Virus record (IMG/VR): IMGVR_UViG_3300025000_000286
Span: 1-33,960 of that record
DNA from: a virus
Strand: one strand, 5' to 3'
DNA length: 33,960 nt
In this document: positions 1 through 33,960 of the stretch, piece by piece
How the letters are laid out: each line of letters begins with the position of its first letter
Numbering within the stretch: position 1 is the stretch's first letter
Notes under the pieces: generated by a model
Told to the model about the DNA's origin: nothing
The model's input: the letters and a program-made list of their open reading frames with translations, nothing else
The model's database searches: none
Program-made: the position numbers and the translations under genes

Positions 1-380
1 CGGCAGGGTTGCCCGAGGTGGCCTCGGCCGAGTGGAAGCGGATCGCCCCGATCCTGAGCAAGTACCGGCTGCTCTCCGATCTCGACCTGACCGCCCTGGA
101 GATGTACTGCCGGGTGTATGCCCGCTGGCTCGATGCCGAGAAAAAGCTCGAATGGAAAGAGTCGCTGGTGTTCCGCACCACGACCGGCTACGAGACCCAG
201 TCCGCCTACCTGAACATCATCAACCAGTGCTTGAAGCAGATGCAATCCCTGATGGCCGAGTTCGGCATGACCCCGGCCACCAGGGAGCGCCTGAAGTCTC
301 TGGCCAACCAGCCGCAGCAGCTGGGCCTGTTCGATGATTTCGTTTCTCGTAAGACCGGGAGCAATGCGGTAAATGGCTGA
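1..380 (+). CDS. terS: Phage terminase small subunit, P27 family, 3' part
   Basis: This is the DNA-recognition subunit of the packaging motor, which binds the packaging site and recruits the large subunit. The segment carries the recognisable P27 pattern: AEWKRIAP, then LSDLDLTALEMYC, then VYARW, and near the end LKQMQSLMAEFGMTPATRERL. It is predicted to be mostly helical. A TTG at 9 could serve as a start, but it has no clear ribosome site, and the frame is already open from base 1 and from the other end of the window. The true start is most likely ATG 33888. The stop overlaps the start of the large subunit by 8 bases, which fits translational coupling. Confidence 0.88.
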   Translation, partial: AGLPEVASAEWKRIAPILSKYRLLSDLDLTALEMYCRVYARWLDAEKKLEWKESLVFRTTTGYETQSAYLNIINQCLKQMQSLMAEFGMTPATRERLKSLANQPQQLGLFDDFVSRKTGSNAVNG

Positions 381-2043
381 TTGTCCCGCCATGGAATACG
401 CCGCCGGCGTCCTGGCCGGTGAGATCGTCGCATGCAAGTGGGTGCGCCTGGCTGTCGAGCGGCACATGCGCGATCTCGAAACGGCCGAAGAGCGCGGTCT
501 CTATTTCGACGAAAACGCCGCCTGGCACATCATCGATTTCTTCCAGTTCACCCGCCACCTCAAGGGAGAGTGGGCAGGGCTGCCGATCGACCTGGAGCCG
601 TGGCAGCAGTTCTTCCTGTGGGTGGCCTTCGGCTGGATGCGGGCCGACGGCACCCGCCGCTTCCGCTTCGCCTATCTCGAGATCGCCAGAAAGAACGGCA
701 AGACCACCAAGGCCGCCGGCGTCGGTCTGTACCTCGCCTTCGCCGACGGCGAGATGGGCGCCGAGGTCTACGCCTGCGCCACCAAGAAGGACCAGGCGAA
801 GATCTGTCACGGCGCGGCGGCAAGCATGGTCAAGCTCTCCCCGCACCTGGGTGCCCACCTGGAGGTACTGAACAACAACATCAGCAACCCGCAGACGCTG
901 TCCAAGTTCGAGCCGCTCGGCCGTGACTCCGACTCGACCGACGGCCTCAACCCATCCGGCGCCGTCATGGACGAGCTGCACGCCTGGAAGACACGCGATC
1001 TCTGGGACGTTATCGAGACCGGTACCGGATCCCGCACCCAACCGATGATCATCGCCATCACCACGGCCGGCTACAACCGCCACTCTATCTGCTGGGAAAA
1101 GCACGAATACCTGTGCAAGATCCTCTCCAGGGTGATCGAGGACGACAGCTACTTCGGCATGATCTACACCCTGGATGAAGGCGACAATATTGACGACGAG
1201 TCCTGCTGGATCAAGGCCAACCCGAACCTCGGCATCTCGGTGAAGATCGACGACCTGCGCGGCGCCATCAAGCGGGCCAAGGAAAGCCCGGCGGCAATGA
1301 ACTCGGTGCTACGGCTGCGCCTCAACCAGTGGACCCAGTCGGAAACCAGGTGGCTCAATATCGACAGGTGGCGGCAGTGCGGCAACGCGATCGAGCCCTC
1401 CAGCCTGCGCGGCCGGCGCTGCTATGGCGGTCTGGATCTCTCCTCGAGCATCGATATCTCGGCCTGGATCCTGGTCTTTCCGCCGGTCGAAGACGGCGAG
1501 CCATACAAGGCGCTGTGCCGTTTCTTCGTACCCGAGGACAACATGCGCGAGCGCTCCCGCAAGGACCGGGTGCCGTATGATGTCTGGTGCCATGCGGGAT
1601 TGATCACCGACACCCCGGGCAACGTCATCGATTACGCCTGGATCATCGACCAGGTCCAGAAAGACGCCAAGGAATTCGACCTGCAGGAGATCGCTTTCGA
1701 CCGCTGGGGCGCGACGCTGATCTACCAGCAGCTGTCCGACCTCGGCATGCAGGTGGTGGAATTCGGCCAGGGCTTCGCCTCGATGAGCCCGCCGTCGAAG
1801 GAACTGGAGAAGCTGATCCTGGCCGGCAAGATCTGTCACGGCGGTAATCCGGTGCTGACCTGGATGGCGGACAACGTGGTGGTGGTCGAGGATCCATCCG
1901 GCAACATCAAGCCGGCAAAGAATCGATCGACGGAAAAGATAGACGGCATCGTTGCCTTGATCATGGCCCTTGACCGGGCGCTCCATGGCGAATCGAACAA
2001 CAGGGTTTCACGCTACGAACGAGAGGGGATCAGATCGTTATGA
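373..2043 (+). CDS. terL: Phage terminase large subunit (HK97-like, Terminase_1 family)
   Basis: This is the ATPase and nuclease of the DNA packaging motor, which docks on the portal and cuts concatemeric DNA. The 556-residue length is typical. A deviant Walker A (ARKNGKT, residues 105-111) follows the LEPWQQFFL adenine-side motif, and Walker B is AVMDE (197-201). A coupling-like segment IAITTAGYN sits near 228-235. The C-terminal RNase H-like nuclease shows acidic positions in GGLDLS (352-357), FDRWGA (442-447) and KIDGIVAL (522-529). The gene overlaps both neighbours. The HNH gene just upstream of the small subunit fits a cos-type packaging system, in which HNH and terminase act together, but no cos site was identified. 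Confidence 0.97.
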   Translation: MADCPAMEYAAGVLAGEIVACKWVRLAVERHMRDLETAEERGLYFDENAAWHIIDFFQFTRHLKGEWAGLPIDLEPWQQFFLWVAFGWMRADGTRRFRFAYLEIARKNGKTTKAAGVGLYLAFADGEMGAEVYACATKKDQAKICHGAAASMVKLSPHLGAHLEVLNNNISNPQTLSKFEPLGRDSDSTDGLNPSGAVMDELHAWKTRDLWDVIETGTGSRTQPMIIAITTAGYNRHSICWEKHEYLCKILSRVIEDDSYFGMIYTLDEGDNIDDESCWIKANPNLGISVKIDDLRGAIKRAKESPAAMNSVLRLRLNQWTQSETRWLNIDRWRQCGNAIEPSSLRGRRCYGGLDLSSSIDISAWILVFPPVEDGEPYKALCRFFVPEDNMRERSRKDRVPYDVWCHAGLITDTPGNVIDYAWIIDQVQKDAKEFDLQEIAFDRWGATLIYQQLSDLGMQVVEFGQGFASMSPPSKELEKLILAGKICHGGNPVLTWMADNVVVVEDPSGNIKPAKNRSTEKIDGIVALIMALDRALHGESNNRVSRYEREGIRSL

Positions 2044-2228
2044 GCAAGGATAAGTGGATGGAAGTGTCATCGGTGGCGCGGCGGCTGAACATCTCCGCGG
2101 CGACCGTCTACCGGCTGATCAAGCTGGGCAGCCTGCGCAGCACCAAGATGGGCGTGTCCCGCTGCCTGCGGGTGAGCGAGGCGAGCATCAAGTCTTTCGA
2201 GAAGATGCGGGCCGAGGTGGTGGAATGA
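2040..2228 (+). CDS. Small helix-turn-helix DNA-binding protein (excisionase/MerR-like, HTH_17)
   Basis: A 62-residue protein in which WMEVSSVARRLNISAATV followed by YRLIKLGSLRSTKMG matches the winged-helix fold of small excisionase-like proteins: a 'two-helix plus wing' arrangement, with basic residues in the recognition helix and wing. Its start overlaps the large terminase stop (ATGA). Such proteins bind DNA as recombination directionality factors or as transcription regulators. No integrase was recognised in this genome, so a regulatory role or a structural role near the packaging site is at least as likely as excision. It is the first gene of the cargo island between terminase and portal. 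Confidence 0.75.
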   Translation: MSKDKWMEVSSVARRLNISAATVYRLIKLGSLRSTKMGVSRCLRVSEASIKSFEKMRAEVVE

Positions 2229-3271
2229 CCATCCGAACCGGGGGAGGATGGAAACGCAAACCGACGCGGCTGTTTTCCGGCCCCTGCCCGGTCACCGGTG
2301 GGCGGCCGACGACGATGCTGCGGCGGACGTTTAACCTGATGTGCATCCGCCACCAGGAGGATTTTGACAGCTCCTGCCGGTTTATCTGCAAGGGGCGGTG
2401 GCCGCAGGCTGGGCTGGAATTGATTGATGACGTGAAAAATTTTGCATCCGAGGAGGATACCATGGCAGTACCATCGGCAATACAGGCAGGGATATGCGGG
2501 CTGTGCGGAGCGAAGAAAAAAGTGCGGAAGGTGCGGGAAAAAACCTGCTGCGCGACCTGCGAGCATATCTGGCGAGCGGCCCATGTTTCCTCGGGGCTGC
2601 TGGTCGATGCGCTCAACCAGGCGAGGGGGGAGGGATATCTGGCGGAGAAGGTTGGCGGCGGGGATCAGGTCGAGGTAAAGCGCCGGCTGTATGCGATGGA
2701 GCAAACGTATGAGAATATGCGGCTGGCCCTTGGGTGTCAAGGCGAGGAGGAGGCCCTTGAATCCGTCATCCGGTTGGTCAAAGAGCGCGATGCCGCCCTC
2801 GATGATCTGCAGCAGATCCGGTCCGCTGTTGGCCTCGAGGTCGGCAGCCCGCTGGTCGAGTATATCGAGGGCCTGGTCGGCGTCAAGGATGATGTTACCC
2901 GACGATACCTTGCCGTAAACGATGTGATCGAGAATGTGCGCGAGATGCTCGGCCTTGATGCGGAAGAGGCGATTATCGAGGAGGTGCATCAGTTGCTGCG
3001 CAATGGGAAAAAGGCTACCGATATCTGGTTCGAGACTGCCGAAATCATGGGGATCGACTGCGTCAATGCCGATCAGATACCGATCAGGGCCAGGGAGTTG
3101 ATGCAAGAGCTATCGGACTTATCGAACTTGAAGGCCGGGACAATGGTGTATCTCGAAGGAAAGGAGGGCTGCACTGAATCCCGCGATACAGCCCTCCTTG
3201 ATCTCGCTATCGATGTCCTGGCCGGCCGGATCACCGGCATCGATGCGGCGCGGATCAGCGCGTTGAGGTGA
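2225..3271 (+). CDS. Unknown protein with cysteine pairs and four ~34-residue helical repeats
   Basis: From ATG 2225 (ATGA overlap with the HTH gene, GAGGTGG upstream) the product is 348 residues. A second in-frame ATG at 2462 has a stronger GAGGAGG ribosome site and would give 269 residues, so two forms or a misjudged start are possible. Residues 91-112 contain CGLC and CCATC pairs that look like a zinc ribbon. From about residue 155 to the end there are four related units of about 34 residues, each with a hydrophobic-Gly-hydrophobic core (ALGC, AVGL, MLGL, IMGI) followed by an acidic helix. No enzyme motif is visible. The role is unknown; the layout suggests a nucleic-acid or protein binding scaffold translated together with its neighbours. 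Confidence 0.7.
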   Translation: MTIRTGGGWKRKPTRLFSGPCPVTGGRPTTMLRRTFNLMCIRHQEDFDSSCRFICKGRWPQAGLELIDDVKNFASEEDTMAVPSAIQAGICGLCGAKKKVRKVREKTCCATCEHIWRAAHVSSGLLVDALNQARGEGYLAEKVGGGDQVEVKRRLYAMEQTYENMRLALGCQGEEEALESVIRLVKERDAALDDLQQIRSAVGLEVGSPLVEYIEGLVGVKDDVTRRYLAVNDVIENVREMLGLDAEEAIIEEVHQLLRNGKKATDIWFETAEIMGIDCVNADQIPIRARELMQELSDLSNLKAGTMVYLEGKEGCTESRDTALLDLAIDVLAGRITGIDAARISALR

Positions 3272-3276
3272 TGAGG

Positions 3277-4353
3277 ATGACCCAGCCCAGCCTGTACGTG
3301 GATACACCGGTAACCGAAGACGTCACCTCGCCCGAATCGATCGCATCGATAGTCGCGGCCATCAGACAGCGTCTCCGCGCCGTCAACATCGTCTCGTTCT
3401 CCGGCGGCAAGGATAGCACTGTGACCCTGAAGCTGGTCCTCGAGGCCATGCGCGGCCTGCCGCACAAGCTCTATATCATCACCGCCGACACCGGGGTCGA
3501 GATCCCTTATTTTCAGCAGTACGTCGACCAGGTGCGGGGAGAGCTGCAGCGCTATGTCACGGCCATGCGGATCAATGCCGAGGTGGTGACGGTACGGCCG
3601 CCGCCCCATGTTTCCTTCTGGGTGTCGATATTGGGCAAGGGATACCCGGCGGCGCACATGGGTTTCCGCTGGTGCACTGGCGTGTTGAAGATCGAGCCGA
3701 TCACCAGATATATCGAGACCTTGATCACGGGTGACGATTATGCCGTTTTTGTCGGGGTGCGCACGGCGGAAAGCAAGGAGCGGGCGCGGATCTACCTGCA
3801 AAAAGACTACAAGCCAAACCACTATGCGCCGGTGCTCGACTGGACCGCCCATGATATCTGGACCTATCTGCTGGCGACGGATTGCCCCTGGGGAGATCAC
3901 AGCAAGCTGATCGAGGTGTACCGCTACTCATCGGACGAGTGCGTCTATGGCGAGAAGCAGGGTGTCTGCATCGGCAATGCCCGTTATGGCTGCTGGCCCT
4001 GTCCGCTGCAGAAGGTAGGGCAGCTGAACATGATCGCCTACCACGTCAACGACGAGCGCTATCTGCTCCTGCGGAATTTCAAGACGACACTCTCCGGCAT
4101 GGCCAACGACAGATCACTGCGCTCAGTGATCCGCCGCAACGGCGAAACCGGTGCCGGACCGTTCCTGGTGAAAATCCGCCAGCGCCTGTTTGCCGATCTC
4201 AAGAAATTGGAAAAGGAGACCGGCTGGACATTGATCTCGGGAGCGGAGGAGATCGAGATCCGGCGCTACTGGCAGGAGGAAGCGGAGATCCATAATATCT
4301 CGAACCAGCAGCGGCCGCTGCTATGGGACCTTTGCGGCGAGGTGACGGCATGA
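3277..4353 (+). CDS. PP-loop sulfur-transfer protein, PAPS reductase/DndC-like
   Basis: A PP-loop ATP pyrophosphatase-fold protein of 358 residues from ATG 3277, which lies 8 bases after GAGG; GTG 3268 and ATG 3271 are possible but badly spaced. SGGKDS at 42-47 is the pyrophosphate-binding loop. RWCTGVLK (131-138), GVRTAES (160-166) and the APVLDWTAHDIWTYL segment (184-198) are typical of the PAPS reductase/DndC branch. C133 together with C231, C239 and C242 (GNARYGCWPC) resembles the cysteine set described for the iron-sulfur cluster of DndC, the enzyme that puts sulfur on the DNA backbone in phosphorothioation. No DndA, DndD or DndE homologue is seen. Sulfate assimilation, tRNA thiolation or nucleic-acid modification remain open; DNA sulfur chemistry is the most suggestive. 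Confidence 0.85.
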   Translation: MTQPSLYVDTPVTEDVTSPESIASIVAAIRQRLRAVNIVSFSGGKDSTVTLKLVLEAMRGLPHKLYIITADTGVEIPYFQQYVDQVRGELQRYVTAMRINAEVVTVRPPPHVSFWVSILGKGYPAAHMGFRWCTGVLKIEPITRYIETLITGDDYAVFVGVRTAESKERARIYLQKDYKPNHYAPVLDWTAHDIWTYLLATDCPWGDHSKLIEVYRYSSDECVYGEKQGVCIGNARYGCWPCPLQKVGQLNMIAYHVNDERYLLLRNFKTTLSGMANDRSLRSVIRRNGETGAGPFLVKIRQRLFADLKKLEKETGWTLISGAEEIEIRRYWQEEAEIHNISNQQRPLLWDLCGEVTA

Positions 4354-4625
4354 CCAGGGCAGCCGGGTATGTCATCGCCTGGGCCTCCGGGCATCAGCCG
4401 CCTCGCACGGTGTATTTCCGGGGCGGCAAGAAAACCTGGGGCGCAACCTATGAGCGGGATGAGGCGGCCAGGTTTAGAACCAGGACGGCAGCCAGGCGGA
4501 TGTGGGAATCAAAGCACAGGTTCCCGGAGAACTATCATGACGAATGGCAGAGCGGCGTCCTGCGGGTAGAGCCGACAACGGCGCCGATGCTGCCCTTCTG
4601 CCATGCTCATCGGTCTGAGTCTTAA
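4350..4625 (+). CDS. Small basic hypothetical protein
   Basis: A 91-residue protein starting at ATG 4350, which overlaps the stop of the PP-loop gene (ATGA) and has GAGGTGA just upstream. It contains a YVIAWASG beta-like start, a central RGGKKTWGATYERDEA segment rich in Arg and Lys, and a HRFPENYHDEW segment. It resembles small phage proteins that simply re-state a value or bind nucleic acid, but no family could be named. It is sandwiched between the PP-loop and radical SAM genes and is almost certainly co-transcribed with them, so a helper role is possible but unproven. Confidence 0.6.
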   Translation: MTRAAGYVIAWASGHQPPRTVYFRGGKKTWGATYERDEAARFRTRTAARRMWESKHRFPENYHDEWQSGVLRVEPTTAPMLPFCHAHRSES

Positions 4626-4646
4626 AATCTTCTTTTGAGGTGATGT

Positions 4647-5453
4647 ATGGAAAATTTCGACCAGGACCGCCAGGGCACCGGTACCGCCGAGTGGGCCGAG
4701 GTGACGGAAAATATCTGCAGGGGCTGCGCCAATGATTGCCTGTACTGCTATGCAGCCCACAGCGCCAACCGTTTCAAGCTGCGGCCGCGCTCGGAGTGGC
4801 ATGTCGAGGAGTTGACCAAGCGGGCGGAGATGCGGTCCTATCCAGCCCGGGGCGGGGTGGTCATGTTCCCGTCCTCGCACGATATCACGCTCTTCAATCT
4901 CGAGGCCTATGTCCGGGTCGCCCGGTTGATCCTGGCCGCCGGTAACCGCCTGCTGATCGTCAGCAAGCCGCGACTGGAGTGCGTGGAAAGGATGATCAAG
5001 GAGTTTGAGCCATACCGGAAGCAGATTCTTTTCCGCTTTACCATGGGCACGGTGCAGCGCAATGTCTCGGCTTTATGGGAACCAAGCGCTCCCTCTCCCC
5101 AAGAGCGAAGGGGATGTCTGGAGCTGGCATACAGCAACGGTTTTTCAACCTCTGTTTCTATCGAGCCGATGCTTGAAGGCTACCAGATGACGGAGATCCT
5201 GATCGAATGGGTTCGGCCGTTTGTCTCGCAAACCATTTGGATAGGGAAGATGAACAAGCCTCAGCTGAGGGTCCCGAAAGAATACTCGTACCTGGTCGAC
5301 GCCATTCTCAAACAGCAGAGTGATGACCAAATCATGAGCCTCTACGAGTGGTTCAAGGATGACCCGCAAATCCGCTGGAAGGACAGCATCAAGGTCGTGC
5401 TGGAGCGGTGGCGGCTGTTCGAGGCGAAAGAGGCGAATGACCTGGCGGAATAA
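4647..5453 (+). CDS. Radical SAM protein
   Basis: A 268-residue protein with CRGCANDCLYCY at residues 24-35, which contains the radical SAM CxxxCxxC signature (C27, C31, C34) for a 4Fe-4S cluster that cleaves S-adenosylmethionine. C24 is an extra cysteine directly before it. Downstream, VVMFPSSHD, LLIVSKPR, LFRFTMGT and the TSVSIEPMLEG segment fit the strands of the (beta/alpha)6 partial barrel. The start at ATG 4647 has GAGG six bases upstream. The C-terminus ends in a charged helix. The substrate cannot be read from the sequence. It lies in the same transcription unit as the DndC-like protein, so the two may act on the same nucleic-acid or small-molecule target; this is inference. Confidence 0.88.
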   Translation: MENFDQDRQGTGTAEWAEVTENICRGCANDCLYCYAAHSANRFKLRPRSEWHVEELTKRAEMRSYPARGGVVMFPSSHDITLFNLEAYVRVARLILAAGNRLLIVSKPRLECVERMIKEFEPYRKQILFRFTMGTVQRNVSALWEPSAPSPQERRGCLELAYSNGFSTSVSIEPMLEGYQMTEILIEWVRPFVSQTIWIGKMNKPQLRVPKEYSYLVDAILKQQSDDQIMSLYEWFKDDPQIRWKDSIKVVLERWRLFEAKEANDLAE

Positions 5454-5492
5454 GCCAGGCTCAAGAAAAAGTTCGAGAAGGGGTAAGGGGTA

Positions 5493-5888
5493 ATGAAAAA
5501 GAAGACATACGTGAAATACCCGAAGATCTTGACGGTCACCTGCGTCACCTGCGGGGCGGTGATCGATGTGCAGCTCAATGAGCCGAGCAAGCACCGGAAG
5601 CGGTGGTATTGCTCGGAGAAGTGCGAGCGCGAGTATCTGGCCAGGGCTCGGTGTCATGCCTTGGGATCGAGGAGGCAGGCCGGCAAGTTCACGGCGGTTG
5701 AGGGGAAGTATGAGCCCCTGCGTTCGAAGATCCTGGGGGAGCGTCCTGCTGCCTGCGATGCCCCGAAAAAGCGGGATGACGAGGTTGGTGCCAAGGTCGC
5801 CAGGGATGCAGAGCTGAAGCGGGGCGATGCGGAATACTGGGCGGCGCTGCGGCGGGCTAAGGGGATAACCGCGGCGGCGGTATCCTGA
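5493..5888 (+). CDS. Small zinc-binding protein (CxxC...CxxxC)
   Basis: A 131-residue protein with an N-terminal metal site: C17 and C20 (VTCVTCGAV), then WYCSEKCEREY with C40 and C44. This matches the general layout of small phage zinc fingers and of HNH-associated zinc ribbons. The rest is charged and rich in Lys, Arg, Glu and Ala and is probably helical. The ribosome site is the purine-rich GGGGTAAGGGG just before ATG 5493. No catalytic motif was found. It may bind nucleic acid. It is the sixth gene of the island between terminase and portal. Confidence 0.7.
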   Translation: MKKKTYVKYPKILTVTCVTCGAVIDVQLNEPSKHRKRWYCSEKCEREYLARARCHALGSRRQAGKFTAVEGKYEPLRSKILGERPAACDAPKKRDDEVGAKVARDAELKRGDAEYWAALRRAKGITAAAVS

Positions 5889-5913
5889 AAACTAACTTGA
5901 GTGAGGTGAAACA

Positions 5914-6207
5914 GTGATAATTGACAGAAAATTCAAATTTGTGGCAGTGAATCCGTGCAACGGCAAACATTACACCCAGGAAGATGCAGTGGTCTTTTGC
6001 GCGAAAGATAAGGCGTTGATCCCTGCCCTTGAAAGATATGCCGAGGAATGCAGGGTCATCGGCTCAAATCCTGAACACATCGAAAGCGTGCTGCTCCTGG
6101 TTGGCCGGGTGAAAGATTACCAGGCGGCATTCGGGGCAAGGGTTCCGGACACTGTTGGTGACTGCGAGCTTGCCCGGTGTATTGATGGATATGGTGTAGA
6201 ACGCTAA
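5914..6207 (+). CDS. Conserved phage hypothetical protein, ~97 residues
   Basis: It starts at GTG 5914 with GAGGTGA just upstream. The pattern NPCNGKHYTQEDAVVFCAKDKALIPALERY, then EECRVIGSNPEHIESVLLLVGRV, and a closing VPDTVG segment looks like a small helical phage protein found near morphogenesis genes in other phages, but this is recalled only loosely and the function is unknown. It is the last gene before the intrinsic terminator at 6233, so it closes the cargo island transcription unit. Confidence 0.65.
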   Translation: MIIDRKFKFVAVNPCNGKHYTQEDAVVFCAKDKALIPALERYAEECRVIGSNPEHIESVLLLVGRVKDYQAAFGARVPDTVGDCELARCIDGYGVER

Positions 6208-6232
6208 TCCTAGTGGTCTATTGACACCCAGT

Positions 6233-6270
6233 CCCGGCCATCTCCTTCGAGGCGGCCGGGCTTTCTTTTT
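6233..6270 (+). terminator. Rho-independent terminator closing the cargo island
   Basis: CCCGGCC (6233-6239) and GGCCGGG (6254-6260) form a perfect 7-bp stem with a 14-base loop, followed by CTTTCTTTTT. It lies 25 bases after the last island gene and 246 bases before the portal gene, so the head genes probably have a separate promoter or are reached by antitermination. Confidence 0.85.
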
Positions 6271-6515
6271 CCCGGAAAAACCCCTAAGCAAGAACCATGC
6301 CAACAAAGACTCTAAATCACGTTAGGAATTGAGGTTAATCACCAAAAGTCAAGGAGATATTTCGTTGCTTCTCCAATTTCTTCAATCTCGTCAAATGCTT
6401 CAATTTCGTCATGCGTATCAATCCTCTCACGGACCCTTTTTTTAATTTTTTTCCTCGCCTATCCTGACGCCATTCGAGGGGCCATCCTAGAGCCCCTCAC
6501 TGACGACGGGACGCT
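6271..6515. other. Intergenic, AT- and pyrimidine-rich stretch before the portal gene
   Basis: The stretch is clearly more AT-rich than its surroundings. It carries an imperfect tandem repeat of period about 18 around CTTCAATCTCGTC and CTTCAATTTCGTC (6380-6414) and two runs of seven T at 6437-6453 separated by AA. No convincing -35/-10 pair was seen on the + strand. On the - strand a 25-codon frame (start near 6415, rich in Leu and Lys) is open but has a poorly spaced ribosome site. It may hold the head-operon promoter or the remnant of a lost gene. Confidence 0.4.
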
Positions 6516-8630
6516 ATGGGCATCTTATCATCAATCTTCGGGAGATCTGGCCATGTAACTGAACGGGCGACCAGGTCGGCGACATCCGCCGACCTGGATC
6601 TCGGGCCGGCCGTCGATGTCCTCGAACGCAAGGGATCGACCGAGATTCTCACCAGCCGGGACCTGGCCATGCTCATGCAGGGTTCGGCCAGCGCGGCCGG
6701 GGTCGGGGTCAGCCCGAACACGGCCATGCGCTATGTCACGGTCTGGGCCTGCATCCGCCTGTTGGCCGAGTCCATTGCCCAGATGCCGGTGCACCTGTAC
6801 CGCAAACTGCCGGACGGCAGTAGGCAGCGGATCAGCGATATCGCCCTGGCGGAGATCATCTCCTCGGCCCCCAACAGCTGGCAATCGCCCTTCGAGTATT
6901 TCGAGTTCCTGGTCGCGGCCCTCTGCCTGCGCGGCAATCACTACGCCTATATCAACCGCCTCGGCTCCGGCGCCATCGCCGAGCTGATCCCGCTGCTGCC
7001 GCAATCGGTTACCGTGCTGCGCGACGGCTACGACCTCAGTTACCGGGTGCGCTTCGAGAACGGCAGCACCGACACCCTGCCGCAGGAAAAGATCCATCAC
7101 GTCCGGGGCCTGACCCTGGACGGCTTTGTCGGCGTCTCGCCGATCGCCTACCAGCGCAACGCCATCGGCCTGGGCATGTCCGCCGAAAACCACGGATCTT
7201 ATCTGTTTAAGAACGGGGCGATGCCGGCAGGCACCCTGAGCATGCCGTCGGAACTGTCCGACGAGGCCTATGAGCGGATCAGGAAATCATGGAGGGAGAC
7301 CCATAGCGCCGACAAGCAGGGCGGTGTCGCGGTGCTCGAGGGCGGCCTCAAGTTCGACAAGATCTCGATGAGCAACGAGGATGCCCAGTACCTCGAGGTC
7401 CGGCAGTTCCAGCGCACCGAGATCTGCTCGATCTACCGGGTGCCGCCGCACATGATCGGCGACCTGAGCAAATCGAGTTTTTCGAACATCACCCAGCAGT
7501 CGCTGGAGATGGTCAAGTACACCTTCCTGCCGATCTGCCGAAGGATCGAGGCGGCTATCAAGCGGGATCTGCTGACCGAGCAGGAACGCCGGCGCGGTTT
7601 GTATGTCGAGTTCCTGGTCGACGGCCTGGAGCGGGCCGACCTCGAACAGCGCTACCGCTCCTATAACGTCGGGATCATGAGCGGCATCCTCAGCCCGAAC
7701 GAATGCCGGGCCATGGAAAACCGCAATCCCCGCCCCGGCGGCGACCTCTACCTGGCGCCGCTGAACATGGTCGACTCGAGCGAAGGCATGCCGAAGGAAG
7801 GCGGTGATCCTGAAGAACAGGATGAAGACGGCGGCAAGTCCTTCAAAAGCAAATGCATCGGAACGGCTGTTCCCGCCCCCCTGGGCAAGGCGCTGATCAC
7901 CAAAGGCGTCCTTGCCCGGGAACAGCTCCGGGAATCCTTCGCTCCGCGCTTCAAGGTTCTGGCAGCGGCCCTGGTCGCCTACGAGACCGGCGAGCTGCGC
8001 CAGGCCATGGCCGACAACAACGGCGAGATCGGGCCGGGGTTCTCCGGCAGCATGACCGAGATCTACCGCCGGCTGCCGGACTATATCCGCAACCAGTTCC
8101 TCGGGCTGATGCGGGAATACGCGGTGGCGGTGCGCAACGCGGCCCTGGAGGAGATCGACAGCGAGGTGGAGATCGATTCCAACGAGCTGGCCAAATATGT
8201 CGAGGAGACCATGGCGGCCTTCAGCACCCGGCATATCTCCTCGAGCGAGGGGCAGCTGGCGGCCCTGATCAACGACACGGTCCTGGAGGATCTGCCGGCG
8301 GCGATCGAGCAGCGGCTGTCCGAGTGGGATGCAACCCGGGCGGCGAAGATCGCCAGCCGTGAGCCGATTCAGCAGGAGAGCGCGGTGTCGCGCTGGGTGT
8401 GGCTGGCCGCCGGTGTCACCCTGCTGCAGTGGCAGCGACGCGGCAACAAGTCCTGCCCGTTCTGCACGGCGCTGAACGGCAAGATCGTCGGCATCAACGA
8501 GCCCTTTGTCGAGGCCGGCGACTTCACCCCGGAAGGTCACGAGGCCTCGCCGCTGAAGGTGCGCGGGCCGAAACTGCACGCCCCGATCCACCAGGGCTGC
8601 GTGTGCGTCATAACCCCAGTGCGAGGATAG
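6516..8630 (+). CDS. Portal protein (HK97 type) fused to a C-terminal MuF-like head morphogenesis domain
   Basis: The portal forms the dodecameric ring at one capsid vertex through which DNA passes. Residues about 60-430 match the HK97/lambda-type portal family: AMRYVTVWACIRLLAESIAQ, then HLYRK near the start, PYEY-like SPFEYFEF, the EKIHHVRGL segment, and RVPPHMIGDLSKSSFSN. At 704 residues it is much longer than a plain portal (about 400-450). The extra C-terminal third ends in a SPP1 gp7/MuF-like cysteine region: SCPFCTALNGKIVG (about residue 645) and IHQGCVCVITP (about residue 690). The two functions, normally encoded by two genes, appear joined. The protease gene follows after 3 bases. 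Confidence 0.92.
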   Translation: MGILSSIFGRSGHVTERATRSATSADLDLGPAVDVLERKGSTEILTSRDLAMLMQGSASAAGVGVSPNTAMRYVTVWACIRLLAESIAQMPVHLYRKLPDGSRQRISDIALAEIISSAPNSWQSPFEYFEFLVAALCLRGNHYAYINRLGSGAIAELIPLLPQSVTVLRDGYDLSYRVRFENGSTDTLPQEKIHHVRGLTLDGFVGVSPIAYQRNAIGLGMSAENHGSYLFKNGAMPAGTLSMPSELSDEAYERIRKSWRETHSADKQGGVAVLEGGLKFDKISMSNEDAQYLEVRQFQRTEICSIYRVPPHMIGDLSKSSFSNITQQSLEMVKYTFLPICRRIEAAIKRDLLTEQERRRGLYVEFLVDGLERADLEQRYRSYNVGIMSGILSPNECRAMENRNPRPGGDLYLAPLNMVDSSEGMPKEGGDPEEQDEDGGKSFKSKCIGTAVPAPLGKALITKGVLAREQLRESFAPRFKVLAAALVAYETGELRQAMADNNGEIGPGFSGSMTEIYRRLPDYIRNQFLGLMREYAVAVRNAALEEIDSEVEIDSNELAKYVEETMAAFSTRHISSSEGQLAALINDTVLEDLPAAIEQRLSEWDATRAAKIASREPIQQESAVSRWVWLAAGVTLLQWQRRGNKSCPFCTALNGKIVGINEPFVEAGDFTPEGHEASPLKVRGPKLHAPIHQGCVCVITPVRG

Positions 8631-8633
8631 AGC

Positions 8634-9272
8634 ATGGAACGCAAACAGATTTCCCGGCCGTTCGAGTTGAAGGCCATCGATGAGAACGGCGTGTTCGAGG
8701 GCTACGGCTCGGTGTTCGGCAACGAGGACTGGTATCGCGACATCGTCGAAAAAGGGGCCTTCGCCAAGTCACTGGCGGCGCACAAGCTGAAAGGGACCTT
8801 CCCGTCGATGTGCTGGCAGCACTATGCCGAGAAGGTGGTCGGGGTCTACGAGGAGATGCGCGAGGACGACTACGGCCTGTTCCTGCGCGGCCGGTTGCTG
8901 AAGGATGACGTCGCCCTGGCGCGTGAGGCCTACGCCTTGATGAAGGCCAAGGCGATCACCGGCCTGTCTGTCGGGATCCGGGTGCAGATCGAGGAGTACG
9001 ACCGCAACAGCGATGTCCGGACCATCAAGGAGGCGGAGCTGTGGGAGGTGTCGCTGGTCACCTGGCCGGCCAATGACCTGGCCAGGGTGGAGAACGTCAA
9101 GAGCATCAAGGATGTGATCGGGCTGGAGCGCTACCTGCGCGAGGCAGGCGGTGTCAGCCGGAAGGAAGCGAGGGAGGTCATTCACTCCGTCAAGTCGAGC
9201 ATGCGCCAGGCCTGCGAGACCGAGGAATTGAGTCGGATCATCGAAAACAACATTTCAATTTTGCGAGGTTAA
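8634..9272 (+). CDS. Prohead protease (HK97 gp4-like, S78)
   Basis: This protease cleaves the scaffold or delta domain of the capsid protein during head maturation. The 212-residue protein begins with RPFELKAIDENGVFEGYGSVF and shows the expected catalytic elements: His63 in CWQHYAEK, Ser112 in ITGLSVGIR, and acidic residues at 134-138 in EAELWEVSLVTWPAN. That arrangement and order is typical of the family. It lies between portal and capsid, the usual order, and ends just before the capsid start. Confidence 0.94.
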   Translation: MERKQISRPFELKAIDENGVFEGYGSVFGNEDWYRDIVEKGAFAKSLAAHKLKGTFPSMCWQHYAEKVVGVYEEMREDDYGLFLRGRLLKDDVALAREAYALMKAKAITGLSVGIRVQIEEYDRNSDVRTIKEAELWEVSLVTWPANDLARVENVKSIKDVIGLERYLREAGGVSRKEAREVIHSVKSSMRQACETEELSRIIENNISILRG

Positions 9273-9274
9273 TC

Positions 9275-10480
9275 ATGCCTGAACTGGAACTGAAGACCCT
9301 GCTGGAAAAGCAGAATAAAGCATTTGCCGAATTCAAGGAAGCCAACGATCTGCGCCTGAAGGCCCTGGAGTCGAAGGGCAGCGTCGATCCCCTCCTCGAG
9401 GAGAAGGTCGACAAGGCCAACGCGGCGATCACCGAGATCGGCAAGCAGATGAGCGAGATCGAGAAGAAGATGAACCGCCCGGGCGGGGTCGGCAAGGGAT
9501 CCGACAGGCCCGAGGTGGACGAACACAAGCAGGCCTTCGGTTCCTTCCTGCGCAAGGGCCGTGAGGACGGCCTGCGTGATCTGGAGAAGAAGGCCCTGAA
9601 CATCACCACCGACGAGGACGGCGGCTACGCGGTGCCGACCGAGCTCGACACCGAGATCCTGCAGCTCATGCGCAACGAGTCGCCGATGCGACGGGTGTGC
9701 CTGGTGCGGAGCATCGGCGGCGCCGAGTACAAAAAGCTGGTCAACCTGGGAGGCAGCACCTCAGGGTGGGTGGATGAGGATGACGCCAGGCCGGAAACCG
9801 TCTCTCCGAAGCTTGCCGCCATCACGCCATACATGGGCGAGATCTACAGCAACCCTGCCGCTACCCAGCAGATGCTCGACGATGTCTTTTTCAATGCCGA
9901 GCAGTGGCTGTCAGACGAGGTGGCCGTAGAGTTCGCGGAAGAGGAAAACCTGGCGTTCCTGAGCGGCAACGGCACCAAGAAGCCGAAGGGGATCCTGGCC
10001 TATACCGCGGTCTCCACCGCCGACGCCACCAGGGCATTCGGGCAGCTCCAGTATAAGGAGACCGCCTCCGAGACTGCGGTCACCGGCGATGAGCTGATCG
10101 ACCTGGTCTACCTGCTGCGGAGTAAATACCGCAACGGGGCCGCCTGGATGATGAACAGCCTGAGCCTGGCCTCGGTCCGGAAGCTGACGGATTCGGTATC
10201 TGGCCAGTACCTGTGGGCCCCTGGCCTGCAGGCCGGCCAGCCGTCGCAGCTGCTGGGCTACGCGGTTGAAGAAAACGAGGACATGGCGGATATCGCCACC
10301 GGCGTCGTATCCGTGATGTTCGGCAACTTCAAACGCGGCTACATGATTGTTGATCGCATGGGCACCAGGACGTTGCGCGATCCCTATACCAACAAGCCGT
10401 ATGTCAACTTCTACACGACCAAGCGGGTCGGCGGCATGCTGACCGACAGCCTGGCGATCAAGCTGCTGAAGCAGAAATAG
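9275..10480 (+). CDS. Major capsid protein (HK97 fold)
   Basis: A 401-residue HK97-fold shell protein. Residues 1 to about 72 form a charged coiled coil (LKTLLEKQNKAFAEF and EIGKQMSEIEKKM), which serves as the scaffold-like delta domain removed by the protease. The mature part opens with LNITTDEDGGYAVPTEL, continues with SPMRRVCLVRSI, and has the typical LSGNGTKKPKGIL (P-domain) and KRGYMIVDRMGTRTLRDPYT segments. Processing probably occurs near residues 100-110, by comparison with the family. The start ATG 9275 follows GCGAGGT. Confidence 0.95.
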   Translation: MPELELKTLLEKQNKAFAEFKEANDLRLKALESKGSVDPLLEEKVDKANAAITEIGKQMSEIEKKMNRPGGVGKGSDRPEVDEHKQAFGSFLRKGREDGLRDLEKKALNITTDEDGGYAVPTELDTEILQLMRNESPMRRVCLVRSIGGAEYKKLVNLGGSTSGWVDEDDARPETVSPKLAAITPYMGEIYSNPAATQQMLDDVFFNAEQWLSDEVAVEFAEEENLAFLSGNGTKKPKGILAYTAVSTADATRAFGQLQYKETASETAVTGDELIDLVYLLRSKYRNGAAWMMNSLSLASVRKLTDSVSGQYLWAPGLQAGQPSQLLGYAVEENEDMADIATGVVSVMFGNFKRGYMIVDRMGTRTLRDPYTNKPYVNFYTTKRVGGMLTDSLAIKLLKQK

Positions 10481-10511
10481 GCCGATAGTCAATCGTTTCA
10501 TTTCATGGTTT

Positions 10512-10538
10512 CCCGGGCCTGACGAATGCGGGCCCGGG
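10512..10538 (+). promoter_or_regulatory. Strong GC hairpin after the capsid gene
   Basis: CCCGGGCC (10512-10519) pairs perfectly with GGCCCGGG (10531-10538) around an 11-base loop. No T-run follows, so it is more likely a 3' stabilising or attenuating structure for the abundant capsid message than a full terminator. Transcription must continue into the head-tail genes. Confidence 0.6.
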
Positions 10539-10561
10539 CAGCCGACAGGAGAAAACAGCAG

Positions 10562-10993
10562 ATGAAAAAAGATATCTCGAAAAATCTCGGAGTATTCGCG
10601 GCAATTGGGCCGGTGGTGCTCGATGACGACAATACCCCGGCGGCGATCGACATCGGCAACTTCGGCGGGGCGATAATCCTGATCATGGTCGGCATCGGCG
10701 GCATCACCTTTACCGCCGACAATAAAGTCGAGTTCAAGTTGACCCACTCGGACGACGACTCGACCTATACGGCGGTGGCCCAGGGCGACGTGAACGGCGT
10801 CACCGTCGGCACCGGCGGCATCGTCAGGAGCCTGGTGGCGGCCCATGCCGCGGCCACCCTGACCAAGGTCGGCTACCACGGCGGCAAGCGCTACCTGAAA
10901 CTGTTGGCGGATTTCTCCGGCACGCACGGGGCCGGGACGCCGATGTCGGCGGTGGTGGTCGCCGGCGAGCCCTACATCGCCCCGGTCGCGTAA
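10562..10993 (+). CDS. Small head protein, possible capsid decoration protein
   Basis: A 143-residue protein from ATG 10562 (ACAGGAGAAA upstream). It is beta-rich, with a Gly/Ala/Asp composition: VVLDDDNTPAAIDI, then FTADNKVEFKLTHSDDDSTY, then a closing AVVVAGEPYIAPVA. Proteins with this HSDD-type pattern are common directly after the major capsid gene in siphophages and are usually annotated as head decoration or head-fibre-like proteins. Position and composition support a virion role. No specific family could be proven. Confidence 0.7.
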   Translation: MKKDISKNLGVFAAIGPVVLDDDNTPAAIDIGNFGGAIILIMVGIGGITFTADNKVEFKLTHSDDDSTYTAVAQGDVNGVTVGTGGIVRSLVAAHAAATLTKVGYHGGKRYLKLLADFSGTHGAGTPMSAVVVAGEPYIAPVA

Positions 10994-11035
10994 CAGGACA
11001 GCCAACCAGTCTGCAGGCAACGAGGTCAACTTGAT

Positions 11036-11623
11036 ATGAACACCGAACTGGTAACAGCACCCGCAACCCTGCCGGTCACGGCCGACGAGCTGCGGCGGCA
11101 TGTCTGGGAAGTCTATGACCGGGATGCCAGTGACAACACCTATTTCACTGAGCTGTTGACCAGGGCGACGGCGCATGTCGAGACGATCACCAACCGCAAG
11201 CTGGTGTCGCAGACCTGGCGCGGTTACCTCAACACCTGGCCGGCCGGCGGCGCTGCCATAGAGCTGCCGTTCGGCCGGGTGACCGAGATCACCCGCTTCA
11301 ACTGGCTGGGCGAGGATGCGGTCGATCATACGATGACGGCCTCGACCCATTACATTGCCGCCTTGACCGGCTGGTTCCCGAAGGTGGTGCCGGTCAGTGC
11401 CTGGCCGGCAGGGGCCCTGTTCCAGGTCGACCCGATCCGGATCGAGTTCGTTGCCGGCTTCGGGGCGGCTGCGGTGGTGCCGGACGATCTCAAGCAGGCG
11501 ATCTGCCTGCTGGCGGCGCACTGGTACAAAAACCGGGAGATCGTCCGGGTGGGCAATGTCGTCAGTATCCTGCCGCGGGCGTTTGATTCGCTGGTCGGGC
11601 CCTGGCGGATCCGGAGGGTGTGA
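11036..11623 (+). CDS. Head-tail connector (phage gp6-like/phiE125 gp8 family)
   Basis: A 195-residue protein of the head-completion type that forms a ring under the portal. It begins with a VTADELRRHVWEVYDRDAS helix, then TYFTELLTRATAHVETITNRKLVSQTW, which is the hallmark of the gp6/gp8 adaptor family. FVAGFGAAAVVPDDLKQAICLLAAHWYKNRE completes the family pattern. It sits between capsid and tail genes, in the expected order. Confidence 0.9.
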   Translation: MNTELVTAPATLPVTADELRRHVWEVYDRDASDNTYFTELLTRATAHVETITNRKLVSQTWRGYLNTWPAGGAAIELPFGRVTEITRFNWLGEDAVDHTMTASTHYIAALTGWFPKVVPVSAWPAGALFQVDPIRIEFVAGFGAAAVVPDDLKQAICLLAAHWYKNREIVRVGNVVSILPRAFDSLVGPWRIRRV

Positions 11624-11626
11624 GCT

Positions 11627-12112
11627 ATGGCGACTGAGCTGGTGGTCAAGGACAACATATCGCCTGCGCTATACCGGTTGATCAAGCGGGTGGACAGCCT
11701 ACAGCCGGTGATGCGCCGGGTGGAGGATGAGATCCTCGATCCGATGGTGACTGCGGCCTGGTCGGCTTCCGGTCTGCGGTCGCGGAGCGGGGCCTTGCTG
11801 GCGGCCATCACTCCCTGGCATGGCAAGAGCTCCGCCGGCGTCACCCTGAAGGCGAAGGGTGGGCGGGCGGATGTCGACAGGGTCTTCGCCAAGGCGGCGA
11901 CCCATACCCGGGGCGCGAAGAAGTTTTCCTTCAAACAGGGCTATTACAGATCGAAAAAGGGCAGCCGGAAAAAGAGCAGCATCCTCAAGGCCAAGCGGCG
12001 ATCGCCCTGGGGGGATATCCCGGCCAGGGAGTTTTTCCCGGAAGAAGAGGGCCTCGAGCGCAAGAAAGGGGCAATCGTCAACATGATCATGGAGCACCTG
12101 CAGAATGCTTAA
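11627..12112 (+). CDS. Head-tail joining / tail completion protein (gpG/HK97 gp10-like)
   Basis: A 161-residue basic protein. PWGDIPAREFFPEEEG near residue 127 matches the IPARPF-type motif of the phage virion morphogenesis family (Mu gpG and relatives). The N-terminus has a DNISPALYRLIKRVDSLQPVM segment, and the middle is rich in Lys and Arg. It overlaps the next gene by 8 bases. The likely role is connecting the head to the tail; the exact partner is inferred from order. Confidence 0.82.
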   Translation: MATELVVKDNISPALYRLIKRVDSLQPVMRRVEDEILDPMVTAAWSASGLRSRSGALLAAITPWHGKSSAGVTLKAKGGRADVDRVFAKAATHTRGAKKFSFKQGYYRSKKGSRKKSSILKAKRRSPWGDIPAREFFPEEEGLERKKGAIVNMIMEHLQNA

Positions 12113-12530
12113 TCTCCTTGCCCAGGCGAATTCGATATTGACCCAGATGGCGACGGTCGCCGGCCTCAACCAGACCGACCTGATCGAGTCGATCGACGAC
12201 GTGGAGCGTCAGCCCTATGTGCTGCCGATGGCGCAGCTGCTGCTGCACCAGGCCGTGCCGAAACTGCCGGAGAACAAGATCAGCGACGTCAACACCTCCT
12301 GGACGGTGATCGTCACCGCCAGGAGCCTGCTCGGCGTGAAAGGGCACCTGGCGATGATCGACGGTCTGCTCGACGTGTTGAGCGGCTTCCAGCCGGAGGG
12401 CACGATCAGGCCGCTGTCTCCAGTGAAGATAGAGTTTTTAGACAGGGTCGGCGAGCAGGCCTCGGCCTACGCCGTAACCTTTTCCACGCTACAACGGGCG
12501 ACCATCAACTGGGATGTCCGCATACATTAA
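12105..12530 (+). CDS. Tail terminator-like protein (Gp37-like)
   Basis: A 141-residue protein placed between the head-tail joining protein and the tail tube, where the tail terminator is normally encoded. YVLPMAQLLLHQ, SWTVIVTARS and AYAVTFSTLQRATINWDV resemble the mixed alpha/beta fold of the Gp37/DUF1834-type tail terminators that cap the tube end. No single diagnostic residue exists, so the call rests mostly on position and general pattern. Confidence 0.7.
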   Translation: MLNLLAQANSILTQMATVAGLNQTDLIESIDDVERQPYVLPMAQLLLHQAVPKLPENKISDVNTSWTVIVTARSLLGVKGHLAMIDGLLDVLSGFQPEGTIRPLSPVKIEFLDRVGEQASAYAVTFSTLQRATINWDVRIH

Positions 12531-12540
12531 GAGGTAAATT

Positions 12541-13290
12541 ATGAGCGCATTTTCGTTCATCGGCGCGGCCGATGCCTATGTGGATCTCCTGACCGACGAG
12601 GGCGTGCGGACCGGCCTGGAGCTGAAGGGCAACTGCACCCAGTTCATCCCGAAGCCCGACTCCGAGCGCAAGGAACAGACCGGCAACGGCCGGGCCAACT
12701 ACGGCCAGGTTCTGGCCTCGGTCACCCTGCCGAAGCCGATGACCGCCAAGATCACCTTCAATCAGCTGGACGCGGCCCTGTTCGCCGCCGCCTTCTTCGG
12801 CACGAATACGGCCCTGACCCAGGCGGCCGGGGCGGCTGCCGAGCGGGACGTGACGGCCATCCTCGACAAGTGGGTCGACATCGGCAACATGATGATCACC
12901 GCAGCGACCACGGTCAAGGATCCCACCAACACCACGATCTATGTCAAGGATACCGACTACGAGCTCAACCTCCGCCTGGGCATGATCAAGTGCCTGTCCA
13001 CCGGCTCCATCACCGCCGGCGAGGTCCTGAATGTTATCCCGACCTGCGAGGTGATCGCCGGCATCACGACGGCGGCGATGACCAAGAGTAACGTGCGGAT
13101 CCGCATCAAGCTCGACGGCCAGAACTTCGCCGACGGCCGCAATTTCGTCACCGACATCTACCAGATGCGCCTGGCGCCGACTTCAGAGTTCTCGTTGATC
13201 AGCAACGACTTCGTCGACGTGACCTTCGAGGGCTCGCTCGAGACCCCGGCCGGATACGACGAGCCGATGAAACATCACTGGCTGAGTTAA
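12541..13290 (+). CDS. Major tail tube protein
   Basis: A 249-residue protein with the alternating beta pattern of siphophage tail tubes. Recognisable parts are SFIGAADAYVDLLT at the start, TLPKPMTAKITFNQLDAALFAAAFFG, YELNLRLGMIKC, and FVDVTFEGSLETPAGYDEP near the end. It polymerises in hexameric rings around the tape measure. There is one tail tube gene and no sheath gene nearby, which supports a non-contractile tail. Confidence 0.85.
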   Translation: MSAFSFIGAADAYVDLLTDEGVRTGLELKGNCTQFIPKPDSERKEQTGNGRANYGQVLASVTLPKPMTAKITFNQLDAALFAAAFFGTNTALTQAAGAAAERDVTAILDKWVDIGNMMITAATTVKDPTNTTIYVKDTDYELNLRLGMIKCLSTGSITAGEVLNVIPTCEVIAGITTAAMTKSNVRIRIKLDGQNFADGRNFVTDIYQMRLAPTSEFSLISNDFVDVTFEGSLETPAGYDEPMKHHWLS

Positions 13291-13320
13291 GCCGCGGCCT
13301 GAACAGGCAAGGAGTAGCGC

Positions 13321-13716
13321 ATGGCGCGGAAAGTTAAGGTTGTGAATATCGAAGGGCGGGGTGAGGTGACAGTCAAGGAGGTCAGCCCGTACGGGATGTG
13401 GCTGGCCTACCAGGAAAAGGCCGGCGGGATGGAAGAGTTGACCGCCATGTTCAACGATGCGGTGACCCCAGGGTTTGACGAGATCAAGACCTGGTATCCG
13501 TCGGAGATAGAACAGGTTATCGATGCGTTTCTGACGGTGAATGAAAGTTTTTTCGCGATAGCCCGAAAGCTCAAGGTGGACGGGCTGCTGGTGGAGATCG
13601 GAAGAAATATGTCGAAGAGCTTGCCGGAGCTGTTTGTCGACTCATACAAGAAGGTCATGGCCAGGCTGCCTGGTCTTACGGCTGGAGCCATTTCCTCACC
13701 GCCATCAAAACCCTGA
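13321..13716 (+). CDS. Tail assembly chaperone, zero-frame product
   Basis: A 131-residue protein directly upstream of the tape measure gene, the fixed position of the tail assembly chaperone. VTVKEVSPYGMWLAYQEK and EIEQVIDAFLTVNESFF are typical of this family. At codons 76-78 the message reads T TTT TTC (13548-13554), a classical -1 slippery heptamer. Downstream of it both the zero frame and the -1 frame stay open. The -1 frame looks the more protein-like of the two, so this product and a frameshifted form are probably both made, as in lambda gpG/gpGT. Confidence 0.85.
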   Translation: MARKVKVVNIEGRGEVTVKEVSPYGMWLAYQEKAGGMEELTAMFNDAVTPGFDEIKTWYPSEIEQVIDAFLTVNESFFAIARKLKVDGLLVEIGRNMSKSLPELFVDSYKKVMARLPGLTAGAISSPPSKP

Positions 13717-13736
13717 ACGGACCTACGAAAGGATAA
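13554..13736 (+). CDS. Frameshift extension of the tail assembly chaperone (-1 frame)
   Basis: After a -1 slip at 13548-13554 the ribosome would add 60 codons ending at TAA 13736. The total product would be 138 residues. The added part includes KKYVEELAGAVCRLIQE and GHGQAAWSYGWSHFL followed by TAIKTLNGP. Its Trp/Tyr/His-rich pattern, together with ordinary codon use, looks like real coding sequence. No start codon and ribosome site lead into this frame, so frameshifting is the simplest explanation. The shift was not tested, and the zero-frame product is only seven residues shorter. Confidence 0.78.
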   Translation, partial: RDSPKAQGGRAAGGDRKKYVEELAGAVCRLIQEGHGQAAWSYGWSHFLTAIKTLNGPTKG

Positions 13737-13748
13737 ACTGGACACGGT

Positions 13749-16367
13749 ATGAGCACTGACAATCGGCTGGAAATGTTCATCTCCCTCAACGTTGAGGCCT
13801 TCAAGAAAGGCCTCAACGCCGCCGGGACCAGTGTGCGCACCATGGCTAGCGGGTCATCGACGGCATTCAAGGAGACCAGGACCCGGCTGCAGGAAAACGT
13901 GGTTGCCGTCAAGAATTACAACACGGAGCTGGGCCGGCAGGGCGGTGTCCTGCAAACCCTGAGAGGGCATGTTTTAGGGCTCGCCGGCGCGGTTGGTGTC
14001 AGCGTCAGCGCTATAGCAGGTTTGGGAAAGCTGGTCAATGTCACCAGGGAATTCGATCGACTGAATGCCGGGCTGATAACCGCAACAGGCAGCGCTGAAG
14101 GGGCAGAAAAGAAGTTCGCCGAGATCCAGGATTTTGCCACCAGAACACCCTATGACCTCGCCCAGGTGACGGACAGCTTCGTCAAGCTGGTGAATTTCGG
14201 GCTCAACCCAACCGATCGGGCAATGACCAGTTATGGCAATACCGCGTCGGCCCTGGGCAAGGATCTCAATCAGATGATCGAGGCGGTGGCCGATGCCGCT
14301 ACGGGCGAGTTTGAGCGGCTGAAAGAGTTTGGCATCAAATCGAAATCCGAGGGAGACAAGGTCAGTTTCACCTTCCGCGGCATTACCACAACCGTGGGGA
14401 AAAATGCCCAGGAGATCGAGGAGTACCTGATCAGGCTGGGAGAGACGAATTTCGGCGACGCCATGGCCAACCGGATGTCAACGCTTGATGGAGCGTTGTC
14501 AAATCTGGGGGATGAGTGGGACAAGCTGTTTCTCAATATTTCTCAGTCGGGAGTAGGCGACGCGATTGCCGACACGGTCCGTGTCGGGATTTCGATGCTG
14601 GAAACGTTGAATGAGAAAATCAAATCCGGCGAGCTGCTGGAGTGGGTGCGGGCTCACAAAGAGGTGCTCATTACGATCGGGGCGGTGGTGACCGGTGTCC
14701 TGGCACTGGCAACTGGTGCTGCTGCGCTGGCCCCTGTCGTCTACACACTCACCGCTGCCTGGCGTGGCTTGAATGCCGTCATGCTGTTGACCTCCGGCAG
14801 CCAGCTCCTGCCCTGGCTCGGCTCGGTTGTCGGCGCATTAAAAGGCGTGCAGCTGGCCGCGCTGGGTGCAGCTGGGGCGCTTGGGGCAGCGGCCGGTGCA
14901 TCGCTGGCGCTGATTGGCGGGTACTCCCTGGGCGGTAAGATCGCCGAGTGGGAATATTTCTCTGATGTGGTCAAGGGCAACAAGGATGCACTGGCGGAGG
15001 TTCCCGCCAAATTCGCGGCGATCAGCCAGGCGACGGGAGTATCGATCCGCTCGTTTGAAGATTTGAATAAGGCCCAGAAGGAAGGGCTGATCAGATTCAA
15101 TGAAGCGACCGGGGCATGGGAGAAGGTTGCCAAATCTGCCCAGGATTCTGCCGATGTCCAGGTCAAGGCCCAGAAGGCTGCGACCGACGAGATGAAGAAG
15201 CAGTACAAGGAATATGCTGACGAGGTCAAGCGGCTGCAGGACGATATCGCCGGCCGCGAACAATCGCTGGCTGAGCGGCTGCGCGAGATGGCCCGATCGG
15301 GCATGTCAGATTTTTCCGCCTGGAAGGATCGTAAGGATGAGGCTGAGGAATATGCAGTTGCCGCAAAGCGAGCTGCAGAGGAATCAAAGAAGGCCTTTGC
15401 TGCCGGCGATGCCGTGGGCGGCCAGAGTAAGGCTAAAGAGGCTGTCGATCTGTACGACAAGGCCCAGGCTGCAGCTGCAGATCTCAATCGCGAGGTAAAG
15501 GACGGCGACACGGTTATCGCCTCTCAGCAGCAGAACCTGAAGACGGCTATGTCCATGGTCGAGGAGTACGGCCGCGGGGCGATCGACGTGCAGGAATCCC
15601 TCCAGACGGCGATCAAGGAGTCTGCGCAGGCCCTCGATGCCCAGAGCGGCGGCCAGCTGTCGAAGGAACTGCCGGAAGTGGCCAAACAGTTCGGCGAGAT
15701 CAAGGAACAGGCGGATGACCTGGCGGGATCGGCGGAGACCTTCAACAAGGCCTGGGGCAACGCCTGGGATCGGGCGGTGCTGGGCGGCAAGGATGCGATC
15801 GCGCAGCTCGAGCGCGAGCTGCAGGATTTGACCAAGGACCGACACATCAAGGTCTATGTCGAAGAGGTCGAGAAGAGATCCCGCGGCGGCGTGCTCGGCC
15901 TGATGCATGGCGGTCTGGTGCAGATGCTGGCGGCCGGCGGCACGGTGGTGCGCAACATCATCAACGGCGGCTTCCTGCCCGGCTTCGGCGGCGGCGACAC
16001 GGTGCCGTTGCTGGGTGAGCGCGGCGAGGTGATGATCAACAAGTACGCGGTGCGGGCCGGTGGCCTGCGGGCGGCCCTGGCCTTCAACGCCGGCCAGTGG
16101 GATGTGGTGATCGAGGAGCTGCTGAAGCGGACCGGCATGAACCTGCACTCAATCCTCGGCTACCATCTCGGCGGCCTGGTCGGCAGCCTGCCTGGCGTGC
16201 AGGGTTTGGCTGGCGGCGGGTCGGTTGAGGCAGCACCCGGAAAATCCGATGCAATAACCCTAAACCTGAACTTCGGCAACGGCCGATCCATCCCGGTGAC
16301 AACCAGCCGCAGATCCGCCGGCGAGCTGATCAGGGAATTCCGCCGGGCGGAGGTGATGAGCTCATGA
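13749..16367 (+). CDS. Tape measure protein
   Basis: An 872-residue protein that sets tail length and is ejected ahead of the DNA. The N-terminus has the phage tape-measure pattern: FDRLNAGLITATGSAEGAEKKF, then DFATRTPYDLAQVTDSFVKL and EFERLKEFGIKSKSEGDKV, followed by LDGALSNLGDEWDKLF. Hydrophobic stretches lie near 72-95, 302-330 and 370-395. A long charged coiled coil covers about 470-700. The C-terminus has Gly-rich segments (GFGGGDTVPLLGERGEVMINKYAVRAGGLRAAL). At roughly 1.5 angstrom per residue, the tail would be about 130 nm. Confidence 0.95.
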   Translation: MSTDNRLEMFISLNVEAFKKGLNAAGTSVRTMASGSSTAFKETRTRLQENVVAVKNYNTELGRQGGVLQTLRGHVLGLAGAVGVSVSAIAGLGKLVNVTREFDRLNAGLITATGSAEGAEKKFAEIQDFATRTPYDLAQVTDSFVKLVNFGLNPTDRAMTSYGNTASALGKDLNQMIEAVADAATGEFERLKEFGIKSKSEGDKVSFTFRGITTTVGKNAQEIEEYLIRLGETNFGDAMANRMSTLDGALSNLGDEWDKLFLNISQSGVGDAIADTVRVGISMLETLNEKIKSGELLEWVRAHKEVLITIGAVVTGVLALATGAAALAPVVYTLTAAWRGLNAVMLLTSGSQLLPWLGSVVGALKGVQLAALGAAGALGAAAGASLALIGGYSLGGKIAEWEYFSDVVKGNKDALAEVPAKFAAISQATGVSIRSFEDLNKAQKEGLIRFNEATGAWEKVAKSAQDSADVQVKAQKAATDEMKKQYKEYADEVKRLQDDIAGREQSLAERLREMARSGMSDFSAWKDRKDEAEEYAVAAKRAAEESKKAFAAGDAVGGQSKAKEAVDLYDKAQAAAADLNREVKDGDTVIASQQQNLKTAMSMVEEYGRGAIDVQESLQTAIKESAQALDAQSGGQLSKELPEVAKQFGEIKEQADDLAGSAETFNKAWGNAWDRAVLGGKDAIAQLERELQDLTKDRHIKVYVEEVEKRSRGGVLGLMHGGLVQMLAAGGTVVRNIINGGFLPGFGGGDTVPLLGERGEVMINKYAVRAGGLRAALAFNAGQWDVVIEELLKRTGMNLHSILGYHLGGLVGSLPGVQGLAGGGSVEAAPGKSDAITLNLNFGNGRSIPVTTSRRSAGELIREFRRAEVMSS

Positions 16368-16711
16368 GCATTTCCGTGGGTGGTCTGGCGCTCAGTGACA
16401 ACCTCCTGCTGCGCGGCCTGCGCGGCGAGCCGGTGGCGGTCGATGTGCAGCGCAGCGAGGGCGGGGTTGCCCTGGTGCTGATCGGCGATATGGAGAGCGG
16501 CCGACCTCTGGCCCTGGAGGGCTATTTCACCGCGGCCCAGGTCGACGCCCTGATGGATATGGCCAGGCTCAAGCAGCCGGTGACGCTGGTGCACCCGCGC
16601 GGCACCTTCTCCTGGCTGATCACCGGCAGCAGTCTGGAACCCTGGATCGACTACGTTGAGCCCGATCCGGGCGATTATGAATTTGGAACCGTAAACGGAA
16701 TCGAGGTATGA
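16364..16711 (+). CDS. Minor tail protein, unknown
   Basis: A 115-residue protein overlapping the tape measure stop (ATGA). GDMESGRPLALEGYFTAAQV, then VTLVHPRGTFSWLITGSSLEP, suggest a small beta-rich tail-tip protein with some similarity to distal-tail or Mu-like tail proteins. Its place directly after the tape measure supports a role at the tail tip. Confidence 0.65.
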   Translation: MSISVGGLALSDNLLLRGLRGEPVAVDVQRSEGGVALVLIGDMESGRPLALEGYFTAAQVDALMDMARLKQPVTLVHPRGTFSWLITGSSLEPWIDYVEPDPGDYEFGTVNGIEV

Positions 16712-16712
16712 G

Positions 16713-17750
16713 ATGACCGCACCGACTGAACTTGACCTGAAGTTTTTCCACTGCGAAGAGCGCTCCAACCTGGCGACCAACGGCGGGCGGCTGTCGACCG
16801 CCGAGATCATCAGCGGGGCGGTGAACAATGTCTGGCCGCCTGTGCTGCGGGCCGCGCGGATGGCTGGCGAGAAACTGTTTCGCAAAATTGGGATGAAAAT
16901 CCACCAGGACGGCAACGGCACCCTGGCCACCACCGAGTTCTGCCTCGACGGGCCGACCCTGGGTGATGACCGGATCGTCATGTTCGGCGGTACCGCCACC
17001 GACACCCAGGCGGACATTGTCGACGTGAATGGCGACCGGCTGGGCAGCATCAGGATATTCTGCGCGGGCGGACTGGTCAACCCAGTCACCGCCGGCAGCC
17101 AGACCATCGTCTTTGCCGTCAAGGATGCGGGCGATGTGGCCGGCATCGCGATCGGCGACGATATCCGCCTGACCGACAAGCTGACGCCAGCCTCGACCAG
17201 CGGCAATGTCGAATACCATACGGTCGCCGACCTGTCGGTGGACGGCCTGAACATCACCATCACCACCGAGAACCTGATCACCAACGCGTATGCCGCCTAT
17301 TCGGCCGGCAGCGGCGGCAAGGTCGGGGTGATCTACTCGGCCGGCGAGACCAAGGCCAGCAACGGCACGATCGTCAAGACCTCGGCGGCCGGCATCTTCG
17401 ATAGCGCCGGCTATCCACTGCTGTGGAACAACATGGGCGCGGATGAGCACGAGGTGACCCACGAGTTTGCCGACGCTGCCGGCAACTTCACTGTCGTCTC
17501 CGATCGCTTCGGCGCCTTGGCCTCCGGCAATATCAGCGGCGACTATACGCCGCTGCACCCGACCTGGGCCAAGGGTCTGTACACCGTCGAGCTCGAGGCC
17601 TGGGGCGGCACCTGGGCGGCCGGCGACACCGTGGTCATCCCGCTGCACGCCGCCGCCTCGTTCTGTTGGGAGGAGCGCAACGTGCCGGTCGGCTGCCCGC
17701 CGCTCAGCAATAACCGCGTCATCCTGGTCAACCGCAGCGAGGGCCTGTAA
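16713..17750 (+). CDS. Tail protein of unknown function
   Basis: A 345-residue beta-rich protein encoded between tape measure and tail hub genes. FFHCEERSNLATNGG near the start and SSFCWEERNVPVGCPPLSNNRV-like text near the end (ASFCWEERNVP, about residue 317) frame a Gly/Ala/Thr/Asp-rich middle with many predicted strands. No enzymatic motif was seen. It is probably a structural part of the distal tail. Codon use matches the head genes. Confidence 0.65.
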   Translation: MTAPTELDLKFFHCEERSNLATNGGRLSTAEIISGAVNNVWPPVLRAARMAGEKLFRKIGMKIHQDGNGTLATTEFCLDGPTLGDDRIVMFGGTATDTQADIVDVNGDRLGSIRIFCAGGLVNPVTAGSQTIVFAVKDAGDVAGIAIGDDIRLTDKLTPASTSGNVEYHTVADLSVDGLNITITTENLITNAYAAYSAGSGGKVGVIYSAGETKASNGTIVKTSAAGIFDSAGYPLLWNNMGADEHEVTHEFADAAGNFTVVSDRFGALASGNISGDYTPLHPTWAKGLYTVELEAWGGTWAAGDTVVIPLHAAASFCWEERNVPVGCPPLSNNRVILVNRSEGL

Positions 17751-17753
17751 GCG

Positions 17754-18584
17754 ATGGCCAAGAACCAGCATCTCGGTCTGACCCTGGTCTCGCCGCTGTC
17801 GCTCGTCAGCGAGTCTGACGACTGGCTGGAGATCGAGCAGCCGCCCTGGCCGGAAAAGCCGGCGGGCGGTTTTGCCGCCTGGGCAGCCGCCCTTGGCAAG
17901 GAACTGACCGCCGCCAACGGCCTGGAATACCAGGAGCAGTACCGATCGCACTGCCTCGAGGACGGCCTGCTCGAGGTCGAGCTGTGGGTGCATCTCTCCC
18001 GGCCGGATCTGGCCTATGCGATCACCGCCAGCCATGGCCTGCTGTCGGAGAAATCCCGCGACATCGGCGAGCATGTCTATTCCGAGACCGTGCGGTGGCA
18101 GTCTTCCCTCGACCTGGGCCGGGAGATCGCCGGCAAGGTCTCCGCTCGCTGGGAAGGCGGCGTGATCGGCCGTGACCTGGCCTTCATCGCGCCGCCGCCG
18201 GTGATCACCCAGACCGGCTCGGTGCTGGACTGGGGGGTGGTCTGCACCGGCACCCTGCGCCTGAAATACACCGAGGAGCACGACACCTATTTCCTTACCA
18301 TCACGCCGCGCACCGGCGAGGATGTCGACCCTGACGACCTGAGCTCCGCCTATTCGAGCACGGTGACCGCCGTCTTTGCCGGCGGCGAGCCGGTGGTGCA
18401 CGAAGTCGAGCTGCCGGAGATGAAGGGGTTCTGCGGCGGCAGTAAGGTCAGCGTCGATCCTGACGACGAGGAGGGCGACTGCTACGACCTCTATATCAAG
18501 TATCACAAATGCACCGGCGAGGAGATCAGCCGCGAACTGGTGCGGGTGGCCTGCCCGGAAAATGAGCCCGCCGAGGGTGACTGA
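17754..18584 (+). CDS. Tail protein of unknown function
   Basis: A 276-residue acidic protein, 3 bases after its neighbour and overlapping the next start by one base. SHCLEDGLLEVELWVHLSRPDLAY and TYFLTITPRTGEDVDPDDLSSAYSS are the clearest blocks. A conserved-looking C-terminal region, KGFCGGSKVSVDPDDEEGDC, ends in a Cys-rich, Asp/Glu-rich tail that may bind metal. It is inferred to belong to the tail tip from position alone. Confidence 0.6.
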   Translation: MAKNQHLGLTLVSPLSLVSESDDWLEIEQPPWPEKPAGGFAAWAAALGKELTAANGLEYQEQYRSHCLEDGLLEVELWVHLSRPDLAYAITASHGLLSEKSRDIGEHVYSETVRWQSSLDLGREIAGKVSARWEGGVIGRDLAFIAPPPVITQTGSVLDWGVVCTGTLRLKYTEEHDTYFLTITPRTGEDVDPDDLSSAYSSTVTAVFAGGEPVVHEVELPEMKGFCGGSKVSVDPDDEEGDCYDLYIKYHKCTGEEISRELVRVACPENEPAEGD

Positions 18585-19549
18585 TGCGCATCCTCAATAC
18601 CTACAGGGAGGCCGTGCCGCCGTCGGACATCCTCAGCCCGGAGGATATCCTGCGGATCTGCTGCGTGCCGACCCCGGTCGATGAGTGCAGCGAGGTCGGC
18701 CGGGTCTCACCGTATGACGGGGCGGCGCAGGAAGACTGGAATTTCGATCCGGAGGCCGCACTCGAGCAGGCCCGGGCGGAGAACCCCGGCAAACGGATCA
18801 TTTCGGTGCGCACCGAGGGCATCGGCAACCGCCCCGGCCAGCCCTGCGGCACGAAGTACGAGGACTGGACCGGCGCCCTGAACTGCTGCGAGTTTGTCGA
18901 ACCGATGGTTTGGGATGCGGCGAATTCGGTTGAGGTGCTGGCAGATCATACTGACGGGTGGGTGTTTGTTACCGGCGGCACGCGGCCGTATCACTGGTCG
19001 ATCCGTGGCCAGGGATTCACCTTCGACGGCTGGAACATGCGCGACGCCATCACCGATGTGCCGTATATCCGGGTTTACGCCGGTCAGTTCGCCTGTGGCA
19101 CTGCGCCGATTGAGGTTACCGATGGATGTTCGGTAGTTAAGTCATCTATTCGATCTGCCAATGGTCAATGGGTTGATTGCCGATTGTATTTCGCCAATTA
19201 CTATGGGTCTTCATCGACCACTAAACGGATAATTGGCATATCTCCAGAGGGTTGCTCCCTTCTTATAATCTCCATCAGTGGCGGGAATACCGAGCCAGTG
19301 GTGGAAATGTCAGGGGCTCCCCTGACCTGGGATGATGCGTGGGGGGAGTGGCGATCTTTGGGCGACTGGGGGAGTTCTATATCATCGTCGCGAGTAAATT
19401 TGGAGTCGCTTTTAACCGGACTTAGCGGATTGAGCATTGCTACAGAGGTTCAGGTTCGAGAATGGAACACCCCTGTTGTCTGGCCTACACGATTGCCCGG
19501 TAGTGATTGTTCTTGCCCATCTCTGGGGAGCTGTAGATATATATGCTGA
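18584..19549 (+). CDS. Tail-associated protein, unknown, with a base-composition break
   Basis: A 321-residue protein with paired cysteines throughout (ICCVPTPVDEC, LNCCEF, and a CSCPSLGSCRYIC end). In the first half the DNA is GC-rich like its neighbours, with typical codons. From about 19100 the sequence becomes markedly AT-richer and Ser/Ile/Tyr codons change. DYVTGGTRPYHWSIRG-type text (VTGGTRPYHWSIRG, about residue 130) resembles a beta domain. A mosaic C-terminal domain, perhaps swapped in by recombination and involved in host binding, is a reasonable inference. It overlaps the next gene by 7 bases. Confidence 0.6.
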   Translation: MRILNTYREAVPPSDILSPEDILRICCVPTPVDECSEVGRVSPYDGAAQEDWNFDPEAALEQARAENPGKRIISVRTEGIGNRPGQPCGTKYEDWTGALNCCEFVEPMVWDAANSVEVLADHTDGWVFVTGGTRPYHWSIRGQGFTFDGWNMRDAITDVPYIRVYAGQFACGTAPIEVTDGCSVVKSSIRSANGQWVDCRLYFANYYGSSSTTKRIIGISPEGCSLLIISISGGNTEPVVEMSGAPLTWDDAWGEWRSLGDWGSSISSSRVNLESLLTGLSGLSIATEVQVREWNTPVVWPTRLPGSDCSCPSLGSCRYIC

Positions 19550-19926
19550 TTATTAAATCCCTGCCGTTATCACATGTACAATCTGCCAAAATAATATTGG
19601 ATGTTGCTATTGATGCTGGCCTGACAACAGATGAGTTGCGGCGAAAGTTGGTGGCCAGGATCGACCAGGTTGCGGCTGAGGTCGCTGATGGTAATGAGCA
19701 GCTCCCCAGGGCCGTGGAAAGAGGGAAAAGACGGCCCGACAATATCACCACCTGCTCGGTGTGCGGGAAAGCAGCAGTGATCGTGCCGGTAAATACCGAC
19801 AGGAAAACCAGGATCAGTGGTGATTATACCCACGGCATCCAGTGCCAGAACCGACCGGCCACCGACCAGCCGTGGCGGGATGGGATGTGCGGCCATACCG
19901 AGTATGTCGTGTGGAGGGATAGATAG
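19543..19926 (+). CDS. Small protein with zinc-ribbon-like cysteines
   Basis: A 127-residue protein with TTCSVCGKAAVIVPV (CxxC) and later CQNRP and GMCGHTEYVVWRD cysteines that could complete a metal site. The start overlaps the previous gene. The first 60 bases are AT-rich while the rest returns to high GC, marking another mosaic boundary. No function is recognised. Its stop TAG overlaps the GTG start of the large tail protein. Confidence 0.6.
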   Translation: MLIIKSLPLSHVQSAKIILDVAIDAGLTTDELRRKLVARIDQVAAEVADGNEQLPRAVERGKRRPDNITTCSVCGKAAVIVPVNTDRKTRISGDYTHGIQCQNRPATDQPWRDGMCGHTEYVVWRDR

Positions 19927-22439
19927 TGTCCACCACATACATTAACGGCCAGCCATGGCGGCAGCAATATCCCAACAACGAGGAGATTTTAGCCAATATT
20001 ACTGGTTGGGCAGCTGGCCCCAGTTTGCCTTTGGCTTTTCGTTCCTCTCCGGCAATAGTCACCAAAAACAGAGTGTATCTGCTGGGTGGCTATACAACAG
20101 TCCCTGTTGCAACAGTCTATACTGCTCCAATCAACGAAGACGGGACGCTGGGCACCTGGGCGACTGGCACCAGTTTGCCTGGCGTGTTCAATGATGCGTC
20201 TTCAATCGTCACGAAAAATAGAGTCTATCTGTTTGCCGGAGTTGATGCATCGGGTGTTTCAGCAACGGTCTATACCGCCCCGATCAACGAGGACGGTACG
20301 CTGGGAACCTGGACGATTGGCCCCAGTCTGCCTGGAATATTACGGTCCTCCGCGCCGATTGTTACAAAAAATAGAGTCTATCTGTTGGGTGGCTACACGA
20401 CGGCCTCCGTAGCAACAGTCTATACTGCTCCAATCAACGAAGACGGGACGCTGGGCACCTGGGCAGTTGGAACAAGTTTGCCTGGAATATTGCGGTCTTC
20501 TGCGGCGATCGTCACAAAAAATAGAGTATATCTGTTGGGCGGTCTTGTTTCAGCGGCCGTGGCAACGGTCTATACCGCCCCGATCAACGAGGATGGGACT
20601 CTAGGAGCATGGACAACGGGGCCCAGCCTACCTGGAGTTCTTCATTCCTCCTCGCAGATTGTTACAAAAAATAGAGTCTATCTGTTGGGTGGCTACACGA
20701 CGGCCTCCGTAGCAACAGTCTATACTGCTCCAATCAACGAAGACGGGACGCTGGGCACCTGGGCAGTTGGAACAAGTTTGCCTGGAAATTTCAGTTACTC
20801 CTCGGTGATTGTGACCTCCAGTAAAGTGTATCTATTAGCTGGTGTTGTTTCAGCAGCCGTCTCAACTGTCTATGTCGCAACATTTCCTGGCGGAAAAAAC
20901 GATTATAGCGCGGACAGTTATATCACGATTGTTGGGCAATGGCTCAACGCCGCAGTCTCCCAGCCCTACTCGATGTTCTCCGATGCCACCCAGGTCGCAA
21001 GCGAGCAGCCCTACGGCATCGCCGACGGCCTTGATGAGGTCGCCCTGCTCCAGCTCTACTCGATGGTCATGGAGGTCTGGCTGACCCAGCATTACGGCGA
21101 TGTGCCGCTGATCGGCAAGGCCCTGGTCCAGCCCTATGGCGCGGCCTCGGTGCTCAACAAGTCCCTGCTGCAGCGCTGGGGTCATGCCCCGGAGCTGGCG
21201 GTCAGCCTCGAGCAGCCATGGTCCATGCCGGATCTGCTGCAGGCGGTGAGCGAGCAGCCCTACGGCATCGTCGCCGAGGTCCTCGAGGTCACCTGTGAGC
21301 AGCTCTATAATATCAACGAGCTGACCGGCCTGTTCGCCAGCCTGATCCAGCCCTATGCCCTGGCCGGCGAAGCGGCACGGCTCTACCAGTTCGACACCCG
21401 GCTCTATATCAATGGCGAGCGCATCCCCTATCACTCGCTGGAGTGGCAGCAGGTCGATTCCGAGTGCGCCTGGTCGTGCGATTTCGCGATCAAGGATCAG
21501 GCGGTCGCGATGAAATGCGTCGAGGGCGCGGCGATCATGATCACCAGCTGCGGCGACACCTGGCTGCTCCGCTGCTATGACGGCTGGTTCGAGGATCGCC
21601 GCCATGGTTCGACGGTCTATCGGGTATCCGGGTTCAGCCGGACCCGCGATCTCGATCTCGCCACGCCCCTGCTCGGCGATCTGCCCGGCGGCATGGCCTC
21701 GGCGCTGGTCGCGGACCTGGCGGCGCCGCACGGCATCACCGTCGATTGGCAGATGGCGGACGGCTATCTCGCCGCCGGCACGGTGACGGCCAACGACGAG
21801 ACGCCGCTGGCCGTGATCAGAGACATCGTCCATGACGCCCGCGGCATCATCCTCGCCACCATGGACGGCAACCTGCTGGTGGTGGCGGCCGAGGAAACCG
21901 CCATTCCGGACTGGCCGACGGTCGAACCGGCGGACACGATCATCGCCCGGCTGGAGCGGATCTCCACCAGCGAGCAGCGGGATGAGCAGAAGGGATACAA
22001 CCGCTTCATCGTCTCCGACCAGCTGGCCAGCGCCGGCGGATTCCGCTGGGAAGAGGTGGCGATCGACGGATCGACCAAGGAGGTCCGGCTGTTCGTCGTG
22101 CCGTTTGATCCCGCCAGGCAGTTCTATCTCGGCCATAGCGGCGGCACCGATGTCAGCATTGAACCGTTCGGCCTGCGCAGCCTGACGATCCCCGACGAGC
22201 AGGTCGAGTTCGTGGCCGGGGCCGGCAAGACCACCAAGCCGATCTACGGCGTCAGCGGCTACGCCTGGCAAAAGGCCGACCTGGGCCTGGTCATCCCGGC
22301 CGAAGACTGCCTGCTGACCGCCTCGACCCCCGGCTATTCCCTGCTTTCGATCACCTATCTGACCCAGTTCTACCGCTGGATTGTCCGCGATCCCAATATC
22401 GAGGATGTCCAGTTCATCTTCCATGAGGTGACGCCATGA
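19926..22439 (+). CDS. Large tail protein: kelch-like propeller + QPY repeats + hub-like domain
   Basis: An 837-residue protein starting at GTG 19926, with GGAGG nine bases upstream. Residues 27-325 contain six units of about 50 residues, each with SLPG, VTKNRVYLLGG and TVYTAPINEDGTLG elements, as expected for a six-bladed kelch-type beta-propeller. Residues about 338-485 hold about ten 14-residue units ending in Q-P-Y/W/L-G/S. Residues 490-837 contain RLYINGERIPYHSLEW and a long hub-like region resembling gp27/Mu gp44-type baseplate or tail-hub proteins, ending in FYRWIVRDPNIEDVQFIF. The propeller probably binds host surface sugar or protein, and the C-terminus anchors it to the tail tip. 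Domain assignments are by pattern only. Confidence 0.78.
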   Translation: MSTTYINGQPWRQQYPNNEEILANITGWAAGPSLPLAFRSSPAIVTKNRVYLLGGYTTVPVATVYTAPINEDGTLGTWATGTSLPGVFNDASSIVTKNRVYLFAGVDASGVSATVYTAPINEDGTLGTWTIGPSLPGILRSSAPIVTKNRVYLLGGYTTASVATVYTAPINEDGTLGTWAVGTSLPGILRSSAAIVTKNRVYLLGGLVSAAVATVYTAPINEDGTLGAWTTGPSLPGVLHSSSQIVTKNRVYLLGGYTTASVATVYTAPINEDGTLGTWAVGTSLPGNFSYSSVIVTSSKVYLLAGVVSAAVSTVYVATFPGGKNDYSADSYITIVGQWLNAAVSQPYSMFSDATQVASEQPYGIADGLDEVALLQLYSMVMEVWLTQHYGDVPLIGKALVQPYGAASVLNKSLLQRWGHAPELAVSLEQPWSMPDLLQAVSEQPYGIVAEVLEVTCEQLYNINELTGLFASLIQPYALAGEAARLYQFDTRLYINGERIPYHSLEWQQVDSECAWSCDFAIKDQAVAMKCVEGAAIMITSCGDTWLLRCYDGWFEDRRHGSTVYRVSGFSRTRDLDLATPLLGDLPGGMASALVADLAAPHGITVDWQMADGYLAAGTVTANDETPLAVIRDIVHDARGIILATMDGNLLVVAAEETAIPDWPTVEPADTIIARLERISTSEQRDEQKGYNRFIVSDQLASAGGFRWEEVAIDGSTKEVRLFVVPFDPARQFYLGHSGGTDVSIEPFGLRSLTIPDEQVEFVAGAGKTTKPIYGVSGYAWQKADLGLVIPAEDCLLTASTPGYSLLSITYLTQFYRWIVRDPNIEDVQFIFHEVTP
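20004..20900 (+). repeat. Six tandem ~150-base repeats encoding a propeller
   Basis: The six propeller units repeat with a period close to 150 bases. The strongest match is between bases 20357-20487 and 20657-20787, which are identical over 131 bases at a spacing of 300. Identical DNA, not just protein, implies a recent duplication or gene conversion of two blades. The region is more AT-rich than the flanking tail genes. Confidence 0.9.
20938..21390 (+). repeat. Degenerate ~42-base / 14-residue QPY repeat array
   Basis: About ten to eleven units of around 14 residues contain Gln-(Pro/Leu/His/Arg)-(Tyr/Trp)-(Gly/Ser) at their start, such as SQPYSM, SEQPYGI, VQPYGAA, EQPWSM and IQPYAL. The DNA is GC-rich and diverged, unlike the adjacent propeller repeats, so this array is old. 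It links the propeller to the hub domain. Confidence 0.8.
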
Positions 22440-22960
22440 CGACCGTCGTCGGCACCCTGGTCGTCGGTTTCGGCAAGGATGCGGAGACCGCCTCCGGCTC
22501 GATCATCGCCGAGTGGGACGATAGCAAGAACCTTGATGCCGAGGGCGAGGTCAAGCGTGATTTCGTGCCGGGAGATGTTGCCTGGCTGCTGATCCATCAC
22601 GATAGCACCGCCACGATCAACGCGGTCAAGACCACATCCGGCTCGATCGCGGGCGAGGGCGAGGTGATCCTTGACCGTACTGAGGAAATGGGCTGGGCTG
22701 AGGCGGGCGAGGAGCAGGGTCTCCGCTATCTGCCGGCCGGCGATCTCGCTTTTGACTGGTACGGCAACGCCGGCAGCGGCGAGGTGGTCGCGGACAAAGA
22801 GGTCAAGCAGACCGGCGGTCAGTTCCCTTGCATGGCCGACGTATCCTATCCGGTGCTGTTCAGGCGCTATCGGCTGCAGACCCCGGTCATGGACCTGGCC
22901 GAGGAGGAAACCTTCCCGCTGCGGGTCTATATCTACTACACCGAGGAGATCGCCGGATGA
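22436..22960 (+). CDS. Tail protein, unknown
   Basis: A 174-residue acidic protein overlapping the hub gene stop (ATGA). It begins TTVVGTLVVGFGKDAETASGS and later has EEETFPLRVYIYYTEEIAG. Alternating beta pattern. Its location between the tail hub and further small tail-tip genes supports a structural role. No family was recognised. Confidence 0.6.
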   Translation: MTTVVGTLVVGFGKDAETASGSIIAEWDDSKNLDAEGEVKRDFVPGDVAWLLIHHDSTATINAVKTTSGSIAGEGEVILDRTEEMGWAEAGEEQGLRYLPAGDLAFDWYGNAGSGEVVADKEVKQTGGQFPCMADVSYPVLFRRYRLQTPVMDLAEEETFPLRVYIYYTEEIAG

Positions 22961-23280
22961 GCCTGAGCATCGAGGTATGGCGGGACCTGGGCGACATCCC
23001 GGGTCCGGAGATCGTCTGCCGGTATTTCAAGAACGAGGCGGTGTTCCGCCAGGTCGGCCGGGTAGCGATCGACCAGTCGGCGCGGGGCCTGAAGCTCGCG
23101 ACCATCACCCTGCCCGGCATGCGGCGGGCTGTCCGGCCCGGGCAGGTCATCCGGATCATCGACACGGCGACCGAATACCGCGCCCGGGTAACCTCGATCC
23201 ATTACAGCGTCGGCAGGCAAGCTGACGGCAAACCGTTCGCCACCTGCTCGATGGGTCTGCGGATGCTGGAGGTGCGGTGA
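22957..23280 (+). CDS. Small tail-tip protein, unknown
   Basis: A 107-residue protein from ATG 22957 (ATGA overlap). SIEVWRDLGDIPGPE and VRPGQVIRIIDTATEYRARV look like a beta-barrel or OB-like small baseplate component. A start further upstream (22828) would run deep into the previous gene and is rejected. Confidence 0.6.
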   Translation: MSLSIEVWRDLGDIPGPEIVCRYFKNEAVFRQVGRVAIDQSARGLKLATITLPGMRRAVRPGQVIRIIDTATEYRARVTSIHYSVGRQADGKPFATCSMGLRMLEVR

Positions 23281-23519
23281 TGCTGCGCGACGGTGAGGTA
23301 TTGCAGCGGCTGTTGAAACCCGCCGAGCCGGTGCGGCGGTTCTGCACGATCGAGGAGCTGCTGCCGGACGGACGCTATGTGGTCGCCGATGACCGGCGCC
23401 GCCGGCTGACCGTCGATGGTGCGGCCGGATATCTGCCGGGGGCCGCGGTGATTGTGCAGTCCGGCCGGATCGTCGGGTATGGCAGCCGGACTCCGGTAAG
23501 CAAAACTTGGAGGGTTTGA
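23280..23519 (+). CDS. Small tail-tip protein, OB-like
   Basis: A 79-residue protein from ATG 23280 (overlap with the previous stop; GGAGG upstream). EELLPDGRYVVADD, RRLTVDGAAGYLPG and AAVIVQSGRIVG show the alternating pattern of a small beta-barrel, similar to short domains of tail-hub spike proteins. It is the last gene of the tail module. Confidence 0.6.
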   Translation: MLRDGEVLQRLLKPAEPVRRFCTIEELLPDGRYVVADDRRRRLTVDGAAGYLPGAAVIVQSGRIVGYGSRTPVSKTWRV

Positions 23520-23521
23520 CG

Positions 23522-24058
23522 ATGACAACGAAACGCCCGATCCGTTACCTGCTTGCCGCGATCACCTGCTTCGTCCTGGCACTGCTGCTGGTGCTGTTCG
23601 CCGGTTGCGCGAGACAACCGGACAGGGTCACCGTGCAGCCGCTCGAGGTGGTCAACGGCCAGACCGTGGACGAGTGGATCGAGGACCTCGAGCAGAACCC
23701 GCCGCGCCGCGATCCGCTGCAGCCGTATGGGTTCAAGGCGGCGCCATCGACCTGGACCGGCTGGAATAAAGTCTGGCTGGCGGCCGGGATCGGCGGGCAG
23801 GCTGCCGATGCCGCCACGACCATCGACGCCCTTGACGGCGGCAATTGCCGAGAGGTCAACCCGCTGCTCGGCGACGATCCGGACGAAGGCCTGATCGTCG
23901 GGGTCAAGGTGGCGGCGGTAGGACTCGGCCTCTGGATCACCGAATACTGGCTGGCCGACCATCCCCGGCAGCGGCAGTACCGGAACTGGATATACGGATC
24001 ACTGGCCGTCGCCGGCGGTGGCGCGGCACTCTGGAACGCCTCGCAGTCCTGCGAGTGA
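23522..24058 (+). CDS. Lipoprotein of unknown function
   Basis: A 178-residue protein from ATG 23522 (GGAGG upstream). YLLAAITCFVLALLLVLFAGC is a signal segment with a lipobox (FAGC), predicting a lipid-anchored protein. The mature part contains a WNKVWLAAGIGGQAADAATTIDAL segment, GLIVGVKVAAVGLGLWITEYWLA and a small third hydrophobic helix, so it may also insert in the membrane. The position, between tail and lysis genes, suggests a lysis accessory or a superinfection-exclusion role. No family is recognised. Confidence 0.7.
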   Translation: MTTKRPIRYLLAAITCFVLALLLVLFAGCARQPDRVTVQPLEVVNGQTVDEWIEDLEQNPPRRDPLQPYGFKAAPSTWTGWNKVWLAAGIGGQAADAATTIDALDGGNCREVNPLLGDDPDEGLIVGVKVAAVGLGLWITEYWLADHPRQRQYRNWIYGSLAVAGGGAALWNASQSCE

Positions 24059-24086
24059 TGGTCGAACAATCAACCGGAGAAACGAG

Positions 24087-24452
24087 ATGAAACGAGCATT
24101 GATTTTAGCCATTGTCCTGCTGCTCCTGCCGGCCATCGCCGGGGCCAGGAGCGTGACCGTGGAGTGGGGCTACGACACGCCCGCCACCGACCTGGCCGGG
24201 TTCGTGTTTTACAAGGACGGGGTGAAGGTTAAGGAGTTTTCAGACCCGATAGCCAGGACGTTCACCGGCGAGCTCGACCTGTCGGACGCCAAGGCCTGCT
24301 ATACCCTCACCGCCATCGATGTCGGCGGCAACGAGACGCCCCATTCCGCCTGTTACTACTACGACCCCGCCCCTGACGGATCGCCGAACAACCTACGGGT
24401 CACGGTGGTGGATGTGCAGGTCGCCCCGCCAGCCGGCAAGGTGACGCCATGA
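24087..24452 (+). CDS. Exported Fn3-like protein
   Basis: A 121-residue protein with a Sec signal (MKRALILAIVLLLLPAIAGA). The mature part VTVEWGYDTPATDLAGFVFYKDG followed by ACYTLTAIDVGGNETPHS matches a single fibronectin type III domain. It probably acts in the periplasm or on the virion surface. Phages often carry such domains in tail proteins, but a stand-alone exported version is less usual. Start ATG 24087 has GGAGA upstream. Confidence 0.75.
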   Translation: MKRALILAIVLLLLPAIAGARSVTVEWGYDTPATDLAGFVFYKDGVKVKEFSDPIARTFTGELDLSDAKACYTLTAIDVGGNETPHSACYYYDPAPDGSPNNLRVTVVDVQVAPPAGKVTP

Positions 24453-24970
24453 CCCGCCGATATTTCACCCTCGCCGCCCTCTCCCTGCTGGCCCTGCAGC
24501 TGGTCGGCTGCGGCGACGACAACGAGCCGATCGCCACGGCCAAGCTGGATCCGCTCAAGCAGGATGACGAGGATCGGGCCCTGAACGAGCCCGATCCGGT
24601 AAGTCCGGCCCCGTCCACCAGGGGCGGCGACTACGAGGCCGATATCGAGCTCTTCCCCGGCGAGTCGTGGACGGCCGCCGAGGAACAAAACAGTTATGCC
24701 GCCGCCGCGATGAGGTTCAGCCGCAAGGGGACTTATGACACCTACGGCACCCGCAACGGCGGCCGCCAGGCCTGGCGTATCCCGAAGGTCGGCCGGGCCG
24801 GCGGCAAGGCCCTGGTCCGTTTCCCGAGCGGCCGGCAATACCTGGTTACCCTGGGCAAGGCCAACCGCTCGAACAAGGGCTTTGTCTTCAAGAAGGGGTC
24901 CCACGGCGGCTGGTATATCCATGCCTGCTATGGCGACCGATCAAAAACTGTCACCGTATATTGGAGCTGA
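24449..24970 (+). CDS. Lipoprotein of unknown function
   Basis: A 173-residue protein overlapping the Fn3-like gene. FTLAALSLLALQLVGCGDD contains a lipobox (LVGC). The mature protein has an acidic N-terminal linker and a Gly/Lys-rich C-terminal domain (TYDTYGTRNGGRQAWRIPK, FKKGSHGGWYIHACYGD). Function is not recognised. Confidence 0.68.
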   Translation: MTRRYFTLAALSLLALQLVGCGDDNEPIATAKLDPLKQDDEDRALNEPDPVSPAPSTRGGDYEADIELFPGESWTAAEEQNSYAAAAMRFSRKGTYDTYGTRNGGRQAWRIPKVGRAGGKALVRFPSGRQYLVTLGKANRSNKGFVFKKGSHGGWYIHACYGDRSKTVTVYWS

Positions 24971-24972
24971 TT

Positions 24973-25548
24973 ATGAGAAAAATTGCGTTGATTTTCGCCG
25001 TGCTGGTTATGGCCGTGTCGCTGTCCGGCTGTATCTTCAGTATGCCCGAAAAGTTTACCGAGGCCAACGCCCAGATAGCCGCCTCAAATGACACCAGGCT
25101 CGCCATCTTCGGCTCAAGCATGGCGTCATGCGGCGACAATGCGGCCTGTCAGGTTGCCGTCAGCATGGCCTTTGCCGGGAACATGGGCCAGCAGCAGTTC
25201 TTCCGGCCGGAGACCGCCAGGGATTACCTGCAGGCGTTCATGCCATACGCGACCCTGGGAGTCGATGTCTTCCGCCTCTGGGGAGGGTTCAGCGGTGGCG
25301 GTTCGGGGGGCTATGTCGTGACCGGCGATAACAACTCGTTCAGCGGCATTGGCAACGATCTTGTGGCCGACAACGAGAGCAGTCTTTCTGCCACGTTCTC
25401 GTCCTCGACCTCGCTGACGAGTTCCGAGGGCAACCGAGACTTCAACCTCGGTTCGGACGCCGGCACCATCGACGACACCGGCATAATCGATCCGGTGACG
25501 GTAGATGACGATATCAGTACCGAGCCGGTGACCGTTACTGAAAACTGA
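24973..25548 (+). CDS. Lipoprotein with Ser/Thr-Asp-rich tail
   Basis: A 191-residue protein from ATG 24973. IALIFAVLVMAVSLSGCIF is a lipoprotein signal with an SLSGC lipobox. The middle has cysteines (MASCGDNAACQ) and a Gly/Ser linker (GGFSGGGSGGY). The C-terminus is a low-complexity acidic Ser/Thr/Asp region. It is the third lipobox protein in a row; spanin, exclusion or surface-masking roles are all possible and none is proven. Confidence 0.65.
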   Translation: MRKIALIFAVLVMAVSLSGCIFSMPEKFTEANAQIAASNDTRLAIFGSSMASCGDNAACQVAVSMAFAGNMGQQQFFRPETARDYLQAFMPYATLGVDVFRLWGGFSGGGSGGYVVTGDNNSFSGIGNDLVADNESSLSATFSSSTSLTSSEGNRDFNLGSDAGTIDDTGIIDPVTVDDDISTEPVTVTEN

Positions 25549-25573
25549 TCAACATCAACGCGGAGAGCTGGCC

Positions 25574-25873
25574 ATGAACATACTGGAAATCGCCACCGGC
25601 GCAAAGAGCTCGGAATACCGGGTGGTGCTGATCATCATCGCCATCCTCGGCTGCCAGGTGCTCGGCATCGATGCCGTCGCGGTCCTGCCGCTGCTGCTCG
25701 ACGGATCCGACATCGTCAGGTATGAGGAGCTGCTCCGGGCCATGGGTCCGGCCCGCGTCGATCCCGGCGGATCGGCGGTCTGGGCCCTGGCTCTGGTCGG
25801 GGTCGGCTACCCTGCCGCCCGGGCCTACGTCAAGAGCCTGAAGGCCGGCCAGTCGGAGGAGCCCGAGCCATGA
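25574..25873 (+). CDS. Holin-like small membrane protein
   Basis: A 99-residue protein with hydrophobic segments VVLIIIAILGCQVLGIDAVAVL (about 17-38) and AVWALALVGVGYPAARAYV (about 68-86) and a charged C-terminus KSLKAGQSEEPEP. Size, two membrane segments and its location upstream of the endolysin support a holin or antiholin. ATGA-type overlap with the next gene. Confidence 0.65.
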   Translation: MNILEIATGAKSSEYRVVLIIIAILGCQVLGIDAVAVLPLLLDGSDIVRYEELLRAMGPARVDPGGSAVWALALVGVGYPAARAYVKSLKAGQSEEPEP

Positions 25874-26337
25874 TCGTGCAGATGTGGGAGGGCATGGCCC
25901 TCCAGATCACCGTGCCGATGATCACCGCGTTTCCATGGCAGCGGAGCTACGAGGATTTTCCGACCAACTGCTGCGGCGCCGGCGCCGGATTCTGGGAGCG
26001 GGTCGTGCCGGACTATATCCACATCCCGCCGATCATCGTCCGGGGCGCGGATCCGACTGCGATCAAGATCAGCCCGGCCTGCTCCATCCACGATCTCGAC
26101 TGGGACAACGCGGCCCCGAGCTGGGATGATTTCCACGCCGGCAACAGCCGTTTTTACGCAAACATTAAAACGATCGTGCTGAAAAAAACCCGGGCCGGCA
26201 GCAACACCCAGCTCTACGCCCTGCGCTACCCGGCGATCTACGCCCACGCCGTCGACACCGGCGGCCGCAAGGTGTTCTGGAAGTTGAAGCGGGACCAGGG
26301 CCACCAGATCCCGGACAGCGCGGCCTGGCTGTTATGA
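25870..26337 (+). CDS. Phospholipase A2-like protein
   Basis: A 155-residue protein. ACSIHDLDWDN at 70-80 matches the PLA2 core C-x-x-H-D, with the His74-Asp75 pair where the catalytic histidine and the calcium-binding aspartate normally lie. NCCGAGAGFWERVVPDY (33-49) resembles the calcium-binding loop region C-G-x-G that precedes the active site. FHAGNSRFYANIK after the active site fits the next helix. Secreted and phage PLA2-like proteins act on membrane phospholipids. It lies between holin-like and coiled-coil membrane genes, so a lysis or entry role is likely. Activity is unproven and the loop spacing is longer than in classical secreted PLA2. Confidence 0.68.
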   Translation: MIVQMWEGMALQITVPMITAFPWQRSYEDFPTNCCGAGAGFWERVVPDYIHIPPIIVRGADPTAIKISPACSIHDLDWDNAAPSWDDFHAGNSRFYANIKTIVLKKTRAGSNTQLYALRYPAIYAHAVDTGGRKVFWKLKRDQGHQIPDSAAWLL

Positions 26338-26417
26338 CCTGCCCTGACTGCGGTGCCACCCTGTCGCGAGACTGGATCTGCGACGTCTGCGGCTGGACCG
26401 CCGCCGGCGATTGCTGA
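26334..26417 (+). CDS. 27-residue zinc-ribbon microprotein
   Basis: A short frame overlapping the stop of the PLA2-like gene (ATGA). The translated protein is MTCPDCGATLSRDWICDVCG followed by WTAAGDC. Its two CxxC pairs (residues 3-6 and 16-19) are exactly a minimal zinc ribbon. The translational coupling and conserved motif make it credible despite the size. Role unknown. Confidence 0.5.
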   Translation: MTCPDCGATLSRDWICDVCGWTAAGDC

Positions 26418-26485
26418 GGATATTTACCCGGCCTGGATGGTCGGCACGGCTGGTTTCAGTCGATACGGAAAACCCGGGAGACGGT

Positions 26486-26914
26486 ATGTCTAACCGATTG
26501 ATATGGATACCAGACAGACGAGAGGATAAAGAAAAAATGGACGACCACCTGGTATGCCCCAGCCATGAGCACGTCGACAACAGCATCAAGCGTCAGGAGG
26601 ACATCCTAGACCAGATCCGCGTTGAGAACCACTCGCACCAGCTTCAGATCACCAGAGTGCTGACGGAAATAACCGAACAGCTGAAATCGATCCACGAAGT
26701 CAAGACCACCTTGGTCGAGCACAGCCGGCTCAGGGATGAGGCTCGCGCCGCCTGCGAGCGAAACCGGGTAGCCATGTGGACCGATATCAACAACATTAAA
26801 ACCAGGCAGGACAAGAAGGACGGCTCGATGGTCCTCGTCGCCAGCGTCTGCACCGGTATCGGCGCGTCGGTGGCCTGGCTCCTCACCTGGCTGCAGAGAA
26901 ACCTGTTTCAGTAG
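26486..26914 (+). CDS. Coiled-coil protein with C-terminal membrane anchor (holin-associated/XhlA-like)
   Basis: A 142-residue protein from ATG 26486 (GGGAG upstream; the TTG at 26411 is an unlikely start). The middle is a charged coiled coil (KRQEDILDQIRVENHSHQLQ, EQLKSIHEVKTTLVEHSRL), and the end is one hydrophobic segment (MVLVASVCTGIGASVAWLLTW). This layout is like XhlA-type holin partners and some spanin-like proteins. It belongs to the lysis cassette by position. Confidence 0.65.
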   Translation: MSNRLIWIPDRREDKEKMDDHLVCPSHEHVDNSIKRQEDILDQIRVENHSHQLQITRVLTEITEQLKSIHEVKTTLVEHSRLRDEARAACERNRVAMWTDINNIKTRQDKKDGSMVLVASVCTGIGASVAWLLTWLQRNLFQ

Positions 26915-26923
26915 GGATTGATT

Positions 26924-27091
26924 ATGAGCACAGTGCAACGTATCGAAGAGATCCTCGCCGCCGCCGTCCAGGTGCCGGTCAGGGACGCCGCCGGTATCAT
27001 CACCCCGAGCGGCGTCGACGCGGCTGCCAGGGTCAAGGCAATCAAAGATTGCTTGCGCATCGTCAAGGAGGAAGAGGATGATAATGCATAA
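26924..27091 (+). CDS. Small hypothetical protein (55 residues)
   Basis: ATG 26924 opens a 55-codon frame ending TAA 27091. It has an amphipathic start (TVQRIEEILAAAVQVPVRD) and an acidic end (CLRIVKEEEDDNA). AGGGATTG lies upstream. It is shorter than usual cut-offs but sits neatly in the 180-base gap between two lysis genes and has the codon use of its neighbours. Function unknown. Confidence 0.55.
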   Translation: MSTVQRIEEILAAAVQVPVRDAAGIITPSGVDAAARVKAIKDCLRIVKEEEDDNA

Positions 27092-27106
27092 ACAGTGGGG
27101 CTTTTG

Positions 27107-27700
27107 ATGACAAAATCACCGCAATATATTTCCGCGTTTCACAAGACCATGGATCACGAAGGTTGGAATAAACTGACGAACAACCCGCGCGATCCGGGCA
27201 AAGAGACCTTCTCGGGGATATCCCGGGTCTATTGGCCGACCTCTCCGGTATGGGATCTGCTCGCTCGCCTGCAGCAAAACCCGACTGATCGTGCCCTGCT
27301 TAACGCCACGATGGACGCGGTAGAGGATTTCTATCTGGTACAGTTCTGGCTGCCTATCCAGGGCGATACGATCGCTGCCCTGTCCGTGCAGGTCGCCGAA
27401 GAGACCTTCGACACGTGCGTCAACGTCGGCCTCGGCCGAGGCGGGGAATACCTGCAGGAGGCTTTGAACCTGCTGAACGTCAACGGCCGGATTTATCCGG
27501 ATCTGCTGCTCGATGGCAAGATCGGCCCGAAGACGGTCGCCACCCTCCGGCGCTACCTCGATTCCCGGCCGCCGTCCCGCGATGCCGCCGAGGCCCGCTT
27601 ACTGCGGGTGATGAATTGCCTGCAGGGCGGCCTGTACATCGATCGTATGCGGAAATACCCCGAACGCGAGGAGTTCCGCGGCTGGTTCGATCGGATTTAA
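27107..27700 (+). CDS. Endolysin: GH108-type muramidase with peptidoglycan-binding domain
   Basis: A 197-residue enzyme that cuts the glycan backbone of peptidoglycan. DHEGWNKLTNNPRDPGKETFSGISRVYWP (residues 16-44) corresponds to the GH108 signature HEGGYxNDPxDPGGxTxxGI, with Glu18 as the expected catalytic residue. The second half has the matching C-terminal peptidoglycan-binding domain (DTCVNVGLGRGGEYLQ, and DGKIGPKTVATL near 141). There is no signal peptide, so it depends on a holin. Start ATG 27107 has GTGGGG six bases upstream. It is the last late gene. Confidence 0.9.
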   Translation: MTKSPQYISAFHKTMDHEGWNKLTNNPRDPGKETFSGISRVYWPTSPVWDLLARLQQNPTDRALLNATMDAVEDFYLVQFWLPIQGDTIAALSVQVAEETFDTCVNVGLGRGGEYLQEALNLLNVNGRIYPDLLLDGKIGPKTVATLRRYLDSRPPSRDAAEARLLRVMNCLQGGLYIDRMRKYPEREEFRGWFDRI

Positions 27701-27743
27701 AAATACGCTGCAGTTCGAGCCGCCGCTGAAAACGAAAAAACCG

Positions 27744-27773
27744 TTGACAGCCCCGGCCTGACTGGTGTACAGT
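27744..27773 (+). promoter_or_regulatory. Putative sigma70 promoter after the endolysin gene
   Basis: TTGACA (27744-27749), an 18-base spacer, then TACAGT (27768-27773) is a good sigma70-type pair. It has no protein-coding gene downstream on the + strand; the first thing after it is the inverted repeat at 27801, a tRNA-like stretch and a terminator, so it would make a short RNA of about 180 bases. Confidence 0.55.
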
Positions 27774-27800
27774 CGCCGACACATTTGACGCTCGACCAAT

Positions 27801-27820
27801 GTACAAGGCCAGCCTTGTAC
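27801..27820. promoter_or_regulatory. Perfect 9-bp inverted repeat (GTACAAGGC / GCCTTGTAC)
   Basis: GTACAAGGC at 27801-27809 and GCCTTGTAC at 27812-27820 are separated by two bases. The same GTACAAGG word recurs at 27970 and, inverted, at 28036. It could be an operator for a phage regulator or a recombinase arm site, or a hairpin at the 5' end of the putative short RNA. Confidence 0.6.
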
Positions 27821-27875
27821 GGCAAAAACAACAAAATTTGCCGCAAATTCAGAAACATTGGAAGGGGGTCCGTTA

Positions 27876-27905
27876 TCCTCGGTAGCTCAGTCGGTAGAGC
27901 GGGCG
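27876..27905 (+). ncRNA. tRNA 5'-half-like stretch (acceptor, D-arm)
   Basis: TCCTCGG, TA, GCTC, AGTCGGTA, GAGC (27876-27900) is the canonical 5' acceptor strand and D-arm of a bacterial tRNA and resembles tRNA-Asn; GGGCG continues the match for a few bases. Then the sequence diverges: no anticodon arm, variable loop, T-arm or 3' acceptor follows, so this is not a functional tRNA. It may be the attP-like trace of a tRNA-associated attachment site, or part of a short RNA between the promoter at 27744 and the terminator at 27926. Confidence 0.65.
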
Positions 27906-27925
27906 AGCGTGAAAAAACGATAAAA

Positions 27926-27958
27926 GGAGATAAGCCCTCGGGTTTATCTCCTTTTTTT
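27926..27958. terminator. Strong bidirectional intrinsic terminator
   Basis: GGAGATAAGCC (27926-27936) pairs with GGTTTATCTCC (27941-27951), with one G-T wobble, and is followed by seven T on the + strand. On the other side the run AAAAAACGATAAAA gives a T-rich tail for the - strand. It separates the late + strand genes from the - strand repressor, and would end both. Confidence 0.9.
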
Positions 27959-27967
27959 ATTGTTTTT

Positions 27968-28044
27968 GCGTACAAGGCTTTTTTCGGAAAATCTGAAAAA
28001 CGCGGATAATGCTTTGAATATATTGCTATATTTTTCTTGTACGC
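27968..28044. repeat. Distant inverted repeat GCGTACAAG / CTTGTACGC
   Basis: GCGTACAAG (27968-27976) and CTTGTACGC (28036-28044) match perfectly across 59 AT-rich bases that include the end of the repressor gene. It shares the GTACAAG core with the palindrome at 27801. Its function is unknown; a DNA-looping operator or recombination arm sites are possible. Confidence 0.5.
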
Positions 28045-28421
28045 ATGACGGTTATTTTTGCCTTCCTGGTCCTCCTGGTCAGGCTGATCCTGGCCTCGGT
28101 TTCCTGCCTGGCCTGCTGCTCTTTGGTTTTGCTTGCTTTTTTCCTGGTCGGTCCAGGTTCAATGGTCATAACGATTTTCTGCTCTGATTTGTATGTTTTC
28201 TGCTCTTCGTCACCAATCAGCATTTCCCCTGTGCCGGTAAGTAGAAATTTCCGGTTTATCTTAAATGCCAATTCAAGAGATCTGAGTACCGGTTCGCTAG
28301 GCACTAAATTTCTCCTTTCGATATCAGATACATATCCTCCAGTTATTCCAATTCTATTGGCAAAATCAGCCTGATTCAGGCCAAGGTGTTTTCTTATTTT
28401 TTTAAGATTTTCGCCTATCAT
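28026..28421 (-). CDS. XRE-family repressor (CI-like)
   Basis: A 131-residue protein with an N-terminal helix-turn-helix: ENLKKIRKHLGLNQADFANRIG, followed by ITGGYVSDIERRNLVPSEP. FLLTGTGEMLIGDEEQ is the usual end of short XRE repressors. The C-terminus is basic (KKASKTKEQQARQETEARISL) and has no LexA-like protease domain, so classical RecA-triggered self-cleavage is unlikely. It is the only confident - strand gene and is divergent from a Ner-like gene 48 bases away. It likely silences the early + strand genes. Confidence 0.88.
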   Translation of the reverse strand: MIGENLKKIRKHLGLNQADFANRIGITGGYVSDIERRNLVPSEPVLRSLELAFKINRKFLLTGTGEMLIGDEEQKTYKSEQKIVMTIEPGPTRKKASKTKEQQARQETEARISLTRRTRKAKITVMRTRKI

Positions 28422-28431
28422 CTTATTTTAT

Positions 28432-28457
28432 TCTTGATTAATTAAGATTTTCTTAAT
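28432..28457. promoter_or_regulatory. Overlapping palindromic operators between repressor and Ner-like gene
   Basis: ATTAAGA TTT TCTTAAT (28441-28457) is a perfect palindrome, and TCTTGATTAATTAAGA (28432-28447) overlaps it as a near-palindrome. A half-site TTAAGATTTTC recurs at 28402-28412 inside the repressor start and at 28442-28452. TTGATT (28434) and TACAAG (28457) with a 17-base spacer form a plausible + strand promoter covered by the operator. Neither divergent gene has a clear Shine-Dalgarno site. Confidence 0.7.
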
Positions 28458-28469
28458 ACAAGTCAGATT

Positions 28470-28685
28470 ATGGAAACGTATGAAATCAAAGCAGCCATCA
28501 TTGGCAAAGGGAAACAGATTAAAGACTTGGCTAACACCGAAGGTGTTACAAGCTCTGCAGTTTCCCAGGTCATCAAGGGAAAAACTAGATCAAAAAAACT
28601 TCGCAGGGCCATTGCTGCGGTAATTGGTAAGCCGGTCTCGGAAATCTGGCCTGAAAACACAACCGAAGGAGAAAAGGCCGCATGA
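28470..28685 (+). CDS. Ner/Cro-like DNA-binding regulator
   Basis: A 71-residue helix-turn-helix protein. GKGKQIKDLANTEGVTSSAV and SQVIKGKTRSKKLRRAIAAV, ending in GKPVSEIWPENT, fit the Ner/Nlp family (Mu Ner and relatives, ending in a typical EIWP). Such proteins repress their own operon and the repressor promoter during lytic growth. It is the first + strand gene after the switch. If the promoter at 28434-28462 is real, the message may be leaderless. Confidence 0.85.
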   Translation: METYEIKAAIIGKGKQIKDLANTEGVTSSAVSQVIKGKTRSKKLRRAIAAVIGKPVSEIWPENTTEGEKAA

Positions 28686-28885
28686 AAACAAAACCGATCA
28701 GCCGGGAATGGCCCTGCACCCGTTGCGGCACCGTCAACCAGATCTTCAACGACAGGGCGTTCTCGGAACTGTGCCTTAATCTTCTGGCCGGCCTTACCGG
28801 GATTGTCATCTGCGGCAAGTGCGGCCAGACGGACCAGGTCGTTTACCGGAATTCGACGCTTGAGCTGGTCGTTTCCGGTGACTGA
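28682..28885 (+). CDS. Small zinc-ribbon protein
   Basis: A 67-residue protein overlapping the Ner-like stop (ATGA). WPCTRCGTVNQIF and IVICGKCGQTDQVV provide two CxxC pairs (residues about 12-15 and 44-47) about 30 residues apart, a standard zinc ribbon. Role unknown; position in the early region suggests nucleic-acid binding. Confidence 0.65.
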   Translation: MKTKPISREWPCTRCGTVNQIFNDRAFSELCLNLLAGLTGIVICGKCGQTDQVVYRNSTLELVVSGD

Positions 28886-29030
28886 CAAAACAAAACACCC
28901 CGGCCCTGTCGTCTTGACAGACGAAAAAAGGGTGAGACGGGTCGCACTTTCGATCCTAGCAGGTGCCGGGGGCTTTTTAAAGCTGATTTTTTTCATATTT
29001 TGAGCTTTGCAGGTCTGGGGAGGAATGTAA

Positions 29031-29501
29031 ATGTCGAAAGAATCGTCCAAAATGCAGTCCTGGCAGGTCTTCCACTATGCCAGGAAACGCCTTGGCAACT
29101 CCACCCTCTACGCCATATTCGGCAAGAAGAACGCCCGCGCTGTCGACTTCTGGTGCCAGAACCCCAGGACCACCGGCAAGGAAGAAACCGCCTACGACCC
29201 GATCCAGGGCGTCAAGAACCTCCTCGAGGCCCTGGATGACCTGGGCCACTGCGACGTGGTCCGGTCCGCCATTGCCTTCCTGATCTCCGGAACCTCGCTC
29301 GAGTGCGGTGTCAGCCCTCGTGTCGTCGATCCTCGCCCCACCATCACCGAGGAGATCCTCCTCGACTACAAGGCCGTCGCCAACCTGCAGGCGGCGATCG
29401 AGGCCGGCGAAACTCCCGAGGAAGTCGAGGAGAAGAAACAAACAGCCATCGCCGAACTCGATCGCACTATCGCAAAATACCGCGAGGATTTCCACCGATG
29501 A
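29031..29501 (+). CDS. CII-like early regulator (tentative)
   Basis: A 156-residue protein with a good ribosome site (GGGGAGG, 8 bases upstream). ARKRLGNSTLYAIFGKKNARAVDFWCQNPRT and the following YDPIQGVKNLLEALDDLG resemble the phage CII/CP76-type regulatory proteins found just after Cro-like genes. The C-terminal half is an acidic helical region (AAIEAGETPEEVEEKKQTA). It could also be an unrelated conserved phage protein; the regulator call rests on weak pattern plus position. Confidence 0.55.
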   Translation: MSKESSKMQSWQVFHYARKRLGNSTLYAIFGKKNARAVDFWCQNPRTTGKEETAYDPIQGVKNLLEALDDLGHCDVVRSAIAFLISGTSLECGVSPRVVDPRPTITEEILLDYKAVANLQAAIEAGETPEEVEEKKQTAIAELDRTIAKYREDFHR

Positions 29502-29683
29502 GAGAGACCAGGGAAACCAGGGAGACCAGAGAGACCAGAGAGGCCAGGGCGCGGTACCATTGCAAGACGGTGCTGTTCCCGCTGATGGTCCGGCTCCGCA
29601 AGAAGATTGACCGGATCAAGGCTGAACGTGCAGAAAAAACTCTCGAGGGAGCAACGCCATGTCGTACCGCAGATCTCCATTGA
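29498..29683 (+). CDS. Small basic protein with Arg-Glu-Thr repeats
   Basis: A 61-residue protein starting in an ATGA overlap. It opens with four Arg-Glu-Thr units encoded by a purine-rich near-tandem GAGACCAGG/GAGACCAGA repeat (29502-29540), then MVRLRKKIDRIKAERAEK. Very basic. It overlaps the next frame by 25 bases. Function unknown. Confidence 0.5.
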   Translation: MRETRETRETRETREARARYHCKTVLFPLMVRLRKKIDRIKAERAEKTLEGATPCRTADLH

Positions 29684-29955
29684 CCCGTTTCGTCAATCGT
29701 CACCAGTCGGGGATTACCTGGCTGGTATCAACCGTACTGCCCAGCGTTGCGGCGGCGCTGATTTTCGGTTTTATGATCGCCGCACCCCTTCTTCATCTCG
29801 GAAACACGGATGCTTCAGGCCCCGTTGAGCGTGTTTCCGCTCCCCTCCATTCCTCACTATCTCACCTTACCGAGCAAACAACGGCATACGGATATCCAGA
29901 CCCCGGAACGATCGCAAGCGGGGCGGGGCTGGATATCCTGGAGGTAGGGCTGTGA
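29659..29955 (+). CDS. Small membrane protein, unknown
   Basis: A 98-residue protein with one clear hydrophobic span (WLVSTVLPSVAAALIFGFMI and on to AAPLLHL, about residues 21-46) and a Ser/Thr-rich C-terminus. No family recognised. It overlaps the preceding frame and the next GTG start. Confidence 0.55.
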   Translation: MSYRRSPLTRFVNRHQSGITWLVSTVLPSVAAALIFGFMIAAPLLHLGNTDASGPVERVSAPLHSSLSHLTEQTTAYGYPDPGTIASGAGLDILEVGL

Positions 29956-30188
29956 TTGTCCTGGCCAAGAAACACACAGGTATGCGGGTGGACCACTCGG
30001 GCATACTCGGGCGGATCGCCGCCGGGTGCAAGGTCCGGCCAGATCAGCGCTTTCTTTTGGGGGAGATGGACCGAAATCTGGAGGAGATGGCCAGGCGGTT
30101 TTACGCGGGAGACGTCAGCGCGGTTGACGAGTTTTTGCAGTTGTACTGCCTCGATGATGATCGACCACAAGAGGAGGAAGTGCTGTGA
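29952..30188 (+). CDS. Early hypothetical protein (78 residues)
   Basis: Starts at GTG 29952, overlapping the previous stop; GGAGGTAGGG lies upstream. It contains KVRPDQRFLLGEMDRNLEEMARRFYAGDVSAVDEFLQLYCL, a helical acidic region typical of small early phage proteins. Function unknown. Confidence 0.6.
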   Translation: MIVLAKKHTGMRVDHSGILGRIAAGCKVRPDQRFLLGEMDRNLEEMARRFYAGDVSAVDEFLQLYCLDDDRPQEEEVL

Positions 30189-30322
30189 AGATCCTGTATA
30201 TGGTTCTGGCTGCCTGGGTTCTAGCCGGTCTGCTGATGTACTGCCACCGGCACGATATAGAGCAGATGCGCAACGATTTTCAGGCGATGCAGCGATTGCC
30301 AGAGGACCTGGGAGGACGATGA
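30185..30322 (+). CDS. 45-residue membrane microprotein
   Basis: GTG 30185 overlaps the preceding stop (GTGA). ILYMVLAAWVLAGLLMYC is a single hydrophobic helix, followed by a charged tail (HRHDIEQMRNDFQAMQR). Coupled translation and the membrane helix support a real gene. Role unknown. Confidence 0.5.
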   Translation: MKILYMVLAAWVLAGLLMYCHRHDIEQMRNDFQAMQRLPEDLGGR

Positions 30323-30323
30323 G

Positions 30324-30494
30324 ATGAGCATACAGTCAGGGGATTTTCAGTGCGTGCGGGTGGGTAAATACACGATCTGCCGTGGTCCTGATGAGAAAGG
30401 AATCTGGATTCAGGCGGAAGATGGCGATGGCGGGGAATTCTCCGAGGAGAGTTTTGAGGCCGTGGTCGATGTCTTTTACCGGGAAAACTTTTGA
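30324..30494 (+). CDS. Small hypothetical protein (56 residues)
   Basis: ATG 30324, right after the previous stop, with GGGAGGACGATGAG upstream. The product has a beta-like pattern (FQCVRVGKYTICRG, GIWIQAEDGDGG) and an acidic end. Below common size cut-offs but well placed and with a good ribosome site. Function unknown. Confidence 0.55.
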   Translation: MSIQSGDFQCVRVGKYTICRGPDEKGIWIQAEDGDGGEFSEESFEAVVDVFYRENF

Positions 30495-30523
30495 CGCCGA
30501 AACCGGCAATATCGAGGCGAACC

Positions 30524-30775
30524 ATGGCAGCAGGTATCGAACAGATCCTGATAGAGCGGTCGGCGGTGATGCGGACCAACGAGTTGTTGGCCGAATGCCC
30601 GCTCGGCTGCACCTGCTCGGAAAATATAACCGATCCGCTGCGGCTTCTGAGCTGCGGCTATTTTAACGGCACGATCAGCGATCAACAGGGTCTGCGAGTC
30701 GTGTGCGGGTACGAGGAACGATCGAGCTTTATCCAGTCTGGAGAAACGGCGCGGCCATGGGGGCCCGGCGCCTGA
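30524..30775 (+). CDS. Small cysteine-containing hypothetical protein
   Basis: An 83-residue protein from ATG 30524 (GAGG 6 bases upstream). AECPLGCTCSENI gives three closely spaced cysteines, with further ones at LLSCGYF and VVCGYE, so a metal site is possible. No family recognised. Confidence 0.55.
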   Translation: MAAGIEQILIERSAVMRTNELLAECPLGCTCSENITDPLRLLSCGYFNGTISDQQGLRVVCGYEERSSFIQSGETARPWGPGA

Positions 30776-30796
30776 AGCAGCAAACAGGAGGTGTGT

Positions 30797-31180
30797 ATGG
30801 ATGGTAAACCTAGGGATTTTACTGAGGTGCTGACCGACCTCAGAAACGGCAGGACGCATCATGATCTGAGTCTTGCTATGCATGAAGCGACCGAGGCGGC
30901 GATGCGGACCGGAAAGATGGCCACGGTGCAGCTGACCATCAAGATCAAGCCGCAGGGTGACCGGCAGGTCGAGGTTCTGGACGCGATCAAGCGGACCATT
31001 CCCGAGCCGAACCGGCATCCGACGATCATGTTTATCGATGATGATAACCGGCTGACCAGGTCGGATGTCCGGCAGATGCACATCGATGACCTGAAGGTGG
31101 TCGAAGAGGCGCAGCCCAAGGGTGATCTGGTGCTGCTGAACAGCAAAACAGGAGAACTGAAAGAGGTATCTGTCCAATGA
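30797..31180 (+). CDS. Conserved early phage protein next to a DUF2303 gene
   Basis: A 127-residue protein from ATG 30797 (AGGAGGTG upstream). The DFTEVLTDLRNGRTHHDLS and MATVQLTIKIKPQGDRQVEV segments are, as far as I recall, commonly found beside DUF2303/YfdQ genes in temperate phages. The C-terminus is a beta-rich acidic stretch. Its biochemical role is unknown. Confidence 0.65.
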   Translation: MDGKPRDFTEVLTDLRNGRTHHDLSLAMHEATEAAMRTGKMATVQLTIKIKPQGDRQVEVLDAIKRTIPEPNRHPTIMFIDDDNRLTRSDVRQMHIDDLKVVEEAQPKGDLVLLNSKTGELKEVSVQ

Positions 31181-31998
31181 GTGAATTTGAATCTGAAGCA
31201 ATATTGAGCGCCGGCGTGGCGCTTGGCGAGCAGAAGATCATTGAGCCGGGTGATGGGCCGTCGAAACGGTTTATCATCGTGCCGGACGGTTACACGGCCC
31301 AGGAGGTTAAGGTCGAGGATCTGCGCGATGCGCCGTTCCGGAACAAGGGCGAGGTGATTGTTGCCACCGTTGACTCCTTTCTGCGCTTCAGCGAGCGGGA
31401 GCTGCTGCACGGCACGACGGTCTGCTTGGCCTTCATGGATATGGGGTCTTTCGAGACGATCTTCAATTACACGGCCGGCGGTGATATGCCGGGCTGGGCC
31501 GACCGGTCGGTAAAACTCTTACTTCGGCAAACGACGGCATGGTCGCGATGGAAGAGCAAGAACGGGGTGCAGATGGACCAGCTCGCTTTTGCCGATTTTA
31601 TCGAGGCCAATATCCCCGATATTTCTGAACCGGATGCGGCGACGATTGTCGAGATGATCCAGCAGTTGAAGGTGCACCGCAAGGCGGAGTTCATCAGCGT
31701 CGTGGATCCGCGCACCGGCTTCACCAACCTGACCTTCAACGAGCAGACCAGCGGCGAGACGCTCAAGGGCAATATCGAGTTCTGCGGCAAGATCGTCCTC
31801 GGCCTGGCGCCGTACCGCGGTTCCGATAAATACCGGGTCGAGGCGGCGCTGCGGTTCAACATCAACGATCAGAACAAGCTGCGGGTGTTTTATTCGCTGA
31901 TCAACGCCGACCTGGTCGAGGAGCATGCGTTCGACCAGGAGCGCGAGAAGGTGATGGAGAAGATGAACGAACTGGGAGTGCCGGTGTTCGACATCTGA
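31177..31998 (+). CDS. DUF2303 / YfdQ-like protein
   Basis: A 273-residue protein close to the length of E. coli prophage YfdQ. FIIVPDGYTAQEVKVEDL at the start, then ERELLHGTTVCLAFMDMGSFE, a QLAFADFIEANIPDISEPDA block and ADLVEEHAFDQEREKV near the end match the pattern of this phage family. The function is not established. It overlaps its upstream neighbour and belongs to the early region. Confidence 0.78.
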   Translation: MSEFESEAILSAGVALGEQKIIEPGDGPSKRFIIVPDGYTAQEVKVEDLRDAPFRNKGEVIVATVDSFLRFSERELLHGTTVCLAFMDMGSFETIFNYTAGGDMPGWADRSVKLLLRQTTAWSRWKSKNGVQMDQLAFADFIEANIPDISEPDAATIVEMIQQLKVHRKAEFISVVDPRTGFTNLTFNEQTSGETLKGNIEFCGKIVLGLAPYRGSDKYRVEAALRFNINDQNKLRVFYSLINADLVEEHAFDQEREKVMEKMNELGVPVFDI

Positions 31999-32192
31999 TG
32001 GATGCGGCGAGGACGGAGGACATCGAAGGTGTGCAGGACCATTATGCCCGCCGGCTGATCTGCGCCGGATGCGGGGCAATTATCCGGCCCGACTGGATCA
32101 TCGACGATGTCCTCTGTCCTTACTGCCTGGATAAGCTCAGGACAGGCGAACCGAGTTGGAGTTTCAAGGAAGTGAAAGCATCAAGGATTTGA
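31998..32192 (+). CDS. Small zinc-ribbon protein
   Basis: A 64-residue protein with RLICAGCGAIIRPDWI and VLCPYCLDKL, two CxxC pairs 17 residues apart. The pattern is a minimal zinc ribbon. It overlaps the DUF2303 stop by one base. Function unknown. Confidence 0.65.
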   Translation: MDAARTEDIEGVQDHYARRLICAGCGAIIRPDWIIDDVLCPYCLDKLRTGEPSWSFKEVKASRI

Positions 32193-32202
32193 ACGAGGGA
32201 TC

Positions 32203-33186
32203 ATGTCAGACTTCAGGGTTGATACGTTTTTTTTCAGGCACAACAAGACCAAGCGGTTGCATCGCATGCTCGGGTATGAAGGGGTTTTCGCCCTGATGAA
32301 GCTGTGGGCGTATGCGAGCGACTGCAAGTATGACGGCGACCATGTTTTCACTGCCGACGATATCGAGCTGGCGGTTGACTGGGAGGGTCAACCAGGGGAG
32401 CTGGTGGCGGCGCTGGCGAGTTGCGATCCGTATATATGCTTCATCGATGCGGTCGACGGCGGCTATCTCATCCATGATTGGGAGGAACATAACTGCTATG
32501 CGGCGACCGCAGGCAGCCGCACCGATGCGGCCCGCAATGCCGCGAATATCCGCTGGAAAAAGAAACGTGGAGTTGGTGAGGATGCGAAAGAGAAACCGCA
32601 TAATGCTACCGCATGCGATGCGCATGATGCGGAAAATGCGGGCGGCAATGCGGACGCATCAACACCGCATGATGCGGATGATGCGCCGAGCAATGCCCCA
32701 GCCCCATCTCCAGTTCCATCTCCAGTTCCATCTCCAGTTCCATCTCCATCTCCATCTCCATCTCCATCTCCGATAGAAAAAGATTTAAAAGCATCGTGCA
32801 AGCGGGATCCTCCTGCTCCCTCCCGAATGTCCACGTCTGCACCTGGTGGTGCAGCGCATGCACGAAAGAATTTTCATCAGAACCTGTTTGAGAAGTTCTG
32901 GACGGCGTTCGATGACAAGCGAGGGAAGACGCCGGCATGGAATGCATGGCGGGCGATCAAGGGGTTGGATGAGCAGCTGGCTGCAACGATCATTGCCGGG
33001 GCGAGGGCATACGCCGAACAACGGGCGGAGATTGTGGCACGCAAGGGCACGCCGAAGATGGCGCAGGGTTGGTTATCCGATCGCAGGTGGGAAGACGACA
33101 CTGCCGTGGCAGGCGGGGCACCATTGAGCCCGACTCTGAGCGCGGCGTTTTCAAGGGTGATGGAGGTCGACAATGGGCACGTATGA
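32203..33186 (+). CDS. Phage replication initiator (replisome organizer-like)
   Basis: A 327-residue protein. RVDTFFFRHNKTKRLHRMLGYEGVFALMKLWAY with YLIHDWEEHN is the N-terminal winged-helix part of the Lin1244/DUF4373-type replisome organizers. The linker (about 168-190) is Pro/Ser low-complexity. The C-terminus (FEKFWTAFDDKRGKTPAWNAW and GWLSDRRWED) is the loader-interaction domain common in phage initiation proteins. No helicase, loader or polymerase gene was found, so host replication proteins would be recruited. The gene contains repeat arrays that may be the origin. Confidence 0.85.
   Translation: MSDFRVDTFFFRHNKTKRLHRMLGYEGVFALMKLWAYASDCKYDGDHVFTADDIELAVDWEGQPGELVAALASCDPYICFIDAVDGGYLIHDWEEHNCYAATAGSRTDAARNAANIRWKKKRGVGEDAKEKPHNATACDAHDAENAGGNADASTPHDADDAPSNAPAPSPVPSPVPSPVPSPSPSPSPSPIEKDLKASCKRDPPAPSRMSTSAPGGAAHARKNFHQNLFEKFWTAFDDKRGKTPAWNAWRAIKGLDEQLAATIIAGARAYAEQRAEIVARKGTPKMAQGWLSDRRWEDDTAVAGGAPLSPTLSAAFSRVMEVDNGHV
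32590..32690 (+). repeat. Iteron-like GCAT/ATGCGG repeats inside the replication gene
   Basis: CGCATGATGCGGA occurs twice (32621-32633 and 32666-32678, 45 bases apart), within a cluster of related CCGCAT and ATGCGG words such as CCGCATAATGC (32597) and GCATGCGATGCG (32611). Most units are nearly palindromic. An origin located inside the initiator gene, as in lambda O, is a reasonable inference. Confidence 0.6.
32704..32769 (+). repeat. Hexanucleotide microsatellite encoding the Pro/Ser linker
   Basis: Three copies of the 12-mer CCATCTCCAGTT (32704-32739) are followed by five copies of CCATCT (32740-32769). All are multiples of three, so copy-number changes keep the frame and only lengthen or shorten the linker (Pro-Ser-Pro-Val and Pro-Ser repeats). 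Confidence 0.9.
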
Positions 33187-33526
33187 AACGACGGTTCCCG
33201 ATCCGTATGAGTTCCTCACGGCCGACGAGATGGAGATTGTCAAGGAGCACTACAACCTCGTGAAGAACTGCCGATCGCAGGAAGAGACCGAGAAGGCGCT
33301 CAAGGGGTGGAGCGAGCGACAGAGGAAGATCGTCGTCAAGCTGCACGAGCGGATCAGGACGAACGGCTCGATGATTGCCGGTCTGTATCCGTCCGGTTCG
33401 TTGAAGTTCGCAGTCATACCGAAGAGCGCGACGGACCAGGTGATGGCGTTGTCCGATGCTGACTTCCAGTTGTACCGGCAGGGGAAGATCAAGTTCGTCA
33501 ACGGTCGACTGACGAGTGTGGACTGA
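33173..33526 (+). CDS. Hypothetical early protein upstream of HNH
   Basis: A 117-residue protein from ATG 33173, overlapping the replication gene by 14 bases. ETTVPDPYEFLTADEMEIVKEHYNLV, then ALKGWSERQRKIVVKLHERIRTNG, suggest a helical protein. Unknown function. Codons look slightly less GC-biased at third positions than in the tail genes. Confidence 0.65.
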   Translation: MGTYETTVPDPYEFLTADEMEIVKEHYNLVKNCRSQEETEKALKGWSERQRKIVVKLHERIRTNGSMIAGLYPSGSLKFAVIPKSATDQVMALSDADFQLYRQGKIKFVNGRLTSVD

Positions 33527-33891
33527 TGCCGGTACGAGCGAAGAGAGTCTGCCGTGCTTCCGGATGCGGCAACGTGACCGATCGATCCGATGGCTACTGC
33601 GAAGCATGCAGTCAATCCGAGAAGAACGAATCGGCTACGGCAAGGAGAAGCAAGGAGACCGACCCGTTCTACTACTCGACCGAGTGGAGACGGTTCCAGA
33701 AGTGGTGGCTGATGCGCAACCCGCTGTGTGTCGTATGCCGTCGGCCTGGTCAGATGGTTGACCACAAGGTTCCGATCAAGGCTGGCGGAGGAAAGCTGTC
33801 ACCTGACAACACTCAGACGATGTGCTTCAGGTGCCACAACAAGAAAACCGGTTCGGAAAGAGCTGCGAAGAACAGCAGGAGAGCGAGATGA
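33526..33891 (+). CDS. HNH endonuclease
   Basis: A 121-residue nuclease. FYYSTEWRRFQKWWLMRNPLCVVC leads into VDHKVPIKAGGG, LSPDNTQTMCFRCHNKKT, the HNH core with its zinc-binding cysteine pairs (CVVC and CFRC). An additional CRASGC near the start may bind metal. In many cos phages such an HNH protein, encoded next to the terminase, is required for DNA packaging cuts. It directly precedes the small terminase start at 33888 across the window junction. Confidence 0.93.
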   Translation: MPVRAKRVCRASGCGNVTDRSDGYCEACSQSEKNESATARRSKETDPFYYSTEWRRFQKWWLMRNPLCVVCRRPGQMVDHKVPIKAGGGKLSPDNTQTMCFRCHNKKTGSERAAKNSRRAR

Positions 33892-33960
33892 CGCGACGAT
33901 CGGAACGAGGACCATCAACCCAGGGGCGGTCTCAACCTCTAGCGGGGCACCGAGCACAAC
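33888..33960 (+). CDS. terS: Terminase small subunit, 5' part (continues at base 1)
   Basis: This ATG overlaps the stop of the HNH gene (ATGA at 33888-33891) and the frame is open to the last base. It gives 24 codons plus one base. That leftover base joins bases 1-2 to make a proline codon, and the frame then runs without a stop into the small terminase frame ending at 380. The combined product is about 150 residues, a normal length for P27-family small terminases. Its N-terminus is rich in Arg, Gly, Ser and Gln, as is common for the flexible start of these proteins. The in-frame join is direct sequence evidence; that the molecule is circular or permuted is inferred from it. Confidence 0.8.
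   Translation, partial: MTRRSERGPSTQGRSQPLAGHRAQ

Follow-up and report, generated by a model that had tools for sequence, protein, structure and literature searches.

A candidate stand-alone DndC-type enzyme among the cargo genes of a tailed phage

The DNA analysed here (the window) is a single virus record of 33,960 bases, IMGVR_UViG_3300025000_000286, representing a tailed phage genome or the majority of one. The genes for the small and large terminase subunits occupy 9-2043, and portal-like, protease and capsid genes follow from 6516 on. Beyond the capsid genes are a tail module, lysis genes and replication genes, with an HNH gene at the right end, and a CI-like repressor is encoded leftward at 28026-28421. 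The genes that concern us lie on the plus strand in the slot between the large terminase subunit gene (373-2043; TerL_nuclease match at 8.7e-60), which forms its upstream border, and the gene for the portal-like protein (6516-8630), which forms its downstream border. The slot starts with a small helix-turn-helix gene (2040-2228), retained at this place in close sister phages, followed by a gene for a 348-amino acid protein with a zinc-finger-like segment (2225-3271). The latter protein precedes the PP-loop gene in locus L001 as well and is present without a PP-loop gene in locus L133. Next come the PP-loop gene itself (3271-4353), a small gene (4350-4625) and a radical SAM gene (4647-5453), all three inside the slot and in the order given by the original prediction, which had described one small gene and then a radical SAM protein with a CxxxCxxC motif. 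Further downstream are genes for a 131-amino acid zinc-ribbon-like protein (5493-5888), found within the L133 slot too, and for a 97-amino acid protein (5914-6207), whose relative in L008 adjoins a radical SAM gene. An intrinsic terminator at 6230-6262, with a U-rich tail to about 6270, closes the terminase-cargo cluster on the plus strand; its RNA fold has an energy of -21.8 kcal/mol (z -3.4), and a simple terminator scan passed over it.

Among relatives the terminase-portal slot is 36 to 5740 bases long. It holds a radical SAM gene alone in L131, a C5-methyltransferase in L132, three methyltransferase-like genes in L151 and almost nothing in some phages, while the L133 slot combines a relative of the small gene with relatives of the 348-residue and zinc-ribbon-like proteins, without a PP-loop gene. 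Because the contents vary to this extent, the cargo of the window is best interpreted one gene at a time. The order terminase, PP-loop, portal was also seen in one unrelated gut phage.

The PP-loop gene encodes a protein of 360 amino acids; an alternative start at 3277, giving 358 amino acids, is equally good. The best curated models for the protein are PRK06850, an uncharacterised DndC relative (184.5 bits), and the DndC model TIGR03183, which matched at 2e-50 and 171.9 bits, below its curated cut-off of 290.4 bits. The PADLOC DndC model gave 186.6 bits, and DndC models outscore CysH by more than 120 bits. The Pfam family PAPS_reduct (PF01507) was also matched (2e-19, 70.7 bits against a gathering score of 22.5). 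The PP-loop motif SGGKDS is formed by residues 44-49 (3400-3417) and the RWCT..LK motif by residues 133-140, within FRWCTGVLK. C135 (3673-3675) aligns with the cluster ligand Cys146 of DndC, and C224, C233, C241 and C244 (3940-4002) align with DndC Cys262, Cys273, Cys280 and Cys283 (PMC12193691). Both motifs and the four cysteines C133, C231, C239 and C242 named originally are thus present, the latter becoming C135, C233, C241 and C244 when counted from the start at 3271, a shift of two. Their comparison with the Fe-S site of DndC holds, although the set was incomplete, having overlooked the invariant C224. In an alignment of seven close relatives all five cysteines are invariant, and SGGKDS is replaced by SAGKDS or SFGKDS in two members of the family. 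Cys146, Cys273, Cys280 and Cys283 of DndC are predicted to hold a [4Fe-4S] cluster (PMC12193691), and a cysteine pair among the five is specific to DndC (PMC10853773, PMC12839542); our alignment showed that this pair is missing from other phage PP-loop proteins and from CysH. The AlphaFold model of the protein was poor (pLDDT 63), the cluster not being placeable from it, and its top structural matches were general PP-ATPases.

The PP-loop family is rare and almost wholly phage-borne, and its nine sequences, all from phages or prophage-like, form a separate branch. Within the phylum of L031, the L031 genome was the sole carrier among the genomes searched, and the family was found in 0 of 297 genomes of another phylum by a scan that gave no match in any control. 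Both the PP-loop and the radical SAM genes are under purifying selection, with dN of about 0.17-0.18 against a saturating dS of about 1.5 relative to their nearest relatives.

To place the family we built a tree of 51 proteins, which contained its nine members, E. coli CysH and seven DndC proteins, most of them encoded near dndD; TtcA, SspD and BrxP were compared by models. The nine family members and the seven DndC proteins fell into one clade with support of 100/99, together with ten further phage proteins, an IncC plasmid protein and an Anaerobacillus protein. E. coli CysH, on a long branch, NinC-type proteins and archaeal or clostridial PAPS-like proteins lay outside. Inside the clade the family is not nested among true DndC proteins and forms its own branch beside them. 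The PP-loop protein shares about 26-32% identity with DndC over 334-359 residues and resembles it in the PP-loop, in the five cysteines including the DndC-specific pair, and in a DNA specificity loop of equal length. The kinship is weaker to SspD of Ssp and BrxP of type 4 BREX systems, for which the PADLOC models gave 53 and 80 bits, far below DndC; BrxP itself lacks the cysteine pair (PMC12839542), and no Ssp or BREX partners were present in the window. The tree, the cysteine set and the loop together back the description of the protein as DndC-like. The PP-loop gene thus belongs to a well-conserved branch that is sister to DndC, is carried by phages and lacks DndD.

The specificity loop of DndC in E. 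coli B7A, G135YPAPTRSFRW145, is predicted to reach into the major groove of DNA beside the cluster, and mutating its three core residues abolished modification (PMC12193691). The loop triplet follows the modified sequence, the known classes being TRS, RxK/R and TQN or NQT (PMC12193691). The corresponding segment of the PP-loop protein, GKGYPAAHMGFRWC, aligns without gaps with DndC GKGYPAPTRxFRWC, and the counterpart of the loop proper is GYPAAHMGFRW (residues 124-134; 3640-3672). Its triplet, H129-M130-G131, is invariant in 9/9 family members, including L116, otherwise the most divergent of them, and matches none of the three known classes. The HMG loop is the strongest single hint that DNA is the target, and it would represent a new specificity class.

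The differences from DndC lie in the C-terminus, in the HMG triplet, in a score under the cut-off, in the phage-borne location and in the neighbouring genes. DndC of B7A docks DndD via residues 433-482 and its last helix (PMC12193691). Proteins of the PP-loop family stop ahead of this region, and the TIGR03183 match covers profile positions 17-364 of 447. Concordantly, no above-cut-off match to dndD was detected in the window and 12 related records (13 records in all), so that the end of the family proteins at the start of the DndD-binding part matches the absence of dndD. No dndE was found either, by a model that matched no control genome or by tblastn with three DndE proteins, a weak test. 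These searches agree with the original prediction that Dnd partners are absent, within the limits of the dndE test. In Burkholderia and Aureimonas DndC is likewise short, and the C-terminal part is supplied by a separate small gene. We considered the same role for the small gene at 4350-4625, which encodes 91 amino acids and whose start overlaps the stop codon of the PP-loop gene (ATGA). Its product did not match TIGR03183 positions 383-445, which the Burkholderia and Aureimonas small proteins do match, and we rejected it as a split DndC C-terminus. A relative of 40% identity stands before the PP-loop gene in L005 and one of 53% occurs in L133 without a PP-loop gene, marking it as an independent phage gene; a separate scan for its relatives found none. 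SMC-like ATPases adjoining the PP-loop gene in L003 and L116 were likewise rejected as stand-ins for DndD: they match RecF, SMC or LmuB and not DndD above cut-off, and they lie inside RecT recombination cassettes. Loss of both the docking part and the DndD partner agrees with an enzyme, or a decoy, whose action does not involve DndD. Neither a stand-alone DndC nor a phage DndC-like protein linked to methyltransferases was described in the literature we searched.

The reading that we prefer, with a probability of roughly 40%, is that the gene at 3271-4353 specifies a DndC-type catalytic core working without DndD and DndE, and is a free-standing cargo gene whose product would place sulfur onto phage DNA. 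A [4Fe-4S] cluster on C135, C233, C241 and C244 would receive sulfur from the host cysteine desulfurase IscS, the PP-loop would adenylate the target, either a DNA phosphate or a base carbonyl, and sulfur would replace oxygen in the backbone phosphate or in a base of phage DNA, with the HMG loop reading the site. DNA modified in this way may be shielded from host nucleases, and the phage would probably gain resistance to host restriction. A nucleic-acid sulfur modification, as suggested originally, is thus a reasonable prediction for the PP-loop protein, whereas its extension to a system shared with the radical SAM protein is unsupported (see below). That DNA would be the target follows mainly from the loop, and in DndC, too, contact of this loop with DNA is predicted, with support from mutants. 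Known Dnd phosphorothioation requires dndC, dndD and dndE (PMC8569181), hence DndC on its own may fail to modify DNA. The more specific proposal, in which these phages carry minimal DndC enzymes that thiolate DNA alone, with host sulfur and neither DndD nor DndE, choosing the sequence by HMG and acting on backbone or base, is tentative, and we consider it rather doubtful as a whole.

Another possibility is that the DndC-like protein acts jointly with a C5-cytosine methyltransferase, encoded by the phage itself in relatives and by the host here, in making or altering a DNA base modification and not a backbone phosphorothioate. A DNA methyltransferase lies within two genes of 8/19 phage members of the DndC superclade, if L031 is counted despite the two genes in between, and control loci gave a base rate of 6.3% per gene; the binomial probability of about 1e-5 is uncorrected and the eight cases are not independent by descent. 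PP-loop genes stand beside DNA methyltransferases in Dobby, phiC725A, RR1-A, Mae-JY29, Oslo (NinC), Parlo, BKO1-TP3, BS-TP4, NatCom_991 and a Porphyromonas phage. One Vibrio protein is annotated as a PP-loop/methyltransferase fusion. Within the records of our own family, a C5-methyltransferase lies directly upstream of the PP-loop gene in L006, as a frameshifted copy, the C-terminal part of one lies upstream in L031, and an intact one is found 5.4 kb downstream in the L003 record. These three belong to one large subfamily, common to RR1-A and phiC725A, which was present in 4/10 PP-loop records and in 0/32 others (Fisher 0.002), and the sister phage L132 carries its C5-methyltransferase in the very slot that holds the PP-loop gene in the window.

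Several results speak against this partnership. No C5-methyltransferase was found in the window record or in five other records of the PP-loop family. Methyltransferase adjacency within the family alone was 2/9, which is not significant (p about 0.11), and any C5-methyltransferase occurred in 3/9 family records and 7/34 controls, showing no enrichment. The clade with the strong methyltransferase link, which includes the proteins beside C5-methyltransferases in the Pseudomonas phages Dobby and phiC725A and the Rhizobium phage RR1-A, is similarly phage-borne, within the DndC superclade and without dndDE. Its members lack the DndC cysteine pair, however, have a loop that reads PPPNNNT or PPSGAG, and form a sister branch to the window's family. 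We regard the methyltransferase association as a lead, not a result, and the corresponding mechanism as unlikely for the window.

Thiolation of tRNA and of small molecules is likewise known for PP-loop Fe-S proteins, and tRNA is altered by some phages. The enzyme could accordingly use DndC-like chemistry during infection on tRNA, another RNA or a small molecule, and its fold is common to the PP-loop Fe-S thiolases NcsA and LarE. No TtcA or ThiI model matched at E 0.1, however, and TilS did so at 0.08 only; furthermore, the conserved features are the DndC-specific ones, including the DNA-reading loop. A target other than DNA seems unlikely to us.

We also weighed a role in counter-defence, in which a DndC mimic without DndD docking would occupy Dnd sites, or drain sulfur from IscS, and thereby block the host Dnd system. 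Retention of the DNA-reading loop and the cysteines in a protein devoid of the DndD interface is what a dominant-negative form would look like. On the other hand, most members keep the PP-loop and every cysteine unchanged under purifying selection, and an HMG triplet unlike all known DndC classes should not occupy the sites of those classes. These observations make a decoy quite unlikely.

The original prediction treated the PP-loop and radical SAM proteins as two enzymes of one system for sulfur or methylthio modification. The radical SAM protein (268 amino acids) passes the Radical_SAM model PF04055 narrowly (6e-7, 30.1 bits against a cut-off of 29.5), falls below threshold for the phage radical SAM family DUF5131 (PF07505; 15 bits against 28.9), and has a cluster motif, C27xxxC31xxC34 (4725-4748), that is invariant in 20 relatives. 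Its predicted structure was good (pLDDT 92.5). VIA matched it to SuiB (Z 16.0, 218 residues) and to spore photoproduct lyase (4fhf, 15% identity; Z 15.2, 215 residues), with an rmsd of 3.2, and many radical SAM enzymes were within two or three Z units of these matches; the top Foldseek matches were SkfB and spore photoproduct lyase. The likeness to spore photoproduct lyase consists of the fold and the radical SAM motif, with a Z about equal to that of SuiB. A profile search of the PDB gave no match, leaving the gene unsupported as a spore photoproduct lyase by sequence, and C112, which is nearly invariant, is at most a candidate counterpart of the hydrogen-donor Cys140 of that enzyme. We describe the protein as having a spore-photoproduct-lyase/SPASM-like fold. 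Methylthiotransferases are not its nearest structural relatives, which weighs against the joint system.

Neighbourhood surveys bore on the pairing directly. The two genes are neighbours in the same direction in the window, and PP-loop genes lie within 5 kb of a radical SAM gene in 5/80 loci against 0/80 control terminase loci (p 0.03); in L031, too, a radical SAM gene of another kind lies near the PP-loop gene. The five PP-loop genes are of four unrelated kinds, however, and counted over whole records the difference was 5/23 radical SAM records against 2/34 others (p 0.09). The window's radical SAM family occurred in 0/13 PP-loop records, and reciprocally the window's PP-loop family was absent from the radical SAM records and loci surveyed (80 loci), so that the two genes are not co-conserved, an outcome that the original prediction had itself named as counting against it; the other such outcome examined here, a place of the PP-loop protein within the sulfate-assimilation reductases, did not come about. 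The closest sister phage (L012/L131; terminase 87% and portal 74% identical) keeps the radical SAM gene in the same slot with no PP-loop gene. In the 80 viral loci with the radical SAM family, no neighbour recurred in more than 5 of the 69 loci having a called anchor, and the family was carried by 2/297 genomes in a chromosomal survey. The shared terminator and the tight gene packing had been taken as signs of a common task. Two further genes stand between the radical SAM gene and the terminator at 6230-6262, which ends the whole terminase cluster, and the packing extends from the terminase through to 6207; neither feature singles out the pair. The proximity may reflect a weak tendency of cargo genes to cluster in one zone and indicates no partnership. 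A joint system is very unlikely, and the best reading of the radical SAM gene is that of a separate cargo gene, an independent passenger.

A PAPS or APS reductase boosting host sulfate assimilation, as the PAPS_reduct match of 70.7 bits and the annotation of phage relatives would have it, can be dismissed with little hesitation, given that CysH, PAPS and APS reductase models gave 23-42 bits against cut-offs of 154-254, and that neither SGGKDS nor the cysteines are present in E. coli CysH, which the 100/99 branch separates from the PP-loop protein.

A DndC-type core acting on phage DNA without DndD and DndE thus stays our preferred reading of the PP-loop gene. With this phage family the sufficiency of DndC without DndD and DndE becomes directly testable, and the family provides a compact enzyme that may recognise a new target sequence. 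For annotation, the results suggest that 'PAPS reductase' is in many phage entries a label for DndC-like or methyltransferase-linked proteins and not for genes of sulfur assimilation.

PP-loop genes were also seen in other phage settings. The unrelated gut phage NatCom_11393 of Oscillospiraceae (L220, 914-4632) carries terminase, PP-loop gene and portal in the same order as the window. In the related record L008, a PP-loop gene (6766-7290) lies 1 kb past a radical SAM gene; it appears truncated (174 aa), lacks the CxxC motif and is probably undergoing decay.

A large C5-methyltransferase subfamily, in which the usual PCQ motif is replaced by SPDC or a variant (e.g. SLEC), is encoded by the records L255 (685-2382, minus strand), L118 (3851-5884), L252 (3301-5016), L254 (846-2933), L215 and L218, and by L006 (4051-4995), and almost all records with this subfamily also carry a PP-loop gene. 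In L006 the methyltransferase gene adjoins the PP-loop gene; it carries a frameshift and has apparently lost an internal segment, reflecting either gene decay or an assembly fault. A short gene run in the Nitrospirae contig L031 (139-3867) comprises, in order, a C5-methyltransferase C-terminus, a radical SAM gene different from that of the window (motif C-x3-C-x2-C), a 92-aa gene, an in-family PP-loop gene, a small gene and an ASCH-like gene.

Other combinations were observed. The IncC plasmid L232 encodes an 817-aa DndC-like protein (2818-5271; TIGR03183, 120 bits; DndC cysteine pair present) downstream of a cytosine methyltransferase gene, and apparently the same protein is found on many enterobacterial plasmids. 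A Vibrio phage 44E38.1 protein (L216, 2516-3955) is annotated as Dam methyltransferase plus PAPS-reductase domain; its unfused relative is NinC of lambda-like phages, and in phage Oslo (L217) the gene for NinC adjoins one for a methyltransferase.

ASCH-domain-like genes adjoin both radical SAM and PP-loop genes in several phages (L007, 4093-4566; L002, 6089-6454; L031, 3376-3867); they are common phage cargo and any link is putative.

Elsewhere in the window, a tail-fibre-like protein (19926-22439) contains several near-identical kelch-like repeats (TKNRVYLLGG...TVYTAPINEDGTLGTW), likely a recombining host-range region. A small cysteine-bearing gene lies within the replication part (30491-30775), and one resembling it in the sister phage L012 (2434-2619) occupies the terminase-portal slot, as if this gene moves between genome positions.

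Follow-up and report, generated by a model that had tools for sequence, protein, structure and literature searches.

Frameshifted tail assembly chaperones are well known from lambda, P2, and many other phages (PMC5009743, PMC3091744, PMC10885494). In lambda, the chaperone gene G lies between the genes for the tail tube and the tape measure, and a -1 frameshift at a heptamer gives the extended second product, GT (PMC5009743). P2 likewise makes a 0-frame product, E, and a -1 extended product, E+E', from a site of the T_TTT_TTG class, and no downstream structure has been reported there (PMC3091744). Shine-Dalgarno (SD)-like elements 9-14 nt upstream have been reported for -1 shifts, with dnaX and IS elements as known cases of SD stimulation (PMC5009743). 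Here, we analyzed the full 33,960 bases of a metagenome-type virus record, which we call the window. Based on sequence comparison, we propose that one of its genes encodes a tail assembly chaperone pair of the lambda G/GT type through a -1 frameshift at T_TTT_TTC, a reading to which we assign a probability of about 0.93.

The window has the standard siphovirus morphogenesis order of terminase, portal, protease, capsid, connectors, tail tube, chaperone gene, and tape measure, and the chaperone gene is flanked on the same strand by the tail tube gene upstream and the tape measure gene downstream (Table 1). Within the chaperone gene, the codons AGT TTT TTC set T_TTT_TTC in phase, with its X at 13548, and the gene has no other in-frame XXXYYYZ heptamer; the listed genes of the window contain 18 such heptamers in 6686 codons. 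Our reading of the sequence bears out the first-pass annotation, which had placed a T TTT TTC in the right frame at 13548-13554 and had described a -1 frame that stays open for 60 more codons and ends at 13736. The -1 frame is open from 13545, and its TAA stop (13734-13736) lies twelve bases 5' of the tape measure ATG. The numbers given for the 0 frame, which continues for 53 codons past the site compared with 60 in the -1 frame, and for the two products (131 and 138 residues) are also correct.

Table 1. Positions of the chaperone gene, its putative slip site, and neighboring features in the window
Feature	Position	Strand	Basis
Tail tube (major tail) protein gene, directly upstream	12541..13290	+	phrog_807 major tail protein with Ig-like domain, E 9.2e-36
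AAGGAG, likely to be the chaperone gene's ribosome-binding site	13309..13314	+	Sequence reading
0-frame ORF, G-like tail assembly chaperone, 131 aa	13321..13716	+	ORF reading; homologues along entire length
Degenerate ACGG where relatives have SD-like GAGG, 10 nt 5' of heptamer	13534..13537	+	Family comparison
TGA closing the -1 frame just 5' of the slip site	13542..13544	+	Sequence reading
-1 ORF leading to putative 138-aa GT-like product; 60 codons past site, counted from 13554	13545..13736	+	Open frame; conserved -1 motif
Slippery heptamer T_TTT_TTC	13548..13554	+	In frame; T_TTT_TTN in 20/20 close relatives
Proximal overlap: mainly 0-frame constraint (helix), variable -1 linker	13555..13619	+	Substitution pattern, identities
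Possible 7-bp stem-loop 3' of the site, not significant	13559..13587	+	Dinucleotide shuffles
Distal segment: conserved -1 C-terminal domain (LAGAVCRLIQEGHGQAAWSYGWSHFLTAIKTLNG...)	13620..13733	+	Identities by frame
Tape measure protein gene, directly downstream	13749..16367	+	phrog_1716 tape measure, E 2e-48; PF20155 TMP_3

Could this arrangement be accidental? When the codons of the window's gene were redrawn with the 0-frame protein held fixed, the -1 frame was open to 13733 with a probability of 0.16, T_TTT_TT was present with a probability of 0.037, and the two were found together with a probability of 0.006. The frame pattern is only mildly improbable within this genome alone and is weak evidence by itself. 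Therefore, at a window-only probability of about 0.006, comparison with relatives was needed.

We searched for relatives first with the 0-frame protein and then with alignments, made separately for the 0 frame, for the -1 peptide, and for the fusion. The relatives come from IMG/VR contigs and from genomes and prophages of Desulfobulbales (Desulfobulbus, Desulfocapsa, and Desulfofustis glycolicus DSM 9705). After loci were collapsed, the close family consisted of 20 distinct members, the window included, and most members are 40-59% identical to the window. The heptamer highlighted in the first-pass annotation proved to be conserved. T_TTT_TTN, with TTC, TTG, or TTA as the last codon, is present at the same place in 20/20 close members; it is kept although the flanking residues vary, and the T run is always exactly six. 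Given a mean per-sequence probability of 0.034 from codon usage in these 20 homologues, its presence in all of them is, judged from sequence, far beyond chance, although the count treats related sequences as independent and multiplied probabilities would be overstated. The -1 frame is open in all 20 close members examined, which have 35-71 0-frame codons and 56-71 -1 codons past the site. Moreover, 19 further, more distant members have the -1 domain placed likewise, with T_TTT_TTN or A_AAC_CCT as the point of entry. The predicted -1 peptides of the D. glycolicus DSM 9705 prophage include VIQAGHGVGAWHYGWSCFLTALNALSTR. A search of viral contigs with the bare -1 peptide gave no matches, but a three-sequence alignment of the -1 peptide did find relatives. 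Phage records contained no convincing direct homologue of the window's protein. The copies at L070:1498-1641 and in genome G096 (contig C27:2472-2654) possibly belong to decayed prophages: a -1 domain with no recognizable partner upstream of it and a copy interrupted by an internal TAA.

Which frame does selection act on? The best conserved part of the gene is the -1 C-terminus, with the motif VCRLIQxGHGxxAWHYGWxFF. We fixed the 0-frame protein, redrew its codons synonymously, and scored -1 similarity in the overlap. The observed similarity was 2.64, compared with 0.28 in the redraws (z 37.6); because the redraws ignore shared ancestry, this z is inflated, and an N-terminal control region, where alternative frames reach only z 3-4, and the third frame serve as guards. 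Across the 20 homologues, not one stop interrupts the -1 frame where it overlaps the 0 frame, compared with an expectation of 3.2% per codon. Together, the redraws and the identities by frame indicate that the -1 ORF is under purifying selection as a protein.

The two frames divide the overlap between them. In the proximal part, identity is 31.1% in the 0 frame, 21.6% in the -1 frame, and 26.0% in the third frame, and codon-position substitution rates follow the 0 frame. In the distal part, identity is 68.9% in the -1 frame, 50.9% in the 0 frame, and 49.6% in the third frame, and the rates follow the -1 frame. By this pattern of substitution, constraint falls chiefly on the 0 frame for about 24 codons past the site and chiefly on the -1 frame thereafter. 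The near part appears to code mainly for a 0-frame helix and a variable -1 linker, and the far part for the -1 domain. The distal 0-frame tail probably arises as a by-product of coding in the -1 frame and does not look like a second conserved domain, a view that fits the variable position of the 0-frame stop. We rejected equal conservation of both frames over the whole overlap, as conservation of the 0 frame in the distal part is on a par with that of the third frame. Homologues thus do not conserve only the 0 frame, since the -1 C-terminus is the more conserved of the two in that region. Both of the comparisons that had been suggested for this locus, a synonymous-site analysis (z 37.6) and an alignment of the -1 peptide with relatives (68.9% distal identity), support -1 coding.

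What would stimulate the shift? In the close family, a glutamate (E) codon a few codons 5' of the site is GAG in 19/20 members and is followed by GTN, placing GAGG exactly 10 nt 5' of the heptamer. The family mean for pairing with the anti-SD is -11.4 kcal/mol, compared with -7.86 ± 0.83 for synonymous redraws, and 0/200 redraws were as low. The SD-like element is also found at that place in most distant relatives and in Pseudomonas phage F10. The window is the exception: it has ACG for GAG, its anti-SD pairing is -6.1 kcal/mol, and with ACGG in place of GAGG it has no dnaX-type SD-like element 9-14 nt 5' of the heptamer. Its 7-bp stem, 4 nt 3' of the site, has a z of -0.9 to -1.0 relative to dinucleotide shuffles. 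A search across the close family for conserved downstream RNA structure found none, and the strengths of the SD element and the hairpin were uncorrelated. Several relatives with A_AAC_CCT have strong hairpins about 6 nt past the site (z -3.3 to -4.1), whose arms differ in register. By sequence, A_AAC_CCT relatives with both the SD-like element and the hairpin have a predicted three-part cassette resembling that of dnaX. The Desulfobulbales A_AAC_CCT loci (L063-L068) mostly have an SD-like element upstream and a hairpin ~6 nt downstream, with z about -2.6 to -4.1. Because the window has neither its relatives' SD-like element nor significant downstream structure, its slip efficiency may be low or may be determined in another way. 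A search of mainly open-access literature found no paper describing an SD stimulator within tail chaperone genes.

Other routes to the -1 protein can be imagined. RNA polymerase might slip on the six Ts, so that the -1 protein is made from altered mRNAs. Homopolymer runs can be slippage sites, and the conservation of exactly six Ts in the close family would suit such a mechanism. However, in nine of the distant relatives the matching position is occupied by A_AAC_CCT, in which no run exceeds three, and the X_XXY_YYZ phase is strictly kept even though polymerase slippage needs none. The SD-like element 10 nt upstream, moreover, is within the range that stimulates ribosomal -1 shifts (PMC5009743). 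Since the distant relatives have T_TTT_TTN or A_AAC_CCT, tandem tRNA slippage is favored over slippage by RNA polymerase, which we consider improbable.

Less probable still is that no frameshift takes place and that the -1 ORF either initiates on its own as a separate gene or is open by accident. The latter draws on the chance probability of 0.16 for an open -1 frame in this genome alone, and the upstream SD-like element could in principle serve initiation of the former. Yet no part of the gene is better conserved than the -1 domain, and a slippery heptamer precedes this domain in all 20 close relatives. ATG, GTG, and TTG are all absent from the window's -1 ORF, which excludes separate initiation from any of the standard start codons there, and most relatives likewise lack all three in the -1 frame from ten codons 5' of the site onward. 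We give a negligible probability to a broken gene, in which mutation or assembly error has split one frame into two. Two ORFs in one gene slot of a metagenome-type virus record could be read that way, but the same arrangement is shared by independent metagenomes, the isolate D. glycolicus DSM 9705, and Pseudomonas phages F10, LESphi2, and MD8.

The first-pass annotation had also called the gene a tail assembly chaperone, and we base this identity on where the gene lies, on the putative frameshift, and on fold and profile matches that are weak. In the sequence libraries, the 0-frame product matched only PHROG families of unknown function, chiefly phrog_7608 (E 0.0032), which distant relatives match better than the window does. 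One distant relative weakly matches phrog_3840, tail assembly chaperone (E 0.0033). Neither product matched Pfam or NCBIfam, curated chaperone profiles did not match the window's products, and a PDB sequence search returned no phage-tail match, only apparently unrelated chains. The 0-frame model (pLDDT 77.6) has a predicted beta hairpin followed by helices. Foldseek against the PDB placed the HK97 tail assembly chaperone 2OB9 at ranks 1 and 2, weakly (E 0.58). With VIA, the best match to this model was 3klu (YqbN; Z 4.5), which we take to be a phage chaperone relative, and 2OB9 scored Z 3.3, both weak. The -1 peptide is predicted as two helices with low confidence. The fold matches, weak as they are, point the same way as gene order and the frameshift.

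Among isolated phages, the nearest tail-tube relatives are PCA1, ACF1, HS6, and MuM16-1, whose annotation shows no chaperone gene in the interval from tail tube to tape measure. AS1 carries two small ORFs at that place, without the motif. These five phages are therefore unusable as comparators. In PCA1, ACF1, HS6, and MuM16-1, there is almost no room between the two genes. Elsewhere in the window, an 837-aa tail protein (19926-22439) contains several near-identical 50-residue Kelch-like repeats (VTKNRVYLLGG...YTAPINEDGTLGTW), and a 150-bp spacing is visible in the DNA, with AAAAAAT at 20366, 20516, and 20666.

How would the locus work under -1 ribosomal frameshifting, the reading that we prefer? 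Most ribosomes would read 13321-13716 and make the 131-residue G-like protein. We infer that a smaller share, whose P and A sites both contain tRNA-Phe on TTT TTC, moves back by one base at 13548-13554 and ends in the -1 frame at 13736, giving the 138-residue GT-like protein. The two products would be identical over their first 78 residues, and the Trp/Tyr-rich C-terminus of the GT-like protein is predicted to form two helices. If the lambda model applies here, the tape measure protein would be bound by the residues that both products have in common, tail tube subunits would be recruited through the -1 domain, and slip efficiency would set the ratio of G-like to GT-like product. As members of this type, the two proteins would be made in a constant ratio and would not be part of the virion. 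A more specific proposal is that the 0-frame helix region and the -1 C-terminal domain are both functional on one stretch of DNA, whose near part is tuned to the 0 frame and whose far part is tuned to the -1 frame, so that the frameshift swaps about 40% of the protein instead of adding a tail, and that a dnaX-like SD element drives slippage in most members. We consider the odds of this combination to be even.

Our work adds a family of frameshifted tail chaperones, from phages and prophages of Desulfobulbales, that is unnamed in the protein libraries searched, and F10-like Pseudomonas phages contribute an unannotated -1 extension to it. Standard annotation therefore misses one morphogenesis protein in each. 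The heptamer, the SD element, the hairpin, and the length of the overlap all vary naturally around one homologous site, which makes the family well suited to studying how the chaperone ratio is tuned by phages.

The window's gene has no detectable sequence similarity to lambda G, where the site is G_GGA_AAG, about 5 0-frame codons are left compared with 53 in the window, and an SD-like element upstream of the site is absent. In P2, only a weaker SD-like stretch is found, closer to the site; E ends about 6 codons past the site, and its products differ widely in length (E 91 aa, E+E' 142 aa), unlike the near-equal products of the window. The first-pass annotation had called the long 0-frame remainder unusual. 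This holds relative to P2 and lambda, with their roughly 5-6 codons, but there is a predicted precedent in ORF 35/36 of Pseudomonas phage PaMx73 (D3112-like), a T TTT TTC with 43 0-frame codons left (PMC4378225).

HK97, whose gp13 (2OB9) was the top-ranked but weak Foldseek match, also has a -1 joined second product. The 'tail assembly protein' of Pseudomonas phages F10, MD8, and LESphi2 combines a distantly related 0 frame and -1 domain with T_TTT_TTC and with GAGG 10 nt upstream, but only about 13 0-frame codons follow the site and the -1 part is unannotated in the records. In F10 (NC_007805.1 9375-9769; L076:2247-2641), this 100-aa protein has an unannotated -1 extension ending ...ICVLVRLGHHHVLEYPWSLFLTALKAE, and L077 and L078 are alike. 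E. coli dnaX is a different gene with a different heptamer, yet its SD-like element lies exactly 10 nt 5' of the heptamer, as in most relatives of the window's gene, and several A_AAC_CCT relatives share with it a hairpin about 6 nt past the heptamer; in the window itself, the SD element is reduced to a remnant and the hairpin is not significant. Altogether, the chaperone gene is a new and well-supported case of a strategy that phages such as lambda and P2 have long been known to use, and the conserved SD element and the partitioned overlap are the interesting features of its family.

Follow-up and report, generated by a model that had tools for sequence, protein, structure and literature searches.

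Here we report that a short non-coding unit of viral DNA, in which a promoter, the 5' half of a tRNA gene and a terminator follow one another, is best explained as the attP of a temperate lineage whose target is the 5' half of the tRNA-Asn(GUU) gene and which integrates by means of a large serine recombinase (LSR), a reading to which we assign, from sequence comparison, a probability of about 0.87. The unit lies in a 33,960-base IMG/VR record, analyzed over its whole length and referred to here as the window, in which terminase, tail, lysis, HTH repressor, Cro-like and replication genes are annotated. Within this reading, we infer that an LSR performs the recombination, that the phage promoter is active and that the phage of the window descends from an LSR-bearing phage. 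A preliminary description of the same DNA had left the choice between a tRNA-mimicking decoy RNA and the identity block of a tRNA-associated attP; attL and attR sites in related prophages speak strongly for the latter. What that description had not foreseen was a serine recombinase as the integrase of the family, nor its loss or absence in the phage of the window.

In the proposed mechanism, recombination would take place inside the first 25-26 bp shared by phage and host (acceptor 5' strand and D-arm), and integration at the 5' side of the gene would separate tRNA-Asn from its own promoter. At attR, the phage promoter, leader and tRNA 5' half would be joined to the host 3' half, and an intact tRNA-Asn would be transcribed; at attL, the host promoter and the cut-off 5' half would be joined to the phage terminator, which would halt the useless host transcript before the prophage. 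The host would retain a working tRNA-Asn because the cassette brings a spare 5' half with its own promoter. The crossover probably falls in the D-loop, since the D-arm holds the dyad GCTC-AGTCGGTA-GAGC and the right arm of the attP continues this dyad (CGAG against CTCG in the acceptor); a GAGCnnnCGA-type symmetry around the D-loop was also noted by eye in the aligned sites. LSRs usually require just a short common core, so that 25-26 bp of identity exceeds what the reaction itself needs, a point that counts against this mechanism; we read the length as one kept for rebuilding the gene.

The putative attP cassette

The cassette begins just 3' of an endolysin gene (27095-27700, + strand; Glyco_hydro_108 and PG_binding_3, by Pfam and PHROG) with the promoter TTGACA-18-TACAGT (27744-27773, + strand), followed by a GC-rich stretch, CGCCGACA, that resembles the sequence after tRNA promoters. 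By consensus alone this promoter is at chance level (1 found against 1.3 expected), and relatives have stronger -10 hexamers than this one (TACAGT, spacer 18); the sigma70 promoter originally described is nevertheless upheld, as its hexamers are identical in a related contig, L199, and its counterparts are strong in L318 and in two attR sites. The 102-nt leader that follows (27774-27875, + strand) contains the previously noted 9-bp palindrome, found as the inverted repeat GTACAAGGCCAGCCTTGTAC at 27801-27820, with 9-bp arms GTACAAGGC-CA-GCCTTGTAC.

The leader gives way to the first 25 nt of tRNA-Asn(GUU), TCCTCGGTAGCTCAGTCGGTAGAGC (27876-27900, + strand), which comprise the acceptor 5' strand and D-arm, become 26 nt when the A at 27875 is counted, and have an expectation of 0 in shuffles. 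An Asn-like tRNA match of about 30 bases had been proposed here; a 5' piece of tRNA-Asn it is, and only the length needs correction, the true core being 25-26 nt. The match does end before the anticodon, as had been said, the bases past 26 being phage arm. This right arm, GGGCGAGCGTGAAAAAACGAT (27901-27921, + strand), shows the pattern G...GA.C...AAAA, invariant in the seven members of the family, and is followed by the strong terminator of the preliminary description, an intrinsic terminator (27922-27958, + strand) with a 15-pair stem at 27922-27955 that may act in both directions, since A- and T-tracts flank the stem. The fold of 27781-27962 lies 6.2 sd below shuffles, mostly due to this terminator. 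The window as a whole contains no complete tRNA and no Rfam match.

Between the terminator and the next gene, a segment at 27968-28044 is bounded by the inverted repeat GCGTACAAG / CTTGTACGC; it is almost identical in L199, and G144, a Desulfobulbia genome, has a similar repeat pair. The next gene encodes the HTH repressor (28026-28421, - strand), with its stop codon 126 bp from the tRNA core. The motif GTACAAG is present in four copies within 242 bp around the attP and in one copy elsewhere in the window; the pair at the ends of 27968-28044 forms an inverted repeat kept in L199, and it is possible that this pair acts as an operator or as a recombination accessory site. The GTACAAG inverted repeat of the leader was likewise considered as a conserved part and was rejected, being degenerate in L199.

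Origin of the tRNA piece

In a scan of 84,980 genomes, the 25-mer at 27876-27900 matches at least 114 stretches; among the matches inspected, the reading continues into the GTT anticodon of tRNA-Asn, with the exception of a few at contig ends and one split by a group I intron. Bearers of these tRNA-Asn(GUU) genes among the matches inspected include Desulfobulbaceae, sulfur-oxidising gammaproteobacteria, Selenomonadaceae, Brevibacillus and others. The identity block shared with the host gene consists of 25-26 bp of tRNA-Asn and ends inside the gene. A comparison with host tRNA-Asn had been recommended as a route to the attB, and it proved informative: the same 5' block is present in host genes, and both prophage ends are found in two genomes, G163 and G144. 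The 84,980 genomes contain no exact copy of a 31-mer that extends into the anticodon stem, because the sequence from base 26 onward is phage arm, and an exact search with the 26-mer was likewise without match; the conclusion that no host exists was rejected on the same ground, the bases past 26 belonging to the phage arm. Separately, a tRNA-Asn broken after the start of the anticodon in a bacterial genome (L196:6600-6950, - strand) was considered as an att site and discarded, the break being a group I intron in the anticodon loop (Rfam RF00028, 60 bits).

Related sites and prophage ends

Of the nine matches to the 25-mer among viral contigs, seven lie in tRNA-Asn-like genes that are complete, and the other two, L198 and L199, are cut short as in the window; a search with the right-arm pattern adds L318 and recovers G050. 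Seven members carry a truncated tRNA-Asn followed by a terminator, namely the window, L198/L289, L199, L300/G050, L318, G144 and G163, where L198 is the locus on the whole contig L289 and L300 the locus on contig G050. L199, which is not the same phage as the window, is 94% identical to it over 312 bp spanning the promoter, tRNA half, terminator and repressor end; the promoter hexamers, 25-nt core and terminator are kept, and the differences lie mainly in the leader. A search with the DUF2303 protein returned no relatives.

In an alignment of the common features of nine sites (attP, attL and attR), the core comprises nucleotides 1-25 of tRNA-Asn, with variants in L318 (TCCCCAG for TCCTCGG) and in G050 and G144, where position 17 is T instead of C. 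Every attP and every attR has a TTGACA promoter with its -10 at 102-115 nt 5' of the core, with strong counterparts in the G163 attR (TTGACA-17-TATATT), the G144 attR (TTGACA-17-TATTAT) and the L318 attP (TTGACA-17-TATAAG); in every attP and every attL, a strong terminator hairpin begins about 20-25 nt past the core. Two-sided changes with pairing kept are found in 8 of the 15 terminator pairs, a count that none of 500 shuffles reaches. The leader is conserved no further than L199 and is completely different in G163, G144 and L318; its inverted repeat is likewise not kept across relatives. A comparison of structure against sequence conservation in related phages, also recommended at the outset, is therefore answered in two parts: the pairing of the terminator covaries, and the leader is not conserved.

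The L289 recombinase, used as a query against 257 Desulfobulbia genomes, led to G144 and G163. At the G163 attL, the truncated half (3410248-3410272) has a host promoter on its 5' side and the phage terminator and recombinase on its 3' side; at the attR, 38.9 kb away, the second copy of the core (3371313-3371337) belongs to an intact tRNA-Asn called by ARAGORN and is preceded by the TTGACA-17 promoter and by a phage gene that, from its translation, is apparently of lysis type. A pattern for the tRNA-Asn 3' half matches this gene and nothing else in that genome, and exactly one match to the pattern was found in each of the five genomes tested. The attL and attR of G144 are both found, but on different contigs; as read from the sequence, its attR runs from phage lysis genes through the promoter and the intact tRNA-Asn to an apparent host tRNA-Pro. 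Both relatives, G163 and G144, thus have a restored tRNA at one end and the displaced fragment at the other. The attL of G050 adjoins a gene that reads as a host pyruvate kinase. When the window arm is joined in silico to a Desulforhopalus 3' half, ARAGORN recognizes a tRNA-Asn in the virtual attR and none in the virtual attL. In the 257 Desulfobulbia genomes, no prophage with the exact attP of the window was found, the right-arm pattern detects an integrated copy in G144 alone, and the best identity to the window's TerL is 64%.

A putative serine integrase in relatives

In L289, G050 and L318, the tRNA half and terminator adjoin an LSR gene on the opposite strand, and in each of the five LSR loci (L289, G050, L318, G144 and G163) the distance between the LSR stop codon and the tRNA core is 79-134 bp. 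The L289 LSR is a protein of 491 aa with Resolvase (PF00239) and Zn-ribbon (PF13408) domains, PF07508 not being reported at E 0.001; the LSRs of the related loci are 46-67% identical to it. G144 also has a second, N-terminal-only LSR fragment (C7:129786-130208, - strand; locus L312), 72% identical to L289 and ~1.1 kb from the full LSR.

Profiles of tyrosine (PF00589) and serine recombinases find no match in the window, which counts against the main reading, as does the lack of a match to its exact attP among prophages of the 257 Desulfobulbia genomes; we also looked there for an LSR remnant and found none. Where relatives have the LSR gene, the window has its repressor gene, 126 bp from the core. 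That this repressor is a truncated copy of the repressor of LSR phages was considered and rejected; it has no significant match to those repressors, and a deletion event is therefore not proven. The place itself appears to be the integration module of this phage group, since G003, whose TerL is 90% identical to that of the window, carries an apparent tRNA-Arg 3' half next to a tyrosine integrase near the position of the window site, and G004 and L303 carry apparent tRNA 3' halves in the same part of the genome, in G004 with a tyrosine integrase; the window would therefore have the attP minus the enzyme. The breaks in several related contigs fall between the HNH and terminase genes, a pattern expected of cos ends, which makes the window record look nearly complete; there remains a small chance that an integrase gene was lost at the record ends. 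A neighbouring integrase gene is the usual arrangement for a tRNA-gene attP, though a DNA site can serve as an attP without one. With the integrase gene absent, the attP of the window would be either a relic or served by an integrase in trans.

The first of these, an attP by descent that is now a dead relic after integrase deletion and useless in the phage of the window, is a variant of the main reading to which we give somewhat less than even odds. It would account for the missing integrase and for the repressor gene in the LSR position, and the last codons of the repressor (MRTRKI) overlap the GTACAAG-bounded flank that in G144 separates terminator and LSR. However, the preservation of promoter hexamers, 25-nt core and terminator in L199, a different phage with changes mainly in the leader, argues against a relic, as does the pairing of a repressor with a Cro-like gene, which points to a lysogenic cycle. 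A wider proposal is that the LSR clade uses the tRNA-Asn D-arm as its attB, that its cassettes of promoter, 5' half and terminator take over transcription of the only tRNA-Asn gene of the host, and that integrase-less phages like that of the window enter via the integrase of a related resident prophage; taken as a whole, we regard this proposal as unlikely.

Alternatives to an attachment site

Far less probable is that the unit encodes a functional RNA of ~180 nt that mimics the tRNA-Asn 5' half and serves as a decoy target of RNase P, a synthetase or a defence nuclease that cuts tRNA. Such an RNA would agree with a non-coding unit bracketed by promoter and terminator, with folding well below shuffles and with the identical tRNA core of L199, yet the fold is mainly terminator, the leader is wholly different in G163, G144 and L318 and, without a 3' half, the acceptor stem for RNase P or synthetase cannot be completed; in lysogens, moreover, the pieces divide between attL and attR, so that no such RNA would arise from one locus. 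The decoy of the preliminary description is thus left without support, because the conserved pieces (promoter, core and terminator) are each explained by integration and the leader with its inverted repeat is not kept. That the unit is a phage-borne tRNA gene in decay, cut short by chance, as the full tRNA-Asn genes of some phages might suggest, has a negligible probability given the same truncation boundary and terminator in seven members at the integration module, with attL and attR partners.

Relation to known integration systems

Bxb1, phiC31 and TP901-1 are large serine integrases whose attP adjoins the int gene, as in the relatives described here, and systems of this type have very short cores; their known targets are protein genes or intergenic sites, with no tRNA gene among them. 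Tyrosine integrases alone were known to target tRNA genes in the Islander survey of 2015 (PMC4383910). As in the tyrosine attP sites of that survey (PMC4383910), an incoming tRNA fragment would restore the target and a displaced fragment mark the other end, whereas the present site differs in that the adjacent gene in relatives is an LSR, in that replacement would affect the 5' half, and in that the cassette includes a promoter and a terminator. The tyrosine type of tRNA attP, with a recombinase gene and a tRNA 3' half, is represented by G003 and G004; the window has a 5' half and no PF00589 match.

Replacement of a 5' end does have precedents. Those parts of the report on Mycobacterium abscessus MabA1 prophages that we draw on describe an unusual restoration of the tRNA-Met 5' end, like the present site in that the 5' end of a tRNA gene is reconstructed by the prophage, and describe no promoter-terminator cassette; we take MabA1 as tyrosine because it is absent from the serine-integrase clusters listed there (MabI, MabJ) (PMC8092301). 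For M. abscessus prophages, tRNA attB sites have been described for tyrosine systems (PMC10654092). The dusA islands similarly insert at the 5' end of a gene and replace it, with putative -10/-35 elements upstream afterwards, but their target is protein-coding and their integrase belongs to another family (PMC4482086).

None of the open-access papers searched describes a serine integrase that uses a tRNA gene, subscription papers and the TIGER/Islander database lying outside the search. The use of a tRNA gene by an LSR, and its use by way of the 5' half, for which one mycobacterial prophage cluster is the precedent, both look new in that literature. Where DNA is to be inserted one way, serine integrases are a favoured tool, and a group of them with a conserved tRNA target would offer landing sites that can be predicted in many bacteria, besides extending the picture drawn by the island survey. 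Furthermore, a viral promoter in charge of an essential host tRNA would provide a clean test of prophage insulation and of the replacement of host transcription.

Two further loci were noted in passing. Between the terminase and portal genes, the window carries a PAPS-reductase-domain gene (3268-4353), to which nothing matched in the close relatives under comparison, and a radical SAM gene (4647-5453). In L199, inspection by eye of 1540-2920 (- strand) reveals an RT-like ORF and two near-repeats differing mainly at A, beside a tail gene, which together look like a diversity-generating retroelement.
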